Assembly (NCBI GenBank): GCA_030432235.1 | Contig: JAUIHT010000005.1 | Span: forward strand, 310,001-374,000 | DNA from: Verrucomicrobiia bacterium | Lineage (GTDB): Bacteria > Verrucomicrobiota > Verrucomicrobiia > Opitutales > Cerasicoccaceae | Length of the DNA: 64,000 nucleotides | Direction: 5' to 3' | Part shown: positions 1-64,000 of the stretch, piece by piece | Numbering within the stretch: position 1 is the first letter of the stretch | Layout: every line of letters starts with the position of its first letter | The notes under the pieces: generated by a model | Told to the model about the DNA's origin: nothing | Seen by the model: only the letters and a program-made list of their open reading frames with translations | The model's database searches: none | Made by a program: the position numbers and the translations under genes

Positions 1-1899
1 CGTGACGTTGCCCAAGGGGCGGTCCTCGGCGATGTCGCGCAGGAGGCGGCGCATGATCTTGCCGGAGCGGGTCTTGGGCAGGTCGTTGGAGAAGACAATC
101 TTCTCGGGGCGGGCGAATTTGCCGATCTTTTTGTCGACCATGGCGGTGAGTTCCTTGCGCCATGTATCTTCGTCGCCTTCGGCCCCGGTGCGGGTGATAA
201 CGAAGGCCACCAGCCCCTGCCCCTTGATTTCGTGCGGGACGCCAATGACGGCGCTCTCGGCCACGGAAGGGTGCTCGACAAAGACGCTTTCCAACTCGGC
301 CGTGCCGATGCGGTGCCCGGAAACGTTGACGACATCGTCGACGCGGCCGGTGATCCAGAAGTAATCATGCTCGTCCTTGATGGCGCCGTCACCGGGGAAG
401 TAGTACTTGCCGCCCCACTTGCACCAGTAGGTGCTCTTGTAGCGCTCAGGGTCGCCGTAAATGCCGCGCAGCATGGAGGGCCAGGGCTTGCGGATGGCGA
501 GGATACCGCGCTCGCACTCGTTGCCTTCCTCATCAAGCACAGCCGCGTCGATGCCGGGGAACGGCACGGTGGCGGAGCCGGGTTTGGTCGCGATGGCGCC
601 GGGAATCGGCGTGAGCATGTGGCCGCCGGTTTCGGTCTGCCACCAGGTGTCTACGATGGGGCACTTTTCCGAGCCGATAAGCTTGTGGTACCACATCCAC
701 GCCTCGGGGTTGATGGGTTCCCCCACGGTGCCAAGCAGGCGCAGGCTAGAAAGGTCGTGCTTGGTCACGTGCTGATCGCCCCACTTCATGAAGGCACGAA
801 TGGCGGTGGGCGCGGTGTAGAAAATGGTGACCTTGTACTTTTCAACGATTTCCCAGAAGCGGTCCTCGCCCGGCCAGTTGGGTGCGCCTTCGTACATGAC
901 CTGCGTAACGCCATTCTGCATGGGGCCGTAAACGATGTAGCTGTGCCCGGTAATCCAGCCGACGTCCGCCGTGCACCAGTAGACATCGCTCTCGGGCTTG
1001 AGGTCAAAAGTCAGCTTGCTGGTCAGATAGGTGTAGACCATGTAGCCACCGGTGGTGTGCATGATGCCCTTGGGCTTGCCGGTGGAGCCACTGGTGTAGA
1101 GCAGGAAAAGCATGTCCTCGGCATCCATCGGCTCGGCCTCGCAAACGCTGTCCACGCCCTCGGCAGCCTCGTGATACCAGAAGTCACGGCCTTCCTTCCA
1201 GTCGTGGGCGAAAGGCTCCTTCTCTGGATGGCGCTGGACAACGAGCACCTTTTCGATGCAGGGGCAGTCGGCAACGCCCTCGTCGACGATGTTTTTCAGC
1301 AAAAGTTCCTTGCCGCGACGGTAGGTGCCATCGGCGGTGATGACCGCCTTCGAGGAAGCGTCCAGCACGCGGTCCTTGATGGATTCGGCGGAGAAACCGG
1401 CGAAGATGACGCTGTGCACGGCCCCGATGCGGGCGCAGGCCAGGGTGGCGATGGCCAGCTCGGGAATCATGGGCAGGTAAATCGCAATCGAGTCGCCTTT
1501 GTCCAAGCCGAGTTTCTTCAAGGTGTTGGCGAAGCGGCATACCTCGTCGTGTACGTCCTGATAAGTCAGCACCTTGGAATCGCCCGGCTCGCCCTCCCAG
1601 TAAATCGCAACGCGGTCGCCGTTACCCGCCTGAATGTGGCGGTCGATGCAATTGAGGGTGATGTTGGTCTGACCACCGGTGAACCATTTGTAGAACGGCG
1701 CTTCGGACTCATCGAGGACCTTGTCCCACGGCTTGAGCCAAGTCAGCTCGCTGGCGATTTCGCCCCAGAACTTTTCCGGGTCGGCCAAACTGCGCGCATG
1801 CAGCTCCTTGTAGGCCTCGAGGCTGGGCACGTGGGCCTTGGACGCGAAGTCCGCGGTCGGTTCAAAGAGACGATTTTCTGCAACGGGGGTGTCAGACAT
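1..1899 (-). CDS. acs: acetyl-CoA synthetase (AMP-forming), C-terminus cut by window edge
   Basis: This gene makes acetyl-CoA from acetate, ATP and CoA through an acetyl-AMP intermediate. 633 codons are present and the last visible residues are PLGNVT, so only about 15-20 C-terminal residues lie outside the window. The ANL-family motifs are in order: the P-loop-like [10 protein letters not shown] near residue 265, WWQTETGG near 417, and the C-terminal [11 protein letters not shown] with the acetylatable catalytic lysine near 606-614. The start is the ATG at 1899 ([12 protein letters not shown]). There is no Shine-Dalgarno sequence; a heptameric repeat leader lies directly upstream. The gene follows an mscS gene on the same strand, 111 nt away. 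Confidence 0.97.
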
Positions 1900-1945
1900 A
1901 GGGCAGAGCTAAAAGCGGAAAGCAAAAAGCATAAAGCAAAAAAGG
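1900..1945 (-). repeat. heptameric repeat leader upstream of acs
   Basis: On the plus strand, AGC occurs at 1907, 1914, 1921, 1928 and 1935, exactly 7 nt apart, each followed by A-rich filler. Read along the acs message this is five tandem copies of GCTTTNN ending just before the ATG. Related AAGC/GGAAAAGC words follow the mscS stop codon (about 1985-2011), so the two sides are roughly complementary. The same heptad occurs upstream of the gene at 6607. The function is unknown. Confidence 0.75.
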
Positions 1946-2010
1946 GATACTTATTATCCGCATTTCACTATGCGAAATCTCCACTTTGGGCTATCAGCTT
2001 TTCCGCGCTT

Positions 2011-2850
2011 CTACTTTTCGGCGTTTATCAAATGCACGTCCCGCTGCGGGAACGGTATGCCGATGCCCGCGGCCTTGAGCGCCTTGTGCACAGCCATATT
2101 GATACGGTAACGGGTAGCGTGCAGCTTTGCCGTCTCCACCATAACGCGGTAGCCGATGTTAATCGATGAATCCGCAAAGGCGTCGATGCCGACCTCCAGC
2201 GGGCGGCCTTCGGCCACGCCCTCGACATCCTTGATAGCCTCAATAATGGCCGCGATGGCCTTTTCCGGGTCCGAGGCGTACTCAATGCCGACGACGCCCT
2301 CGTACTTGATAAACTCGTAGGAGTTAGTCATGACCTCGCCGAGCACCTTGCGGTTCGGAATGGTGATGCGCTCCTCGTCCTCGTTAACCAGCTCGGTGAA
2401 GCCCAGCTTTATCTCGTCCACCACTCCGGTGCAGGACTGCACCGTCAGGGTATCGCCGATTTTAAAGGGTCGTGTGACGATGAGTACGATGCCGGAACCG
2501 TAGTTGGATATCGGCCCCTGCACCGCCAGACTCAAACCGAAGGCAGAAGCACCCAATAGAGCGATGAAGGGCGTGACCTCGATGCCTGCCTTTTCCAGGG
2601 CCACCATAGCCGCAAAGGCGATGATGATGATCTTGGTCGTTCCGACAAAGAAACGCGACAACGTGGAATCCAAGCCACGCTTTTCACATAACTTCAGTAC
2701 CAGCGTACTCAGCTTATTCGCGATGATATAGCCGATGTAGAACAGGATGGCCGCAATCACGATGGAGAGGCCCTTCTCCGTTACAAAGGTGATGAGCTCG
2801 GTCTTCAGCTCGTTGAGCTGCTGAATTTCCTCTTCTAGTGGCTCAGCCAT
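2011..2850 (-). CDS. mscS: small-conductance mechanosensitive channel, MscS family
   Basis: This is an inner-membrane channel that opens under membrane tension to release solutes on hypo-osmotic shock. At 279 residues it is close to the classical E. coli MscS length. It has TM helices near residues 25-50 and 65-90. The pore helix follows as GASAFGLSLAVQGPISNYGS (about 99-118), and then the beta-domain signature RPFKIGD with an IPNRKVLGEV loop. The C-terminal alpha/beta cage is complete. The start ATG at 2850 gives MAEPLEEEIQQL. A second, larger MscS lies at 33721. Confidence 0.95.
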   Translation of the reverse strand: MAEPLEEEIQQLNELKTELITFVTEKGLSIVIAAILFYIGYIIANKLSTLVLKLCEKRGLDSTLSRFFVGTTKIIIIAFAAMVALEKAGIEVTPFIALLGASAFGLSLAVQGPISNYGSGIVLIVTRPFKIGDTLTVQSCTGVVDEIKLGFTELVNEDEERITIPNRKVLGEVMTNSYEFIKYEGVVGIEYASDPEKAIAAIIEAIKDVEGVAEGRPLEVGIDAFADSSINIGYRVMVETAKLHATRYRINMAVHKALKAAGIGIPFPQRDVHLINAEK

Positions 2851-2971
2851 AAGTCAGTGCAGTGTTGCACCAACCAGAAAGCGAAAAACGAGCCAGGCGC
2901 GAGTCAAAAAAATCACCTTAGCACAACGACCCGAGATTTGTCCGCACTCAGGCTCCTGAACGCGACAGGAC

Positions 2972-4360
2972 TTATGGCGCTTCCACCGGAACCGCTCCCC
3001 GCCCCTGCCAAGCGATGTCGTAATCTGTTCGGGCAAGCGGGTCCTCGTAGCCGCCATCGTCGATCTGGTTCGGTCCAAAGCTGTAGAGCTGAAACCCGTC
3101 ATCTACTTTCCGATACACCAGCGGCTCGCCTGTGAAGGGATCAATGGGAACTGCATCAAGGCACTCAGGGATGAGAGCGTCGAGACTTTCCGGGTATGCG
3201 CCGTTGTCGTTGTGATACTGGAGGAGCGAGAGTGCCGTGCGAGTGATGCTCGTCTTCACATCGACTGCCACGAGGTTGTCATAGATGGAACTGTAAGAAG
3301 GCAGGATGATGGCAGTAACTATATAGTAGCCTGTTCGAGCCTGCAGAAAAACGGCATTTTCCATTTCCTTCAGTTTCGCATAATCATTCTCATCGCTCTT
3401 CAAGTAGTAACTACGAATCTCTGCCACCGCGTTATAATAGTGGGCCTTTTCGCGTTGAATGAAGGCTTTGCCCAACGGAGACTGCAACACTCTGCCTAGA
3501 TTTTCGGATTCGGCGAGATCGGCGAGACCTGCAGGTTCCTCCTCCATTACATCCAGGATAGCTTCGCCGAAGCCCAGTCGCTCCGCATCCATGGTACAAA
3601 TGAAATCCGCTTGATAATTCGGCAGGACAACAGAATCAAGAAGCCCTTCGATTTCCGCATTGGTGAGTGTATTCAAGACTGTGGATTGTTCGATGGACCT
3701 CAGTCCATCTTTAGCGACGGCGGCCGATGACAGTTCGATAACCAGAATGGGCATCTTATGCAGTAGACCGGCCAAGTGAAATTGTTTCCTGATGTAAGTT
3801 TGAGCCAGCGCGGGGTCGTCCGCCTCATAGGCCAGCATGGCGCGAACCGCATCGAAGTCCGACGCCATCATAATGCTTCCGATACTCGGTATTAACAAAC
3901 CGATCCGCTCCATGGGTTTCTTGTCACGAAGCTCAATATAATAGGTGTCGGTAGCCGTGGCCGCATCGAGGATCGTCAAGTACTCAGCCAGGACCGGTTC
4001 CGTAAAAAGTGCCTTCAGTTCCTCGATCTGCTCCTCGCTGTAGTCTATCCAAGGACGGTCATCATCATCCGTCAGCTCATCCATGCGATCCAAAGGTTTA
4101 CTTAACGCCTCTTCATGTTCATCCGAGTAAACAGCCGCCTTATCGAAAAGTACCACGGCATTGCGGTCATCCGACACTGGCTCCGGCAGGATTTCCTCCA
4201 AGGTCATGGGGGCACCTTGTGCAACGAGGCGTTGTTTGGCTTCCTCAGTTTTCTTTGCGTAGCTTTGCGTGAAATACGACAGTACCGCCCATGCAATTAC
4301 CACCAGCACGACGCCCAAGACGAGACATCCGATCAGTATTTTTATGAGAAGGCGTGGCAT
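2972..4360 (-). CDS. membrane-anchored protein of unknown function with pseudopilin-like tail
   Basis: I do not recognise a named family. The chosen ATG at 4360 (MPRLLIKILIG) starts a single N-terminal membrane anchor of about 22 hydrophobic residues, followed by a mostly helical exported region. The C-terminus carries QYHNDNGAYPESLDALIP and then IDPFTGEPLVYRK and a FGPNQIDDGG ending, a layout common in secreted proteins of PVC bacteria and resembling the C-terminus of GspG-type pseudopilins. A GTG at 4396 would extend it by 12 residues but would place charged residues before the anchor. It stands alone, between mscS and a divergent TPR gene. The product is probably envelope-associated. Confidence 0.8.
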   Translation of the reverse strand: MPRLLIKILIGCLVLGVVLVVIAWAVLSYFTQSYAKKTEEAKQRLVAQGAPMTLEEILPEPVSDDRNAVVLFDKAAVYSDEHEEALSKPLDRMDELTDDDDRPWIDYSEEQIEELKALFTEPVLAEYLTILDAATATDTYYIELRDKKPMERIGLLIPSIGSIMMASDFDAVRAMLAYEADDPALAQTYIRKQFHLAGLLHKMPILVIELSSAAVAKDGLRSIEQSTVLNTLTNAEIEGLLDSVVLPNYQADFICTMDAERLGFGEAILDVMEEEPAGLADLAESENLGRVLQSPLGKAFIQREKAHYYNAVAEIRSYYLKSDENDYAKLKEMENAVFLQARTGYYIVTAIILPSYSSIYDNLVAVDVKTSITRTALSLLQYHNDNGAYPESLDALIPECLDAVPIDPFTGEPLVYRKVDDGFQLYSFGPNQIDDGGYEDPLARTDYDIAWQGRGAVPVEAP

Positions 4361-4466
4361 GATGAAAAATCGTATTCTTTGGCAGGGCGCTGACACTCGT
4401 CAAGCCACGGTACAGGCCCCACCTTTTCCGTTGAGAAACAACACAAATCTGACCTAGCATCTCTGC

Positions 4467-5780
4467 ATGCCCATCTTTACGACCGAGCGCGGACTGGAGG
4501 TCACCGCTGAATCCGAGAAGGCCGCCGGGGCCGTGCAGGATTTCGAAACCAACCTGCTCGGGCTCACTAAGGGCCTCGACGACGCCCCGGCCAACGCGGA
4601 GAAGTTCCCTGAAACCCTCATGACGCAGGCCTGCGCCGCGACGTACTTCATCTACGCCCAGGACGAGGCCAACCTCACCACCGCCGAGGGCTTTTTGCAG
4701 AAAGCAGAATCCCTGTCCAAGGGCGCAACCCCGCGCGAGCAAAGCTACGTGAGCGCACTGCGGCTCTTCCATGGCAAACATTTCCAGGAGGCCCTCGCCA
4801 CGCTGGAGCTTCACACCGGCCAGTGGCCACGTGACCTGCTCGCGGCCAAGGTCAGCGAATTTTTGTACTACACGCTCGGGCAGCACCATTGCGGGCTGCG
4901 CTTCCGCGACCACATGGAGCGGCTGGAGAAGAGCAACTCCGAGAGCGCCGGATACTGGTCGATGTGTTCCTTTGCCACCGAGTTGTGCGGGGACTACCAC
5001 ACCGCGCAGGACGAAGCCGAGCGCAGCCTGTCCCTGGACGAAAACCAGCCCTGGGCTCAGCACACCCTCGCGCACATCACCTCGCGGCGCGGCAAGGGCC
5101 TGCATGGCATCGCCTACATGGAGGAGGCCCTCCCCCTCTGGCGGCAGGCCAACCGCGGCATCCACAGCCACAACGCCTGGCACCTCGCCCTCATGTACCT
5201 CGACCAGATGAAGCTGGAGAAAATCCACGCTCTGCTCAAAAGCGACCTCTGGGGAATCATGCCGGACGCCGTCTTCGAGCAGCTCGACACCATCGCCCTG
5301 CTCTGGCGGCTCGACCTCGCCGGAGAACCCGCCCCGGACAACCTCTGGGCCGAGGTCGCGGCCAAGGCCGAGGCCCACGCCGGACAATGCTTCATCCCCT
5401 TCATCGACGGCCATCTCGTCTACGCCTTGGCCCGCGCGGGGAATACCGATGCCGCTATGGCTGCCGTGCAAAAGGCCCGCCTGCGCGCGGAGGCGGACGA
5501 CGTCGAGGCCCGCGACGTCTGGGCGCCCGTCGGGGCTGACTTCGTCGCTGCCTGTGCGGACTTCGGCGCGGGCAAATTTCGCGAGGCCGTTACTCAACTC
5601 ATGCCCGTGGCCGGACTCATCCCGATGGTCGGCGGCAGTGACGCCCAAGACGACCTTTTCCGGTTGGCTCTCATCCACGGGCTGAACCAGCTGGGCGACT
5701 CCGCCGATGCACATACCCTCTGGGACCGCTTCTACGGTGACAAATGGCGCACTGCCTTCGACGACCGCGTACTTGCGTAG
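4467..5780 (+). CDS. TTC38-like tetratricopeptide protein
   Basis: This 437-residue soluble alpha-helical repeat protein has no signal peptide. Its order of segments matches the TTC38 family: an N-terminal helix pair, YVSALRLFHGKHFQEAL (about 93-109), the His-rich HHCGLRFRDHMERL, SFATELCGDYHTAQDEAERS, then the conserved NQPWAQHTLAHI and HSHNAWHLALMYLD motifs. It probably acts as a cytoplasmic scaffold. No enzymatic activity is established for the family. The ATG at 4467 (MPIFTTERGLEV) was chosen because translation is continuous from there and no earlier start fits. Neighbours give no functional hint. Confidence 0.88.
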   Translation: MPIFTTERGLEVTAESEKAAGAVQDFETNLLGLTKGLDDAPANAEKFPETLMTQACAATYFIYAQDEANLTTAEGFLQKAESLSKGATPREQSYVSALRLFHGKHFQEALATLELHTGQWPRDLLAAKVSEFLYYTLGQHHCGLRFRDHMERLEKSNSESAGYWSMCSFATELCGDYHTAQDEAERSLSLDENQPWAQHTLAHITSRRGKGLHGIAYMEEALPLWRQANRGIHSHNAWHLALMYLDQMKLEKIHALLKSDLWGIMPDAVFEQLDTIALLWRLDLAGEPAPDNLWAEVAAKAEAHAGQCFIPFIDGHLVYALARAGNTDAAMAAVQKARLRAEADDVEARDVWAPVGADFVAACADFGAGKFREAVTQLMPVAGLIPMVGGSDAQDDLFRLALIHGLNQLGDSADAHTLWDRFYGDKWRTAFDDRVLA

Positions 5781-5841
5781 GCATCAAATGTCATTGAGTT
5801 TCAACGGCCGGGCGTTATAAGAGCCGGATACTTGTAAACTT

Positions 5842-6525
5842 ATGATGCGTTTCTCCAAGGCAACCACTCTCCTCTCCGCGCTGGCGATGTCCTGCGCAAC
5901 AGCCTGGGGCATGTTCGAAATTCGCATCGACCTGAGCACTGAGCAGGGCTCGTCCGCCTTTGAGGGAACGTGGAACGTCTTTAATTCCTCATCACTTAAC
6001 GACGAAACACTCGTCGACCTGAGCACGGGGAACGACACCGGCGCCACCATCTCGACCAATTTCGGCAGCAACAACGGCAGCGCCACCGCCTGGCTCGGCG
6101 CACCCGGCTCCTGGCTGGACGGCAACGCGGGCAATGACTTATTCTATACCACCAGCAGCGCAACCGTCACGCTGGACGGCATGGGCACAAGTGACTGGAA
6201 AATCGAAATCGCCAGCGCCTGGAACTCCAGCGCCATCATTTCGCTCATCTCCATCCTCGGTGACAGCGCGGACAGCACCGGCAACGGCGACCCCGTGCCC
6301 GCCACATGGAATGCCGATACCGACGGCGAGGACAACTGGCTCATCTGGAGCAACGTCACCCCTGTGGCCGGCGCTATTACAATCGACGTCTCAAAAGCCG
6401 GGGGCGTCGGCGGCGGCATCAGTGCCCTGCGTCTGACCCAGGTCCCCGAGCCAGGCGCGTGGACGCTGTTGGCCGGAATCTGCGCGCTCGGCCTGGCGGT
6501 TTGGCGCGTACAAAGAAAAAAGTAG
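5842..6525 (+). CDS. PEP-CTERM sorted extracellular protein
   Basis: This is an exported protein of 227 residues. It starts with a signal peptide (MMRFSKATTLLSALAMSCATAWG) and has a Ser/Thr/Asn/Gly-rich, probably beta-sheet body. It ends with a sorting tail: VPEP near residue 201, a hydrophobic helix, and a basic RVQRKK end. In PEP-CTERM systems an exosortase cleaves this tail and the protein goes to the surface or the extracellular matrix. No exosortase gene is in the window. The body resembles no enzyme I know. The gene is monocistronic. Confidence 0.85.
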   Translation: MMRFSKATTLLSALAMSCATAWGMFEIRIDLSTEQGSSAFEGTWNVFNSSSLNDETLVDLSTGNDTGATISTNFGSNNGSATAWLGAPGSWLDGNAGNDLFYTTSSATVTLDGMGTSDWKIEIASAWNSSAIISLISILGDSADSTGNGDPVPATWNADTDGEDNWLIWSNVTPVAGAITIDVSKAGGVGGGISALRLTQVPEPGAWTLLAGICALGLAVWRVQRKK

Positions 6526-6558
6526 CATACCTTGTCCGGGAATTGTGATCAGCGTCCC

Positions 6559-6606
6559 CGGCTTTTTGCTTTCAGCTTTTGACTTTAGGCATTTAGCTAC
6601 CCTCAC
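6559..6606 (+). repeat. heptameric repeat leader upstream of the UDP-sugar decarboxylase gene
   Basis: GCT, GCT, GCT, ACT, GCA and GCT fall at 6561, 6568, 6575, 6582, 6589 and 6596, exactly every 7 nt. The consensus GCTTTNN is the same as in the acs leader. The array ends 8 nt before the ATG at 6607, which has no Shine-Dalgarno sequence. Confidence 0.8.
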
Positions 6607-7653
6607 ATGAAAGTACTGATTCTCGGTGTAAACGGCTTTATCGGCAGCAGCCTCGTCTGGAAAATCCTGCAGGAAAAGGATTGGGAGGTCTACGGCATGG
6701 ACATGGGCACGAACAAGCTCAGCCACGTCATGGGGCAGCCGCGCTTCAAGTTCTTTGAGGGTGACATCACCATCAACAAGGAGTGGATCGAATACCACGT
6801 GAAGAAGTGCGACGTCGTCGTGCCGCTGGTCGCCATCGCCACGCCCGCGCTGTACGTGAAGGACCCCATCCGGGTCTACGAACTGGACTTCGAGGCCAAC
6901 ATGGAAGTCATCAAGAAGGCTGTGCAGTACAAGAAGCGCCTCGTCTTCCCCTCCACCAGCGAAGTCTACGGCCTGGTGCAGGACCCCGAGTTTGACGAGT
7001 ACCAGACCAATATGGTCTACGGCCCCATCCCCAAGCAGCGCTGGATTTACGCCACCATCAAGCAGCTCCTCGACCGCGTTATCTGGGGCTACGGGGAAAC
7101 CGCCGGCCTGGATTTCTCCCTCTTCCGCCCATTCAATTTCGTCGGCCCCAAGCTCGACGATATCAACGACCCCAAGGAGGGCTCCTCGCGCGTGGTCACG
7201 CAGTTCATCCACAACATCATCAAGGGCAAGCCCATCAAGCTCGTCGACGGCGGCAGCCAGAAGCGCTCCTTTACCTTCATCGACGACGGCGTGGACTGCA
7301 TCATGCGCATTATCGAAAACAAAGACGGCTGCGCCTCCGGCCGTATTTTCAATATCGGTAATCCGGCCATGCAATACTCCATCAAGGAGCTGGCCGAGAT
7401 GATCATCGAACTGGTCAAGGAGTACCCTGAATACGCCGAGTACGCAAAGAAGGTAAAGGTCGAGGAGGTCACCAGTGCCGATTACTACGGCGCGGCCTAC
7501 CAGGACGTCGTTCACCGCGTGCCCAAGGTCGAGGAAGCCAAAAAGCACCTCGGCTGGGAACCCACCACGGATTTACGGACGGCGCTCAAATTCACCCTCG
7601 ACTATCACTTGGCCAACCGCGACTACGAGCTCAACTCCATGGGAGTACGGTAG
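6607..7653 (+). CDS. UDP-glucuronate decarboxylase / UDP-4-keto-pentose synthase-type SDR
   Basis: This extended short-chain dehydrogenase (348 residues) is closest in motif pattern to the C-terminal decarboxylase domain of ArnA and its stand-alone relatives, which convert UDP-glucuronate to UDP-4-keto-pentose or UDP-xylose. The NAD-binding GVNGFIG is at residues 8-14 and the STSEVYG site is near 119. YGPIPKQRWIYATIKQLLDR holds the Tyr and Lys, and KRSFTFIDDG carries the arginine expected for ArnA-like decarboxylases. There is no formyltransferase domain. It probably supplies nucleotide sugars for polysaccharide synthesis. Whether it reduces the ketone to UDP-xylose cannot be told from sequence. 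Confidence 0.88.
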   Translation: MKVLILGVNGFIGSSLVWKILQEKDWEVYGMDMGTNKLSHVMGQPRFKFFEGDITINKEWIEYHVKKCDVVVPLVAIATPALYVKDPIRVYELDFEANMEVIKKAVQYKKRLVFPSTSEVYGLVQDPEFDEYQTNMVYGPIPKQRWIYATIKQLLDRVIWGYGETAGLDFSLFRPFNFVGPKLDDINDPKEGSSRVVTQFIHNIIKGKPIKLVDGGSQKRSFTFIDDGVDCIMRIIENKDGCASGRIFNIGNPAMQYSIKELAEMIIELVKEYPEYAEYAKKVKVEEVTSADYYGAAYQDVVHRVPKVEEAKKHLGWEPTTDLRTALKFTLDYHLANRDYELNSMGVR

Positions 7654-7699
7654 GCAGGGCAGCGGCCTTGCACCCGACAGAATGGGGCTCTGTACCGGC
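7654..7699. repeat. stop-abutting palindromic repeat, convergent gap
   Basis: The whole 46-bp gap between two convergent stop codons is filled by a repeat. The stretch at 7655-7675 begins CAGGGCAGCGGCC, one base after the TAG stop, and matches 20 of 21 bases of the reverse complement of 53287-53307. It is followed by a GGGGCT word shared with the other family copies. There is no U-tract. Confidence 0.65.
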
Positions 7700-8065
7700 T
7701 CAGGCCTTCGCTTTCTCGGTTTCTTCCTTGAAGGAGAACTTCTCCGGCGCGGTTTCGCTACCGTGATAGAGGCGGTCGGCTGCGGTCTCAACTTCGATTA
7801 CAACCGTAGGTTGCTCAGTCTTGACGCCCTTGTAGGTAATAAGGCCCAGCCAGGGATTGCGCGAACGGGTAAAGACAAAGCCCTTGCCCTCAAGGTCCAC
7901 GCCGAGCTTGGCGCCGTCTCCACCGCGCTGCAGGTGCACGATCAGATGGCCGTCATCGCCCTGTTCATCCGCGAATCGGCATGCCGCATCAGGCAGATAT
8001 TTTTGCACGATGACCAGCAGCTTGGCGGCCTTTTCCATTCGATGCCTCAGGTTTCGCGGTTTCAT
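7700..8065 (-). CDS. conserved hypothetical cytoplasmic protein
   Basis: This small soluble protein of 121 residues has an N-terminal helix (EKAAKLLVIVQKYLP) and a beta-rich middle (GHLIVHLQRGGDGAKLGVDL). Its charged tail ends EETEKAKA. I do not recognise the family. Two starts are possible: ATG 8065, with AAGGA 12 nt upstream, or ATG 8038, with GAGG about 8 nt upstream, which begins MEKAAKLLV. It is convergent with the UDP-sugar enzyme and stands alone. No signal peptide or membrane segment is visible. Confidence 0.65.
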   Translation of the reverse strand: MKPRNLRHRMEKAAKLLVIVQKYLPDAACRFADEQGDDGHLIVHLQRGGDGAKLGVDLEGKGFVFTRSRNPWLGLITYKGVKTEQPTVVIEVETAADRLYHGSETAPEKFSFKEETEKAKA

Positions 8066-8151
8066 GCCCGAAGAATATCCTTAATTGCCCGCACAAGTGG
8101 CGATAAAAAAAACTTACGGCCATTCATTTCGGCCCTTGGTACGGCAAACGC

Positions 8152-8181
8152 TTGACATCGGGCATCGACCCTAGAGATACA
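8152..8181 (+). promoter_or_regulatory. candidate sigma-70 promoter
   Basis: There is a perfect TTGACA at 8152-8157, an 18-nt spacer and GATACA at 8176-8181. Transcription would start near 8188, only about 14 nt before the TTG start of the coiled-coil gene. That would leave the AAGGA at 8184-8188 mostly untranscribed, so either the start codon or the promoter call may be wrong. Confidence 0.35.
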
Positions 8182-8201
8182 AAAAGGAACTGAAGCTACA
8201 T

Positions 8202-11200
8202 TTGGCAACCAGGCACACAAAGCTAGGCTATCGGAAACTGCATGGCATCATTGCGGGGCTTTGCCTTTGTTTGCTTTCCGCCAGCGCTCAGGAGGAGTAT
8301 TCTCCGGCGCCGCGCACCAGCCTAGAGCATGCCCTGCACCTCTATGAAGGCAATTGGGCCGGCTCCATCGACCTGAACTCGATTCACGGCAAGGTGCTGG
8401 CTTCCATGCTGGTGGATAAGGAATACCGCCTCATCCGCGAGGGCAACGAAGCCGTGCTCCTGGGACGTTTCGAGTTTGGCAGCCACGGCAGCCGCCGGGT
8501 TTCCCTCTCCCGCACCACCATTGATGGTGATCACCTGCTCAATATCATCTCCCAGGTCGGCGAAGAAACGCGCTACATCGGGAAGCTCGAGGAAAACGGC
8601 ATCTCCTGGACCGAGTTGGGCAAACCCGAAAGCGAAAGCGCCACTTACCACGACCGCTTCCTGGAGCGCGATGACGAACGTTCTCTGGTCACCCAGAGCC
8701 GTAACATCATCAGCGACGCCCAGGGCGAGTCGATGACGGTCTTCACCACCGGACGTTTTCTCTACAAAGGCCCGCCCGGAACCGATCCTATCGACGACTG
8801 GCTCAATGAGCCCCTGCCCGGCATCCCGGCGGTCGCCGCCACGACGGAAGACATCAACGCTGTTCCCGCGCCTCCCAAAAACGCGCCCAACCCCGACGCC
8901 GCCCGCGTGACTGAGCTGACCAACCAGCTCCGGCACAGCCAGAGCGAGATTTCCCAACTACGCGCCCAGCTCGCGCAGGCTCGCGAAACCTTGAAGACCA
9001 GCCAGCAGGCATCGTCCGACGCAGAAACGGAAAAGGTCGCTGCCCTCCAGGGCCAGTTGACTCAACAGGAAGCACTGGTGGCCGACCTGCGCTCCCAACT
9101 GGATGAAGCCACCACGGCGGCCAAAGCTCAGCAGAACGCGGCTGAGCAGTTGAAAGTGGTGCAAAGCCAGCTCGAAAGCTTCCAGGAAGAAAACAACCAG
9201 CTTTCCACCCAACTGGCCGAAAAAACCACCGCGGTGGCTGCTGCCATGCAATCCAACGAGGCAACCTCCTCTCAGGTAACCGACCTGCAGAACAGCCTGG
9301 AAGCCGCCCGCGAAAACGCCTCCGGCCTCCAACAGCGTCTCGCCGCCGCCGAACAATCCCTTACCACCTCCAACGAGGAGCTGAAAAAAGCACAGGCCTC
9401 CCTCGACAAGCTCCGCACCGAGAGGGACAGCCTCAGCGCCGATTCCGCCCAGCTCGAAAGCGCCGGCGCCGCTCTGGATACCGCCAAGCAGCAGAACCAG
9501 ACGCTCCAGGAAAAACTCGATACCGCCCTGGCCAAGCTCGACGAAATGGAAGTGCTTCAGGCCAGTCTGCAGGAGTCCCGCCAACAGTTGGCCAGCGCCC
9601 AGGAGGCGCGTCAGCAAGCCGAGGCCGAGACCGAGAAAATTCGCACCAGCCTGGCCGATGCCCAGCAGGATATCACACGCCTGCAGGACGCCCTCGGCAA
9701 CGCCGGCGATGCCAAGGCGCAACTGGCCGAACTGCAAAAGCAGAACTCCGCCTTAACCCAGCGCCTGCAGGACCTGGAAAGCCAGAACGCCGATTACGCC
9801 AAACGCATCGCACAGGCTGAAACCAGCCGCCAGGAGCTTGAGCAACGCCTCCTCGCCGACGTTCAGGCCGCCCAGGACGAGCGTGACGCCGCCCGTGCCT
9901 TGTCCGATTCCCTCGCCAGCCGACTGGCCGACGCCCAGGCCGAAACTACCCGCGCCCAACAGACGCTTGCGGTCACCGAAACGGAATTGGCCAAGCAGCA
10001 ATCCACCCGCGAAACGCTCATCAGCGAGTTGGCTTCCCTCCGCACCCAGACTTCCCAACGCACCGAGAACACGCAAGCGCTCAAAGCCGACGCCCTCGCC
10101 TACAAGACCACGATTACTCGGCTGGAGGACCAGTTAAAAGGTTCCCAGGAAGCGGTTGCATCCCTGAATACAACGGTCCAGGAATTGCAGTCCAAGCTCG
10201 ATAAGAAGAGCCAGGACCTCGACGCCGCGGAAGCGGCCATCGCCAGCCACGAAACCGGCAGCACCGAGCAGCTACAAGCCCTTCAGCAGGCCAAGGTAGC
10301 ACTCACCGCCGAAAAAGATCGGGCAAAGTCCCTGCAGGCGCAAATCGACGCCACCCTTGAGCAGAGCGCCGAAATCAAGTCCCAACTGGAATTGGCGCAG
10401 GCCAATCTGACGGAGAAGGAAAGCCAGTTGCAGAATGCGCTGGAGCAGGCCGCCCTGGCCAAGACCGAGAGTTCCGTCGCCACCGCACAGCTTCAGGAAG
10501 TACGGTCCAAACTCGCCCTCAAGCAAAAGCGCGCGCAAGACCTGTCCGACCAGTTGGCCAAGTCCCAGGAAGCTTACGCGACTCTGTCCCGCGATGTCGA
10601 CGGCGCCACCGCCAATGTCGCCAACCAACAAATTTTCGTCCAATCCCAGGCCAAGCAAATCGACGCGCTCAAAAAGCAGTTGGCCGAGGCCAAGGCCTCC
10701 CTTGAGGGCATGGACACCCTCAACGTGCAAGCCGGCGATTTGACCGAGAAGGTAGCTGCTCTGGAAATGCAACTGGCCGACGCCCAGGCCGGACGCAAGG
10801 CCGCCGAGGAAGCATTGAGCCAGCGCGTCGAGACCGTGACCGCGCTCCAGGCGGAGAAGCAGGACATCGCCGAAAAGCTGGCCGAGGCTGAAACCAATCT
10901 TGTTGCCCTGCGCCAAGCCAACGAGCAGGCCGGCAACGAAGCCATGCAGACCTTGCGCAACAATTACGAAGAGCGCCTGGCCGGTCTCGAAGGCAAGATC
11001 GACGCCCGGTCGACCGAACTCGCGCAAGCTCAGGAGCAGCTCGCCAAGCGCCAGCAGCACATCGCCGAATTACAGCAACGCCTGGCTGATAGCGACGCCA
11101 GCATGCAGTCTCTCAGCACCGAGGCCGAGTCCCTGCGCGGCAAGCTGGCCAACCTTTCCAAGACCGACGCCAACCTCGCCGAAGTCTCCGGCGAACTGGA

Positions 11201-12824
11201 GAAGACCCGCACGCAACTCGCCGCCGTGGAGGAGTCGCTGGCCGCCCGCGAAGCCACTCTGGCCCAGGAAAGGGAGAAGTCCGGGTCCCTCGCCTCCATG
11301 GTCGAAACCCTTTCAGGCACCCTGGATGAGCGCGATCAGACTCAAATTGCCATGAAGGCTGATTACGACACGCTCAACCAGCAGATCGCCGCCCTCCGGC
11401 AGCAGATGGCAGAAAAGGACGCCGAGCTTGTCGTCGCCTCCACCGAACTCGAAACCGCCCAAAGCCAGTTGGCCCGCCTCGCCGCGGTGGAATCCGAAGC
11501 CGCCAGCCTGCGGCAACAGGTCGCCGGGCTGTCCGAGGTCGGGACCAAGGCGGAGCTTCTGGTCACGGGCCTCGAGCGCCTTCGTGTCCAACTGGCCGAG
11601 CGTGACAGCGAAATCGATCAGCTTCTGGCGACCAATAAGCAGCTCACCACCGCGCGCGACGAAGCCCTCGCCTCGCTGCAGGCCCTCCCCCAACTCAGAC
11701 AGGAACTTTCCGAACAGCAAAGCCGCTACGGGGAACTGGTGGCGGTGAACGAAAAGCTGGCCGGCGAATTGGCCGGCCTCAAGAGCGAGCGCCAACAGTG
11801 GGCCGCTCTGGAAAACCAGATCGCCAACCAGACCGCGGAGGCCGAAAAGCTTGTAGCCGTGGTCGAACAGCGCGATGCCGAGCTGGTCAAGCTCCGCAAC
11901 GCCGTTGCCACCCTGCGCCAGTCCACTCAGGGCTTCGAGGCCCAAAAAGCCCGCCTGTCACTGGCACAGCAACGCATCGACGCTCTCGAGGTGGAGCGTG
12001 CGGGTCTGCTGGCCCTGGCCGACCGGACCGCCCGCCAGCTCCAGCGCGGCGAGCAGATGGAGCAACGCATGCGCCAGCTCGAAAGCCTGGTCGCCCGTCA
12101 GGAGGCCGCCCTCGGAGCCATGCAGGAGCGCATTGCCGCCGCCGGTGGCGCGCCCGTCGTTTATCCCACCATCGAAGGCGCTCCGGTCAAAGTCAGCCGC
12201 GGCCTGCAGCCCGTCCCCGCCCGCATCCTCGACGTCCAGGCCGCCAAGAAAGCCGCCGCGCTTGAGCGAGCCAAACGCATGGCCGCACTCGAAGCCGCCA
12301 AGGTCGAGTCCATGCCCGAGACCGAAGTTTACACCGAGGAAATTGTCACCGAAGTGGCATTCGCCGAAACACCCTCTCTCCAAAGTACCCGCAAACCCGA
12401 ATCGGTGGACCTCTTTGAGGGCATTGAGGTCGACACCCTGCCCGCGGAGGCCGAACCGGTAGCCACTGTGGCTCCCCAGCCCAAGCCTGAGGACATTCCC
12501 GAATGGGCGCGTCAGGAGTTTTTGCAGAGCCATCCCAGCCTCGGGGGCAGCCGTCCTGTCTCGACCCAGCCGACCCGCCAGCCTCAGCTTTTTGTAGGCC
12601 TGCCCGCCCCCCAGCCTGTCGTCGAGCCGGAGCCACCCGCGCCACGCCAGATGGCCTTCAAGCTTTATCGGAACCACCGCGTAGCCATCGGCGAGACCCT
12701 GCAGGTCATCTGCGAGAGCTACGGAGCCTCGGTCAAGGAAACCCTCATGCTCAACGGCTTAAAGCGCCCCGAGCAAATCAAACCCGGCCAGATCCTGCTC
12801 ATCCGCACCTCCTCCGGGGCCTGA
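8202..12824 (+). CDS. giant coiled-coil envelope protein with C-terminal LysM domain
   Basis: The protein has 1,540 residues. It has a signal peptide ending at SASAQ (about residue 30) and then a beta-rich domain of about 170 residues that I do not recognise (YEGNWAGSIDLNSIHGKVLA onward). From about 236 to 1306 there is one almost unbroken heptad coiled coil rich in Gln, Ala, Glu and Leu. A Pro/Glu-rich linker follows, and the protein ends in a LysM-like peptidoglycan-binding domain (about 1487-1540, HRVAIGETLQVICESYGASV). The only in-frame start preceding the signal peptide is TTG at 8202. A role as a long periplasmic tether or scaffold fixed to the cell wall is inferred. No tight operon partner is seen. 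Confidence 0.88.
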   Translation: MATRHTKLGYRKLHGIIAGLCLCLLSASAQEEYSPAPRTSLEHALHLYEGNWAGSIDLNSIHGKVLASMLVDKEYRLIREGNEAVLLGRFEFGSHGSRRVSLSRTTIDGDHLLNIISQVGEETRYIGKLEENGISWTELGKPESESATYHDRFLERDDERSLVTQSRNIISDAQGESMTVFTTGRFLYKGPPGTDPIDDWLNEPLPGIPAVAATTEDINAVPAPPKNAPNPDAARVTELTNQLRHSQSEISQLRAQLAQARETLKTSQQASSDAETEKVAALQGQLTQQEALVADLRSQLDEATTAAKAQQNAAEQLKVVQSQLESFQEENNQLSTQLAEKTTAVAAAMQSNEATSSQVTDLQNSLEAARENASGLQQRLAAAEQSLTTSNEELKKAQASLDKLRTERDSLSADSAQLESAGAALDTAKQQNQTLQEKLDTALAKLDEMEVLQASLQESRQQLASAQEARQQAEAETEKIRTSLADAQQDITRLQDALGNAGDAKAQLAELQKQNSALTQRLQDLESQNADYAKRIAQAETSRQELEQRLLADVQAAQDERDAARALSDSLASRLADAQAETTRAQQTLAVTETELAKQQSTRETLISELASLRTQTSQRTENTQALKADALAYKTTITRLEDQLKGSQEAVASLNTTVQELQSKLDKKSQDLDAAEAAIASHETGSTEQLQALQQAKVALTAEKDRAKSLQAQIDATLEQSAEIKSQLELAQANLTEKESQLQNALEQAALAKTESSVATAQLQEVRSKLALKQKRAQDLSDQLAKSQEAYATLSRDVDGATANVANQQIFVQSQAKQIDALKKQLAEAKASLEGMDTLNVQAGDLTEKVAALEMQLADAQAGRKAAEEALSQRVETVTALQAEKQDIAEKLAEAETNLVALRQANEQAGNEAMQTLRNNYEERLAGLEGKIDARSTELAQAQEQLAKRQQHIAELQQRLADSDASMQSLSTEAESLRGKLANLSKTDANLAEVSGELEKTRTQLAAVEESLAAREATLAQEREKSGSLASMVETLSGTLDERDQTQIAMKADYDTLNQQIAALRQQMAEKDAELVVASTELETAQSQLARLAAVESEAASLRQQVAGLSEVGTKAELLVTGLERLRVQLAERDSEIDQLLATNKQLTTARDEALASLQALPQLRQELSEQQSRYGELVAVNEKLAGELAGLKSERQQWAALENQIANQTAEAEKLVAVVEQRDAELVKLRNAVATLRQSTQGFEAQKARLSLAQQRIDALEVERAGLLALADRTARQLQRGEQMEQRMRQLESLVARQEAALGAMQERIAAAGGAPVVYPTIEGAPVKVSRGLQPVPARILDVQAAKKAAALERAKRMAALEAAKVESMPETEVYTEEIVTEVAFAETPSLQSTRKPESVDLFEGIEVDTLPAEAEPVATVAPQPKPEDIPEWARQEFLQSHPSLGGSRPVSTQPTRQPQLFVGLPAPQPVVEPEPPAPRQMAFKLYRNHRVAIGETLQVICESYGASVKETLMLNGLKRPEQIKPGQILLIRTSSGA

Positions 12825-12921
12825 GGCTGGATTGCGCCCGACAGACGTCGCTTTTCCTTGTCGCGTTCGCATTCGATTGTTTTACGAATGCCTGTTCCCG
12901 TATAACTTTTCCTCGAATCCG

Positions 12922-12953
12922 GAACTTCTGAACACTGAACTCTTGAACTCCTC
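12922..12953 (+). repeat. 7/8-nt GAAC repeat leader upstream of coaE
   Basis: GAAC occurs at 12922, 12930, 12937 and 12945, spaced 8, 7 and 8 nt, ending 5 nt before the coaE ATG. The same motif and rhythm occur upstream of ctaF at 46103-46144. Upstream, the words GCATTCG and CGAATGC near 12869-12895 form an additional inverted pair. Confidence 0.7.
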
Positions 12954-13538
12954 ATGCGCATCGGTCTGACAGGCGGCATCGGCTGCGGGAAATCCACCGT
13001 CGGCGCCCTCCTGGAGAAAGCGGGCTTCCGCCGCCTGGACTCCGATGTCATCGTGCGCCAGCTTCTGGCCCGCGATCCGGCCGTCATCATGGCTACCGTG
13101 GGGCGCTTTGGGGAGGTCATGAGACTGTCAGATGGCGGTATTGACCGCGCCGCGCTGGCCCGGATCGTTTTTGCCAGTCCGGAGGACCTTTCCTGGCTGG
13201 AAGCCCTCCTCCATCCCCGCGTGGGCCACGTCTGGCAAAGCGCAGTAGATGAGACCCCGGAGGCCGACTGGGTGGTCGAGATTCCACTTTTATTTGAGAA
13301 AAAACTTGAAAATCACTTTGATTTGACCGTTTGTGTAACTTGTTCGGAAACGGAGCAGTTCCAGCGCCTGGCCAGGAAACAAATTAACGAGCAACAAGCC
13401 AGGGCACGCATGGAGCGCCAAATGCCCCTTATCGATAAGGTCAGCAAATCCGACATCGTGCTACTTAACAACGGAAGTTTATCTTTTCTGGAGCGCCAGA
13501 TCAGCCTGTTGGTCGAGCGCCTGAAAACACCTGCCTGA
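12954..13538 (+). CDS. coaE: dephospho-CoA kinase
   Basis: This enzyme catalyses the last step of coenzyme A biosynthesis, phosphorylating the 3'-hydroxyl of dephospho-CoA with ATP. The 194 residues match the normal length. The P-loop GGIGCGKST is at 8-16 and the DSD motif ([10 protein letters not shown]) is near 29. The CoA-binding [10 protein letters not shown] and the [11 protein letters not shown] lid segment follow, and [14 protein letters not shown] is the conserved C-terminal arginine region. The ATG at 12954 lacks a Shine-Dalgarno sequence. rho follows 64 nt downstream on the same strand. Confidence 0.96.
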
Positions 13539-13573
13539 GCAGACGATTTTAACGAAAAAACCCTCCCATCTCG

Positions 13574-13591
13574 CGTGGCGTGTCCGCCACG
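13574..13591 (+). other. hairpin in the coaE-rho gap
   Basis: CGTGGCG and CGCCACG form a perfect 7-bp stem around a TGTC loop, 11 nt before the rho start codon. There is no U-tract, so it is more likely a 5' leader element of rho than a terminator of coaE. Many rho genes are autoregulated through their leaders, but nothing here proves that. Confidence 0.5.
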
Positions 13592-13602
13592 TTCAGCTAA
13601 TC

Positions 13603-15573
13603 ATGAGCGATACGGAAGATTCACAGGCCCAACTCGAAATCGAAACCGAGGAAAAGGCCGAACCCAAGCCCAAGAAAAAGGCTGCCCGCAAGCGCGGTCG
13701 CCCCGCCAAGAAAAAGGCTACGTCAGAACCCACCCCGGACAAAGCCTCTCCGGATAAAGGTAACGACGACGACGTGCCCGAAACCTTTTCCGCCAGTCCC
13801 GACGATATGGACGACTATGGCGACGTGCAAAGCCGCCAAGCGCGCGAAAAGGACGACTCTGCCCGCAAGGACGATGCTCCCGCCAAGGAGTCCCGTGAAA
13901 GCTCGGATGACAACGATTCGTCTCAAGGTAAAGACGACGACAAATCCAGCGACGCCCCGGAGGCCAAGCAGCAAAACGACAGGCCGAATCACTACAAACA
14001 AGGGGGCAACGACTATAACAAGGGCAACTACAAGGACCGCAAAAACAAGTTCGAGCGCTACAAGGGCAAGAAGGACTTCAAGCAGAACCAGGGCGGCGGG
14101 AACCCGAATTTCCAGCAGGGAGGCAAAAACAAATTCAAAAAAGGCAAAAAGCCCAAGTGGCAAAGCGCGCCCGGCTTTGCCGCCGCAGCCGACGAAGACC
14201 TCGATCCGCCCTCCTTCGAGAGCCTGATCGATTGGGATCTGTTCAAAAACGAGTCCTCTCTGAAGGACTTTATCGGCATCAATGTCGAAGAGGACAAAGA
14301 GCCCCTCGACTACAACAGCATTTACGAAAAGACCCTCCCCGAGCTGGAGGAAGCCGCCAAGGAGGCCGACGTCACCTGGGACGGTGCTCCCAGCCGCGTG
14401 AAAATCATCCGCGCCTTCCTCGACAAGGCACATGCGGACAAGCAGCCGATCAAAATCCGTGGCATCGTGGAGGTGCTCGAGACCGGCTATGCCTTCCTCG
14501 TCTTCGAGCGCGACAGCTTCCGCCTTCGCACCGAAAGCCCCTTCATCGCCGAGGCTCTGGTCGAGCGCTACGGCCTGCAGCGCGGGCATCAGGTCGAGGC
14601 CCTGCTCAACGGACCCAAGGAAAACGAGACCTGCCCCTTCGTCCTGCGCGTCGAAAGCGTCATGGGCAAGGACCCGGAGAGCATCCAGCACCTGACGCCC
14701 TTCACCGAGCTGACCCCCTACTACCCCACCACGCGCATCGTGCTGGAGTCCGCCGAGGGCGCCCTGGGCAAGTGGGACAATATCTCCATGCGCGTCGTCG
14801 ACCTGCTCAGCCCGGTCGGTCTGGGCCAGCGCGGCCTCATCGTGGCCCCGCCCCGCACGGGTAAGACGGTCCTCCTGCAGGGCATCGCCAACGCCATCCG
14901 GGTCAACAAGCCCGACGTCAAGCTCATCGTCCTGCTGGTGGACGAGCGTCCGGAAGAAGTGACCGACTTCAAGCGCACGGTCAAGGGCGCCGAGGTCATC
15001 AGCTCCACCTTCGACGAGTCCGCCGAAAGCCACGTCCACGCCGCTGAAATGGTCATCGAGAAGGCCCGGCGCATGGTCGAGTGCCACGAGGACGTCATCA
15101 TCCTGCTGGACTCCATCACGCGTCTGGCGCGCGCCTACAACACGCTCATGCCCAGCAGCGGCAAGATTCTCTCCGGCGGTGTGGAGGCCAGCGCCTTGCA
15201 AAAGCCCAAGCGCTTCTTCGGCTCGGCCCGCAACATCGAGGAGGGCGGCAGCCTGACCATCCTCGGCACCGCGCTGGTCGAGACCGGCAGCAAGATGGAC
15301 GAAGTTATCTTCGAGGAATTCAAGGGCACCGGCAACATGGAGCTCCACCTCGACCGCGAGCTGTCCAACAAGCGCATCTTCCCCGCCCTCAGCTTCGAGC
15401 GCAGCGGCACCCGCAAGGAAGAGCTGCTCTACCACCCGGACGAGATGGCCAAGGTCTACGCCCTGCGCCGCGCCATGAAGGGCGTGCCTTCCACCGAGGC
15501 CATGGAGATGCTCATCACCCGCGTGAAGAAGACCAAGACCAACGCCGAGTTCCTCATGGGCATGGCACGGTAA
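13603..15573 (+). CDS. rho: transcription termination factor Rho with long disordered N-terminal extension
   Basis: This is a hexameric RNA helicase that ends transcription. It has 656 residues against about 420 in E. coli. Residues 1-200 are low-complexity, first acidic and basic ([17 protein letters not shown]), then Gly/Asn/Lys-rich. A helical Rho_N segment follows near 241-275, then a divergent OB-fold primary RNA-binding domain. The ATPase core is intact: Walker A APPRTGKT near residue 420, the [10 protein letters not shown] region, the Q-loop ([20 protein letters not shown]), and [14 protein letters not shown] and SGTRKEELL. The extension is a known type in Bacteroidota and Verrucomicrobiota. 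Confidence 0.97.
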
Positions 15574-15657
15574 GAATGGCGAATGCCGAATAAGCAGGAC
15601 TCGCAAATCCGAATACTGCTACCTTTCGTCATTCGTCATTCGACATTCAGCCATTCA
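15574..15657 (+). repeat. inverted heptad repeats filling the rho-copA gap
   Basis: Right after the rho stop, GAATG, GAATG and GAATA start at 15574, 15581 and 15588. Before copA, the complementary CATTC starts at 15630, 15637, 15644 and 15652 (spacing 7, 7, 8). The two arms can pair over about 18 bases with one G-U pair and one mismatch, leaving a loop of about 37 nt. The arms abut the upstream stop on one side and come within about 20 nt of the next ATG on the other. Confidence 0.75.
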
Positions 15658-15674
15658 CGCTTTTGCATTTACAA

Positions 15675-18251
15675 ATGCAAAGCGCAGTCATCTATACCTG
15701 CCCGATGCACCCGGAGGTGCGGCAGGACCATCCCGGCAAGTGTCCGAAGTGCGGCATGAACCTGGTGCCTGAGGGCGAACAGTCCGAGCACGGCCATCAC
15801 GAGCACCACGCTCACGGCCAGGAAGCGCATCACGACTGCTGCGGCGGCCACAAGAAAGAGCACGAGGAGAAGTCTTGCTGTGGCGGCGAGAAGCATCACG
15901 CAGCAGAGCACACTTGTTGTGGTGGCGAAAAGGAGGCCAATGAGTCGGAGCACTCCTGCTGTGGAGGCGGTCACGAGCATCACCACAAACCCGTAAAAAA
16001 GCAGAGCGGCGGAAAGATTAAATATGTCTGTCCGATGTGTCCGAGCATCTGCGAGGACAAGCCCGGCGACTGCCCCATGTGCGGCATGCCGCTGGAGCCG
16101 GACCGGCCTGTCCCAAAGTCCGGCAAAACCATCTGGACCTGCCCCATGCATCCGGAGATTCGCCAGGACCACCCCGGCGAGTGCCCGCTATGCGGCATGG
16201 CGCTGGAACCGGAGGGGCCGGTTAAAGAACACGAAGGCCACGACCACGACAGTGAAAGCGCCATCATGACGGCCCGCTTTTGGTTCGCCACCATCCTGGC
16301 GGTACCGGTGGTGTTGCTGGACATGCTGCCGATGCTGGGCGTGCCCCTGGACGATTTCATCCGCAACACCGACAATCTCTGGTTGCAGTTCGTGCTGACC
16401 ACCACCGCACTGGCCGGGCCCGGCCGCTTCTTGTTCGTGCGCGGGGCCAAGTCCTTCGCGAGTTGGAACCTGAATATGTTTTCGCTCATCGCGCTAGGCA
16501 CCGGAGCGGCCTATCTGTTCAGCACCGTCGCGTTGATCTTCCCGGACATTTTTCCACACGAGTACAGTCATGGCGACGGCGTGAAGGTTTACTTCGAGTC
16601 GGCGGCGGTCATCGTCGCTCTGGTGTTGATGGGACAAATGCTGGAGGCGCGAGCCCGTGGCAAGACCGGCGCCGCGCTGGAGGCGCTCATGCAGCAGGCC
16701 CCCGCCGATGCCTGGAAAGTCTCCGAGGACGGTTCTGAGACCAAGGTCTCCCTCGATGAGGTCCAGGCCGGCGACACGTTGCGGGTCAAGCCCGGCGAGA
16801 AGGTCCCGGTCGACGGCGTCATTCTGGAAGGCAAAAGCAGCCTCGACGAATCGATGATTACCGGCGAGCCCGTCCCGGTCGAGAAAGGCACCGGCGACGC
16901 CGTCACCGGCGGTACGCTCAACGGCAAGGGTGGCTTCCTCATGCGCGCCGAACACGTCGGCGAAGACACCGTGCTGTCGCAAATCGTCAACATGGTTTCG
17001 CAGGCTCAGCGCAGCCGCGCGCCCATCCAGAAAGTCGCCGATCGTGTGGCGGGGATTTTTGTACCGGCGGTGATGGCGGCTTCCGTGGCCTCTTTTGTCT
17101 GTTGGCTCATCTGGGGACCGCAAGGCCAGGCTCTCTCCTACGCCGTGGTCAACGCCGTGGCGGTGCTCATCATTGCGTGCCCCTGCGCGCTCGGCCTGGC
17201 TACACCGATTTCCATCATGGTGGGCGTTGGGCGCGGCGCGCAGGCCGGTCTATTAATCAAGAACGCGGAAAGCCTGGAGCGGCTGGAGAAAATTGACACC
17301 CTGTGCGTCGACAAGACCGGTACGCTGACCGAGGGCCGGCCCAGGCTCACCGGTATCCGTCCCGCCGAAGGCATGGAGAAAAACGAGGTTCTACGCCTCG
17401 CTGCTGCCGTCGAGCAAGCCAGCGAGCATCCCCTGGCCGGGGCCATCGTCGCCACCGCCCAAGAGCGTGAATTGACCCTGCCGAAGGTCAGCGATTTCGA
17501 CTCGGAGACCGGCGCAGGCGTTCAGGGACAGGTCGACGGCAAGACCGTCCTCGTTGGCAAGCGCGACCACCTCGACGACGCAGGCGTGGACACTTCAGTC
17601 CTGCTGGGTGAAGCGCAGAAGCTGTCAGACGACGGCAACACCGTGCTCTGGGCCGCTGCAGACGGCAAGCTGCTGGGCCTGCTGGCCGTGGCCGACCCAA
17701 TCAAAGAAAGCACGCCACTGGCCCTGAAGGAGCTCCATGAGCAGGGAATACGCGTTATCATGCTGACCGGTGACGGTCAGGGCGCGGCCAAGGCCGTGGC
17801 GGAGAAGCTCGGCATCGACGATTTCATGGCCGAGGTCAAACCCGAGGACAAGATCGGCAAGGTTGAGTCGTTAAAAAAGGACGGCCGCAAGGTCGCCATG
17901 GCCGGAGACGGCATCAACGACGCCCCGGCCCTGGCCGCCGCGGACGTCGGCATCGCCATGGGCACCGGCACGGATGTCGCCATGGAAAGCGCGGGCATCA
18001 CCTTGGTGCAGGGCGACCTGCGCGGCATCGCGCGCGCCGTGCTGCTCAGCCGCGCCATCATGAAAAACATCCGACAGAATCTCTTTTTCGCCTTCATCTA
18101 CAACGGCGCCGGGGTGCCCATTGCCGCCGGGATTCTCTATCCCTTCTTCGGCATCCTCCTGCACCCGATGTTTGCCGCCCTGGCCATGAGCCTCAGCTCC
18201 GTCTCCGTGATTGGAAACGCCCTACGCCTGAGAAAAACGCGCCTGGAATAG
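15675..18251 (+). CDS. copA: Cu(+)-exporting P1B-type ATPase with three HMBD domains and CCGG/His repeats
   Basis: This inner-membrane P-type ATPase exports monovalent copper. The 858-residue protein begins with a heavy-metal-binding domain ([20 protein letters not shown], residues 9-28). Four CCGG blocks at residues 55, 68, 81 and 95 follow, set in His/Glu/Lys-rich filler, then two more heavy-metal-binding domains from about 119 and 155. The core has CPC in [27 protein letters not shown] and [16 protein letters not shown]. The last helices carry YNGAGVP and MSLSSVSV, the P1B-1 copper signature. ATG 15675 was chosen over TTG 15663. No regulator or chaperone gene adjoins it. Confidence 0.95.
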
Positions 18252-18334
18252 GCTTTCCGAAATCTCATTAAAATGAAACCACGGATAGCTGTTATCCTGC
18301 AATGCTCACGTAATGTCCCGCGGAAAATAAACCT

Positions 18335-19126
18335 TCAATCCTGACGGTATCTGCCGCGGGAAATAGCAAAAACGACTCCGGCCAAAGCTACGAATAACGC
18401 CACATTAGCCGGCTCCGGAACGACAGTCAGAGAGTAATTGTCAAAGGTCGCGGTCGCCCCCTGCAAATCGAACGCATTGCTGTCCGCAACCAGCAAACCA
18501 AACCCTCCACTTGAGTAAGTGTCATCCGTATAATTCACGGTTCCGATCGGCGTGTCCAAGTCACTCAAAGCATAGATGCTACCATAAAATTGATCACCAA
18601 TTCCGAGGAAAACCATACGATAGCCTGCGTCGGGCACCAGATCTCCTTCAGGCAAATAATAATACGAACCACCCGCTGCGACCTGCTCTCCGTCCAGTCG
18701 TTCAATAGCCAGTGCCGTGTGGCTGCGTCCGGCGGATGCCCCGGGACTATAAGTAAACAGGTAGCCGGTCGTCGTACCGAGTCCGACATCATTGGCTCTG
18801 GCGATGATGCCAAAAGTTTCTGGCAGAGTTTCGTCCCAATTCACCAAATCGACGCTGACGTGAAAATCCGCTGTGGTCACGCCCGAGAGGATGCTGCCAA
18901 CCCTGGCCGCCCCAAAATCTGCGTTCGCTGGCGGGGTTGTTGAAATCTGATAGGCCCCACCTGGAAATGTAAATGAACCACCACCCAGTGGGTCATAATG
19001 CGCCCAGCCATCATCATTCGAGTCATCGAAATTATCAGTAAAAGTTTGGCCAAAACAGTTCACAGCACTAATAAAGCTAAGAACAAAGGCCATCGCAGCA
19101 GTAGGTAGGAGCGTATTGTTTCTCAT
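18335..19126 (-). CDS. PEP-CTERM sorted extracellular protein with lectin/laminin-G-like body
   Basis: This is a 263-residue exported protein. Its signal peptide ends near CFGQ. The beta-rich body starts FTDNFDDSNDDGWAHYDPL, an opening typical of secreted beta-jelly-roll (LamG/DUF1080-like) domains in PVC bacteria. It ends with a PEP-CTERM tail: VVPEPANVALFVALAGVVFA and then RGRYRQD. It is likely sorted to the surface by an exosortase encoded elsewhere. The ligand is unknown. It is convergent with copA and monocistronic. Confidence 0.85.
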   Translation of the reverse strand: MRNNTLLPTAAMAFVLSFISAVNCFGQTFTDNFDDSNDDGWAHYDPLGGGSFTFPGGAYQISTTPPANADFGAARVGSILSGVTTADFHVSVDLVNWDETLPETFGIIARANDVGLGTTTGYLFTYSPGASAGRSHTALAIERLDGEQVAAGGSYYYLPEGDLVPDAGYRMVFLGIGDQFYGSIYALSDLDTPIGTVNYTDDTYSSGGFGLLVADSNAFDLQGATATFDNYSLTVVPEPANVALFVALAGVVFAISRGRYRQD

Positions 19127-19304
19127 GGAGCAAGGCTGCTTGCCAGCACTGCTGCGTCAACAAATATAAATGATTTATCTAATTCCAATTATCAATAATG
19201 CTAATCGTGAGTGATGCTCATGAAAAATACTCAACGTAAAAATCCTGGCATGAATCGACCTGTAAGCATTCTCTATTTATCACTCTGAATTTCGCATTCT
19301 ACTC
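19127..19304. other. AT-rich divergent intergenic region
   Basis: 178 bp separate the PEP-CTERM gene (minus) and the ABA4-like gene (plus). It is clearly more AT-rich than its surroundings and must hold both promoters. I see no convincing -35/-10 pair, operator palindrome or hairpin in it. Confidence 0.5.
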
Positions 19305-19751
19305 ATGCCCGCCTGGTTGATTGAGACCTTCGCATCGGCGCTGCTAACGCGCGCTTTCTGGTTCGTCACGCTGATGACGTCACCTGCGTGGATCGCCATG
19401 ATTTTCTTCCCGGGCAACAACTGGGTGAAGGCAGTGTGTAGACCGCTGGTCGCACCCGTGGCATACACGATGGTTTGGGCTTACCTGGCCTGGCAGGCGT
19501 GGACGCTGGGCCTGCCGGAGCCAACCGGCACGAGCTTCCAGGAAAGCCGCGACCTGGCCGCGCACCCCATGGTGTTTCTTGGGGGCTGGTGCCAGTTGCA
19601 GGTCCTGCAGCTTTTCCTCGGCACGTGGATTTACCAGGACGCGCTCAAGCGTAAATGGGCCGTTCCGGCAGAGCTGTTAGCCTGCTGGATATTCGGGCCG
19701 CTGGCCCTGTTCATCTACGCCCTGCGCGTAGCCTTGACCGGACGCAAGTAA
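19305..19751 (+). CDS. ABA4-like (DUF4281) integral membrane protein
   Basis: This polytopic protein of 148 residues has about four hydrophobic helices. The pattern fits the ABA4-like family: SPAWIAMIFFPGNNWVKAVC near residue 26, HPMVFLGGWCQLQVLQLFLG, then the hallmark GTWIYQDALKRKW, and a final FGPLALFIYALRVAL helix. Plant and algal ABA4 proteins act in neoxanthin synthesis, and cyanobacterial relatives are implicated in carotenoid chemistry. The bacterial role is unknown, and no carotenoid gene is nearby. It is followed 30 nt later by hisS. Confidence 0.7.
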   Translation: MPAWLIETFASALLTRAFWFVTLMTSPAWIAMIFFPGNNWVKAVCRPLVAPVAYTMVWAYLAWQAWTLGLPEPTGTSFQESRDLAAHPMVFLGGWCQLQVLQLFLGTWIYQDALKRKWAVPAELLACWIFGPLALFIYALRVALTGRK

Positions 19752-19781
19752 AGGTTTGCCAAACGCGCGACGCTGGTTGGC

Positions 19782-21095
19782 ATGGGTGGGATGTTCCAAT
19801 CCCTACCCGGCTTTCGCGAGTTCTATCCCGAGGACTGCGCCGTGCGCAACCGTATCTTCCAGACGTGGCGGGAGGCCTGCGCGCGCTTTGCTTTCCAGGA
19901 GTTCGACGGCCCGGCACTGGAACCGCTGGAGCTGTTCACCGCCAAGTCAGGCCCGGAAATCGTCTCGCAGCTTTTCAATTTTACCGACAAAGGCGGACGC
20001 GAGGTCGCGTTGCGCCCGGAAATGACCCCTACCCTGGCCCGTTTGGTCGGCGCCAGGGCCGGCAGCCTCAAGCGGCCTATTCGCTGGTTTTCCATAGGCG
20101 AAAACTTCCGCTACGAGAAACAGCAAAAGGGCCGCCTGCGTTCCTTTTACCAGCTCAATGCCGACATCCTCGGCGAAGCCGGACCCTCCGCCGACGCGGA
20201 GATCATCACACTGCTGATACATGTCCTGCAGAGCTTCGGGCTGGGTGAAAGCGATTTCATTATTCGCCTGAGCGACCGCAACCTATGGCTCTGCTTGCTG
20301 GAGTCACTCGCCGTGCCGGAAGCACTTTACCCGGAAGCCCTCTCCGCCATCGACAAGCTGGAGCGCGAAGACGGCCCGGCGCTGATCGAAAAGCTCTCGC
20401 AGGCCGGCATCCCCAACGCGGACAAGCTCTACGCCGCCGCCACCGAGCTGGCAGCCATCAACGATCTCGCCGACCTGAAAACCTTCTTTGGCAACAGTGA
20501 CTCCAGCGTCGCTCTGGAGCGGCTAGAACAATGGGACGCGCTCATGACCCAGATCGAGGCACAGGGCATCGCGTCGTTCGTCAAGGTGGACCTCGGCATC
20601 GTGCGCGGGCTGGCCTACTACACCGGTTTCGTTTTCGAGGCCTTCCAGACTGTAGGCAAGGGACGTGCCCTGGCCGGCGGTGGCCGTTACGACAATCTTG
20701 TTGAAAAACTGGGGGGACAACCGCTGCCCGCCGTCGGTTTCGGCATGGGGGATGTTACCCTGCGCGATCTGCTTGAGCTGAAAGACCTGGTTCCGGAGGG
20801 TGCCGAAAGCCCCAACGCCTACCTCGTCATCGGTGGCGCGGAGGAGCGTCCCTTCGCCCTGGGCATCGCCGCACAGCTCCGTTCCGAGGGCCTGCGCGTG
20901 GAATACGGACTCAAGGACGCCGGTTTCGGTAAACAGTTCAAGGCTGCAGACCACAGCGGCGCACGCTTCGCGGTCATCATCGGCCAGGAGGAAAAAGCCG
21001 GTGGTGGTGCTAAGGTAAAGGACCTGCAAAGCGGTAAGGAAACCTTTGTTTTGTCCGCTGAAATTGCGGATTTTATCGTGAAAGAGCTGCCCTGA
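19782..21095 (+). CDS. hisS: histidine--tRNA ligase
   Basis: This class II aminoacyl-tRNA synthetase charges tRNA-His. In its 437 residues it has class II motif 1 around LPGFREFYPEDCAVRNRIF and the TxRPEMTP-like LRPEMTPTLARLV. Motif 2 is RWFSIGENFRYEKQQKGRLR. The histidine-specific VRGLAYYTGFVFE keeps the essential Arg but has Ala where LDYY is usual. Motif 3 is LPAVGFGMGDVTL and a C-terminal anticodon-binding domain ends FIVKELP. The C-terminal domain and motif 3 argue against a HisZ regulatory subunit. GTG/ATG alternatives near the start change only three residues. Confidence 0.9.
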   Translation: MGGMFQSLPGFREFYPEDCAVRNRIFQTWREACARFAFQEFDGPALEPLELFTAKSGPEIVSQLFNFTDKGGREVALRPEMTPTLARLVGARAGSLKRPIRWFSIGENFRYEKQQKGRLRSFYQLNADILGEAGPSADAEIITLLIHVLQSFGLGESDFIIRLSDRNLWLCLLESLAVPEALYPEALSAIDKLEREDGPALIEKLSQAGIPNADKLYAAATELAAINDLADLKTFFGNSDSSVALERLEQWDALMTQIEAQGIASFVKVDLGIVRGLAYYTGFVFEAFQTVGKGRALAGGGRYDNLVEKLGGQPLPAVGFGMGDVTLRDLLELKDLVPEGAESPNAYLVIGGAEERPFALGIAAQLRSEGLRVEYGLKDAGFGKQFKAADHSGARFAVIIGQEEKAGGGAKVKDLQSGKETFVLSAEIADFIVKELP

Positions 21096-21246
21096 CAGCA
21101 CCGAATACACCTTTTTACTGCTATAAAACTACAGGCTTTTACTGGGTTATCTACTGGAAAAGACCTTGCATGTTCATTATTCTTACCGATAGCATTTTTT
21201 CGAAGTCTGGCGTATCATAGATGGTGAAATTGGCTACCAAACCACC

Positions 21247-21714
21247 ATGAAACTCAGAACCCTCATATTCCTCATCCTCCTGGGCATCGGCGGCTATTAC
21301 AGTTATAACTTTGCCGTGACCCAGTTCAACCAGCCCGCACTGGTTTACAAGCGCTACGCCGACGCTCTGCTCGAGGGCGACCGCTCCCGCGCCAAGACGC
21401 TGGCGGTCAACGAGGCTGCCCTTTCCGCCTTCAACGCACAGGCAGAGCGCCGGGAAAGGCTCGATGGCGAGGAACGCTTCGTCTGGTATACTTTCCTCAA
21501 CCAGCAATTTTCCAACGACGGCAAAACCGTCACCATGGTGGTCAAGCAGACCGTGCGCGTCGACCCGCCGGGGTCCGACAGCTTCTTCGGCACGGAAATT
21601 CGCAAGGACCGCCACATTGTTACTCTAGTGCAGGACCAATCCGCCTGGAAGGTCCAGCAGTTCGAGGACTCCGCCACTCAGATGGCCGGCGCCAAGAAGG
21701 TCGCCAATCGCTAA
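21247..21714 (+). CDS. single-pass membrane-anchored protein of unknown function
   Basis: This 155-residue protein has an N-terminal anchor or signal (MKLRTLIFLILLGIGGYYSY). Its exported domain begins ALVYKRYADALLEGDRSRAK, a helical pair, followed by a beta-rich half (KTVTMVVKQTVRVDPP) that resembles NTF2/SnoaL-like folds in secondary-structure order. No family is recognised. The stop TAA is followed at once by a palindromic repeat element. No operon partner is apparent. Confidence 0.75.
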   Translation: MKLRTLIFLILLGIGGYYSYNFAVTQFNQPALVYKRYADALLEGDRSRAKTLAVNEAALSAFNAQAERRERLDGEERFVWYTFLNQQFSNDGKTVTMVVKQTVRVDPPGSDSFFGTEIRKDRHIVTLVQDQSAWKVQQFEDSATQMAGAKKVANR

Positions 21715-21835
21715 CAGGGCAGTGGCACTGTGATAAAGCCTGAAGCCTGTCGAAGGGCACCGTAATGCTCCGCATCTCAATGCGGTAACGCCCTACCGTA
21801 GCGAATCGCACAGGACACTAATGGACTGTACCCTA
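21715..21835. repeat. composite palindromic repeat element
   Basis: It begins CAGGGCAG directly after the TAA stop, as at 36139. It contains CCGCAT-ctca-ATGCGG (21770-21785) inside an outer AGGGC/GCCCT pair (21754-21794). The reverse complement of 21754-21794 resembles the element at 53250. It ends with CGCACAGGACA (21807-21817), the core of the other family end. The gap to trpB is 312 bp; the rest holds only the trpB upstream region. Confidence 0.6.
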
Positions 21836-21875
21836 TCGCTCATCACCGCGCGTTGTAGCTGCCCAGGAAATAAGC

Positions 21876-21905
21876 TTGGCTTTCCTTTTGGCGTTTTTGT
21901 ATAAA
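21876..21905 (+). promoter_or_regulatory. candidate trpB promoter
   Basis: TTGGCT (21876-21881), an 18-nt spacer and TATAAA (21900-21905) sit in an AT-rich patch. The predicted leader is about 115 nt and includes a small hairpin, TCGTTG-gatt-CAACGA at 21949-21964. No leader peptide rich in Trp is visible. Confidence 0.4.
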
Positions 21906-22026
21906 TTTTTCGAATAGGAATTGATTTCCGTTTCGAGGCGGCACACACTCGTTGGATTCAACGATAGCCCCACCATATGCAATCGGAGGCCGGAGCACGT
22001 TGAGGTAACCCGAACCCCGATAAGAA

Positions 22027-23223
22027 ATGTCCGAATACTTGAAGGAAAACCCGACGCGCGACGGCATGTTCGGCGACTTTGGAGGCAGCTTCATCCCGCC
22101 CGAGTTACAAGCGGAGATGGACAAGATCACCGATGCCTACCACACCATATGCAAGTCCCACGACTTCATCAACGAGCTGCGCAGCATCCGTAAGCACTTC
22201 CAGGGGCGGCCCACCCCGGTCTACTTCTGTCGGCGGCTCTCGGAGGCGCTCGGGGCGCGGCTCTACCTCAAGCGCGAGGACCTCAATCACACCGGAGCAC
22301 ACAAGCTCAACCACTGCATGGCCGAGGCCCTGCTGGCCAAGTATATGGGCAAGAAGCGCCTAATCGCCGAGACCGGCGCGGGGCAGCACGGCGTCGCCCT
22401 GGCCACGGCGGCGGCATACTTCGGACTGGAGTGCGAGATTCACATGGGTGAAGTGGATATCGCCAAGGAGCACCCCAATGTCGTGCGAATGAAAATCCTC
22501 GGAGCGGAAGTCGTGCCCGTCTCGCACGGCCTGAAGACGCTCAAGGAGGCCGTCGACTCCGCTTTCCAGTCGTATTTGAAAGACCCGGTCACGACCATCT
22601 ACTGCATCGGCTCGGTGGTCGGCCCCCACCCCTTCCCCATGCTGGTGCGCGACTTCCAGCGGGTTGTCGGCATTGAGGCCCGCGAACAGTTCCTGGAAAT
22701 GACCGAGGAGCTGCCGGACAATGTCGTGGCCTGCGTGGGCGGCGGCAGCAACGCCATGGGCATCTTCTCCGCTTTCCTCGACGACCCTTGCGCCATCTAC
22801 GGCGTCGAGCCCGCGGGGCGCTCCTACGAAACGGGTGATCACGCCTGCACCATGAAGTTCGGCAAGCCTGGTATCATCCACGGCTTTAAGTGCAACCTGC
22901 TCCAGGACGACAAAGGCGAACCCGCGCCGGTCTACTCCGTGGCCAGCGGCCTGGACTATCCCGGTGTCGGCCCCGAGCACTGTCTGCTAGGCGCAAAAGG
23001 GCGTGTAAACTACGTCGACGCCAACGACACCGACACGGTGGACGCCTTCTATCGCCTAAGCCGCATGGAGGGTATCATTCCTGCCCTGGAGAGCGCCCAT
23101 GCCGTCGCCTACGCCTTCAAGCTCGCTGCGGAAAAGCCGCGCCAGTCTATCCTGGTCAACCTCAGCGGACGTGGCGACAAGGACATCGACTTCGTCGTCG
23201 ATACCTACGGACTACCGCAGTAG
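22027..23223 (+). CDS. trpB: tryptophan synthase beta chain
   Basis: This enzyme joins indole and L-serine to make tryptophan, using PLP. 398 residues is the usual length. The PLP lysine lies in [18 protein letters not shown] (about 95). The catalytic Glu is in [20 protein letters not shown], and the phosphate-binding loop is [24 protein letters not shown] and [20 protein letters not shown] are the C-terminal conserved stretches. trpA is not adjacent, so the pair is split in this genome or lies outside the window. Confidence 0.97.
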
Positions 23224-23259
23224 GACCAAACGCGGCACCCAAGCCCCGGAAAACAGGGA

Positions 23260-24456
23260 CTAACGCGGGTAGACGAAGTCCGGCTGCCAGGCGTTGCCGA
23301 ACTTGGACGAGTGCAGCGAGGCCTCGTGTCCCGTAACGGTGTCGAGGATGCGTAGGCCGCTCCATTTGCCGCGCTTTTGCACGTAGACAATGTGCCGCCC
23401 GTCGTTGAGCCAGCAGGCCTCGGCGTTATCCCCGGCACGGGTAAGCCAGTTGGACTTGCCGGTGGAGAGTTCAAGGACCCCAATCTGATAGCCGCCCCCC
23501 GCCGCAGCGGTGAAGAGAATCTTGTCCGAGTCGAGGGGATTCCAATCCGGCTCGTCGATGTAGCGACTCAGGCGCGTATTGAGATAGCGCGGCTTGCCGC
23601 CCGTAGCCGGGATGATGAACAGCTGCGGTCCGCCGCGCTCGTCACTGGTATAGACGATCTTCTGGCTGTCGGGAGACCAGGCCGGGCTGGACTCGACACC
23701 CTTGGTGGTAGATAGCCGCTGGGGCTTTTTGCCGCTCGCAGGGGCCACGTAGAGCTCCGGATTACCCGTGGCCGACAGAATCATGGCTACCTTGCGACCA
23801 TCCGGGCTGAAGACACCACCGGTGTTGGTGCCCTTGTAGTCGGCAAAAGGCATGCTCCGCTTCGAAGCGACATCTATCAACAAAATATCCGGGAAACCGG
23901 TGCGGTAGTAACTGGTGTAAAGAATCTGACTGCCGTCAGGCGACCAGTGAGGATTGAGCGACTTCGAGCGATGGCTGGTCAATTGCCGCGCGGACTGGAA
24001 GAAAATATCACTGGTCCAGATTTCGCGTTGGCCAGAGCGGTCGGCCACGAAGGCGAGCTGTCCGGCGAAGTAACCGGGGATGCCAAGGGTCTTTTGCACC
24101 GCCAGGTCACAGGCGCGCAGCAGGACGTCGCGACCGCTGGAGCCGGTCACGCTACCGGTGAAAAGCAGCTTGGAGGATTTGCCACTCTCGATGCTAAGCG
24201 TGGCCCGGTTGGTGCCGGCAGGCTCAATCGTAAAGGTGAAGGATGGCTGACTGCTACCGGCCATCCGATAGCCGCCGTGGGTGGAAAAAGCCAGCTCGGC
24301 CAGCGCAGCCCAATCGGGATTGCTGCTACGGATGGAGATGGGCTTCTGCTGGCTTTTTTCGACGATGGTTATCTCCCCTCCCTCATAAGTCTGTCCTGCC
24401 AATGGGCCGCCGATAAGGAAAAGCAAAAGGGTCAACACTAAGCTGATACGCAACAT
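23260..24456 (-). CDS. tolB: TolB-like beta-propeller periplasmic protein
   Basis: The protein has 398 residues with a signal peptide ending GGPLAGQ. It has a TolB N-terminal-like alpha/beta domain (to about 140) and then a six-bladed WD40-like PD40 propeller. Blade motifs repeat as LNPHWSPDGSQILYTSYY, GGVFSPDGRKVAMIL, SSPAWSPDSQKIVYTSDERG and DEPDWNPLDSDKILFTA. TolB works with Pal and the TolQRA complex to keep the outer membrane attached during division. No tolQ, tolR or pal gene lies nearby, so assignment to the Tol system is by architecture only. Confidence 0.82.
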   Translation of the reverse strand: MLRISLVLTLLLFLIGGPLAGQTYEGGEITIVEKSQQKPISIRSSNPDWAALAELAFSTHGGYRMAGSSQPSFTFTIEPAGTNRATLSIESGKSSKLLFTGSVTGSSGRDVLLRACDLAVQKTLGIPGYFAGQLAFVADRSGQREIWTSDIFFQSARQLTSHRSKSLNPHWSPDGSQILYTSYYRTGFPDILLIDVASKRSMPFADYKGTNTGGVFSPDGRKVAMILSATGNPELYVAPASGKKPQRLSTTKGVESSPAWSPDSQKIVYTSDERGGPQLFIIPATGGKPRYLNTRLSRYIDEPDWNPLDSDKILFTAAAGGGYQIGVLELSTGKSNWLTRAGDNAEACWLNDGRHIVYVQKRGKWSGLRILDTVTGHEASLHSSKFGNAWQPDFVYPR

Positions 24457-24531
24457 GCCACCGACGCTAGGGCCGCCCCCGCCCGGCGCAACCGTGTTTT
24501 ACTCACAAGCGCAAAAATTGCTCCCGGAGAC

Positions 24532-24556
24532 ATGACTGCATGTAAAACGCAGTCAT
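24532..24556. other. inverted repeat in the tolB-mrp divergent gap
   Basis: ATGACTGC (24532-24539) and GCAGTCAT (24549-24556) are perfect 8-bp arms around 9 nt. The site is 76 nt upstream of tolB and 64 nt upstream of mrp, a position that suits a shared operator better than a terminator. Confidence 0.45.
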
Positions 24557-24619
24557 TCATTAAAATTCCGCGCTGTGGCGTTGCATCGGTGTAAATGAGA
24601 CTCCATCTTGGAGGGCTTT

Positions 24620-25705
24620 ATGGACAAAGCCACGATTCAGGAAGCGCTCAAGGTAATTAAATATCCCGGTTTCAGCCGGGACATCGTTTCGTTCGGGTTG
24701 GTACGCGGAGTAGATTTCGCCGACGGCAAGGCCACGGTCGCCCTCGCCCTGACCACCGCCGACGCGCAGATCCCCGCGCAACTGAAGACTGAGGCCGAAA
24801 AAGTCCTGCAAGGCCTGGAGGGCGTATCCGAGGTGGAAGTCACCGTTTCCGTAACCGCTCCCAAGCATACGCCTCCCCCTCCCGGGCAGAAGCGCGAGGT
24901 CACCGGACCCGCTCAGCAGTCCATCGGCGGGGTGAAACGCATCATCGCCGTGGCCAGCGGCAAGGGCGGCGTGGGCAAGTCCACCTTTTCCGTCAACCTC
25001 GCTTGTGCGCTGGACCAAGTACTGAGCGAGCAGGGCAAGCCGGAGTCCGTCGGCATCATGGATTGCGACCTTTACGGCCCCTCCGTGCCACTGATGATCG
25101 GCGCAGCCAGCCGCCCGGAAGTGCGCGGAGAAAGCCTCGTGCCGGTGGAAAGCTTCGGCGTGCGGGTGATGTCCATGGGTCTGCTCATCGACGAGGACAC
25201 ACCGGTGGTTTGGCGCGGCCCCATGGTCATGAAAACCATTCAGCAGTTCGCCGCCAATGTCGACTGGGGCAAACTCGAGGTGCTGGTGGTCGATCTCCCC
25301 CCCGGCACTGGCGACGCGCAGCTTTCGCTCGTGCAGACACTCCCGCTGGACGGCGCCGTCATCGTCACCACCCCCCAGAAAGCAGCCGTGGACGTGGCCC
25401 GGCGCGGCGCCCTGATGTTCGGCAAGGTCAACGTGCCGCTGCTCGGCGTGGTCGAGAACATGAGCTATCTGGAAGGCCCCGATGGCGAGAAGCAGTTCCT
25501 CTTCGGCCAGGGCGGTGGGGAAGCTGCCGCCACCACGCTCGAAAGCGAGTTTTTGGGCCAAATGCCCCTCGACCCGGTCCTGCGCGAAGGTGCCGACCGC
25601 GGCATCCCCGTCGTGGTGAGTCATTCTGACCGTGCCAGCTCCCAGGTCTTCCGGAAAATTGCGACGCGACTGCTGGAAAAGTTAAGTCGTAGTGACTATA
25701 ATTGA
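24620..25705 (+). CDS. mrp: Mrp/ApbC-type P-loop ATPase, Cys pair absent
   Basis: These 361-residue proteins carry or transfer iron-sulphur clusters in the cytoplasm. A DUF59/MIP18-like domain covers residues 1-80. The ATPase has the deviant Walker A GKGGVGKSTFSVNLA near 116, DCDLYGPSVPLMIG and VVDLPPGTGDAQLSL. The usual CxxC after ENMSY, which ligates a bridging 4Fe-4S cluster, is missing: the text reads ENMSYLEGPDGEKQFLFGQG. ATG 24620 follows TTGGAGG at 24608-24614. Upstream TTG 24608 is part of that ribosome-binding site and was not used. Confidence 0.92.
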   Translation: MDKATIQEALKVIKYPGFSRDIVSFGLVRGVDFADGKATVALALTTADAQIPAQLKTEAEKVLQGLEGVSEVEVTVSVTAPKHTPPPPGQKREVTGPAQQSIGGVKRIIAVASGKGGVGKSTFSVNLACALDQVLSEQGKPESVGIMDCDLYGPSVPLMIGAASRPEVRGESLVPVESFGVRVMSMGLLIDEDTPVVWRGPMVMKTIQQFAANVDWGKLEVLVVDLPPGTGDAQLSLVQTLPLDGAVIVTTPQKAAVDVARRGALMFGKVNVPLLGVVENMSYLEGPDGEKQFLFGQGGGEAAATTLESEFLGQMPLDPVLREGADRGIPVVVSHSDRASSQVFRKIATRLLEKLSRSDYN

Positions 25706-25832
25706 ACGATTCAGCAAAAAGTTTTCGAAAACACTCTTAGAAAGGCTGGACATACCCAAATATAGGTAAGATAATAATAGTTACCTAAATGCAATGAACC
25801 TGGCATTCTCAGTCAGGGAAGCGGAGCGATAC

Positions 25833-26081
25833 ATGAAAACCCCGCGACGCAAGAAAACGTCGAGTCCATCAGACTTTGCCACCCGTTCTAATCTCTACCA
25901 GGAGTTCCTGGCAGAGCGGGATGAGATTTTGCGCCATAAGTGGATTGAGAGCGAGAAGGCCGGCTATGATGTCGGCTTCGAGCGCGCACTCCTCGACTGG
26001 ATTCGCAAACATCGGGATGACTGGCGTAAATCACGTCGCGACGACACCTCGCCCAGCAACGCTTCCACCGGCACCGCTTAA
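25833..26081 (+). CDS. small charged protein, DUF4032-like motif
   Basis: This soluble protein has 82 residues. Its core YQEFLAERDEILRHKWIESE and the following AGYDVGFERALLDW make two amphipathic helices rich in charge. I associate this text weakly with short DUF4032-annotated proteins. The role is unknown. ATG 25833 has GGAG 7 nt upstream; ATG 25794 would add 13 residues without a ribosome-binding site. It is convergent with dnaE. Confidence 0.65.
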   Translation: MKTPRRKKTSSPSDFATRSNLYQEFLAERDEILRHKWIESEKAGYDVGFERALLDWIRKHRDDWRKSRRDDTSPSNASTGTA

Positions 26082-26156
26082 GCATCCCGATATCCGGGGC
26101 AACGAGCGTAGCCACATTGAGATGCGAAGCATCTCTAAGGCAAGGCCGTGCCTTGC
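26082..26156. repeat. stop-abutting palindromic repeat between convergent genes
   Basis: The entire 75-bp gap between two stop codons holds two perfect hairpins: GAGATGC-gaa-GCATCTC (26119-26135) and GCAAGGC-cgt-GCCTTGC (26140-26156). The latter ends exactly at the dnaE stop. The phrase CATTGAGATGCG is shared with the copy at 53229. Confidence 0.75.
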
Positions 26157-29100
26157 TCAGGCGGAAGCACGTTCCCAGCGAGGGCGTTCGGGGGCAGGCG
26201 GATTCTTGCCGGAGCCGGTGACCTTGCGCACGGCGGCGTGACGCTTGAAGTGCTTAAAGGCATCGGCAGTCATACGACACTTCAGGCTGGGGGCCAACTC
26301 CGCCACCAGCGCTCGGGTGTCATCCACGAGGATGCCGAGTTTTACCTCGGTCGGGCCTTCGTTCGCCTGCAAATAGTCCGACAACTCCGCGATGAACTCG
26401 GAAAAGTGCGGCTCTTCCTGAGACACGTAGAAAGTCAGGCTCTCCAGATAACCCCGGATGGCCGCATCTGCCGCACCGATGTGATTGGCGTTCTGGCGCA
26501 CCTCCTGACGCTCGGAATCATAACGAATCTCACCGGTGACGCAGGCAAGGCTGCCGTCCTCAAATTGGCCGAGATTGGCCTCGTAGGCGTCGGGAAAGAC
26601 GTTGATCTGGTAGGCCGCCTCGCGGGTGGAGAGCGTAAAGTAACACCAGGGGCGGTTATCCCGCTTGGTCAGTCTTTTGACGACGTTGTTGACCACCCCG
26701 ACGAGCCGGAAGCCCTCTCGGTCCCAAAGCTTGAGGTCTTCCTTGGGTCCGAAGGAATTCACGTAGGTGTCGAGCCCGGCAAACTGGTCCATGGGGTGAC
26801 CGGACACATAAAAGCCCAGCAGCTCGCGCTCGAACTCCAGCTTGACCAGCTCCGGCATCACGGCCTGCTCGCTGGCTGGCTTGGCGGGCTGCCCTTCCGA
26901 TGCCCGGCCAGGTTTGGCCTCGGGGGTGTCCTCAATGAGCATGTCAAACATATTGGCCTGGCCTGCCTCCTTGTCCTTCTGCAGGTCGGCCACCTCGTTG
27001 AGAATGTAGTCGAGGTTATCCAAGAGCTCCTGCCGGTCCGTACCGGAATAGTCGAAGGCGCCCGTTTTCACCAAACACTCGACCACGCGACGATTGCAGG
27101 CTTTGCCGTCGACGCGCTCGACGAAGTCGCGAAAGTCTTTGAAGGGACCGCCGGCCTCGCGTTCAGCCAGAATAACCTGCGCGGCGGAGTCCCCCACTCC
27201 CTTGATGGCAGCAAGGCCGAAGCGGATGCGGCTGTCACCCTCATCGGACACGACCGGCGTAAACCGCTCGCGCGACTCGTTGATGTCCGGCCCGAGCACG
27301 ACGATGCTCATGTTGGCAGCCTCCTCGATGAAGTGGCTGACCTTGTCGGCGTTGCCGAGTTCGCTGGAGAGCAAGGCGGCCATAAACTCCACCGGGTAGT
27401 TGGCCTTCAAATAAGCCGTGCGGTAGCTGATCATGGCGTAGGCAGCCGAGTGCGACTTGTTGAAGCCGTACTGGGCGAACTTCTCCAGGATGCCGAAAAT
27501 GTATTCCGCGGTCTTGCGGTCGATATCGTTCGTTTCTTTCGCGCCCTTGATAAAGATGTCCTTCTGGGCATCCATGACCTCCTTGATCTTTTTGCCCATG
27601 GCGCGCCGCAATATATCCGCGCCGCCAAGCGTGTAGCCGGCGATGATTTGCGCGGACTGCATGACCTGCTCCTGGTAGACGAGCACACCGTAGGTCTCCT
27701 CCACCAGTTCCTTGAGCAGCGGGTGCGGCACCTCCACGGTGGCGGGGTCCTTCTTGCCCTTGATGTACTGCGGGATAAACTGCATCGGACCCGGGCGATA
27801 CAGCGCGATAAGCGCCACGACCTCGTCGATGCTGGAGACGCCAAGCTGGCGGCAGAGGCCCTGCATCCCGCCGGATTCCAGCTGGAAGACCCCGACGGTC
27901 CTGGCCTCGCCGATGAGCTTGAACGTCGCCGGGTCGTCTAGCGGCACCTTTTCGACGTCGAAGTCAGGCTCGTTGCGCAGAGCCCGGATGGACTCCTGAC
28001 AGTCGGAAATAACGGTCAAGTTCTTCAGCCCGAGGAAGTCCATCTTGAGCAGGCCAAGGTCTTCACTGGGACCCTTGGGATACTGCGTCGTAAGGTCACC
28101 TTCCTGCAGGGTGACGGGAATGAGATTGGTGATGGGCTGGTCGGCGATAATGATGCCGCAGGCATGCTTGCCGGTGTTGCGCACCATGCCCTCGATAATC
28201 TTGCCCTGCTCGACGATGGTGTTGGCGATGGGATTGCGCTTCATCTCGTCGCGCAGCTCCGCGGATTTTTCCACGGAGTCGCTCAGGGAGATGTTGAGCT
28301 CATCGGGAATCATCTTGGCAATCTTGTCGCCCTCGGCGAACGGCAGGTCGTTGACGCGGGCTAAGTCGCGCACGATCATCTTGGCGCCGAAGGTGCCGAA
28401 GGTGATGATATTGGCCACGCGATCCTTGCCGTACTTATCGCGTACGTAGCCCACCACCTCGTCGCGGCGGCGCATGCAGAAGTCCACGTCGAAGTCCGGC
28501 GGAGACACGCGCTCGAGGTTGAGCATACGCTCGAAGAGCAGCCCGAAGCGGAAGGGATCGATGTCAGTGATTTTAAGCACATAGGCCACCACGCAGCCCG
28601 CGCCCGAACCACGCCCCGGCCCGACGGGTATACCACGGTCGCGCGCCCACTTGATGAAGTCCCAGACGATGAGGAAGTAATCCGTGAAGCCCGTACCGAT
28701 GATGATGGCCAGTTCGTAGTCCAGTTGGTCGCAGAGTTGGACCGGCTCGTACGGGCCCACCTTTTCGGTGTGTTTGTCCGGGGCGGCACGGACCTCGTCG
28801 TAGTCGACACCATAGCGCTCCTTGAGGCCAGCCTTGCAAAGCTCGAAGAGGTACAGGCCGTTGGACTTAAACTTCGCGCGCTCCTCGTCGCTCAGCGTGA
28901 TAGGCTCATTGCCGTCGCGGGTCAGGACGGCGTTCTTCTTTTCAATATAGATGTCGAGTACCCGGTCAAAGTTGGCTTCGTCCGGGTTGTAGCGCAGGTC
29001 GATGGGCTTCTCGTAGACCGGATAGTGGTCTTCGCCGAAGGGCAGCTTTACCTCGCACTGCTCGGCAACCGCCGAGGTATTGATAAGCGATTCTGGTACC

Positions 29101-29885
29101 TCCTTGAAGGCCTGTTCCATCTCCTCCCGGCTTTTCAGGTAGAACTGCCGCGAGTCGTAGCGCATGCGCTTTTCATCGCTCAGGCGCGAACCGGTCTGGA
29201 TGCACAACAAGCTGTCGTGCGGCTGCCAATCGCCCTGATTGACGTAGTGGACGTCGTTGGTGCAAACCACCTTGAGGTCGAACTCCTTGGCCAGCTTGAG
29301 CAGCTCGACGTTGCAGTGCTGCTGTTCGGCGATGCCGTGGTCCATCAGCTCGATGTAGAAAAACTCCTTGGTGAAAATGTCGACGAAGTGTGCGCAGGCC
29401 TGGCGCGCCCCTTCCAGATCGCCATCCATGATCTTCTGCGGGATGACCGCCGCCAGGCAGCCGGAGAAGCCGATAAGACCCTCGGAGTGCTCCGCCAGTA
29501 TGGTGAGGTCCACGCGGGGGTTGCGGTAAAAACCGTGGACGTGCCCGTGGGAAACTAGCTTGGTCAGGTTCTGGTAGCCGGTGAAGTTCCGTGCCAGCAG
29601 GCCCATGTGGTAACTCTTCTGCTTGGCCCGTAGCTCGTTGGTTTCGGCCAGCTTGTCCTCGTAGACCAGGTAAATTTCGCAGCCCAAGAGTGGCTTAATG
29701 CCGTTTTTCTGCGCCGTCTTGAAGAAGCTTGCCAGGCCGAACAGCACACCGTGGTCCGTGATAGAGAGCGCTTTCATACCCAGCTCCGCTGCCCGCGAGC
29801 ACAGCCGGTCGATGCGCGAGCAGCCGTCCAGTAGGCTGTAGTCTGTATGAACATGCAGGTGGACGAACTCTTTGTCGGCTGGCAT
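26157..29885 (-). CDS. dnaE: DNA polymerase III alpha subunit
   Basis: This is the replicative polymerase catalytic subunit, 1,242 residues. It has an N-terminal PHP domain ([20 protein letters not shown]). The polymerase core has [15 protein letters not shown] and the catalytic aspartates in [15 protein letters not shown]. Further on are [36 protein letters not shown] and [20 protein letters not shown]. The C-terminus has the helix-hairpin-helix region and an OB domain. ATG 29885 gives [13 protein letters not shown]; the longer reading from 29933 adds residues not typical of the family. Confidence 0.97.
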
Positions 29886-30067
29886 CGCCCCATCCGAAAG
29901 CAAAGCAGCCCGGTGATCAAGCCCGCGCCCCAAATTGGGAATAAAATTCTGATGGAATGGGGAAGCCGGCCTGATGATTCCCTAAAATCAGCCACTCAGA
30001 TATTTTGGCACTTGATCTGCAGGTAGCCTTCCTGCGATAAACTAATGCAACCTGCCTAAGTTGTAAG
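29886..30067. other. divergent region between dnaE and the next gene
   Basis: 182 bp. A weak plus-strand promoter is possible: TTGATC (30012-30017), an 18-nt spacer and GATAAA (30036-30041). I see no clear promoter for dnaE and no strong palindrome. Confidence 0.3.
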
Positions 30068-30646
30068 ATGGAACCGCCGCCACTTCGCAAAGGCCCGCTG
30101 GGAGTTTCCAAAGAAGCCCTGAAAGGCCAGTCGCAAACGACAACCGACTACCGGGGTTCAGCGCATTACAAGGAGCAGCAATACCGGGCGGCCACCACAC
30201 GCCCCAAGTCCAACCTGGCGCTACATTATCTCAAGCTGCTCATTCTCCTCATCGTGCTTATCGGAGGAGGCATCGCCGGTTGGTACTACTTCAAACCCAA
30301 GCCCGAACCCTTAGCAGACACAGCCTACGTCGTCCGGGACAAGCTGTTAATCCCTGGTGATCTACTAACCAGTGCCGAACGCAACGCGTTGGGGTACCGT
30401 AAAACGAAATGGATAGAGCCGAAGTTTATCTTTCTGGTCAGCGGCCAGCAATCAGGAACAGGTTATGCCTACGAGGTGAATGAGAAGATCTTCAACTATG
30501 TGCCGCGCAACACCGTAATGAAAGAGGATGAGTTTCTCAGCGCTTATCCCATGCTTAGCGGTCAACCCGGCAGCAATGATTTGAAAACGCTCCAGGGCCT
30601 GCAGCGCTTCTCGACCATTAACCCGTCCTCGGCTCCCGCTAAATAA
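30068..30646 (+). CDS. single-pass membrane protein of unknown function
   Basis: This 192-residue protein has a polar, Gln/Thr/Tyr-rich cytoplasmic N-terminus of about 50 residues. One strong membrane helix follows (LKLLILLIVLIGGGIAGWYYF) and then an extracytoplasmic domain of about 120 residues (DTAYVVRDKLLIPGDLLTS). No named family is recognised. It is followed by hemY 61 nt later on the same strand and may be co-transcribed with it. Confidence 0.75.
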   Translation: MEPPPLRKGPLGVSKEALKGQSQTTTDYRGSAHYKEQQYRAATTRPKSNLALHYLKLLILLIVLIGGGIAGWYYFKPKPEPLADTAYVVRDKLLIPGDLLTSAERNALGYRKTKWIEPKFIFLVSGQQSGTGYAYEVNEKIFNYVPRNTVMKEDEFLSAYPMLSGQPGSNDLKTLQGLQRFSTINPSSAPAK

Positions 30647-30707
30647 CGCCAGTAGAGGCGACGCTTTAAGTTGTATCGCGGCGTAAAGCATTGCATGGTT
30701 GCCGCTT

Positions 30708-32078
30708 ATGCCCTCCGTACTCGTCATCGGCGCCGGCATTTCCGGCCTGACCTCCGCCTATGCCCTGAAAAAGGCGGGTTGGTCCGTGACGGTACTTGAG
30801 TCCTCGAACGAACCCGGCGGGGCCATCCGGTCGCAGTCAGCAGACGGTTTTCTCAGCGAATCCGGGCCCAATTCCTTCATGGTGCAGACGCGTACCCAGA
30901 AAAACCTACTGGGGGAGCTGGGGCTGGAAGGCGAACAGTTAACACCCGGACCGGACGCGAAAAAGCGCTACCTGGTACGCGACGGCAAAGTCCTGGCCGC
31001 CCCAAGTGGCCCATGGTCGGCGCTGACCACACCACTGTTTTCCTTCCCGGCGAAGTTACGCATCTTGGGCGAGCCCTGGACCAAGCGTCCGGCCAACTTG
31101 GTCGAGGAAAGTCTCGCTGCCTTCGTGCAACGCCGGCTCGGGCAGGAAGTACTCGACTACGCGATGAACCCTTTCGTCGGTGGCATCTACGCGGGCGATC
31201 CCGCACAGCTATCCGTGCAGGAGGGCTTCCCAAAGCTGGCCGCGCTGGAAAAGAATCACGGCTCGCTCATCCGGGGTGCCATCGCCAAGATGAAAGCTCG
31301 CCGCGCCGCCGAGAAAGCCGGGGAAGATCCCTTCAAGCCTTTCATGGCCTCCTTCGCCAAGGGCCTGCAAACCCTGCCCCGCGCCCTCGACCGGGAGTTG
31401 CCCGGGGATGTCTTCTACGGCGCGCGACTGCTGGGGCTCTGTGGCAACACCCGCTGGCACGCCTCCTGGGAAGGTCCCGGTGGCGAACACGGCGACGACT
31501 TCGACCGCGTTATCCTGGCCGTGCCCGCGCACACTCTCGCCGAGCTGCCCTTGCCTGACTCCCTGCGACAAGCTCTCGCGCCTTTGACACAAATTCCTCA
31601 CCCGCCTTTGATGTCGCTTTTCCTCGGCTACAAACGCGGGCAGGTGCGGCATCCGCTGGACGGCTTCGGCATGCTCGTCCCTGCGGTGGAAAAGCGTAAT
31701 CTCCTCGGCGTGCTGTTTTCCTCGACCCTCTTCCCTGCGCGCGCGCCCAAGGACCACGTCGCGCTGACCGCCTTCGTCGGCGGCACACGCCAGCCGGACC
31801 TCGCCCGTATGCCCGCCGATAAAGTTTTCGAAAAAGTACGGACGGAATTGCAGGACCTTTTGGGCGTCCACGGGGATCCCGTGGTGATGCGGCCCACCTT
31901 CTGGCCCAAGGCCATCCCGCAGTATGTTATGGGCTACGGTCGCTTCCGCGAATGCATGGAAAAGGCCGAAGCCAAACATCCCGGCCTGCATCTGCTCGGC
32001 AACTACCGCGGCGGCATCGCCCTCGGTCAGTGCATCGACAACGCTTTAACTTTAGCCGACGGATTGACCCATGTTTGA
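30708..32078 (+). CDS. hemY: protoporphyrinogen oxidase, HemY type
   Basis: This FAD enzyme converts protoporphyrinogen IX (or coproporphyrinogen III) to the porphyrin in haem synthesis. The 456 residues have the dinucleotide motif VIGAGISGLTSAYAL at 5-19. PGGAIRSQSADGFLSESGPN is next, then the YAMNPFVGGIYAGDP substrate region. The C-terminal FAD-binding GNYRGGIALGQCIDNAL closes the fold. ATG 30708 starts directly on the FAD strand. Its last 8 nt overlap the next gene, so translation is probably coupled. Haem need for the oxidase encoded at 41-46 kb fits. Confidence 0.93.
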   Translation: MPSVLVIGAGISGLTSAYALKKAGWSVTVLESSNEPGGAIRSQSADGFLSESGPNSFMVQTRTQKNLLGELGLEGEQLTPGPDAKKRYLVRDGKVLAAPSGPWSALTTPLFSFPAKLRILGEPWTKRPANLVEESLAAFVQRRLGQEVLDYAMNPFVGGIYAGDPAQLSVQEGFPKLAALEKNHGSLIRGAIAKMKARRAAEKAGEDPFKPFMASFAKGLQTLPRALDRELPGDVFYGARLLGLCGNTRWHASWEGPGGEHGDDFDRVILAVPAHTLAELPLPDSLRQALAPLTQIPHPPLMSLFLGYKRGQVRHPLDGFGMLVPAVEKRNLLGVLFSSTLFPARAPKDHVALTAFVGGTRQPDLARMPADKVFEKVRTELQDLLGVHGDPVVMRPTFWPKAIPQYVMGYGRFRECMEKAEAKHPGLHLLGNYRGGIALGQCIDNALTLADGLTHV

Positions 32079-32754
32079 CATCCACACCGTCAGCGGAGCC
32101 CTGACCGCCTTCGTCGCCGGGCTGGCCACCAGCCCGCACTGCGTCGGCATGTGCGGCCCCATTGGCTGCGCGGTCATCCCTGCGGGCAAGGGCGAGGACT
32201 ACGGTGCGGCCCTGGCGCTGTATCACTGCTGCCGAGCCATCGCCTATATGCTGCTCGGGGCGCTGATGGGCGCGCTGGGCGGCGTGGTGGTGGAGTTCAT
32301 GCAATCCTCCCCCGCCCGCTTCCTGCCCTGGGTACTGGTAGCGGTGCTGGTCGCCATTGGTCTGCGTCTGGATCGCTATCTGCCCAAGCCCGCAGCCTGG
32401 AACCGCTTTTACGCACGCTGGCAACTGCGCCTGCGCCAGCTCCCCGCGCCGTTACTTGGGGCGGGCCTGGGTTTCTTAACACCGCTGCTGCCCTGCGGCC
32501 CCCTCTATCTCATCCTGACGCTCTGTCTGTTCTCCGGATCGGCCGTACTCGGCGCAGAGCTGGCCATCGGGTTTGCTCTCGGCACCATCCCGCTGCTCTG
32601 GTTGGCCCAGGCGGGTTTCCTGCGTGCCCGGCATAAAATCTCGCCCACCGTCCTGATGTGGGTGCAACGCGTCATCGCGTTGTCCGCCGCCGGTATCATT
32701 GCCTGGCGTATGATCGCCAGCGAGGGCAAGTTCGGCGAATGGCTCTGCCACTAG
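32071..32754 (+). CDS. DsbD/TauE-like cytochrome biogenesis membrane protein
   Basis: This six-helix membrane protein of 227 residues has the SPHCVGMCGPIGCAV motif near residue 21 and the matching FLTPLLPCGPLYLIL in the second half. That arrangement marks the sulfite-exporter TauE/SafE-like, DsbD_2-type group. Members often lie beside terminal oxidase assembly genes and are thought to handle copper or thiols. It overlaps hemY by 8 nt, which suggests a joint role in haem-copper enzyme maturation. Its TAG stop is immediately followed by a palindromic repeat. Confidence 0.8.
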   Translation: MFDIHTVSGALTAFVAGLATSPHCVGMCGPIGCAVIPAGKGEDYGAALALYHCCRAIAYMLLGALMGALGGVVVEFMQSSPARFLPWVLVAVLVAIGLRLDRYLPKPAAWNRFYARWQLRLRQLPAPLLGAGLGFLTPLLPCGPLYLILTLCLFSGSAVLGAELAIGFALGTIPLLWLAQAGFLRARHKISPTVLMWVQRVIALSAAGIIAWRMIASEGKFGEWLCH

Positions 32755-32945
32755 GTGCGTGACCGCACAGGACAATGATGGGCTATGCCCATGCCGAACA
32801 TGCTCCGCATTGCGCGGTGTGTTTTGAGGTAGTTCTCAATCCATGTGGTTGAGTCACCTCATGATCATTTTTGGCGTAAAGGAAGTGCTGGTCTCAGCCA
32901 GCACCCTTTGCGCCAAAACAATGTCCTGTGCGGTCACGCACCGCG
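32755..32945. repeat. MITE-like composite element with 20-bp terminal inverted repeats
   Basis: GTGCGTGACCGCACAGGACA at 32755-32774 and its exact reverse complement at 32922-32941 bound this element. Next to the left arm is ATGGGC-tat-GCCCAT. Inside is a 50-nt hairpin (32869-32918) with a 14-bp outer stem (one G-T pair), a 2-nt bulge, a perfect 7-bp inner stem GTGCTGG/CCAGCAC and a 6-nt loop. There is no coding capacity. It lies between the convergent DsbD-like gene and nth, and begins directly after the TAG stop. Confidence 0.8.
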
Positions 32946-32987
32946 GGGTTTGGGGGCGCGCAGTCCCCACAAACACAGCCCAGATCG

Positions 32988-33608
32988 CTAGCTATTCAGT
33001 GTCGTGCAGATTTCGCAGGTTTTACCGTCGCAACCGCGGGCAGTGCAGTGTTCGCGGCCATAGTAGATAATTTGCAGGTGCAGCTTGTTCCAAGTCTCCT
33101 CAGGGAAGGCACGCTTGAGATCCTTTTCGGTCTGCACGACATTCTTGCCACTGGATAGCCGCCAGCGCTTGGCCAGACGGTGAATGTGCGTGTCGACCGG
33201 AAACGACGGCACGCCGAAGGCCTGGGCCATCACCACGGAGGCCGTCTTGTGACCGACCGAGGGCAGACGCTCCAGCGCCTCCATGTCAGCCGGGACCACC
33301 CCGCCGTGCTCCTCCACAATGATTTTCGAAAGCCCACTGATGCCCTTGGCCTTGGCCGGAGAGAGGCCGCAAGGACGGATGATGGCCTGGATTTCCTCCA
33401 CGGGCACACGCATCATATCGCGGGGGTTGTCGGCGCGTGCGAAAAGCTCAGGCGTGGTGAGGTTGACACGCTTGTCCGTGCATTGGGCCGAGAGCAGGAC
33501 AGCCACCAAAAGCGTGTAGGCATCCTTGTGATCCAGCGGAATGGCGGGGTTCGGGTACAGTTCGTTCAACCGCTTCAGGACGTAGGCCGCGCGCTCTTTT
33601 TTCGTCAT
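32988..33608 (-). CDS. nth: endonuclease III
   Basis: This DNA glycosylase/AP lyase removes oxidised pyrimidines in base-excision repair. In 206 residues the helix-hairpin-helix LERLPSVGHKTASVVMAQAF holds the catalytic Lys, and FPVDTHIHRLAKRW the catalytic Asp. The C-terminal cysteines (HCTARGCDGKTCEICTTLNS) are spaced C-X4-C-X4-C-X2-C instead of the usual C-X6-C-X2-C-X5-C of the 4Fe-4S cluster. ATG 33608 (MTKKERAAYV) is preferred; ATG 33638 adds ten residues. Confidence 0.93.
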   Translation of the reverse strand: MTKKERAAYVLKRLNELYPNPAIPLDHKDAYTLLVAVLLSAQCTDKRVNLTTPELFARADNPRDMMRVPVEEIQAIIRPCGLSPAKAKGISGLSKIIVEEHGGVVPADMEALERLPSVGHKTASVVMAQAFGVPSFPVDTHIHRLAKRWRLSSGKNVVQTEKDLKRAFPEETWNKLHLQIIYYGREHCTARGCDGKTCEICTTLNS

Positions 33609-33720
33609 GGCCGCAGCATTGCATGGCACAGCCGTCATGGCACGGCGAAAATAGTATTCACCTATCTAAATAATCCTCCGTGCTTGACTCTCCCGGCATC
33701 CTGCTTGCTTTAAGTAGTTA

Positions 33721-34914
33721 ATGCGATGCCGCTGCTTTACCTCTTGGGTACTGTTGGTGACGAGTCTGTTGCTCGTGCCAGCCTTCGCGGCGGATACCAC
33801 AACGCCGGCTCCTGCCCCCGCTGCTCAGGACGCTCAGCCATCCACGGATAAAACCACCGACGCAGACAAGTCTGCCAGCGATAATGCAGCTCCCTCGGAC
33901 AAAAGTGTCGTCGCAGATGCCACCAAAGCTTCCGACGATAAAAAATCCGCCGACACAGGCACGACAGCTGCACCTGCCTCCAGTACTCCGGCAAAGAGTG
34001 ATAACAAAAAAAAGGCTGACCCGGATCAGCCCGACGCCATTGACAACGCAGCGCAGGATGCCACCGCCGTCATTACCGGCAAGGAGAAGCCTCAGGACCT
34101 GATTGAGAAATACAAGCTACGCTTCATTCTCTGGGTCCACCGTTTCGTGCCGGAGTTTATCCAGGCTCTGATCATTTTCACCGCGGGTTACTTCCTGGCC
34201 AAAGTGCTGCGCATACTCTTTCTGCGCTTCTCACGCCTGCGCGAATGGGACGAGGCCATTTCCGACTACTTCGGCCTGGTCATCTACATCAGCATCATTG
34301 TGGTCTTCACCATCTCGGCGCTGAAGGCGCTCGGGTTTCCCGTCACCTCCATGCTAGCCAGCTTCGGCATCAGCGGTGTCATCATCGGCCTGGGGGTGCG
34401 AGCGCAGCTCAACAACTATTTCGCCGGTGTGGCCATGCTGGCGGCGCGCCCCTTTCAGAAGGGCGACCTGGTCGAGTTCGGCCCGCCCTTGCAGATCGGC
34501 ATCGTCAAGCACGTCAACATGACCAACACCGTTTTCGACACCCTCGACAAGGTTCGGCTGGTCGTGCCCAACGGCGTGGTCTGGCGCGGCTACATCAAAA
34601 ACTACTCGCGCAACTCCGAGCGCATCATCCGCTTCGACCTCACCATCGCCAAGGGTCTCGAGCTGGCCTGGGTGCGCGACCTCGCCGCGCAGGTGTTGAC
34701 CGCCAACGAGCATGTGATGCAAGACCCGCCACCCCTGCTGGACGTCGCGGAGGTCACCCCGGACGGCATCCGTGCCGTGCTCAAGGCGCAGTGCAAGGTG
34801 GAAGCGGTACAGATTTTCACACAGCTGGTCGAGGACCTGCGCACCGCCTTCGAGGAAGCCGGTCTGGATGTCAAACTGCCCGCCAAGGGCGTCAAACTCA
34901 AGGTGGAGGAATAA
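33721..34914 (+). CDS. large MscS-family mechanosensitive channel
   Basis: The protein has 397 residues with a signal peptide (to about AFAAD). A periplasmic Ala/Asp/Ser/Thr-rich disordered stretch follows (about 22-118) and then three membrane helices. The pore helix GFPVTSMLASFGISGVIIGL leads into the beta domain (ARPFQKGDLVEFG) and the C-terminal cage. The extra exported linker distinguishes it from the short MscS at 2011. The stop is 3 nt before the GTG of the next gene, whose Shine-Dalgarno sequence lies inside this gene, so the pair is almost certainly translated together. Confidence 0.93.
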   Translation: MRCRCFTSWVLLVTSLLLVPAFAADTTTPAPAPAAQDAQPSTDKTTDADKSASDNAAPSDKSVVADATKASDDKKSADTGTTAAPASSTPAKSDNKKKADPDQPDAIDNAAQDATAVITGKEKPQDLIEKYKLRFILWVHRFVPEFIQALIIFTAGYFLAKVLRILFLRFSRLREWDEAISDYFGLVIYISIIVVFTISALKALGFPVTSMLASFGISGVIIGLGVRAQLNNYFAGVAMLAARPFQKGDLVEFGPPLQIGIVKHVNMTNTVFDTLDKVRLVVPNGVVWRGYIKNYSRNSERIIRFDLTIAKGLELAWVRDLAAQVLTANEHVMQDPPPLLDVAEVTPDGIRAVLKAQCKVEAVQIFTQLVEDLRTAFEEAGLDVKLPAKGVKLKVEE

Positions 34915-34917
34915 GCC

Positions 34918-36138
34918 GTGCCGGAACACGAAAACCCTCTCGAAGACGCACCCGCCACCCCGGACTCGATGATGAGCACCGCGGAGGCTGCCGAACGGCT
35001 GGGCCTGGGCATCGCCACGCTCTATAAACATATCGGCGCAGGCAAGCTCAAGCCTACCGTCAAAGGCCAGACGGTGCAACTCGAACGCGAAGCAGTCGAG
35101 GCCTTCTTCGAAGAACTTGCCCAGGACAAGGGCAGTTTCGCCGGCTCCCTGGAAACTTTGCACGGCAAAGTACTCGATGCGCTCCGGAGCCTCCCGAACG
35201 TGGAGCTTGAAGAAGAGCCCGAGCAAACCGCAGACGCGGTGGCAAACGATTTGTTACGGCTGGCCGCATCACAACCCTGGCAAAGCCTCACCCTGACTCC
35301 GAACGGTGACCGCATGACTATTCTTTACGAGGTGGACCAGGCTACGACGGAATTCGCCGCACTGGAATCCGCCCTCGCCCGCGAGTTGGCCAAGGGGCTT
35401 TGTGCATTGGCCGGGCTCGATACGGAAAAGGCAGCTGCGCGCGCGCAGTTTCACTTCGAAGCCGACACGCGCAAAACAGAGTTCCGCGCGGCTCGAGCCA
35501 AAGCCTCCGGCGGCGAGCACATCCATTTTGTTCGCCTTGAGGAGGACCATCCTGACTTCGCCAAAATCTGGTCACTGGACAGCGCCCAGGCCGAGACGGT
35601 CGACCAGGCCCTTACCAAGGCTAGTGGACTTTACCTGTTGGTCAGCCCACGCGACCTCGCCGGGGAAGCCCACTTACTCGCCCTGGCCAAGCGCCTGTGC
35701 CCGGAACAGACTACCGGCATCCTGCTCACGCGCGGCTCGGCAGACCACGACGGTTTTCTTACCCCTCTGCATTACGGCGATGGCGAAGACGACGCCCCCC
35801 TCGACGACGCCATCAAGACCGTCTTTGCCTTAGGTGCACGCCTCTGTGTCTTCTCGGAGCTGCAGGACGTGGGCGAGTTGCGGGCCGCCCTGGAAATCGC
35901 CGCTGCAGGCATCCCGGTCGCTGTCTTTGCTGCCGGAGCCAGTCTTCCCGAGACACTTGCCACTTGGCGAAAATGGGAAGCCAGCCCCGAAGCTCTGAAC
36001 CGTGCCCTTACCCTCGCCGTCGAACGCCAAACCGGAAACGGACAAGCCACTTATCGTCTTCTGGAGCCCGGCGACTCTCTCACAAAAGCCCTGGCAGAAG
36101 ATAACATCGCCCAGGCCGTCTCAGCCTTGTTGTCGTAA
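34918..36138 (+). CDS. excisionase-type HTH fused to degenerate GspE/PilT-like ATPase domain
   Basis: 406 residues. Residues 18-68 form a MerR/excisionase-like helix-turn-helix (STAEAAERLGLGIATLYKHI). The rest follows the order of a type II secretion/type IV pilus ATPase. QSLTLTPNGDRMTILYEVD matches the usual SDIHFEP...RYRIDG. GLDTEKAAARAQFHFE matches the LDIAERRLPQDGR stretch. ASGLYLLVSPRDLAGEAHLL sits where LILVTGPTGSGKTTTLYA would be, but the Walker A glycines, Lys and Thr are gone. LCVFSELQDVGELRAALEIA corresponds to IMVGEIRDLETAEIALRAA, and the His box is lost. It is probably a non-catalytic regulator. GTG 34918 has GGAGG 8 nt upstream. Confidence 0.8.
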   Translation: MPEHENPLEDAPATPDSMMSTAEAAERLGLGIATLYKHIGAGKLKPTVKGQTVQLEREAVEAFFEELAQDKGSFAGSLETLHGKVLDALRSLPNVELEEEPEQTADAVANDLLRLAASQPWQSLTLTPNGDRMTILYEVDQATTEFAALESALARELAKGLCALAGLDTEKAAARAQFHFEADTRKTEFRAARAKASGGEHIHFVRLEEDHPDFAKIWSLDSAQAETVDQALTKASGLYLLVSPRDLAGEAHLLALAKRLCPEQTTGILLTRGSADHDGFLTPLHYGDGEDDAPLDDAIKTVFALGARLCVFSELQDVGELRAALEIAAAGIPVAVFAAGASLPETLATWRKWEASPEALNRALTLAVERQTGNGQATYRLLEPGDSLTKALAEDNIAQAVSALLS

Positions 36139-36200
36139 CAGGGCAGCGAGAACGCAAGCACAGGAGCGGAGCCCCATTTTTGTCCAGTGCGGCCACGCAC
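36139..36200. repeat. stop-to-stop palindromic repeat between convergent genes
   Basis: It starts CAGGGCAGCG directly after the TAA of the HTH gene and ends GTGCG-gcca-CGCAC (36187-36200) directly at the stop of the MFS gene. The right end is a diverged (2 mismatches) inverse copy of the terminal repeat at 32755. The 62 bp contain nothing else. Confidence 0.75.
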
Positions 36201-37520
36201 CTATTCTTCGCCAAGAGCCTCGTAGGTTTCCTCCTTGATGCCGTAGGATTCCTTGAGGAAGAAGCTGACGAAGAGTGCCACCACACAAAAAGCCGGCATC
36301 ATAGCCAGAGCGATGCGGTAGTCGGCCACGGTGAACTCCGCGTTCTTTCCGCCACCGGCGAGATCGTCGAGGATGAGGCCCACAATCGGCTGAAAGATGC
36401 CGCCGATGAGCATGATAACCATGTTGTTGAAGGCAATGGCGGTGGCCGAAGCCCATTCGGGGTTGTGCTCCAGACCGGTCACGAAGGTGATAACCTGCGC
36501 GCTCGAGACTGCCCCGAGAATGAACAGCAGCACCGAGCAGTGCCACAGAATCATGCTGTTAAACAACAGCAGGAAGCCGCTCACGACAGCCGTCAGTATG
36601 AGCGATACGATGAGCACAGTCTTGCGACGTTCCAGCCGATCCGAAAGGTGCCCGGCGATGGGCCCACCCACGAGCCAGCCCAGGTACAGCATGGAAATAG
36701 CTGTGGACGCGCCGTTGCGGTTGGTCCCGGTGAGCTTCATCACGTAGTCGTCCCCCCAAAGCGCGCCAAAAACAGAAAGGTTGAAAAACAGCGCCGTGCC
36801 TATGAAGCCGATAATCCAGCTCTGCGGATTCATGGCCACCTCCTTGAGCCCGCGCCAGACTGTTCGTGCCTCCTCGTCCACCTCGGCATCCGAGGCGGCT
36901 GCCTCCCAAGGAGGCGGCTTGGGAATAATGATCCACATCAGCACCGCGATGATCAGCCCGAAGGCACCGCAAACCACCCAACTGCCTCGCCAGCCGGCCA
37001 CATCCAACAGCTCCACCAGAGGCCGCTGGGCAGCGATGGCCCCGGCCATGCCTAACGTGGTGGTGAGACCCGATAGTAAAGCGATACGATTGGAGGGAAA
37101 CCAAACCGTGGCCAGGTGCATGCAACCGACAAAAGCGAAAGCCGAGCCGAAGCCCATCAACGCCCTGCCCAAGGCAAAGACCCACACGTTGGGCACCGCC
37201 ATGGTCAGCAGGCAACCGACGCAGCAAAAGACCGCCGCGGGCACGAGTACGCGCTTGACGCCCCACTTGTCCAGCAGGAGACCCACGGCAATCTGCATGG
37301 GCGCATACACATAGTAATAAACGCCGACCGCCAAACCGAAGGTGCCCGCGCTGACCGCGTAAACCTGTTGCAGCTCGCGCTCCATGACCGACGGAGCCAC
37401 GCGCACGAGGAATTCATAAAGGTAAAAGACGGCGGCGGTTCCCCAGATCAACCAGGAACGCCAATTCCCGGGAGGACCTTCTCCCTCGGCATAGGTTTTT
37501 CCAACAACAGGTCCGGACAT
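36201..37520 (-). CDS. major facilitator superfamily transporter
   Basis: This 12-helix secondary transporter has 439 residues. The N-half has FYLYEFLVRVAPSVMERELQ in helix 1 and the loop 2-3 motif LLLDKWGVKRVLVPAAVF, which fits the MFS GxxxDrxGrr signature. ALGRALMGFGSAFAFVGCMH follows. The C-half repeats the signature as GHLSDRLERRKTVLIV. The substrate cannot be inferred and no adjacent metabolic gene helps. ATG 37520 (MSGPVVGK) was chosen; ATG 37547 lies 9 codons upstream. Confidence 0.88.
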   Translation of the reverse strand: MSGPVVGKTYAEGEGPPGNWRSWLIWGTAAVFYLYEFLVRVAPSVMERELQQVYAVSAGTFGLAVGVYYYVYAPMQIAVGLLLDKWGVKRVLVPAAVFCCVGCLLTMAVPNVWVFALGRALMGFGSAFAFVGCMHLATVWFPSNRIALLSGLTTTLGMAGAIAAQRPLVELLDVAGWRGSWVVCGAFGLIIAVLMWIIIPKPPPWEAAASDAEVDEEARTVWRGLKEVAMNPQSWIIGFIGTALFFNLSVFGALWGDDYVMKLTGTNRNGASTAISMLYLGWLVGGPIAGHLSDRLERRKTVLIVSLILTAVVSGFLLLFNSMILWHCSVLLFILGAVSSAQVITFVTGLEHNPEWASATAIAFNNMVIMLIGGIFQPIVGLILDDLAGGGKNAEFTVADYRIALAMMPAFCVVALFVSFFLKESYGIKEETYEALGEE

Positions 37521-37682
37521 AAGCGAGTGCGGGGGCACACGGCCCAATCAATTTACGGGTTAGCAGTTTTTATGGAACGCGTAATCGCATTACTGGTTAT
37601 TTATCTTTCAGGCAAGAGCAACAGGGGCAAAGCAATTTTCTGGCCTGTTGACTATCAACGAGCTTTTTTCAACAGTGCGCCC

Positions 37683-38426
37683 ATGACCGCGACTGCCAAA
37701 CACAAGCGCGAACGCCCGACCAAGGTAACTGCTTTCCGTCTTTTTATCGGCATAGCGGTCGTACTTGTGGTCATTTTTGCCGGGGAAGAGCTACGCCCCC
37801 ACCTACCCCACATTGAAAACTGGATTGCCGAGCAAGGCGTCTGGGCCCCGGTCATCTTTATCCTGTTGATGACGCTGCTGTCGATCGTCTGCTTCCCCTT
37901 GGACGTCATCTTCATCGCCGGCGGACTGATATTCAATCTGGGCTGGGGCTTTATCTATGTGGCCATCGGTATTTACCTGGGCCAGAGCATCGACTTCTGG
38001 CTGGGCCGCACGCTACTGCGTCGACGGGTGGAACGCTGGCTCAAAAAAAAAACCAAGCTGCGCGGTATCAATATCGCCCTGCGCACCCAGGGTATCAAGC
38101 TGCTCTTCATGCTGCGCATGGCGCCCATCCCGGCTTCGCCCACCAGTTATCTGATGGGCTCCACGCCGATGCGGTTCTGGCAGTTCCTCGTCGCCACCCT
38201 CGGATTGCTGCCGGTGGCCTTCGCCTCGATGTACTTCGGCTTCGCCGCAGCCCACGCCACCAGGACGGTCGACAACCCGCACCATCATTTCAACCTCCAT
38301 GACGTGAGTATCTTTGCCGGCGTGGTGTTCGCCATCGCCGCCGTGGCCTACGTCGGTCACATCGCACGGGGCATCATTCGCAAGGCCGAGGAAGAGGCGG
38401 GTGAGCCTGAGGATGAGGAAATTTAA
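37683..38426 (+). CDS. TVP38/TMEM64 (DedA-like) membrane protein
   Basis: This membrane protein has 247 residues. A basic cytoplasmic start (MTATAKHKRERPTKV) is followed by helix 1. The SNARE-associated/VTT domain has LSIVCFPLDVIFIAGGLIFN and GIYLGQSIDFWLGRTLLRR, then the MRMAPIPASPTSYLMG-type region and the GLLPVAFASMYFGFAAA helix. Family members are linked to lipid scrambling and membrane homeostasis. The tail is acidic (EEEAGEPEDEEI). The ATG at 37683 begins where the family domain begins. The divergent MFS gene is 162 bp away. Confidence 0.85.
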   Translation: MTATAKHKRERPTKVTAFRLFIGIAVVLVVIFAGEELRPHLPHIENWIAEQGVWAPVIFILLMTLLSIVCFPLDVIFIAGGLIFNLGWGFIYVAIGIYLGQSIDFWLGRTLLRRRVERWLKKKTKLRGINIALRTQGIKLLFMLRMAPIPASPTSYLMGSTPMRFWQFLVATLGLLPVAFASMYFGFAAAHATRTVDNPHHHFNLHDVSIFAGVVFAIAAVAYVGHIARGIIRKAEEEAGEPEDEEI

Positions 38427-38502
38427 GCGACGCGGAACGGTTTCGGTTTGCGCAAAAGAGCCGGTTCGATGACAATGTGATACTTAAAACGTCTACAAAC
38501 CG

Positions 38503-39015
38503 ATGAACCAGGTCATTGCCTACAGTATTATTCTCCTGCTGATTGCAGTGGCCGGCGGTGGCTATTATATGGGCTACGAGCAGGCCAAAAAGCCTAATCA
38601 GGAAGCGGAATTACTCGAGCAAATCGAAGAACAGGCCAAGGAGCTTGAGGCGCTCAAGTCCACCGTGCGCCAGCTTGAGCTGTCGCAGGCCAGCCGTACG
38701 TACGCCGCCGCACCCACCGGAGCAGCCCCGGCGCCCTCAAACGCGAAAGTATCCCCGCTCGCCCTGCGCGCTGAAAAAACAACTCAGATCTTCACGGACC
38801 GCAAAGGCCGGGAGCTGGTCGCAAGCATCATCGAGGTCGGCGCCGACGCCACCAAGGTCAAACGCGAAAGCGACGGCCGTGTCTTCCAGATGCGCCATGT
38901 CGAGCTTATCGCCAAGGACCGTGAATTCCTCGAGTACCTTTACGCCCAGAACAAGTCCGCTCCTGCCAAATCCAATCCCAACGATATCGACTGGGAGGCT
39001 ATCTTCAGCAACTGA
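38503..39015 (+). CDS. membrane-anchored coiled coil with SHD1-like domain
   Basis: 170 residues. The order is an N-terminal signal anchor (MNQVIAYSIILLLIAVAGGG), a short coiled coil (EAELLEQIEEQAKELEALKS), an Ala/Pro linker, and a C-terminal domain FTDRKGRELVASIIEVGADA onward. The C-terminal text fits the SHD1-type (Sla1 homology domain 1) module frequent in Planctomycetes and Verrucomicrobia, thought to bind proteins or carbohydrate matrix. It precedes the mlaD gene by 111 nt. Confidence 0.78.
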   Translation: MNQVIAYSIILLLIAVAGGGYYMGYEQAKKPNQEAELLEQIEEQAKELEALKSTVRQLELSQASRTYAAAPTGAAPAPSNAKVSPLALRAEKTTQIFTDRKGRELVASIIEVGADATKVKRESDGRVFQMRHVELIAKDREFLEYLYAQNKSAPAKSNPNDIDWEAIFSN

Positions 39016-39048
39016 AGCGCGCTGCGTGACCGCACAGGATAATTGAAG
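39016..39048 (+). repeat. partial copy of palindromic repeat end
   Basis: TGCGTGACCGCACAGGA at 39023-39039 is identical to 17 bases of the terminal repeat at 32755-32774 and lies 8 nt after the TGA stop of the SHD1 gene. The inner hairpins of the family are not recognisable here. Confidence 0.65.
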
Positions 39049-39126
39049 AGCTTGGCCCCGCATCGTTCAAAGCTCGCACTTTCGGTGCTTGTCAGGTGAG
39101 TACGAGGGCACTAGCGTGCGCGGCCA

Positions 39127-40146
39127 ATGAATCAAGCCAGTCAGTCCATCCGTGTCGGTCTGTTCTTCCTGCTGGGCATTGCGCTCTGCTGGATTGTCTA
39201 CGAGACCCTGAGCGAGTCCAGCATCGGCGACAGCGACGGCTACCGCCTGCGCGCCACCTTTGACAACCTGCAACAGCTCAAGCCCAGCGACGAGGTCCGC
39301 CTGGCCGGCGTGCGCATCGGTAACGTCATCGAGACCGAGCTGGACGGCGTCCGCGCCGTGGCTGTGCTCTCCATCAGTCCCAACGTGCAAATCCCCGCCG
39401 ATAGCGAGGCTACCATCGTCACGGCAGGCCTGCTGGGCGCGAACTACGTGGCCATTGCGCCCGGTGAAGGCACCAGCTACCTGGCCGGCGGCGATGCCAT
39501 CGCGACTTTCAAGACCCCCGGATTCAACGATGTCGTGGCCGATGTGGGTAAACTCGGCGACCGCCTCGACGAAATCGCGGTGGAGGTCAAGGACGCCCTT
39601 GGCGGCCTCAAAGGTTTGACCGGCGGCGGAGAAGGCGAAGGCGGTCCCGGCAGCCTCTTTGACAATCTCAACGAAATCGTGACCGAGAACCGCGAGCGCA
39701 TCAACAACACCCTGGCCAACTTCGACAAAATCAGCACGGAAATCGCCAGCGGCGAAGGTACTCTGGGCAAGCTCATCAACGATCCGGCTGCCTACGACAA
39801 GCTCCTCGCCGCCGCCCAGGATGTCTCCGACGCCGCCAACGGCATCAAGAGCTTCACCACCGAAGCCAACGAGCTCGTGGCCGATGTGCGCTCCGGCGAC
39901 GGCGCTCTCGGGGCCATGCTGCTCGACAAGGAGACCATGGCCAACCTCTCCGACGCCATCTCCAACGTCAATTCCTTCACCGCCAAGCTGGACAACGACG
40001 AAAACACCCTCGGGCGCATCCTTCAGGACGACGCCCTCTTCGTCCAGGCCCAGGACACTCTCAGCCGCGTCAACGGCGCCGTCGGACGCCTCGACGACAG
40101 CGGTCCGATTACCGCCGTCGGTATCCTGGCCAGCGCCTTGTTCTAA
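39127..40146 (+). CDS. MlaD-family (MCE domain) lipid-transport protein
   Basis: This 339-residue protein has one N-terminal membrane helix (VGLFFLLGIALCWIVYETL). An MCE domain follows (about 36-120; YRLRATFDNLQQLKPSDEVR, then LLGANYVAIAPGEGT). The helical C-terminal half contains a thrice repeated motif: GEGTLGKLINDPAAYDKLL, GDGALGAMLLDKETMANL and ENTLGRILQDDALFVQAQ. MCE proteins form hexameric rings that carry phospholipids between membranes with the MlaE permease and MlaF ATPase. Neither partner gene is adjacent in this window. Confidence 0.9.
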   Translation: MNQASQSIRVGLFFLLGIALCWIVYETLSESSIGDSDGYRLRATFDNLQQLKPSDEVRLAGVRIGNVIETELDGVRAVAVLSISPNVQIPADSEATIVTAGLLGANYVAIAPGEGTSYLAGGDAIATFKTPGFNDVVADVGKLGDRLDEIAVEVKDALGGLKGLTGGGEGEGGPGSLFDNLNEIVTENRERINNTLANFDKISTEIASGEGTLGKLINDPAAYDKLLAAAQDVSDAANGIKSFTTEANELVADVRSGDGALGAMLLDKETMANLSDAISNVNSFTAKLDNDENTLGRILQDDALFVQAQDTLSRVNGAVGRLDDSGPITAVGILASALF

Positions 40147-40346
40147 AAAAACGGCTAATCTCAGGAGAATTTTTTCTTCAGAACCATCGCTGAATATCAA
40201 CGACTTACAAACCATTCAGAAAAAACTTCAAAAAAAGTGCCGGAATTTTGAACGGCGGGCCGTTTCCTACGTCTATCTATATACAGTCTAGTTTATTAGT
40301 AGCGTTAGTTAGTTTCAGTCTAGTTTGTAGTTTGCATTTAGGTAAG
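40147..40346 (+). ncRNA. possible small RNA or long 3' untranslated region
   Basis: About 200 nt of AT-rich, stop-riddled DNA lies between mlaD and a strong terminator. CAGTCTAGTTT occurs twice (40284-40294 and 40316-40326) with TAGTT-type words between. A weak promoter (TTGAAC at 40248, TATATA at 40278, spacer too long) is the only start signal I see. It may be a processed mlaD tail or a separate RNA. Confidence 0.3.
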
Positions 40347-40378
40347 CGCCGCCCTCACGAGGGCGGCGTCTTTTTTTT
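40347..40378 (+). terminator. strong Rho-independent terminator
   Basis: CGCCGCCCT and AGGGCGGCG pair perfectly over 9 bp (40347-40368) around a CACG loop, followed by TC and eight T. This is the best intrinsic terminator in the window. It ends the mlaD transcript or the putative small RNA. Confidence 0.95.
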
Positions 40379-40382
40379 ACAA

Positions 40383-40415
40383 GGTGCGAGTGACCGCTCA
40401 GGACAATGATGGGCC
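40383..40415 (+). repeat. diverged copy of palindromic repeat end
   Basis: The stretch after the terminator reads GGTGCGAGTGACCGCTCAGG and continues ACAATGATGGGCC. Apart from one inserted and one changed base it matches 32754-32784, including the part beyond the terminal repeat. Confidence 0.65.
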
Positions 40416-40492
40416 AGAAACCGGTCTTGATTCGGGTTAGGAAGCAATACGGGCGTCTTGACTCCGGACCCTGTACGCTTGACGCTCAGCCC

Positions 40493-41242
40493 ATGGCAGG
40501 CTTGCGCACATTTTACGCGGGAGAGCATCCGGCGGCGGGGAGCGAAATCGCGCTCGATCCGCAGGAAGGCAAGCATCTCGCGCGTGTCCTGCGGGCGCGC
40601 CCCGGAGAAGCCGTTGAGGTCCTCGACGGCCGCGGAACCGTCACCCAGGCGACTTTTCTGGGCGAACAGGGTAAGACCGCACGTCTACGAGTAGACTCCA
40701 CCGTTCGGCATCCCAAGCCCAGCCCGGCCATCACGCTGCTGCAAGGCATCCCTAAGGGCAAAACCTTCGACACCATCCTGCGCCAAGCCGTGGAAATAGG
40801 TGTGGACCGTATCGTGCCCATGGTCACCGAACGCACTGAGGTCCGGCTCTCGGGCGAGCGTCTAAGTGGCAAAATGGAGCATTGGGAGGCCATCCTGCGC
40901 GAGGCCGCGAAGCAATCCGGCAACCCCTGGTTCCCCGAGCTGGCCCAAGCGGTGGATTTTCCTGGCGCCCTGACGGGCTTGAACCTCGGCCTGGGCATCG
41001 TGGCCAGCCTGGAAGACGGCTCCCAGCCACTGGTACGGTTCCTGGAAGACGTGGAACGCCCCGAAAAAGTGACCCTTGCCGTGGGGCCGGAGGGCGATTT
41101 TACCCCGGAGGAATACCACGGATTACGCGAAATCGGCTTTCGACCCGTCCGTCTGGGCCATCAGGTGCTCAAGTGTGACACCGCCGCGCTATTCATCCTG
41201 AGCGTGGTGGATAGTTGCTTCTACCCGCGCGTTTCCCTGTAG
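40493..41242 (+). CDS. rsmE: 16S rRNA m3U1498 methyltransferase
   Basis: This is an RsmE-family SPOUT methyltransferase of 249 residues with an N-terminal PUA-like domain (LRTFYAGEHPAAGSEIALDP, then EGKHLARVLRARPGEAVEV). The knotted catalytic domain has LLQGIPKGKTFDTILRQAVE, VTERTEV and the SAM site AVGPEGDFTPEEYHGLREIG. The usual LRTETA end appears here as LKCDTAA. It methylates 16S rRNA in the 30S subunit. ATG 40493 (MAGLRTFYAG) begins at the PUA strand; the longer reading from 40406 runs through a repeat and was rejected. Confidence 0.93.
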   Translation: MAGLRTFYAGEHPAAGSEIALDPQEGKHLARVLRARPGEAVEVLDGRGTVTQATFLGEQGKTARLRVDSTVRHPKPSPAITLLQGIPKGKTFDTILRQAVEIGVDRIVPMVTERTEVRLSGERLSGKMEHWEAILREAAKQSGNPWFPELAQAVDFPGALTGLNLGLGIVASLEDGSQPLVRFLEDVERPEKVTLAVGPEGDFTPEEYHGLREIGFRPVRLGHQVLKCDTAALFILSVVDSCFYPRVSL

Positions 41243-41392
41243 AAGAGGCCTTGCGGGCCCCAAATCACCCCGCAAGAAGGGTTTGCCGCTTAAATACCGC
41301 TTATAAAGTAGGTCTTCATAAGCTAGAGTGTTGACACCCATGCCGGATGCTTTTGATTTCCATAGCTTTTGCTAATGGTGTCTGTTTCGCTC

Positions 41393-42859
41393 ATGCTCCA
41401 ATATCTGCGCCGTACCCTACCCTGGCTCAGCCTCCTGGCCGTTTCCCTGCTCGCCGGCTGTAGCTTCACCGGCAAGCAATCCGCGCTCGACCCCAAGGGG
41501 CCGGTGGCGCAGGTTCAAGACGACCTGTTTTGGGTCACGGTCTACGTCAATTGCGGCATCTTCGTGGTGGTGGCCGCCGCGTTGTTTTACGTGGTGGTGA
41601 AGTACCGCGAACGCCCGGGCGACGAAGGCAAGCCCATGCCACCCCAAGGCCATGGCAACCCTCTCATCGAAATCGGCCTTATCGCCGCCTCGGTCTTCCT
41701 GCTGGTCATCATCGCCATCCCCACCCTCAAGGCCATCTGGTATACCCACGAGCTCCCGGTGGACGAAGAGTACTATGAGCCTTCCAAGCTAGGCATCTGG
41801 TACGGCGGGCGCGTCGACTCCGAGGCCAAGGATGACATCCTGGAAATCAACGTCTACGGCTGGCAATGGTGGTGGAGCTTTGAATACCCGCAGTTCGGCA
41901 TCACCAGCGCCAACGAGTTCGCCATCCCCGCCGGTAAAGTGGTCAAACTCAACCTGCGCTCGGTGGACGTCATTCACAGCTTTTGGCTCCCCAAAATTGC
42001 GGGTAAGGTCGACCTCATGCCCGGCCGCAAGAACTGGATGTGGATCCTGGCCGACGAGCCCGGCTATTACTACGGCCAGTGCGCCGAATTCTGCGGCGAG
42101 GCCCACGCCTACATGCTTTTCCGTTCCGAGGTCATGACCGACGGGGATTTCCAGAAGTGGGTCGAAGCCTACCAGTCCGGCGCTGCCGCCCCCGGTGGTT
42201 TCCAGGCCCAGCCGGACAAGGACAAGCCCGACCCCACCGCCAAGGACGACTGGATGGCCTGGAGCGAAACCGTCCGTAAGAACCCCGAGGCCATCCCCGG
42301 CGACCCCGTCCACGAAGGCGCGGAGCTATTCATGGGCAAGGCGCAGTGCATTGTCTGTCACGCCATTGACAACTCCCCTGCCATGGGCCAGACCGCGCCC
42401 AACCTGACCCGCCTAGCCGACCGCAAGTCCCTCGCCGCCGGCATTCTGGACAACACCGGGCCCGACGGCATCATCGACTCCGAAAAGCAGCTCGACAACC
42501 TTTACCAGTGGATCGCCCACTCCGAGGACCACAAGCCCGGCAACCTCATGTACTACCGCGCCGACGCCGGCCTGCGGAACCTCAAGTACACCGGTGTGAC
42601 CTTCGGCAAACTGCAAACTGTCGGCATCACCGAGCAAAGCCTCGTCGCCGCGGGCGTCTCCAGTGCCCTGGCCCAGAAGATTTCCGCCAGCCCCAACGCC
42701 CCCATCCTCAACGTGGACGTCGATTCCGAGATGATGACCAAGCAGCAGCTCATGCGCGTCATGGACGGCCTGACCAACGAGCAGTTCTCGGAAGTCAGCG
42801 ACTGGCCCACCGAGACCGAGTTCCGCAAGATCGCCGCTTTCCTACAGACTTTAAAATAG
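41393..42859 (+). CDS. coxB: cytochrome c oxidase subunit II with fused cytochrome c (caa3 type)
   Basis: 488 residues. A lipoprotein signal (LLAVSLLAGC) is followed by two membrane helices. The CuA cupredoxin domain has the aromatic YGWQWWWSFEYP, the ligand His in DVIHSFWLPKIAG and CAEFCGEAHAYM. A cytochrome c domain follows with haem motif CIVCH near residue 320 and a Met candidate in KPGNLMYYR. About 80 residues after that Met, before the final KIAAFLQTLK helix, are not typical. Start codons at 41369 and 41375 are also in frame. It is first in the operon. Confidence 0.93.
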   Translation: MLQYLRRTLPWLSLLAVSLLAGCSFTGKQSALDPKGPVAQVQDDLFWVTVYVNCGIFVVVAAALFYVVVKYRERPGDEGKPMPPQGHGNPLIEIGLIAASVFLLVIIAIPTLKAIWYTHELPVDEEYYEPSKLGIWYGGRVDSEAKDDILEINVYGWQWWWSFEYPQFGITSANEFAIPAGKVVKLNLRSVDVIHSFWLPKIAGKVDLMPGRKNWMWILADEPGYYYGQCAEFCGEAHAYMLFRSEVMTDGDFQKWVEAYQSGAAAPGGFQAQPDKDKPDPTAKDDWMAWSETVRKNPEAIPGDPVHEGAELFMGKAQCIVCHAIDNSPAMGQTAPNLTRLADRKSLAAGILDNTGPDGIIDSEKQLDNLYQWIAHSEDHKPGNLMYYRADAGLRNLKYTGVTFGKLQTVGITEQSLVAAGVSSALAQKISASPNAPILNVDVDSEMMTKQQLMRVMDGLTNEQFSEVSDWPTETEFRKIAAFLQTLK

Positions 42860-42874
42860 TGCCACCCCAAGACG

Positions 42875-42898
42875 AAGCACTTAAGCACCAAAATACTT
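42875..42898 (+). repeat. octameric repeat leader upstream of ctaD
   Basis: AAGCAC, AAGCAC and AAATAC occur at 42875, 42883 and 42891, exactly 8 nt apart, ending 7 nt before the ctaD ATG. Shorter than the other leaders, so a chance pattern is harder to exclude. Confidence 0.5.
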
Positions 42899-42905
42899 AT
42901 TGAAA

Positions 42906-44903
42906 ATGAGCGCTCACGCCGCAGTTGCCGATAAAACCGAGCTTCACCCCGAGAAAAGCCCGCTTGGGCTGGTTCGCCCCGACCGCTACACCGGCTGGCG
43001 GGACTGGCTGACCACGGTCGACCACAAGAAAATCGGTGTCATGTACGGCGCCGCTGCCTGCCTCTTCTTCCTCATTGGCGGCATTGAGGCTCTGACGATT
43101 CGCTGGCAGCTCGCCATTCCCGAGAACGACGCCATCAGTGCGCAGCTTTACAACCAGTTGTTCACCATGCACGGCACGACCATGATCTTCCTCGGGGTCA
43201 TGCCACTGTCCGCCGCGTTTTTCAACTTTCTCGTGCCCCTGCAGATCGGAGCGCGCGACGTGGCCTTCCCACGCCTGAACGCCTTCTCCCTCTGGACATT
43301 CGTGGCCGGCGCTCTGGTGCTGAACGTCTCCTGGCTCTTTCAGTTCGCGCACATGGTCGGCTGGTTTGGGCAAGACCTGGTCCGGACCGATATTGCCCCG
43401 GCGGGCGGCTGGTTTGGCTACGCCCCGCTGACCAGTGACGGCTATACCGGCATCGGGACGGACTTCTGGGTGCTAGGGTTGCAAATTCTCGGTATCGCCT
43501 CCCTGGCGGCTTCGTTCAACTTCATCGTCACTATCCTCAACATGCGCGCACCGGGCATGACCATGATGCGCCTGCCGGTCTTCACCTGGATGACGCTGAT
43601 TACCAGTTTCCTTATCATTTTCGCCTTCCCAGCCATCACCATTGCCCTAGCTGAGCTGATGTTCGACCGCTTCTTCGGCACGAACTTCTTCCGCGTCAGT
43701 ATGGGCGGTCAACCCATCCTCTGGCAGCACCTGTTCTGGGTCTTCGGTCACCCGGAGGTGTACATCCTCGTGCTGCCGGCCATGGGCATCATTTCGGAAA
43801 TCCTGCCCACCTTCTCGCGCCGCCCGCTCTTCGGCTACGCCATCGTGGTCTTCTCCGGCGCGGTCATCGGTTTTCTCGGCTTCGCGGTGTGGAGCCACCA
43901 CATGTTCACCACCGGCCTGGGCAAAGTCGCCACCGCCGCCTTCTCTCTGCTGACCATGGCCATCGCCGTGCCGACGGGCGTGAAGATTTTCAACTGGATC
44001 GGCACGCTCTGGGGCGGCCGCATCAAGTTCTCCGTGCCGATGGTTTTCGCCCTGGGCTTTATCTGGATGTTCATGATGGGCGGCTTTTCCGGCATCATGC
44101 ACTCGTCCGCCCCCGCCGATGCCCAGCAGCAGGACAGTTACTTCGTCGTGGCACACTTCCACTACGTTCTGCTGGGCGGCGTACTGCTCGGCCTGATGGC
44201 CGGCTTGTACTTCTGGGTGCCCAAGATTTTCGGCAAGCAGATGAACCAGAAGCTCGGCTACTGGGTCTGCGGCATGGTCGTGGTAGGCTTCAACGTCGCG
44301 TTCTTCCCCATGCACTACCTGGGGCTGACCGGCATGCCTCGCCGCACTCACACCTACCTCGCCGGCTACGGCTGGGAGCTTTGGAATCACGTCTCGACCA
44401 TCGGAGCCTTCATCCTCGGTATTGGTGTGGCGATTTGCTTCATCAATCTCGTCTGGACCGTCATACGCGGCAAGAAAGTCGAAGATGATGTCTGGGATGG
44501 CCGCACGCTGGAGTGGTCCCTGCCTTCCCCGGTGCCCGCTTACAACTTCGCCGCCACACCCGTGATTTCCGCCCGTGACGCCTGGTGGGTGCACAAGCAC
44601 GGCAACAAGCAAATCACCTACATGAACGACGGCGGTCCCGAGGGCGTGCACATGCCCTCGCAGTCGTGGTTCCCGCTCATGTGCGGCTGCGGCTTCCTCG
44701 TTTTTGGCGTCAGTATGGCCATGATGGCCGCGGGCGTGCCCCATGCGGGTTACTTCGCCATCGGCGGTCTCGGTACAGTCGTGCTGGGCATTTACCTCTG
44801 GGCGCTCGAAGGCCCCGGCGGCTACCATCTTAAGACGCCTGCCCCCAAGCCTTCGCCCACTCCGGCTCCCGCCCCCGAGGCTGAACCCGCCGGCCATCAT
44901 TAA
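42906..44903 (+). CDS. ctaD: cytochrome c oxidase subunit I
   Basis: This is the catalytic subunit of a haem-copper oxidase, 665 residues with at least 12 helices. The low-spin haem ligand lies in LFTMHGTTMIFLG. WVFGHPEVYILVLPAMG carries the CuB His and cross-linked Tyr, WSHHMFTTG the next CuB histidines, and VVAHFHYVLLGG the high-spin and low-spin haem ligands. The Tyr position marks an A-type oxidase. A long C-terminal part adds further helices and a Pro/Ala-rich end. It reduces oxygen and pumps protons. ATG 42906 is used; TTG 42900 is not needed. Confidence 0.97.
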   Translation: MSAHAAVADKTELHPEKSPLGLVRPDRYTGWRDWLTTVDHKKIGVMYGAAACLFFLIGGIEALTIRWQLAIPENDAISAQLYNQLFTMHGTTMIFLGVMPLSAAFFNFLVPLQIGARDVAFPRLNAFSLWTFVAGALVLNVSWLFQFAHMVGWFGQDLVRTDIAPAGGWFGYAPLTSDGYTGIGTDFWVLGLQILGIASLAASFNFIVTILNMRAPGMTMMRLPVFTWMTLITSFLIIFAFPAITIALAELMFDRFFGTNFFRVSMGGQPILWQHLFWVFGHPEVYILVLPAMGIISEILPTFSRRPLFGYAIVVFSGAVIGFLGFAVWSHHMFTTGLGKVATAAFSLLTMAIAVPTGVKIFNWIGTLWGGRIKFSVPMVFALGFIWMFMMGGFSGIMHSSAPADAQQQDSYFVVAHFHYVLLGGVLLGLMAGLYFWVPKIFGKQMNQKLGYWVCGMVVVGFNVAFFPMHYLGLTGMPRRTHTYLAGYGWELWNHVSTIGAFILGIGVAICFINLVWTVIRGKKVEDDVWDGRTLEWSLPSPVPAYNFAATPVISARDAWWVHKHGNKQITYMNDGGPEGVHMPSQSWFPLMCGCGFLVFGVSMAMMAAGVPHAGYFAIGGLGTVVLGIYLWALEGPGGYHLKTPAPKPSPTPAPAPEAEPAGHH

Positions 44904-44922
44904 TCGGTTTACGGTTCTTAGC

Positions 44923-44954
44923 TTTCAAAATTTCAGTCTTTCAGCTTTTCAAAA
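44923..44954 (+). repeat. octameric TTTCA repeat leader upstream of ctaE
   Basis: TTTCA starts at 44923, 44931, 44939 and 44947, exactly 8 nt apart, and the ATG at 44955 follows in the same register. There is no Shine-Dalgarno sequence. The ctaD stop is only 51 nt upstream, so this leader fills almost the whole gap. Confidence 0.8.
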
Positions 44955-46052
44955 ATGTCTACCGCAGAAGCAGCCCACGGTCACAACCCCGATGATCCCA
45001 TCGCGGCGCATCACGAGTTGACCCAGACGAACACCGGCATCGAGAACAAGAAGCTCATCATGTGGCTCTTTCTGGCCTCGGACTGCATGTTCTTCGGCAC
45101 GCTCATCTCGACGCACCTCATCTACCGCAAACTCTACCCGGCGGGTCACTTCGAGGAGGGCGTGGTCGACGTCACGGGCACCTTCGACATCGAGCTGACC
45201 TCCTTCTCGACCTTCATCCTGCTGATGAGCTCCTTTCTCATGGCCCTGGCTGTCTCCGCCATGCACAAAGGCCAGGTCAAGAGCTTCCGCAACAACGTCA
45301 TCGGCGTTATCCTGTTCGGGCTCATCTTCCTCGGAGGTCAGGTGTACGAATTTCAACACTTCTTCCACGGTCAGGGCTGGTACGAATGGAAAGCCATCCC
45401 ACGAGCCGAGGGCACCGCTGCGCATCACGGCGAAGCGGCAACCCATGGTGAGGAAGCGGTCGAGACTGCCGCCCATACAGAAGGAGCCGGTGCGGAAGAA
45501 ACCGCAGCCGCAATGACTGAAGAGGCCGCCTCCCATGAGGGTGAAACGGCCGAGACAGCCCATGAAACCACCGAAGCCGCCATGGACAACGCTGCTGCCG
45601 AAGGCGCAGAAGCGGTGACCGAAAGCGAACAGGCCGCTGAAGCGACTGCCGAGGTTGCCGGGCCACCGGCCGAGAGCGAGCTCCTCGTAGGCACTCTGGG
45701 CAACGGCAAATACTTCCACGATGTGGCTGACACCGCCGAGGCCAAGCATGCCTTTGAGGAAAAACACCCGAACTGGGAAGTAACCGAGTTCAAGCAAGCC
45801 AAGGTCGTACCCGGCCTGAGCCTGCAGAACAGCCTGTTCGGCTCCACCTTCTACGTACTGACCGGTACCCACGGCACCCACGTGGCCATCGGCATCCTCT
45901 GGCTGTTTTCCATGCTGATTTACTCCTACTCCGGCCGCCTCAGAGCCGAGAACGCCGTCGACGTGGAAATCGCAGGCTTGTACTGGCACTTCGTCGACAT
46001 CGTTTGGATCATCATCTTCACCGCCGTCTATCTGGTCGAATATGTCGTCTAG
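44955..46052 (+). CDS. ctaE: cytochrome c oxidase subunit III with large acidic loop insertion
   Basis: 365 residues against about 200-260 in relatives. The helices are normal: MWLFLASDCMFFGTLISTHL, SFLMALAVSAMHKGQVKSFR, FLGGQVYEFQHFFHGQGWYE, then FGSTFYVLTGTHGTHVAIG and YWHFVDIVWIIIFTAVYL. Between the third and fourth helices lies an insertion of roughly 130 residues. Its first 85 (about 155-240) are almost only Ala, Glu, Thr, His and Gly. Subunit III supports the oxygen channel and stability of subunit I. It is third in the operon. Confidence 0.94.
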   Translation: MSTAEAAHGHNPDDPIAAHHELTQTNTGIENKKLIMWLFLASDCMFFGTLISTHLIYRKLYPAGHFEEGVVDVTGTFDIELTSFSTFILLMSSFLMALAVSAMHKGQVKSFRNNVIGVILFGLIFLGGQVYEFQHFFHGQGWYEWKAIPRAEGTAAHHGEAATHGEEAVETAAHTEGAGAEETAAAMTEEAASHEGETAETAHETTEAAMDNAAAEGAEAVTESEQAAEATAEVAGPPAESELLVGTLGNGKYFHDVADTAEAKHAFEEKHPNWEVTEFKQAKVVPGLSLQNSLFGSTFYVLTGTHGTHVAIGILWLFSMLIYSYSGRLRAENAVDVEIAGLYWHFVDIVWIIIFTAVYLVEYVV

Positions 46053-46054
46053 CA

Positions 46055-46144
46055 GTTCATCAGTTCCGTGTTCATTGGTTTGTGGTTACTTTCACAAGCG
46101 TAGAACTCCCGAACACAGAACCCTCGAACACAGAACCCTCGAAC
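46055..46144 (+). repeat. inverted GTTC / GAAC 7/8-nt repeats between ctaE and ctaF
   Basis: Just after the ctaE stop, GTTC lies at 46055, 46063 and 46070 (spacing 8, 7). Before ctaF, the complementary GAAC lies at 46103, 46111, 46118, 46126, 46133 and 46141 (8, 7, 8, 7, 8). The arms can form a hairpin. The right part is also a direct 15-bp tandem repeat. The GAAC words and rhythm equal those upstream of coaE. Confidence 0.8.
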
Positions 46145-46154
46145 TTTACTAAGA

Positions 46155-46523
46155 ATGTCCCACCCAGCAACCTACGCCGAGCTGCTGAATCAGGAGAATC
46201 AGCGCTACCATGCTTTCATCAACCTGGCCCTTTTTCTGGCCGTGTTAACGGGCATTGAGATTGTCCTTATTTTCATTCCCTTCCCCTTCTGGATTATCAT
46301 GTCGATGCTGGTAATCCTCTCGGCGGTCAAGTTCGTGGCTGTCATCCTGTGGTTCATGCACCTTATCTACGACAAGCTGCTCTGCCTCTACCTTTTTACC
46401 GCCGGCATGATCCTGGCGACTGGTACCATGATCGCGCTGCTTGCCCTCTTCAATAACGACATGGTCGACTTCGATGCCATGACCGGCTGGAATCTCCCCG
46501 CCCTCGTCCGCCTCGTAGCATAA
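46155..46523 (+). CDS. ctaF: cytochrome c oxidase subunit IV (caa3 type)
   Basis: This small membrane subunit has 122 residues and three helices (INLALFLAVLTGIEIVLIFI, then FWIIMSMLVILSAVKFVAVI, then LYLFTAGMILATGTMIALLA). The VILWFMHLIYDK stretch between helices 2 and 3 is typical of the prokaryotic COX4 family. It probably stabilises the CuB site or assembly. It is last in the coxB-ctaD-ctaE-ctaF operon and ends at a hairpin shared with fumC. Confidence 0.9.
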   Translation: MSHPATYAELLNQENQRYHAFINLALFLAVLTGIEIVLIFIPFPFWIIMSMLVILSAVKFVAVILWFMHLIYDKLLCLYLFTAGMILATGTMIALLALFNNDMVDFDAMTGWNLPALVRLVA

Positions 46524-46525
46524 AA

Positions 46526-46553
46526 AAGCTGCCCTTCGTATGAAGGACAGCTT
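46526..46553 (-). terminator. terminator of fumC, also a hairpin for ctaF
   Basis: AAGCTG-C-CCTTC and GAAGG-A-CAGCTT pair over 11 bp with one C-A mismatch and a 4-nt loop. On the minus strand the stem is followed by a run of six T, so it is a proper intrinsic terminator for fumC. On the plus strand there is no U-tract. Confidence 0.85.
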
Positions 46554-46602
46554 GTAAAATTTCCCTTAGGGCAGCAAACAATGTGAGCGCCCTGCCTATG
46601 CT

Positions 46603-47988
46603 TTAGGCCTTGGGGTGAATCATGTCGCTGGGGTCGAGGGCCTTATCGATGTCCTCTTCCTTCATCAGCTTATCTTCGAGCAGGACCTCTTTAAGCGTCT
46701 TGTTCTCGTTGTAAGCCTTCTTGGCCACCTTGGCGGCATTGTCGTAGCCAATGTAAGGATTCAGCGCGGTCACCAGCATGAGGCTGCGCTCGACGTGCTG
46801 CTTGATGACGTCCTTGTTGGGCTCGATACCTGCCACACAGCGATCAGCAAAGGTCACCGCGCCGTTGCTGAGGACGACCACTGCTTCGTGAAGAGCGTGG
46901 GCGATAGCGGGGATGGTGACGTTGAGCTCGAAATGGCCGTCGCGTCCGCACATGGCCACCATGTTGCCCAGGGCGGTCACATAGATGCTGACCTGCACGA
47001 GCATCTCACTCATGACCGGGTTGACTTTACCCGGCATGATGGAGGAACCCGGCTGGGTCGCAGGCAGGGTCAACTCGCCCAAACCACTGCGGGGGCCGGA
47101 GCCGAGCAGTCGGATATCGTTGGCGATCTTGGTCAGGCTGCAGGCGATGGTGGTGAGGATACCGGCGACCTCGACGCAATCGTCGCGACCACCCTGTGCC
47201 TCGAAATGGTTGTCCGCTTCGCGGAAGCCGATACCGGTGCGCTCACGCAGGAGCTCGCAGACCAGCCCGGGGAATTCCGGGTGGCAGTTGATGCCTGTTC
47301 CCACGGCGGTACCGCCGATGGCCAGCTCTTCCAGCTTGTCGATGCACTCCTGGGCACGCACTACAGCCTTGGCGGTCTGCGCGACATAACCGGAGAACTC
47401 CTGCCCAAGAGACAGCGGCGTGGCGTCCATCAGGTGAGTGCGACCAATCTTGATGATGTCCTTGAAAGCCTCGGCCTTGGCATCGAGCTCGTCGTGCAGG
47501 TGCTGCAGGGCTGGCACGAGCTTGTTCTTGATGGCCAGCGCCAGACTGACGTGCAACACGGTAGGCACGATGTCGTTGGAGGACTGCCCCATGTTGACGT
47601 CGTCGTTGGGGTGGATCGGCTTCTTGGAGCCGATGGGGTTACCCGCATACTGACAGACGCGGTTGGATACCACCTCGTTCAAGTTCATGTTGGACGAAGT
47701 GCCGCTGCCGGTCTGGAAAACGTCCACCGGAAAGTGCTCGTCGAGCTTGCCCTCGACCACTTCCTCGCAAGCGCGGCGGATAAGGTCGGCTTTTTCCTTC
47801 GGCAGGCGGCCCAGCTTCTCGTTAGCCGTGGCGCAGGCCCACTTGACCTCACCGAGGCCGCGGATAAAGCCCACCGGCATACGGTGGCCACTGATAGGGA
47901 AGTTCAGGACGGCTCGCTGGGTCGAGGCCCCGTACAGAGCCTCTTCCGGTACTTCCATTTCGCCCATGGAGTCTTTTTCTTTTCTCAT
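46603..47988 (-). CDS. fumC: fumarate hydratase, class II
   Basis: This TCA-cycle enzyme interconverts fumarate and malate and needs no iron-sulphur cluster. The 461 residues have the FumC signatures: GSGTSSNMNLNEVVSNR near residue 97, the SSNDIVPTVLHV region, GRTHLMDATPLSLGQE, and the catalytic loop GSSIMPGKVNPVMSE near 316. The start MRKEKDSMGEMEVPEEALYG is typical of the family. It is convergent with ctaF and shares a bidirectional hairpin. No operon partner is seen. Confidence 0.97.
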   Translation of the reverse strand: MRKEKDSMGEMEVPEEALYGASTQRAVLNFPISGHRMPVGFIRGLGEVKWACATANEKLGRLPKEKADLIRRACEEVVEGKLDEHFPVDVFQTGSGTSSNMNLNEVVSNRVCQYAGNPIGSKKPIHPNDDVNMGQSSNDIVPTVLHVSLALAIKNKLVPALQHLHDELDAKAEAFKDIIKIGRTHLMDATPLSLGQEFSGYVAQTAKAVVRAQECIDKLEELAIGGTAVGTGINCHPEFPGLVCELLRERTGIGFREADNHFEAQGGRDDCVEVAGILTTIACSLTKIANDIRLLGSGPRSGLGELTLPATQPGSSIMPGKVNPVMSEMLVQVSIYVTALGNMVAMCGRDGHFELNVTIPAIAHALHEAVVVLSNGAVTFADRCVAGIEPNKDVIKQHVERSLMLVTALNPYIGYDNAAKVAKKAYNENKTLKEVLLEDKLMKEEDIDKALDPSDMIHPKA

Positions 47989-48077
47989 GCGTGTGGGGTG
48001 TTAGCAGAATTTCTAATGAAAGCGCAATACCCGGTTGTAGCTAATAGTACGGTGTGAAGCGGGGCTAATGGCTTCGG

Positions 48078-48611
48078 TTAGCGTGGCTCCCTGAGTTTAC
48101 GGAACAAATCCTGTGGAAATTCCCGCCGCAGTTGGTACCAGACATGCGCCAGGCCGTTTGGATAACGCTCGGCTTCCACCAGAAAAGCGCGAAAGTAGTC
48201 CTCCAGCTCCTGCCGCTGGCCCACCTGCGGACTGCACGGCACCCGGTGTCTGGGAGAAGACTCTTCCTCCACTCTTCCATCATACGTGGGATTGTGAGAT
48301 TCCAGCTCGGCCAGCAGGTCGTCGATATTGCGCAACACCCGCTCCGAAGCATTAGGTTCAGGGTTTCGCCCAGAGTTGGTTTGGCCACTGAGCAAATAAG
48401 TTTCACTGACGTGGAAAATTTCCGCCAGACGGGCAATCGTTTGTGGGGAGGACGGCATACGACCGTTCTTCCAAGTGCCGACTGTTGAGACGGCGCTGTC
48501 GGTGTAACATGCGATATCCTTCAGTGTAAGATTATGATAACTCATTAATAATCGAAATCTTAAACTAAATTCGGATACAATTGCATCATTTTTACTATTG
48601 ACGTAAGACAT
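48078..48611 (-). CDS. XRE-family helix-turn-helix regulator
   Basis: This 177-residue DNA-binding protein has a Cro/C1-type HTH at about residues 16-75 (LMSYHNLTLKDIACYTDSAV, then WKNGRMPSSPQTIARLAEIF). A polar linker and a charged C-terminal helix region follow (QRQELEDYFRAFLVEAERYP). There is no sensor domain I recognise. It is transcribed away from two small genes on the plus strand across an AT-rich gap, the usual arrangement for a local repressor. The DNA around its start is much poorer in GC than the rest of the window. Confidence 0.85.
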   Translation of the reverse strand: MSYVNSKNDAIVSEFSLRFRLLMSYHNLTLKDIACYTDSAVSTVGTWKNGRMPSSPQTIARLAEIFHVSETYLLSGQTNSGRNPEPNASERVLRNIDDLLAELESHNPTYDGRVEEESSPRHRVPCSPQVGQRQELEDYFRAFLVEAERYPNGLAHVWYQLRREFPQDLFRKLREPR

Positions 48612-48727
48612 GGAAATATTCTACTAATATGGAATAATTACATTTTCAATACAACCTTTCGGAGATATTTTATTAAAACGTGATATACAAAATCCACAAG
48701 CAAAAAGACCTTTGCTTGCCTAATTCT
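48612..48727. promoter_or_regulatory. AT-rich divergent control region
   Basis: About 115 bp, the most AT-rich stretch seen here, between the XRE gene and a small plus-strand gene. ATATT-ctact-AATAT (48616-48630) is a small inverted repeat at the XRE start and could be an operator half-site. No clear -35/-10 pair. Confidence 0.4.
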
Positions 48728-48979
48728 ATGCCACCTTTGCTTTCCATGAAAAACGCATCATGCCGAATCTATCAATATCTACTCAGAAAGCTGGACGAAG
48801 AGCCCGTCTCCACACGAGCCGATCTATGCGAGGATCTGGCTGAATTCCTGCCCAGCGACGCTCTTGCCAGCCGTTTGCGGGAACAGGCCCTGACGCTTCG
48901 CCGACTGGAACGCGAGTCCCAGATTATCCGTATGTCCCTATCCAGCAGCCAGCCAGGAGAGCCGCCCCTGGCCGTCTGA
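48728..48979 (+). CDS. small hypothetical helical protein
   Basis: 83 residues, mostly helical and charged (KNASCRIYQYLLRKLDEEPV, then LREQALTLRRLERESQIIRM). Nothing is recognised. In-frame starts are GTG 48680, ATG 48728 and ATG 48746; the middle one is used. It is followed 19 nt later by another small gene and lies divergent from the XRE regulator, which may control both. Confidence 0.55.
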   Translation: MPPLLSMKNASCRIYQYLLRKLDEEPVSTRADLCEDLAEFLPSDALASRLREQALTLRRLERESQIIRMSLSSSQPGEPPLAV

Positions 48980-48998
48980 AATTTTTCCACACCATGCC

Positions 48999-49334
48999 AT
49001 GAATGCCCAAACCGCCATCCAATCCCAACACTTCGGCTACCTGCTGCCTCCCGGCAAGCAATGGTTTACACCGAAGGAGGTCGCCGCCGTCATCGGGCGG
49101 ACAGACCAGTTTGTCCGAAACGCCCTCGACAGCCGCCGTATCCTCGGGCATTCCTGCTCGGCCCGGAGCCAGCCGAAGCGGCAGACCTATCATGTCCACC
49201 GCGACGGACTCCTGCTCTTTCTCCTGGAAACGGCTAACTACGCCCCACAAGACAAGCTGGAGCGCCTCGGCGAGATACTAAAACGCTCCAGCCCCGACGA
49301 GCGCCACTTCTATCTCGAGTGCCTGGGCAACTGA
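48999..49334 (+). CDS. small HTH-like DNA-binding protein
   Basis: 111 residues. WFTPKEVAAVIGRTDQFVRN, followed by ALDSRRILGHSC, is a winged-HTH/excisionase-like motif, and RQTYHVHRDGLLLFLLETAN would be the wing and next helix. The tail is helical (DERHFYLECLGN). I do not know the family name. Together with the two preceding genes it makes a compact cluster of regulators of unknown target. aroB starts 45 nt downstream. Confidence 0.65.
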   Translation: MNAQTAIQSQHFGYLLPPGKQWFTPKEVAAVIGRTDQFVRNALDSRRILGHSCSARSQPKRQTYHVHRDGLLLFLLETANYAPQDKLERLGEILKRSSPDERHFYLECLGN

Positions 49335-49379
49335 TTATGGTTTGCCACACGGACACGGAAACCACAGAGATAACCCCTT

Positions 49380-50501
49380 ATGGTCGAAAAACTGACAGTC
49401 GAGCTGGGCGAGCGCAGCTACCCGATCACCTTCCCCGATTCACTCCATCTACTGAAAGATCAACTGGCCGGCGATAAACGAGCCGTGATCATCGACCAGT
49501 CCCTGGGCCGTCTAATGGCCGGTAACCTGCAACCCGACTGGCCTCTCAAGGAGGAGCCGTCCGGTGAAAACACCAAGTCCATCGCCTACTTCGATGACGC
49601 TTGCGAGTTTCTCGCTTCCCATAAGGTCGCGCGTGACTGGACGGTGATCGCCATCGGCGGCGGTGTCATAGGTGATCTCGCCGGCTTCGTCGCGGCCAGC
49701 TACCTGCGTGGTATTTCGTTTATCCAGGTACCCACCACCCTGCTGGCTATGGTGGACAGCTCCGTGGGCGGTAAGACGGGGATCAATTTGAAGGCAGGCA
49801 AAAACCTCGTCGGGGCCTTCTGGCAGCCCAAGGCGGTCTTTATCTGCACCGAATTCTTGAAAACCCTACCTCCGCAGGAGTTCTCCGCGGGCATGGCGGA
49901 GGTCATCAAGTACGGCATGCTTTACGACCCGGCGCTCTTCGAGCAACTGGAGGACCTGGAACAGCCGCTGTCGTGGGACCATCCCGACTTGCCGGGCGTC
50001 ATCCGGCGTTGCTGCGAAATCAAGGCCGAGATCGTCAAAGCCGACGAAAAGGAAACCGCCGCCAGCGGTGGGCGCGCCCTGCTCAACCTCGGGCACACCT
50101 TCGCCCACGCCATCGAAAACGTTGCTGGCTACGGCAGCTACCTGCACGGTGAAGCCGTGGCAATAGGCCTGCATATGGCCGCCCAACTTTCCCTGCGCCT
50201 GACCACCGAGGGGCGCACCGGCTATGCCTTTGCCGAGAGCGACATCGCCCGCGTGAAAAACCTGCTGGCCACTTATATCCTGCCCGCCGATTTGCAGACG
50301 CCCCTGCGCCGCGGCACGAAGACTGTCCAGCCCAAGCCATTGTCCATCAACGCCCTCATGGACGCCATGCTGCGCGATAAAAAGGTGCGCTCCGGCAAGC
50401 TCCGCTTTGTCGCCATGGAGGCACTGGGCCGCGCCGTCACCGTAGAAGACATCCCCGAGGGCTGGGTGCGCGAACTGTGGGCTGGCGTAGGCGCACGGTG
50501 A
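49380..50501 (+). CDS. aroB: 3-dehydroquinate synthase
   Basis: This is the second enzyme of the shikimate pathway; it cyclises DAHP to 3-dehydroquinate with NAD and a divalent metal. In 373 residues, NAD binding is IAIGGGVIGDLAGFVAASYL near 101 and PTTLLAMVDSSVGGKTGINL. The metal-binding Glu lies in AGMAEVIKYGMLYD, and LLNLGHTFAHAIENVAGYG and YLHGEAVAIGLHMA carry the metal histidines. RDKKVRSGKLRFV closes the C-terminal helical domain. ATG 49380. Confidence 0.97.
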   Translation: MVEKLTVELGERSYPITFPDSLHLLKDQLAGDKRAVIIDQSLGRLMAGNLQPDWPLKEEPSGENTKSIAYFDDACEFLASHKVARDWTVIAIGGGVIGDLAGFVAASYLRGISFIQVPTTLLAMVDSSVGGKTGINLKAGKNLVGAFWQPKAVFICTEFLKTLPPQEFSAGMAEVIKYGMLYDPALFEQLEDLEQPLSWDHPDLPGVIRRCCEIKAEIVKADEKETAASGGRALLNLGHTFAHAIENVAGYGSYLHGEAVAIGLHMAAQLSLRLTTEGRTGYAFAESDIARVKNLLATYILPADLQTPLRRGTKTVQPKPLSINALMDAMLRDKKVRSGKLRFVAMEALGRAVTVEDIPEGWVRELWAGVGAR

Positions 50502-50573
50502 ATCCCTGCGATGCGGGCTTGTCAGTAGGCAGCAAGTGCTGCATCAATGATACCGCCATCAGAAACTTGAGCC

Positions 50574-50756
50574 ATGAATGATATCAGCAAAGCGATTGCC
50601 ACCACCGGTATCTGGATTTCGGTTGCCATCATCCTCGCCTTTGGGGTGTTCAGGATGAATTTCAGCGGCGACGGTTCCTTCGTTCTGCTCATAGTCATTC
50701 CCAGCATCGTTCTTGGTTGCGCCACAACCAGCACTCGGTACGTCTGGAAAAAGTAA
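50574..50756 (+). CDS. small two-helix membrane protein
   Basis: 60 residues with two hydrophobic stretches (ATTGIWISVAIILAFGVF and SFVLLIVIPSIVLGCATTS) and a basic end YVWKK. No family is recognised and no Shine-Dalgarno sequence is visible. It precedes the TolC-like fusion gene by 9 nt and could be a small subunit or chaperone, but this is speculative. Confidence 0.5.
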   Translation: MNDISKAIATTGIWISVAIILAFGVFRMNFSGDGSFVLLIVIPSIVLGCATTSTRYVWKK

Positions 50757-50765
50757 GCCTCTATC

Positions 50766-53228
50766 ATGGTACTCCCTCGCCTCATGGCCCCCACAAAAAA
50801 ACTACTGCTGATTCTGGCCGGGGGCATAGCCATGTTCGGCGCTATCACCTCCGCGCAAATCCCCCTGCGTGAAGTAGCCAAAATGGGAGGGCCGGACGCC
50901 GATGGCCTGCTGCCCGAGGTGCAAATAGCGCTCGTGCGCGACGGCTACTCTCCCCTGCTCGAGCCCCTCAACGACGCCATCGAGGCCGAGCTACGCAAAC
51001 TTACTCAGGATCGGTACCATCTGGTCTTTCGCGACGATGCGGACTTCTCCGCCGGCTGGAAGCCCGATCAGGCCGCCAAGGCCGTGCGTGCCGCCCTGGA
51101 CGCGCCCGACGTGGACATCCTCATGCTGCAGGGCATGCTCGTGCTCCAGGCCGTGGTGGACGGCCAGGTCGAGTTAACCAAGCCCGCCACCGGCGCCTTC
51201 CTGCAGGACCCGGATTTTGTCGGCGTACTGACGCAGAACAACCGCTCGGCCATCCCCAACCTGAGCTTCGTCATGACGGATCACTCCATCCGCAAGGACA
51301 TCGAACGCTTTGCGGACCTAGTGGACTTTCAGACACTCTACATCGCCGCCACCCCCGCCTACAATCAGAGCCTGCCCTGCGTGACCAACCTCTTCGCCGA
51401 AATCGCCTCCGCTCACGGCTGCGATGTCATCTTCCTGCCCTTGACGGACGACCCACAGACCACGCTCAACCAATTGCCCGAAGGCGCGCAAGCCATCTAT
51501 CTGTTTCAACCCCAGTTGATGGAACCCGAGGAAGTCCCGGACCTCATCAAAGGCATCAACGCCAAGCGTGTACCCAGCTATGCCTTTTGGGGCGAGCCAG
51601 CCGTACGCCAGGGCGTGCTGGCCGGTAGCCTGCCTGCCATGGACCGTCAACTCGCCCGCCGCACGGCGCTCAACCTCCAGCAGATCATCGCCGGAGTTTC
51701 CCCCAACGATCTGCCCGCCACTTTCCCTGTCGAACAGCGGCTCTACTACAATGTCCTCACCGCCAAGGAAATCGGCTACGACATCAATTACGCCGACACC
51801 TACGACGCCATCCTCATCGGGGCCAAGGAAGCCGAATCCGAAGGCGCCCCCCTCACCCTCACGGAGGCCATCGACCTGGCGTTGAAAACCAATTACGAGT
51901 TCCTGCGCCAGCAGCAGACCACCATCCAGGGCTACGAGAGTAAGCGCCTCGCCCTCAGCCCGCTGCTACCTCAGGTCAGCGCCCTTTACAGCTACGAGCG
52001 TATCGATGTCACCCAGGCCCAGGTAGGCGTCAACCAGGGCGCGGAAGGCACCAACAACGTTGGCGTGGAAATCAGTCAAATCATCTACAGTGACGAGCGG
52101 CTGGCCAACTACCGCATCCAGGGGGAGAACTATGAGGCCACCACTTTGCAGGAGGAGGTTTCCCGCCTCGACACCATCCAGTCCACCGCCACCGCCTACA
52201 TCCGCTACCTGGCCTCGCGCACCCTGCTCGATATCGCCCGCGACAATCTGGGCGTCACCCGTACCAATCTTAACCTGGCGCGCATCCGGGCGGAGGTCGG
52301 CGTGGCCGGACCGGAGGAAGTCTACCGCTTCGAGGCACAGCAGGCCAGCGACCAGGCCAGTGTGGCCAGCGCCGAGTCCCAGATGGAAACCCAGGCCGTG
52401 GCGCTCAACCGTGTGCTGGGCATCGATCTGGAAAAACAGTGGCAGCCGGAATCCCTCACCCTGGAGTCGGACTACTTCGACACCACCGCGAACAAAGTCG
52501 TCGACTTGGTCTCGAGCGATGCGCGCTATCGCCGCTTTCAGTTATTCTCGCTGCAGTACGCCATGTCCCGCAGCCCGGAGGTCGCCGCCGTACAGGCCAC
52601 CACCCGCGGCCAGGAAATAAGCCTGTCGCAAAAGAAACGCAGCTTCTTCGTCCCGACGGCCAGCGCCAACTTCCAGTACAACTATGCCTTTGCCCGCGAT
52701 GGCCAGCAGAACATCCAGTACGTTCCGGGCGCCGTCACCCCCGATGACGATGCATGGGCGCTCCTGCTCCAGGCCGAGCTACCCATCTTCGAGGGCGGCA
52801 GCCGCGTCTTCGATGTCATACGGCAAAAGGCCGTTGTCCGCGGCCTCGGCTATACGGAGGACCTCACCCGGCAACTCGTCCAGCAGCGCACGCTCAACGC
52901 CCTTTTCGCCATGGAGTCCAGCTACGCAGACATCCGCTACAGTGCCATCGCTGCCGACCGCGCCCAGCTCAATCTCGACATCGTGACGGAGAAGTACCAG
53001 GCCGGATCGGTCAGCATCGTCGACCTGCTCGACGCCCAGAACCAAGCCTTCGTGCAGAAGCAAAACGCCGCTCTCTCCATCTACAGTTTCCTGGAGGATC
53101 TGGTCAACTACATGCGGGCGCTGACCTGGTATGAGTTCACCGCCAGCGACCAGCAGAACGCCGACTGGCTCCAGCAAGCCACCGCCTTCATCGAGTCCGA
53201 AGAGACCAGAGTCGTCGAAAGACAATAA
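50766..53228 (+). CDS. substrate-binding-like domain fused to TolC-type outer-membrane channel
   Basis: 820 residues. After a signal peptide (to about ITSAQ), residues 40-345 read as a two-lobed periplasmic binding fold of the ABC-substrate-binding (PF04392-like) type: LVRDGYSPLLEPLNDAIEAE, FQTLYIAATPAYNQSLPCVT and VPSYAFWGEPAVRQGVLAGS. From about 360 it is an outer-membrane efflux protein with two alpha-helical hairpins and beta strands (LTLTEAIDLALKTNYEFLRQ, later YQAGSVSIVDLLDAQNQAF). No inner-membrane pump is adjacent. ATG 50784 is an alternative start. Confidence 0.85.
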   Translation: MVLPRLMAPTKKLLLILAGGIAMFGAITSAQIPLREVAKMGGPDADGLLPEVQIALVRDGYSPLLEPLNDAIEAELRKLTQDRYHLVFRDDADFSAGWKPDQAAKAVRAALDAPDVDILMLQGMLVLQAVVDGQVELTKPATGAFLQDPDFVGVLTQNNRSAIPNLSFVMTDHSIRKDIERFADLVDFQTLYIAATPAYNQSLPCVTNLFAEIASAHGCDVIFLPLTDDPQTTLNQLPEGAQAIYLFQPQLMEPEEVPDLIKGINAKRVPSYAFWGEPAVRQGVLAGSLPAMDRQLARRTALNLQQIIAGVSPNDLPATFPVEQRLYYNVLTAKEIGYDINYADTYDAILIGAKEAESEGAPLTLTEAIDLALKTNYEFLRQQQTTIQGYESKRLALSPLLPQVSALYSYERIDVTQAQVGVNQGAEGTNNVGVEISQIIYSDERLANYRIQGENYEATTLQEEVSRLDTIQSTATAYIRYLASRTLLDIARDNLGVTRTNLNLARIRAEVGVAGPEEVYRFEAQQASDQASVASAESQMETQAVALNRVLGIDLEKQWQPESLTLESDYFDTTANKVVDLVSSDARYRRFQLFSLQYAMSRSPEVAAVQATTRGQEISLSQKKRSFFVPTASANFQYNYAFARDGQQNIQYVPGAVTPDDDAWALLLQAELPIFEGGSRVFDVIRQKAVVRGLGYTEDLTRQLVQQRTLNALFAMESSYADIRYSAIAADRAQLNLDIVTEKYQAGSVSIVDLLDAQNQAFVQKQNAALSIYSFLEDLVNYMRALTWYEFTASDQQNADWLQQATAFIESEETRVVERQ

Positions 53229-53307
53229 GTACGTGTCCGCACAGGGCATTCATGGGGCGTAGCCCCATTGAGATGCGCAGCATCTCGGGTGCAGGGCCGC
53301 TGCCCTG
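53229..53307. repeat. stop-to-stop triple-hairpin repeat element
   Basis: The entire 79-bp gap between convergent stops holds ATGGGGC-gta-GCCCCAT (53252-53268), GAGATGC-gca-GCATCTC (53270-53286) and CAGGGC-cgct-GCCCTG (53292-53307). The left end, GTACGTGTCCGCACAGGGC, is a diverged version of the terminal repeat at 32755. This is the clearest copy of the family. Confidence 0.8.
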
Positions 53308-53895
53308 TTACTTCATGAAGTGGGTCCAGTTGCTGTCGATTTCAGCCTCGGGCACGGAACTGGAAAACGGTCGCCAGCGTGGGCGCTTGGGATGCTTTTT
53401 CAGGTGCATGCCGGCCTTGTGCGGCAGACGGTTTGCCTTGCGCGTGTTGCAGGGGATGCAGGACGTGACGATGTTCTCCCAGGAGGTCTTACCCCCCATA
53501 TCTCTGGGAATAACGTGGTCCAGATTCAATTCCTTCTCGTGAAAGTGTCCGCCGCAGTACTGGCAGACATAGCCATCCCGCTCGAACACAGCGCGGCGGT
53601 TAAACTTCACTTCCTTGGCTGGGATGCGATCGTAGCCGCGCAGCAGAAGTACCGACGGGATACGTACTTTCATACGCACCGTGTGCAGGCAATCGCTGTC
53701 CTTGCGGGGCGGTTTTTCCAGGGAGAATTCCAGCCACTCGGTCCCGGTCATGACGCGGAACTCGCCGTCGATGGTGTTAATAACCTGAGCGTGGTCCTGC
53801 ATCAACAGGCTGAAGGCGCGCTTTACCCCGACGATGTTAACTGCCTGCCACAGGCGGTTTAGCACCAAAATCCGACGTGAGAGCGCATCTGCCAT
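53308..53895 (-). CDS. HNH endonuclease
   Basis: 195 residues. After an N-terminal region common to bacterial McrA-like HNH proteins (RRILVLNRLWQAVNIVGVKR), the zinc/HNH module reads VFERDGYVCQYCGGHFHEKE, NLDHVIPRDMGGKTSWENIV and TSCIPCNTRKANRLP, with both CxxC pairs and the His-Asn-His core. Stand-alone proteins of this type are widespread chromosomal genes whose target is unclear. There is no methylase nearby, so restriction is not implied. Confidence 0.92.
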   Translation of the reverse strand: MADALSRRILVLNRLWQAVNIVGVKRAFSLLMQDHAQVINTIDGEFRVMTGTEWLEFSLEKPPRKDSDCLHTVRMKVRIPSVLLLRGYDRIPAKEVKFNRRAVFERDGYVCQYCGGHFHEKELNLDHVIPRDMGGKTSWENIVTSCIPCNTRKANRLPHKAGMHLKKHPKRPRWRPFSSSVPEAEIDSNWTHFMK

Positions 53896-53943
53896 GACGG
53901 AACCAGTGTCGTAACCGAGATTGTGAATAAGTCAAAGCAATTC

Positions 53944-53955
53944 CGCAACGTTGCG
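53944..53955. promoter_or_regulatory. 12-bp perfect palindrome in a divergent promoter region
   Basis: CGCAACGTTGCG lies 49 bp from the HNH start and 83 bp from the next gene. It is a candidate operator; the regulator is unknown. Confidence 0.4.
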
Positions 53956-54037
53956 AAGCTGTTACATTTTCCTGGCGCCGATAAGAGCGTGAGAATCCAT
54001 TTGCAAAGTCGGAAACCGAGCCACTAGCCTGCCCGCC

Positions 54038-54757
54038 ATGCGTGCCCTCATCGTGCTGTGCCTGTTCCCCATACTGTTTGTTTCCCTGCAAGCCACCGTC
54101 GATGATCCTGCGCTGGAGGCCCTGCTCGAGCGACATATCGAGGCGCTGGGCGGCCGTGTGGCTATGCAGAGCATAAAAACGCTCAGGGAGAGCGGGCTTA
54201 TCATTTCAGCCGACGAAAAAGACAAGAAGCTGCTGCTGGTGCGCAAGCGGCCGAACCTGATACGTCTGAACATCATCGCCGACGAGATCCGTCTCATCGT
54301 GGGCTATGACGGCAAGGAGGTCTGGTACTATTACGACTTCCATGGCGAACGCAAAAGCCCGGAGGAGAAGCACGAGGAGCTCTCAGCCATCAAGCGCGAT
54401 TCCTTTTTCTGGCCGCCTCCGTCCGAATTTGAAGACACCGCCTACCACTTCGAACAACTCGAGGATGAGGAAATCAACGGCAAGTCTCAATACGTGGTTA
54501 AGTTGACCATCGAGGGCATGCCGGGACATGAGCTTTTTTATCTGGATCAAAACACGATGATGATTTCACGCCGTACGGTCTTCGCGGGCGATGAAACCAC
54601 GATCATCACGGATTATTCAGCCTACCGCCTGGTAAACGGCGTACGCATGCCCTATCGCATGGAAACCACCAGTGACAAAGGCAAGACGGTGACTATCACG
54701 ATGGATTCGATTAAGGCCAACAAAGGCGTATTCGACTCCTACTTCGAGAAGCCCTGA
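54038..54757 (+). CDS. LolA/LolB-like periplasmic protein
   Basis: 239 residues with a signal peptide (MRALIVLCLFPILFVSLQA). The body fits the half-barrel of outer-membrane lipoprotein-sorting proteins: LLERHIEALGGRVAMQSIKT, then long beta strands KKLLLVRKRPNLIRLNIIAD and GYDGKEVWYYYDFHG, and YLDQNTMMISRR. It is probably a lipid or lipoprotein carrier in the periplasm, but a partner Lol ABC system is not in the window. Its stop is 11 bp from the convergent chaperone gene. Confidence 0.72.
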   Translation: MRALIVLCLFPILFVSLQATVDDPALEALLERHIEALGGRVAMQSIKTLRESGLIISADEKDKKLLLVRKRPNLIRLNIIADEIRLIVGYDGKEVWYYYDFHGERKSPEEKHEELSAIKRDSFFWPPPSEFEDTAYHFEQLEDEEINGKSQYVVKLTIEGMPGHELFYLDQNTMMISRRTVFAGDETTIITDYSAYRLVNGVRMPYRMETTSDKGKTVTITMDSIKANKGVFDSYFEKP

Positions 54758-54768
54758 ACTGAGAGAAC

Positions 54769-56409
54769 TTAAAACTCCTGCGGGACGACGCGGGCTTCCT
54801 CCTGCGTGATCAACTCGTTCAGAATACCCTGGGCGGTGGCGCGCCCGGCAAAGGTCGTCATCTGTCCGACATTTTCCTCGATTTTCGGTGAATCCAGTGG
54901 AACGTCCGGAGTTTCCTTTCCGGACACATAAATGTAGGTGCCCAGGCTGCCAAATGCCATCAGGTCTTCCACCTCGCCGACCTTCATTCCCTGTATCGTC
55001 TGCAGGACGAAGTAGTCCAGGCCCTGAGGCGGACTGTTAAAGGTAAAGTCGCTGTAGCTTTGGACCGTCAGCCCAAGGGATTCGGCGGTTTCCTTGAAGG
55101 ACTTGCCGGCGGTGGCGGCGGCCTGCAGCTCCTTTTTGATTTCCAGCGCACGCAGGTTATACAAACGGCGCGTCTCGGACGTTTTGTAGTCCTCCAGCAC
55201 CTGCTCGCGAATATCCGCCAGGGCGGGTGTCGAGCTGGGCAGCTCTTCCTCAAGGAAGAAGATGGCCGCGCCGTCATCCAGAGCCACAGCGTCAGTGTAG
55301 AAGCGGGCATCGTCCAATCCGGCAGCTTGTGCCAGGGCGGACTGCGGCACCCCGGGTACGGAGGACTCGGGCTTACTGCGTGAAAACGGCGCCAGCGTCA
55401 CCAGTTTCTTGCCGTGCTCCTTGGCAAAAGCAGCGACGGACTGTGCATTGGGCTCGAGCTTTTCCGCGTAGACGGCCTCATAGGCGGCCACGGCCAGCTC
55501 GTTGGCTGCGTTGATAGCCAGCTCCTGAGCCTGTGTTTTCTTCCAACCGGCGATGACATCGGCGCGCACGGCATCGATGGGCTGTGGCTTGCCGTCTTCG
55601 CCCTTGGGGAACTCGTTGCGGTGTACCCGATAGTAATTGAGCTGTTGGGCCTCTGTCGGCTCGTCAACATCACCGACAAACTCGGACGTGGGAAAACCAA
55701 CATAGGAGACGACAATGCGCGGGCCGGTGGCGAAGCGCATTTCGTTTTCCTCATAAAATTTCTGCAGATTCTCATCCGTCGGCTGCAAATCCGGCTTGAA
55801 GCCACCCTGGTCGAATTCGGCCACGGAAACATCCCAAACGGTATCAGTCATTTCGATTTGCCGCTTGGCCATGTAAGGCAAGACGTAGCCGGGGCCTCCG
55901 AGAGCGCCCATGACCTTGCCGATGCGGTAATCGTCACTGATGACCTGCAACAGTGCCTGCTCGCCACCCCGCTGCGGCGAATTCTGCATCGAATCCAGCA
56001 TCTTGGTGTACAGATCCGGGCTGAAGCTGCCGGTCCTGCGATCCTGGAAGGCAGGCAGGCCGCGAATGTACTCGGCCATCTGCGCATCGTTCGGACCGGG
56101 CATATTGAGTTGATTGGCCAAATAAAGCGCCGTGATGCGCTGAAAAAACGCTCCCTGGAAAGAATTGCGGTTGAGCTGCTGCCCGTTCAGCTCGGCGCTG
56201 AGGATGACGTCCTGCTCAATGGCCTGCTTCTCGCGGGGCGAGTTCAGGTTCACACCAAAGAACTCCATCTTGATGTCCTGCGGATTGCTGGAGCCGATGC
56301 CGCCGGTGTTGCCGATGGTAAAGACGAAGGCGACGATGATGATGGCCAACAAGCCGCTGAAGAGCCACTTGTAGTGCTTTTGGAGGAGGTTTTGGAGCCA
56401 GGAAATCAT
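54769..56409 (-). CDS. SurA/PpiD-like periplasmic chaperone
   Basis: 546 residues. A short cytoplasmic start and one membrane helix (WLFSGLLAIIIVAFVFTIGN) are followed by a SurA_N-type helical domain (LNGQQLNRNSFQGAFFQRIT, PAFQDRRTGSFSPDLYTKML). A long helical C-terminal half (LADIREQVLEDYKTSETRRL) comes last. I cannot find a clear parvulin rotamase core, so activity as a prolyl isomerase is uncertain. It probably assists folding of outer-membrane proteins. ATG 56409 (MISWLQNLLQ) sits just before the membrane helix; the longer reading is poor. Confidence 0.8.
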   Translation of the reverse strand: MISWLQNLLQKHYKWLFSGLLAIIIVAFVFTIGNTGGIGSSNPQDIKMEFFGVNLNSPREKQAIEQDVILSAELNGQQLNRNSFQGAFFQRITALYLANQLNMPGPNDAQMAEYIRGLPAFQDRRTGSFSPDLYTKMLDSMQNSPQRGGEQALLQVISDDYRIGKVMGALGGPGYVLPYMAKRQIEMTDTVWDVSVAEFDQGGFKPDLQPTDENLQKFYEENEMRFATGPRIVVSYVGFPTSEFVGDVDEPTEAQQLNYYRVHRNEFPKGEDGKPQPIDAVRADVIAGWKKTQAQELAINAANELAVAAYEAVYAEKLEPNAQSVAAFAKEHGKKLVTLAPFSRSKPESSVPGVPQSALAQAAGLDDARFYTDAVALDDGAAIFFLEEELPSSTPALADIREQVLEDYKTSETRRLYNLRALEIKKELQAAATAGKSFKETAESLGLTVQSYSDFTFNSPPQGLDYFVLQTIQGMKVGEVEDLMAFGSLGTYIYVSGKETPDVPLDSPKIEENVGQMTTFAGRATAQGILNELITQEEARVVPQEF

Positions 56410-56565
56410 GGGTTTTGATTGGGTGAACCGCTGCGGGGACAGCAAAAACCGCACAGAGTTGCCTGCATGGGGCCGGGCTGTCAATTCAGTAGATCGCCTG
56501 CTTTCCTATTGATATGGTGTTTGATTCCCTAAGGCGGGCATGCTTGGATAAACATTTATCAAGCC

Positions 56566-57771
56566 ATGGGAGTATCACCAGAGACGGATTACGGGTTGGA
56601 AGGTTTCGGCACTTCCGCCTCCAAGCTGTTTGCCGCGGTCATGGAGCAATCGCCCGATCATATCTATATCAAGGATACCGCCAGTCGCTTTATTGCCATC
56701 AGCCGCGCCATGGCCCGGGACTTCGGTCTGGATTCTCCCAAGGATGCCATCGGCAAAACCGACTTTGACATCTTCACTGAGGAGCACGCCCGTCAGGCTT
56801 ACGAAGACGAGCAGGAAATCCTGCGGACCGGCACGCCCATCCTGAACAAGGTGGAAAAGGAAACCTGGGAGGACGGCCACGTCACCTGGGTATCCTCGAC
56901 CAAAGCTCCTCTCTTCCTAGGTAGTGGAAAAATCGTCGGCCTCATCGGCATCTCCCGCGACGTCACCTCTGAGCATGAGGCACAGCAGGCCCTCGAAGCC
57001 AACGAGCGCAAACTGAAGCAGCGTGACGTGCATATCCGGCGTGACCTGCGCAGCGCCCGCCACGTCCAGCAGGTTTTCATTCCCGGCGATATCCCCAAGG
57101 TACCGGGCCTCAAGCTTGCCCTGCGCCTGCTGCCCATGGAGGAGGTCGGCGGCGACATTATCACCTTTCCTGTCGGCCAAAGACACGGCCTGCTTTTCTT
57201 TCTTGGGGACGTTACCGGCCACGGGGTGACCGCCGCGCTCTTCACCCTCCTGGTCAAGTACCTGACCGACCGACAGGGAGAGGGCTACGATGGCAGCCCG
57301 CAACACTTCCTCAAACAAATCAACGGTGGCCTGATCGGACGCATCCCCGACGGCTTCGTGGCTGGCTTGTGCGGGCATCTGCTGCCCCGCCCCAACGGAG
57401 GAGCCACCTTGCTGGCCTCCAACGCCGGACATCCGGAATTCATCCACTACCAAAAGGCCACAGACCGCGCCGAGTTGGTCAAGCTGCCCATGGGTAACGT
57501 CCTCGGGTTACCCCTGGAGGCCGGTTCGCCCGATACTTCCTACGAGTTGGAGCCCGGAGACCGGTTGCTCTTTTTCACCGACGGCATTATCGAAATGCCC
57601 AACTCCAAAGGCGGGGAATTCGGCCACAATCGCACGGTAGCCGCTCTGGCTAATTGCAGCAAGCTACCTCTGGAAGAGGCGGCCGACCGGCTCATTACGG
57701 AGGCGCGTGCCTTCAGCGGCGGAGGCAAACCCAAGGACGATCTATCCCTGCTATTGATTGAAATCGAATAG
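56566..57771 (+). CDS. PAS domain-SpoIIE type PP2C phosphatase
   Basis: 401 residues. A PAS sensor (about 19-140: FAAVMEQSPDHIYIKDTASR, then WVSSTKAPLFLGSGKIVGLI) is joined by a helical linker to a SpoIIE/RsbU-like serine phosphatase (about 170-401). Metal-binding aspartates lie in MEEVGGDIITFPVG, GDVTGHGVTAALFTLLVKYL, DRLLFFTDGIIE and KDDLSLLLIEI. Such proteins dephosphorylate anti-anti-sigma factors in partner-switching stress responses. No anti-sigma partner is adjacent. A signal-controlled regulator is inferred. Confidence 0.9.
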   Translation: MGVSPETDYGLEGFGTSASKLFAAVMEQSPDHIYIKDTASRFIAISRAMARDFGLDSPKDAIGKTDFDIFTEEHARQAYEDEQEILRTGTPILNKVEKETWEDGHVTWVSSTKAPLFLGSGKIVGLIGISRDVTSEHEAQQALEANERKLKQRDVHIRRDLRSARHVQQVFIPGDIPKVPGLKLALRLLPMEEVGGDIITFPVGQRHGLLFFLGDVTGHGVTAALFTLLVKYLTDRQGEGYDGSPQHFLKQINGGLIGRIPDGFVAGLCGHLLPRPNGGATLLASNAGHPEFIHYQKATDRAELVKLPMGNVLGLPLEAGSPDTSYELEPGDRLLFFTDGIIEMPNSKGGEFGHNRTVAALANCSKLPLEEAADRLITEARAFSGGGKPKDDLSLLLIEIE

Positions 57772-57812
57772 CTGGGCGCAAGGTCCCTGAAATAAATCCC
57801 CGAGAAGACGCT

Positions 57813-57850
57813 CGTATAAAAAGCGTAACGAAATCGTAAGCAGAGCGTAA
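57813..57850 (+). promoter_or_regulatory. four direct repeats at 11-bp spacing, PhoB/OmpR-type operator candidate
   Basis: CGTAT at 57813 and CGTAA at 57824, 57835 and 57846 are exactly 11 bp (one helical turn) apart. CGTAACG-AAAT-CGTAAGC has the Pho-box layout of two 7-bp repeats with a 4-bp AT spacer, though not its E. coli sequence. The palindrome GACCA-ct-TGGTC (57853-57864) follows at once. It is 71 nt upstream of the DUF1800 gene. Confidence 0.6.
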
Positions 57851-57921
57851 AAGACCACTTGGTCCACGAATCCGGCTGGAAAATAAGGCCGTGATACTGT
57901 AGGCATTTAGCCCTAGAATCA

Positions 57922-60441
57922 ATGAATCGCCTACCCATATTTCTGACCGTCTGCCTAATCTCCTCAATTAGCGCGCGTGCTATGGTCGACGACAACGGCA
58001 ATGGCCTGAGTGACGTCTGGGAGATGGTCAATGACGCCGACGGCCTGAGCGGTGCCCTGGATTCCGACCACGACGGGGCGACCGATGCCCAGGAGGCGGA
58101 AGCCGGTACTCACCCCCTGAATCCCCATTCCCGCTTTAGCGTCGGTATGAACGGCGACGAAGTCAGTTGGATGGCCCAACCCGGCAAACTGTATTCCGTG
58201 GAACGCAGCCAGGACCTCACGGCAGTTACATGGGAAACGGTCGGCACCTTCGTCGGCCTGGGATACACACAGAGCTTTATCGACGAGCAGGCCGAAGGTA
58301 CTTGGTTTTACCGCATCGTGGCCCTGGACACCGATACCGACGCCGACGGGGTCAACGACTGGGAGGAAATGCAGGTCGGCTACGACCCGAATAGCGCCTA
58401 CAGCCTGCGACTCCCGCAGACAGACCTGCAACGCCTCACCACCGCCCTCGGCACGGCCAACCAGGTATCCGTCGCAGCCATCGATCCGGTCACCTCGGAA
58501 AGTTGGCCAGACCCGGCAGTCTTCGTCCTGCGGCGTAGCGGTGGTGTGAACGCCTTTAATGCCAGCGTAGCCCTTACCGGTACGGCCGTCCAGGGAAGCG
58601 ACTACGCGGCGGTCACCTTGCCCGTAGCCTTTGCCCCGGGGCAAATCGAGGCCTACGTTTACATTACTCCCCTGGAAGACGCCGCTGTCGAGGGCGACGA
58701 GACGGTCATCCTCACCCTGCAAAGTTCTGCCGACTACAGCATCGGCACGGATACGGACACCGTGACCATCCAGGATGCCAGCTACCTCCCCACCGCCAAG
58801 GAGGCCGCACGCTTCCTCAGCCAGGCCACCTTCGGACCCACGCCGGAGTTGATCGCGGAAGTGCAAAGCATGGGCATCGAGGCCTGGATCGACGACCAGT
58901 TCACGCAGCCCGTGGGCGAGCTCCAGCCTGTGCTCGACGCGATCGACTGGGGCGAAGGCGAAGGACAGATTGCGGGCCCCTACAACCATCACAAGTTACT
59001 GGCATGGTGGGAACAGGCCATGCGAGGCCCAGACCCCCTGCGGCAACGCGTCGGGTTTGCCATGAGCGAGATTTTTGTCGTTTCGGATAACTCCGTGGAG
59101 ATTCCGCGAGGCGTGCTTAACTATTACGACATGCTCCTGAACAACGCGTTCGGCAACTACCGCGAGCTCATTGAGGACATCACTTATCACCCCGTCATGG
59201 GCGTCTATCTGAGCCATCGCGGCAACCAGCCGCCCGACCCGGCCCTGAACCGCTTCCCGGATGAAAACTACGCGCGTGAAATCATGCAGCTGTTTTCCAT
59301 CGGCCTGTGGATGCTCAACAATGACGGCACGCAGCAGCTCGACGGCCTGGGCAATCCCATAGCCACCTACGACAACGACGACATTACCAATCTCGCCCGC
59401 GTCTTCACCGGCATGAGCTGGGGCTATGGGAACACCTCCGTCTGGTGGGAGTTCTTTTGGCCGGATACTACGGCCGATTACACCGAGTACTATCTTATCC
59501 CGATGGCAGTCTGGAACGGCCCCTACTCCGTCTGGGTGGAGACCGAACCTGATGTGTGGGAAGAAACGACCGTCTACTACCACGACCAGGACGCCAAAAC
59601 TGTACTCGGCGTCGACCTGCCCGCCAACGATCCGCTCAGCCCCGAGCCCGGCTACGCCGTCAACGACATCGACCGCGCCCTCGACGTGCTGTTCAACCAC
59701 CAGAACACCGCCCCCTTCATCGCGCACGCGCTCATCCAGCGCATGGTCACGTCTAATCCCTCGCCCGCCTATGTGGCACGTGTGGCCGAGGCCTTCAACG
59801 GCGGCGGTCCCTACAACCCCGGAGGCATCCGCGGTGACATGAAAGCGGTCATCAAGGCCATCTTTCTAGACCCCGAGGCTCGCAGTCTGGACAGCCAGGA
59901 CACCGCGACCTTCGGCAAGCTGCGCGTGCCCTACCTGCGCTATATCGCTTTCTCGCGCGCCTTCAACGCTCTGCCGGGTGAGGGCTCCGTCTATGGTTCG
60001 CTCTATGAAGTCTTATGGATCGGCGGCGACCTCGGCATGCAGCCCATGAGCTCGCCCAGCGTTTTCAACTTCTACCAACCCTATTACCAGCCGCCCGGTA
60101 CGATTAAAGACCTCGGTCTGACCGGACCGGAATTCCAGATCACCAACGCCGTTACCGGCATCACCCTGCCCAACCTTTTCTTCAGTTCCGTTTTCTGGGG
60201 TTACCCCGGCCCGAATGTCGAGATCGACATCTCTCCCATCACTGCCATGGCCGGAGACATTGACGCCATGCTCGATTACCTCGACAGCCTGCTGACCTAC
60301 GGGTCGCTTGGCGAGAGCACCCGGCAGACCGTTTATTACGCTCTCACGCGCTCGGACACCGCCTACATCGACAACCAGCAGCGCGCCCAGTTGGCCATTT
60401 TCCTCATCGTCACCTCGCCGGACTTCGCCGTGATTCGCTAA
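57922..60441 (+). CDS. secreted DUF1800 protein with calcium-binding repeats and Calx-beta domain
   Basis: 839 residues. A signal peptide is followed by thrombospondin type 3-like Asp-rich repeats (DDNGNGLSDVWEM, LDSDHDGATDAQEAEAGTHP) and a second set near 136. A Calx-beta-like domain (about 195-285, EGDETVILTLQSSADYSIGT) precedes a DUF1800 domain from about 290 (AARFLSQATFGPTPELIAEV) to the end. DUF1800 proteins are abundant in Planctomycetes and Verrucomicrobia; the function is unknown. The next gene encodes DUF1501, 12 nt downstream, the standard pairing. Confidence 0.92.
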   Translation: MNRLPIFLTVCLISSISARAMVDDNGNGLSDVWEMVNDADGLSGALDSDHDGATDAQEAEAGTHPLNPHSRFSVGMNGDEVSWMAQPGKLYSVERSQDLTAVTWETVGTFVGLGYTQSFIDEQAEGTWFYRIVALDTDTDADGVNDWEEMQVGYDPNSAYSLRLPQTDLQRLTTALGTANQVSVAAIDPVTSESWPDPAVFVLRRSGGVNAFNASVALTGTAVQGSDYAAVTLPVAFAPGQIEAYVYITPLEDAAVEGDETVILTLQSSADYSIGTDTDTVTIQDASYLPTAKEAARFLSQATFGPTPELIAEVQSMGIEAWIDDQFTQPVGELQPVLDAIDWGEGEGQIAGPYNHHKLLAWWEQAMRGPDPLRQRVGFAMSEIFVVSDNSVEIPRGVLNYYDMLLNNAFGNYRELIEDITYHPVMGVYLSHRGNQPPDPALNRFPDENYAREIMQLFSIGLWMLNNDGTQQLDGLGNPIATYDNDDITNLARVFTGMSWGYGNTSVWWEFFWPDTTADYTEYYLIPMAVWNGPYSVWVETEPDVWEETTVYYHDQDAKTVLGVDLPANDPLSPEPGYAVNDIDRALDVLFNHQNTAPFIAHALIQRMVTSNPSPAYVARVAEAFNGGGPYNPGGIRGDMKAVIKAIFLDPEARSLDSQDTATFGKLRVPYLRYIAFSRAFNALPGEGSVYGSLYEVLWIGGDLGMQPMSSPSVFNFYQPYYQPPGTIKDLGLTGPEFQITNAVTGITLPNLFFSSVFWGYPGPNVEIDISPITAMAGDIDAMLDYLDSLLTYGSLGESTRQTVYYALTRSDTAYIDNQQRAQLAIFLIVTSPDFAVIR

Positions 60442-60453
60442 ACCTATTTTGTC

Positions 60454-61878
60454 ATGAATCCCAAAACACTCCTCACGCGCCGGAAATTCCTCGGCCAAGC
60501 CAGCTGTGCCGCGGTCAGTTCAACGGCGCTGTTCTCGACGCTGTTGAATCTCCGCATGGCCAACACCGCTGCCGCGCAGACCGTCCCGGGCACTGGCGAC
60601 TACAAGGCGCTCGTGTGCCTCTTCTTTGCCGGTGGCATGGACTCCTATAACATGCTGGTGCCTTTCGGCGATACCGAGTACAACGAATACGCCGCCATCC
60701 GGGGAGCCGACCAAGAGGCGGGCGGTCTGGCTCTGAACAAAAGCGGCGGCGAGATTTTACCCCTCACCCTCGCCCAACCCATCGGCAAAGACCTCGGCGT
60801 GCACATGGCCATGCCGGAAATGCAGGCACTCTTCAACGCCGGCAACGCCGCCTTTGTCTCCAACGTCGGAACCCTGGTCGAGCCCACCACTCGCGCCCAG
60901 ATGGAGGCCGAGTCCGTCATCCTGCCGCTGGGGCTGTACTCGCATGCCGACCAGATTCGCCAGTGGCAAACCTCCGTACCGCAAAGCACCACCGCCATCG
61001 GCTGGGGCGGGCGTTCCGCCGACCTGCTCGCCGCCCTCAACGACAGCAACCGCATCTCCATGAACATCTCCGTGGCCGGTAGCAACGTCTGGCAATCCGG
61101 CAACTCCGTCTTCGAGTACGTCATCAATCCCGGTGCGGCCAACGGCGCGGTGGCGCGCACCTACTACGACGCCACCTGGGGCTATAATCCGGCCATGAAC
61201 GCGGCTGTCGACAGCCAGCTTTCCCAGCAATACAAGAATATCTTCCAGCAGACCTTCGCCGACACCAGCCGCAACGCCATTGACGCCCAGCAGGAGTTTT
61301 CCACCGCCCTCGAAGGAGTGACGCTCAACACTGTTTTCCCCGCCAATTATGTAGGGCAGCAGCTGCAAATGGTCGCGCGCAGCATCGCCGCGCACGCCAC
61401 TCTGGGTATGAACCGCCAGACCTTCTTCGTGCAGGTCGGCGGCTGGGACCACCACGACGAAGTCCTGGATAACATGACCGGGATGCTGCCACTCGTCAGC
61501 CAGGGCGTGAGCGCCTTCTACGACGCCATGGTGGAAATCAACGAGCAGAACAACGTCACGCTTTTCACCGCCTCCGATTTTGGCCGCACCCTGACTTCCA
61601 ACGGCGCCGGCTCAGACCACGCCTGGGGCGGCAACCACTTCGTCGTCGGCGGCGCGGTCAACGGTGCGCGCGTCTTCGGAACCTATCCCGACCTCTACGA
61701 GGACAACCCCCTCGACACCGGACGCGGGCGGCTCATCCCCACGACCTCGGTCGACGAGTACTTCGCCGAGCTGGCGCTGTGGTTCGGGGTCAGCCCACAG
61801 GACCTGCCCCTGGTGCTACCCAATGTGACCAATTTCTTCACCCCCGGCATCACCGGCCCCCTCGGCATCATGGCCTGA
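60454..61878 (+). CDS. DUF1501 protein with Tat signal
   Basis: 474 residues. The Tat signal TRRKFLGQASCAAVSS is at about 8-23. The DUF1501 domain follows: ALVCLFFAGGMDSYNMLVPF, GVHMAMPEMQALFNAGNAAF, FFVQVGGWDHHDEVLDNMTG, then TASDFGRTLTSNGAGSDHAW and GGNHFVVGG. The fold is related to alkaline phosphatase/sulphatase superfamily proteins, but the enzymatic role is not established. Tat export means it is folded before export. It is co-transcribed with the DUF1800 gene. Confidence 0.92.
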   Translation: MNPKTLLTRRKFLGQASCAAVSSTALFSTLLNLRMANTAAAQTVPGTGDYKALVCLFFAGGMDSYNMLVPFGDTEYNEYAAIRGADQEAGGLALNKSGGEILPLTLAQPIGKDLGVHMAMPEMQALFNAGNAAFVSNVGTLVEPTTRAQMEAESVILPLGLYSHADQIRQWQTSVPQSTTAIGWGGRSADLLAALNDSNRISMNISVAGSNVWQSGNSVFEYVINPGAANGAVARTYYDATWGYNPAMNAAVDSQLSQQYKNIFQQTFADTSRNAIDAQQEFSTALEGVTLNTVFPANYVGQQLQMVARSIAAHATLGMNRQTFFVQVGGWDHHDEVLDNMTGMLPLVSQGVSAFYDAMVEINEQNNVTLFTASDFGRTLTSNGAGSDHAWGGNHFVVGGAVNGARVFGTYPDLYEDNPLDTGRGRLIPTTSVDEYFAELALWFGVSPQDLPLVLPNVTNFFTPGITGPLGIMA

Positions 61879-61880
61879 TC

Positions 61881-62417
61881 ATGGGCAAGCGTTTGGCGAT
61901 ATTCGCGGCGCTGGTTGGTGCGTTTTGCCTGGCGCTGTTTCTCCTGTTTAATAAGCCCGAGGATATCGCGCCTCTAGCACCTCCGCCTGCACCCGGCTTA
62001 CAGCCATCCGCACCCCCGCTACAAGCAGCCATCCCCTACCCACCAGCGGCGCGTCAGCTTATGCGCGAGGACCTGACCGCCCAAGACGACCTCAAGGCCT
62101 TGGCCGAACTGCTGGTCCTTTACCGCGCAAACCACCGCGATCACGCCAGTCGTCCGCTCGGGCTCAACCGCGAGTTCACCGCCGCCCTGATCGAGAGGAA
62201 CGAATACGGACTCGCCCTGCTCCCGGCAGACCATCCGGCCATCAACGCCGATGGTGAGCTGACTGACCGCTGGGGCAGTCCCTACCAGTTCCACCCGCTC
62301 TCCAGCGACCAAGTAGAAATCCGATCCGCCGGCCCCGACCGCCAACTCTACACCGGCGACGATCTGATTTACTCGCCCATGGCTCCAGAAGAGAGAGCAG
62401 AACAGTTTAACCCCTGA
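61881..62417 (+). CDS. small anchored protein with pseudopilin-like C-terminus
   Basis: 178 residues. A hydrophobic N-terminal helix (LAIFAALVGAFCLALFLLF) and a Pro-rich linker (PLAPPPAPGLQPSAPPLQAA) precede a helical part (LKALAELLVLYRANHRDHA). The end DRWGSPYQFHPLS, SAGPDRQLYTGDDLIY is like the calcium-binding tail of GspG pseudopilins. It starts 2 nt after the DUF1501 stop, so it belongs to the same operon. It overlaps the convergent nuclease gene by 11 nt. The role is unknown. Confidence 0.8.
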   Translation: MGKRLAIFAALVGAFCLALFLLFNKPEDIAPLAPPPAPGLQPSAPPLQAAIPYPPAARQLMREDLTAQDDLKALAELLVLYRANHRDHASRPLGLNREFTAALIERNEYGLALLPADHPAINADGELTDRWGSPYQFHPLSSDQVEIRSAGPDRQLYTGDDLIYSPMAPEERAEQFNP

Positions 62418-63027
62418 GGGTGCTGTTCACCCAGACGAGGAACTCGCTTAGGTTCATGACCACGATTTCCTTATCGCGATTCTCCTCCTGAAATTTGCCC
62501 GAGGCAGCCGCTTCACGCAACCACCGCACCGCGCCGGGTTTGGCTCCACCGCCGTCGACAATGATGAAAATGGTCCGCTCCGGCATCTGCTCGATGCAGT
62601 TCAATAGCAGGTAGGGAAATTTCTCGTCCACGCTGCCCGAAGATTGCTGCCACTTGCATTCAATGCGAATGTCCAGATCGTAGCGCGCTGACTTCAGCAG
62701 AAACTCCGAGCGGCCCGGATGCCCATAGATGGTCTTGAAAGGCGCATTGGTAAGCAGGAGCTCGTCACCATACTTTTCCGGGGCCTCCTCCCAGTCACGC
62801 CAGGACACCACCTCGAAACCGCGTCCGGCTAGGACGACCTCGACGGTCTTTTCCAAAGTCGCGCCTGCCCGGCTGGCCCACTCACCCTGTTCGCCCGCCT
62901 CAGCGGTAGACGGCGAGGAGTTCGGAGGCGCGCTCGCGCTGGTCTCCTTTGCAGGAGATGAAGCGGCGCACAGCAAAACGATGGCGCTTAGCCTGGCGAT
63001 AAAGCGCCCGGGTAAATGCGGTTTCAT
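62407..63027 (-). CDS. PD-(D/E)XK nuclease-like protein overlapping dam
   Basis: 206 residues as drawn. The recognisable domain starts near residue 50 (ASRAGATLEKTVEVVLAGRG) and contains YGHPGRSEFLLKSARYDLDI followed by RIECKWQQSSGS, where Asp, Glu and Lys form the nuclease triad, and YLLLNCIEQMPERTIFIIVD. The ATG at 63027 lies 128 nt inside the dam gene and gives a start that looks like a signal peptide. No good in-frame start lies nearer the domain, so the true start, or a frameshift from dam, is unresolved. Confidence 0.75.
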   Translation of the reverse strand: MKPHLPGRFIARLSAIVLLCAASSPAKETSASAPPNSSPSTAEAGEQGEWASRAGATLEKTVEVVLAGRGFEVVSWRDWEEAPEKYGDELLLTNAPFKTIYGHPGRSEFLLKSARYDLDIRIECKWQQSSGSVDEKFPYLLLNCIEQMPERTIFIIVDGGGAKPGAVRWLREAAASGKFQEENRDKEIVVMNLSEFLVWVNSTLRG

Positions 63028-63730
63028 GGTTTGAGATTACGACAGGGATTCCATTTGCGGAAGCCTTTTGCGAGAGCCGGTTAAGGGTTTCCTGATCGGT
63101 CAGAGAAAAGCCGCCCTCGGCGTACTCAGTAAAGTTGGCCGTGGCGCTCAGGGGCACGTAAGGCGGATCGCAGTAGACCACGTCGCCTGTCGACAGGGAG
63201 GCGAAGCAGGCATCGTAGCCAGCCCACAGTAATTCGGCTTGCTGAAGCTTGTCCGCGAAGGCCCGCATCTCCTCCTCGGGAAAATAAGGCTTGGTGTAGC
63301 GGCCAAAGGGCACGTTGAAGGCACCGGAGCGATTGTAGCGGCACAGACCGTTGAAGCAGTGCCGGTTCAAATAGATGAACAGCGCCGCCTTACGGAAGAG
63401 TTCATCACCTGCCATGGGAACCTGTTTCAGGCGGTTAAAAGCAGCTCGCCTTTCCACAAAGACCGCACGCGTGTTACCACGCGGCGTGAAGAGCTGCTGT
63501 GTTTCCGCAAGCAACCGGGCAGGGTCCGTTTTGAGCGCCGTGTAGCATTGGATCAGGTCTGCGTTGGCGTCGGCCAGCAGGTAGCGATCGTAAGCAGCAT
63601 TGAGAAAGACGGCGCCAGATCCCACGAAGGGCTCCACCAGGCGATCACCCTTGGGCAGGCGTTGCAGGATTCGGTCGAGAATACGGTACTTACCGCCCGC
63701 CCATTTGAGGAAAGGTCGCATCTTAGGCAT
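62900..63730 (-). CDS. dam: Dam-type adenine-N6 DNA methyltransferase
   Basis: 276 residues, very similar in motif order and length to E. coli Dam, which methylates adenine in GATC. FLKWAGGKYRILDRILQRLP (motif X/I region), LVEPFVGSGAVFLNA (SAM binding), LYLNRHCFNGLCRYN, FNVPFGRYTKPYFPEEEM, the catalytic VVYCDPPYVPLSATANFTEY (DPPY) and PVVISNHETAFTRALYRQA are all present. Its 3' end overlaps the nuclease gene. GATC specificity is likely from homology but not proven. Confidence 0.93.
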   Translation of the reverse strand: MPKMRPFLKWAGGKYRILDRILQRLPKGDRLVEPFVGSGAVFLNAAYDRYLLADANADLIQCYTALKTDPARLLAETQQLFTPRGNTRAVFVERRAAFNRLKQVPMAGDELFRKAALFIYLNRHCFNGLCRYNRSGAFNVPFGRYTKPYFPEEEMRAFADKLQQAELLWAGYDACFASLSTGDVVYCDPPYVPLSATANFTEYAEGGFSLTDQETLNRLSQKASANGIPVVISNHETAFTRALYRQAKRHRFAVRRFISCKGDQRERASELLAVYR

Positions 63731-63860
63731 GAGATCAACTTGAGATCGCGATGCAAGCCTTTAATTTTCAACGCGATCAAATTTTCCGATCAATGGATAC
63801 GGCGCTGGATGCTGTTTTTTCTTTCGCTTTGGGGGTAAGTTCGCCAAGCTCCTGCGCTTC

Positions 63861-64000
63861 ATGTCGTTATTCTTGGCAACCCTGTTGAGCGGGCTGGTGC
63901 TTCTGGCCGCAGGCGGCGCCTACGCGCTGCGTGGTCCGGCGCTAAAGACGTGGTCCTTCCGCTGGTTGCGTTCCAAGACGGCGGCCTACGTGCTTTTCGG
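63861..64000 (+). CDS. membrane protein, partial at right window edge
   Basis: 47 residues are visible from ATG 63861: a hydrophobic helix (SLFLATLLSGLVLLAAGGAY), then a basic region and the start of a second helix (KTAAYVLFG). The frame is open to the edge. The family is not recognised. It is divergent from dam. Confidence 0.6.
   Translation, partial: MSLFLATLLSGLVLLAAGGAYALRGPALKTWSFRWLRSKTAAYVLF

What the first reader, a model, noticed from the sequence alone, without database searches (positions are those of the whole stretch)
57813..57864. Four half-sites at exact 11-bp spacing upstream of the DUF1800/DUF1501 operon
Direct repeats at one helical turn are the hallmark of OmpR/PhoB-family binding sites. 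CGTAACG-AAAT-CGTAAGC copies the Pho-box layout. DUF1501 is related to the alkaline-phosphatase fold, so phosphate control of this widespread but unexplained operon type is an attractive hypothesis.
Basis: partly seen in the sequence, partly recalled or inferred. Interest (0 to 1): 0.52.

Follow-up and report, generated by a model that had tools for sequence, protein, structure and literature searches.

The report
Four-site regulator switch before mystery operon
Four evenly spaced copies of a short DNA word in front of an unexplained bacterial operon are very probably a docking strip for a sensor-driven gene switch of the PhoB type, but whether that switch senses phosphate or something else is still open.

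Summary
CGTAT/CGTAA/CGTAA/CGTAA start at 57813, 57824, 57835 and 57846, exactly 11 bp apart, just before a DUF1800-DUF1501 operon. It is not chance: it is the only such array in the window, 1 of 150 simulated windows has one, and the orthologous operon of a sister genus has four half-sites at 11 bp in the same place. It is best read as an OmpR/PhoB-family response-regulator operator.

The phosphate reading is partly supported. I derived this order's Pho box from pstS promoters. It shares the layout and core, and own pst carries it. The 57824 pair is the window's best Pho-like site (14 of 18 bases shared with the pst box) but scores 12.9 bits against 19-26 for strong boxes; the sister array scores 8.2.

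A rival regulator turned up. A VWA-kinase-regulator operon (RR2) carries four GTMA half-sites at 11 bp across the order. In both genomes the RR2 and DUF1800 operons hold the best four-site arrays genome-wide (with one more in the sister). Half-site letters favour PhoB here and RR2 in the sister. Four other orthologues lack the array, so the regulator stays unresolved.

The parts
57813..57817 (+). half-site 1, CGTAT (one mismatch to YGTMA)
   Evidence: scores near 0 or below in both half-site models
57824..57828 (+). half-site 2, CGTAA (followed by C: Pho-like)
   Evidence: pair 57824-57841 is the top Pho-matrix site of the window, 12.9 bits
57835..57839 (+). half-site 3, CGTAA (followed by G: RR2-like)
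57846..57850 (+). half-site 4, CGTAA (followed by A)
57922..60441 (+). DUF1800 protein with TSP3 repeat and Calx-beta domain, first gene of the operon under the array
   Evidence: ORF; PF08811, 291.8 bits
60454..61878 (+). DUF1501 protein, second gene, 12 bp after the first
   Evidence: ORF; PF07394, 115.3 bits
56566..57771 (+). PAS-SpoIIE phosphatase gene upstream; ends 41 bp before the array; not conserved as neighbour in G001

Best explanation
The four repeats are an operator for an OmpR/PhoB-family response regulator, bound head to tail with one DNA-binding domain per 11-bp unit (two tandem dimers), which sets transcription of the DUF1800-DUF1501 operon. Shown here: the array, its significance, and its conservation in place and spacing in one sister genus. 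Inferred: the binding, the regulator and the sign of regulation. My first choice of regulator is RR2, encoded in a VWA-(SIMPL)-histidine kinase-regulator operon that carries the same four-site design before its own operon (about 0.45). PhoB is a close second (about 0.35), another OmpR-type regulator is possible (about 0.1). The confidence given is for the operator claim, not for the choice of regulator.
For: Single hit at spacing 11 and at no other spacing; 1 of 150 simulated windows. G001, another genus, has CGTAA/CGTCA/CGTCA/GGTAA at 11 bp starting 119 bp before its ATG (own: 109) although its upstream gene differs. Searching both genomes for YGTMA x4: at one mismatch or less G000 has only the RR2 operon and the DUF1800 operon, G001 these two and a CIA30-domain gene. 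GTMA x4 at 11 bp: 28 arrays in 21 of 54 genomes, reversed control 0 in 54; 19 of the 28 precede HK2 and RR2 genes (17 of 20 regions, plus G000 and G001). The G001 DUF1800 array lies on the RR2 side of the half-site log-odds, +12.8. Head-to-tail binding to 11-bp direct repeats is general for the family (passages of PMC4832192 and PMC4415409).
Against: No binding or expression data. The own array lies on the Pho side of the log-odds, -5.2. RR2 arrays have T before units 3 and 4 and the core TTGTCAGGAAAATGTCA, which the DUF1800 arrays lack. At its own operon the RR2 array is in the opposite orientation to the gene; at DUF1800 it is in the same orientation. Four of six full-length DUF1800 orthologues (G005, G007, G009, G030) have no array although all four genomes have RR2.
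Confidence: 0.82

Rival explanations
1. The array is a weak, multi-unit Pho box: PhoB controls DUF1800-DUF1501 when phosphate is short.
For: Order-wide Pho box derived de novo from 30 pstS-like upstream regions has the same 11-bp layout and GTMA core (log-likelihood 144.6 against 57.9-63.2 in 6 shuffled sets). The 57824 pair ranks first of about 128,000 window positions, matches own pst at 14 of 18 bases, has the same orientation to its gene as pst, and the own array's log-odds are -5.2, within the pst range of -22.3 to -4.6. The genome has a PhoB-like regulator (239 bits, under the cut-off of 296) beside a PhoR/PnpS-like kinase.
Against: 12.9 bits against 24.3 for own pst and 19-26 for other strong boxes. 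The G001 array scores 8.2 and has log-odds +12.8. No TATxxT stands 10 bp after the array. Strong Pho boxes here have two or three units, not four. Own pst was in the training set, which favours this reading slightly.
Confidence: 0.35
2. Another OmpR-type regulator of the strain reads the array, for example the one at G000 C7:100029-100724 (L085), which has a counterpart in G001 (L084).
For: Neither the PhoB nor the RR2 half-site fits both arrays. Several other OmpR-type regulators are encoded. A peroxidase gene in G000 has three GTAAA-type units of its own (L050).
Against: No YGTMA pair lies in the 1,500 bp before any of the eight other regulator genes examined.
Confidence: 0.1
3. The repeats are chance or a leftover without function.
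For: Four of six full-length orthologues lack the array. The two-unit pattern is not enriched genome-wide.
Against: 1 of 150 simulated windows; the same four-unit design before the orthologous operon of another genus.
Confidence: 0.08

Closest known systems
Pho box of PhoB (E. coli CTGTCAT-N4-CTGTCAT; passages of PMC4415409 and PMC4832192)
   Same: Direct repeats every 11 bp, GTMA core, upstream of an operon; own pst carries a box of the same layout
   Different: Four units instead of two; units mostly lack the C after GTMA; low matrix score; no -10-like TATxxT at 10 bp
Complex PhoP operators of Streptomyces coelicolor (passage of PMC4415409)
   Same: Variable number of 11-bp direct repeat units of varying quality
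   Different: Unit is GTTCACC there; CGTAA here
Four-site operator of the VWA-(SIMPL)-HK2-RR2 operon in this order (described here)
   Same: Four GTMA units at exactly 11 bp, unique or nearly unique per genome
   Different: Opposite orientation to its gene; T before units 3 and 4; consensus GTCAG and TTGTCAGGAAAATGTCA, absent at DUF1800

Membership tests
OmpR/PhoB-family operator | Direct repeats one helical turn (10-11 bp) apart | tested here: met
   Only spacing 11 gives a hit
OmpR/PhoB-family operator | Upstream of a regulated gene and conserved there | tested here: inconclusive
   Conserved in 2 of 6 full-length orthologues
OmpR/PhoB-family operator | Bound by a response regulator | not testable with these tools
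   Needs gel shift or footprint
Pho box (PhoB regulon) | Half-site YGTMAC as at pst promoters of the order | tested here: inconclusive
   One unit of four has GTAAC; best pair 12.9 bits, rank 1 in the window, against 24.3 at own pst; 8.2 in G001
Pho box (PhoB regulon) | TATxxT 10 bp after the box, as at pst of G000 and G001 | tested here: not met
   Present at both pst promoters, absent after 57850; a feature seen at two promoters only, so a weak criterion
Pho box (PhoB regulon) | Operon responds to phosphate through PhoB | not testable with these tools
   No expression data
RR2 four-site operator | Four GTMA units at 11 bp | tested here: met
   Own array 1 mismatch to YGTMA x4, G001 array 1 mismatch
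RR2 four-site operator | Letters around GTMA (GTCAG, TTGTCAGGAAAATGTCA) | tested here: not met
   Consensus; log-odds -5.2 here, +12.8 in G001, against 10.1 to 35.5 for RR2 arrays. I therefore do not file it as a member; 'works like it' stands

The most novel reading that the evidence does not exclude
A kinase-regulator pair linked to VWA and SIMPL proteins, found across this verrucomicrobial order with a four-site operator before its own operon, also switches the DUF1800-DUF1501 operon. That would place these unexplained proteins in an RR2 regulon of unknown, perhaps envelope-related, signal rather than in the phosphate regulon.
Probability: 0.42. Interest if true: 0.55.

Novelty: new member of a known kind. 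Interest (0 to 1): 0.42.

Why it matters
In the searched library 4 papers mention DUF1800 and 10 mention DUF1501, and none holds both names together with 'phosphate', so when this operon type is used is an open question. A defined operator with two named candidate regulators makes that directly testable with a reporter. The work also yields a Pho-box matrix for this order and a second, clearly conserved operator tied to one two-component system.

Tried and rejected
Exact CGTAA-N6-CGTAA as a genome-wide mark: no enrichment, 9 matches against 9 control matches; of the 7 sites outside the array, 4 lie inside genes and one (L009) is a strong Pho box of 23.2 bits. Conservation beyond the sister genus: G005, G007, G009 and G030 show no array; of 42 named-record loci, 3 were too short to judge and 2 of the other 39 have a single GTMA pair, none an array. 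Other DUF1800 genes: 13 loci scanned, no YGTMA pair; best Pho score 14.8 at L023. Plasmid records: no match. Promoter scan: one weak sigma-70-like site at 57891-57919, too close to the ATG to trust. The arrays of G011 (two), G008 (L130) and G035 were looked at but not explained. The first alignment of upstream regions used two loci in the wrong orientation and was replaced.

Rows dropped: the Pho matrix uses 18 of 30 pstS-like loci (EM score 14 or more); 11 lower-scoring loci and the own genome were left out. Some of the 30 loci match PstS at only about 35% identity and may not be pst. The half-site models include own pst. The RR2 model uses the 18 of 28 arrays that lie next to a VWA match, those of G000 and G001 included.

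Full report
WHAT IS THERE. The window has CGTATAAAAAG CGTAACGAAAT CGTAAGCAGAG CGTAA at 57813-57850, plus strand, between a PAS-SpoIIE phosphatase gene ending at 57771 and the ATG at 57922 of a DUF1800 protein, which is followed after 12 bp by a DUF1501 protein. Scanning for four YGTMA units with at most one mismatch gives this single hit at spacing 11; at spacings 7-10 and 12-15 there is none even with two mismatches; 1 of 150 Markov-simulated windows gives a hit. CGTA x3 at 11 bp is unique in the genome. The two-unit pattern CGTAA-N6-CGTAA alone is not enriched (9 against 9).

CONSERVATION. Of 54 genomes searched, six, the own one counted, have a full-length orthologue of the DUF1800 protein (53-56% identity for the other five). 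The sister genome G001 has CGTAAACCCTT CGTCAAGGAAA CGTCAGATTAA GGTAA starting 119 bp before its ATG, next to a different upstream gene. G005, G007, G009 and G030 have no such array and no Pho-matrix score above 6 in 350 bp. So the array is conserved in 2 of 6.

THE PHO BOX OF THIS ORDER. 30 pstS-like loci were taken. YGTMA-N6-YGTMA pairs occur upstream of 8 of 30, all 9 sites on the gene's strand. De novo EM gives cGTcACacAatTGTAACA with log-likelihood 144.6 against 57.9-63.2 for six shuffled sets. Own pst carries CGTCACGAAATTGTAACA and G001 pst CGTAACGCATTCGTCACT; in both, 10 bp separate the second GTMAC from TATGGT or TATTGT. With the own genome left out, the matrix scores own pst 24.3 and the array's 57824 pair 12.9, the top of about 128,000 window positions (next 11.1 at 53960, minus). 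The G001 array scores 8.2 at best. Strong boxes elsewhere support the matrix: a CHAD-domain gene (25.4 in G000, 22.3 in G001), a DUF3450 gene (19.3 and 20.4) and a TonB-dependent receptor (23.6). Genome-wide, GTMAC-N6-GTMACA gives 14 matches against 4 control matches in G000 but 5 against 11 in G001, so the strict pattern is informative in G000 only.

A SECOND REGULATOR. Searching GTMA x3 turned up four-unit arrays upstream of a VWA-domain gene in both genomes. GTMA x4 across 54 relatives gives 28 arrays in 21 genomes; the reversed control gives 0 in all 54. 18 of 28 lie next to a VWA gene. Of 20 regions fetched, 17 have HK2 and RR2 genes after the array, among them G036, which lacks the VWA gene; L206, L209 and L211 do not. 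With G000 and G001 this makes 19 of 28. RR2 is an OmpR-type regulator (YycF and RpaB models score highest, none over its cut-off). Its recognition-helix region is RTLDQHVAQLR against RTVDTHIRRLR in the PhoB-like regulator; what the changed positions do in E. coli PhoB is recalled. That RR2 binds these arrays is inferred from linkage.

WHICH REGULATOR? Searching both genomes for YGTMA x4 with up to two mismatches: at one mismatch or less G000 has the RR2 operon and the DUF1800 operon only; G001 has these two and a CIA30-domain gene. At two mismatches 5 more places appear in G000 and 3 in G001, several of them Pho-type sites or an overlapping register; control totals were 2 and 5 and are not split by mismatch. 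Half-site log-odds, RR2 minus Pho: pst pairs -22.3 to -4.6, RR2 arrays +10.1 to +35.5 (each left out in turn), own DUF1800 array -5.2, G001 array +12.8. With seven columns, own scores 15.8 (Pho) and 12.3 (RR2), G001 11.9 and 25.3. The two orthologous arrays thus point in opposite directions. I lean to RR2 on architecture and on G001, and hold PhoB close behind on the own half-sites.

LITERATURE. Passages of PMC4415409 and PMC4832192 give the 11-bp direct-repeat layout and head-to-tail binding. The library holds 4 papers with DUF1800, 10 with DUF1501, none with both and 'phosphate' (listings, and single passages of PMC3597751 and PMC5615132). One paper holds Verrucomicrobia and Pho box (listing only). 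One search for a VWA-kinase-regulator operon listed 12 of 80 papers; I saw titles and abstract starts only and no evident match, so novelty of that operon is not established.

VERDICT. A real operator of a known kind; its regulator is unresolved between two candidates; the phosphate hypothesis is alive but not the best supported one.

Noticed in passing
G000 C4:103886-108729 (L086), G001 C1:1155643-1160319 (L087), and 17 further regions: Conserved four-site GTMA operator before a VWA-(SIMPL)-histidine kinase-response regulator operon (VWA gene missing in G036); 19 of 28 four-unit arrays found in 54 genomes precede it.
   Followed up: partly
G000 C37:805270-810654 (L056, L225) and G001 C1:1591104 (L051): Strong Pho boxes before a DUF3450 gene (both genomes) and, in G000, about 5 kb on before a TonB-dependent receptor gene: a possible phosphate-controlled TonB uptake locus.
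   Followed up: partly
G000 C42:330929 (L228) and G001 C1:2378310-2378349 (L059): Strong Pho boxes before CYTH/CHAD genes, domains linked to polyphosphate (that link is recalled).
   Followed up: no
G030 L139, G048 L149: Second RR2-type four-site array before a different VWA gene in two genomes of one genus (Pfam VWA_4 shown for G030 only; G048 by similarity of the start).
   Followed up: no
G001 C1:4819610 (L061): RR2-like array (one mismatch to YGTMA x4) before a CIA30-domain gene.
   Followed up: no
G000 C7:202294 (L050): Three GTAAA-type units before an animal-haem-peroxidase gene; log-odds lean to RR2 (+8.7).
   Followed up: no
window 53949-53977: Second-best Pho-like sites of the window, in the gap between the genes at 53308-53895 (minus) and 54038-54757 (plus).
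   Followed up: no
L143, L144 (G005, G007) and L060 (G001): 16 identical bases GTAAAATAATAGTCAT just before a pilin-like gene in two genomes, and inside a gene in a third.
   Followed up: no
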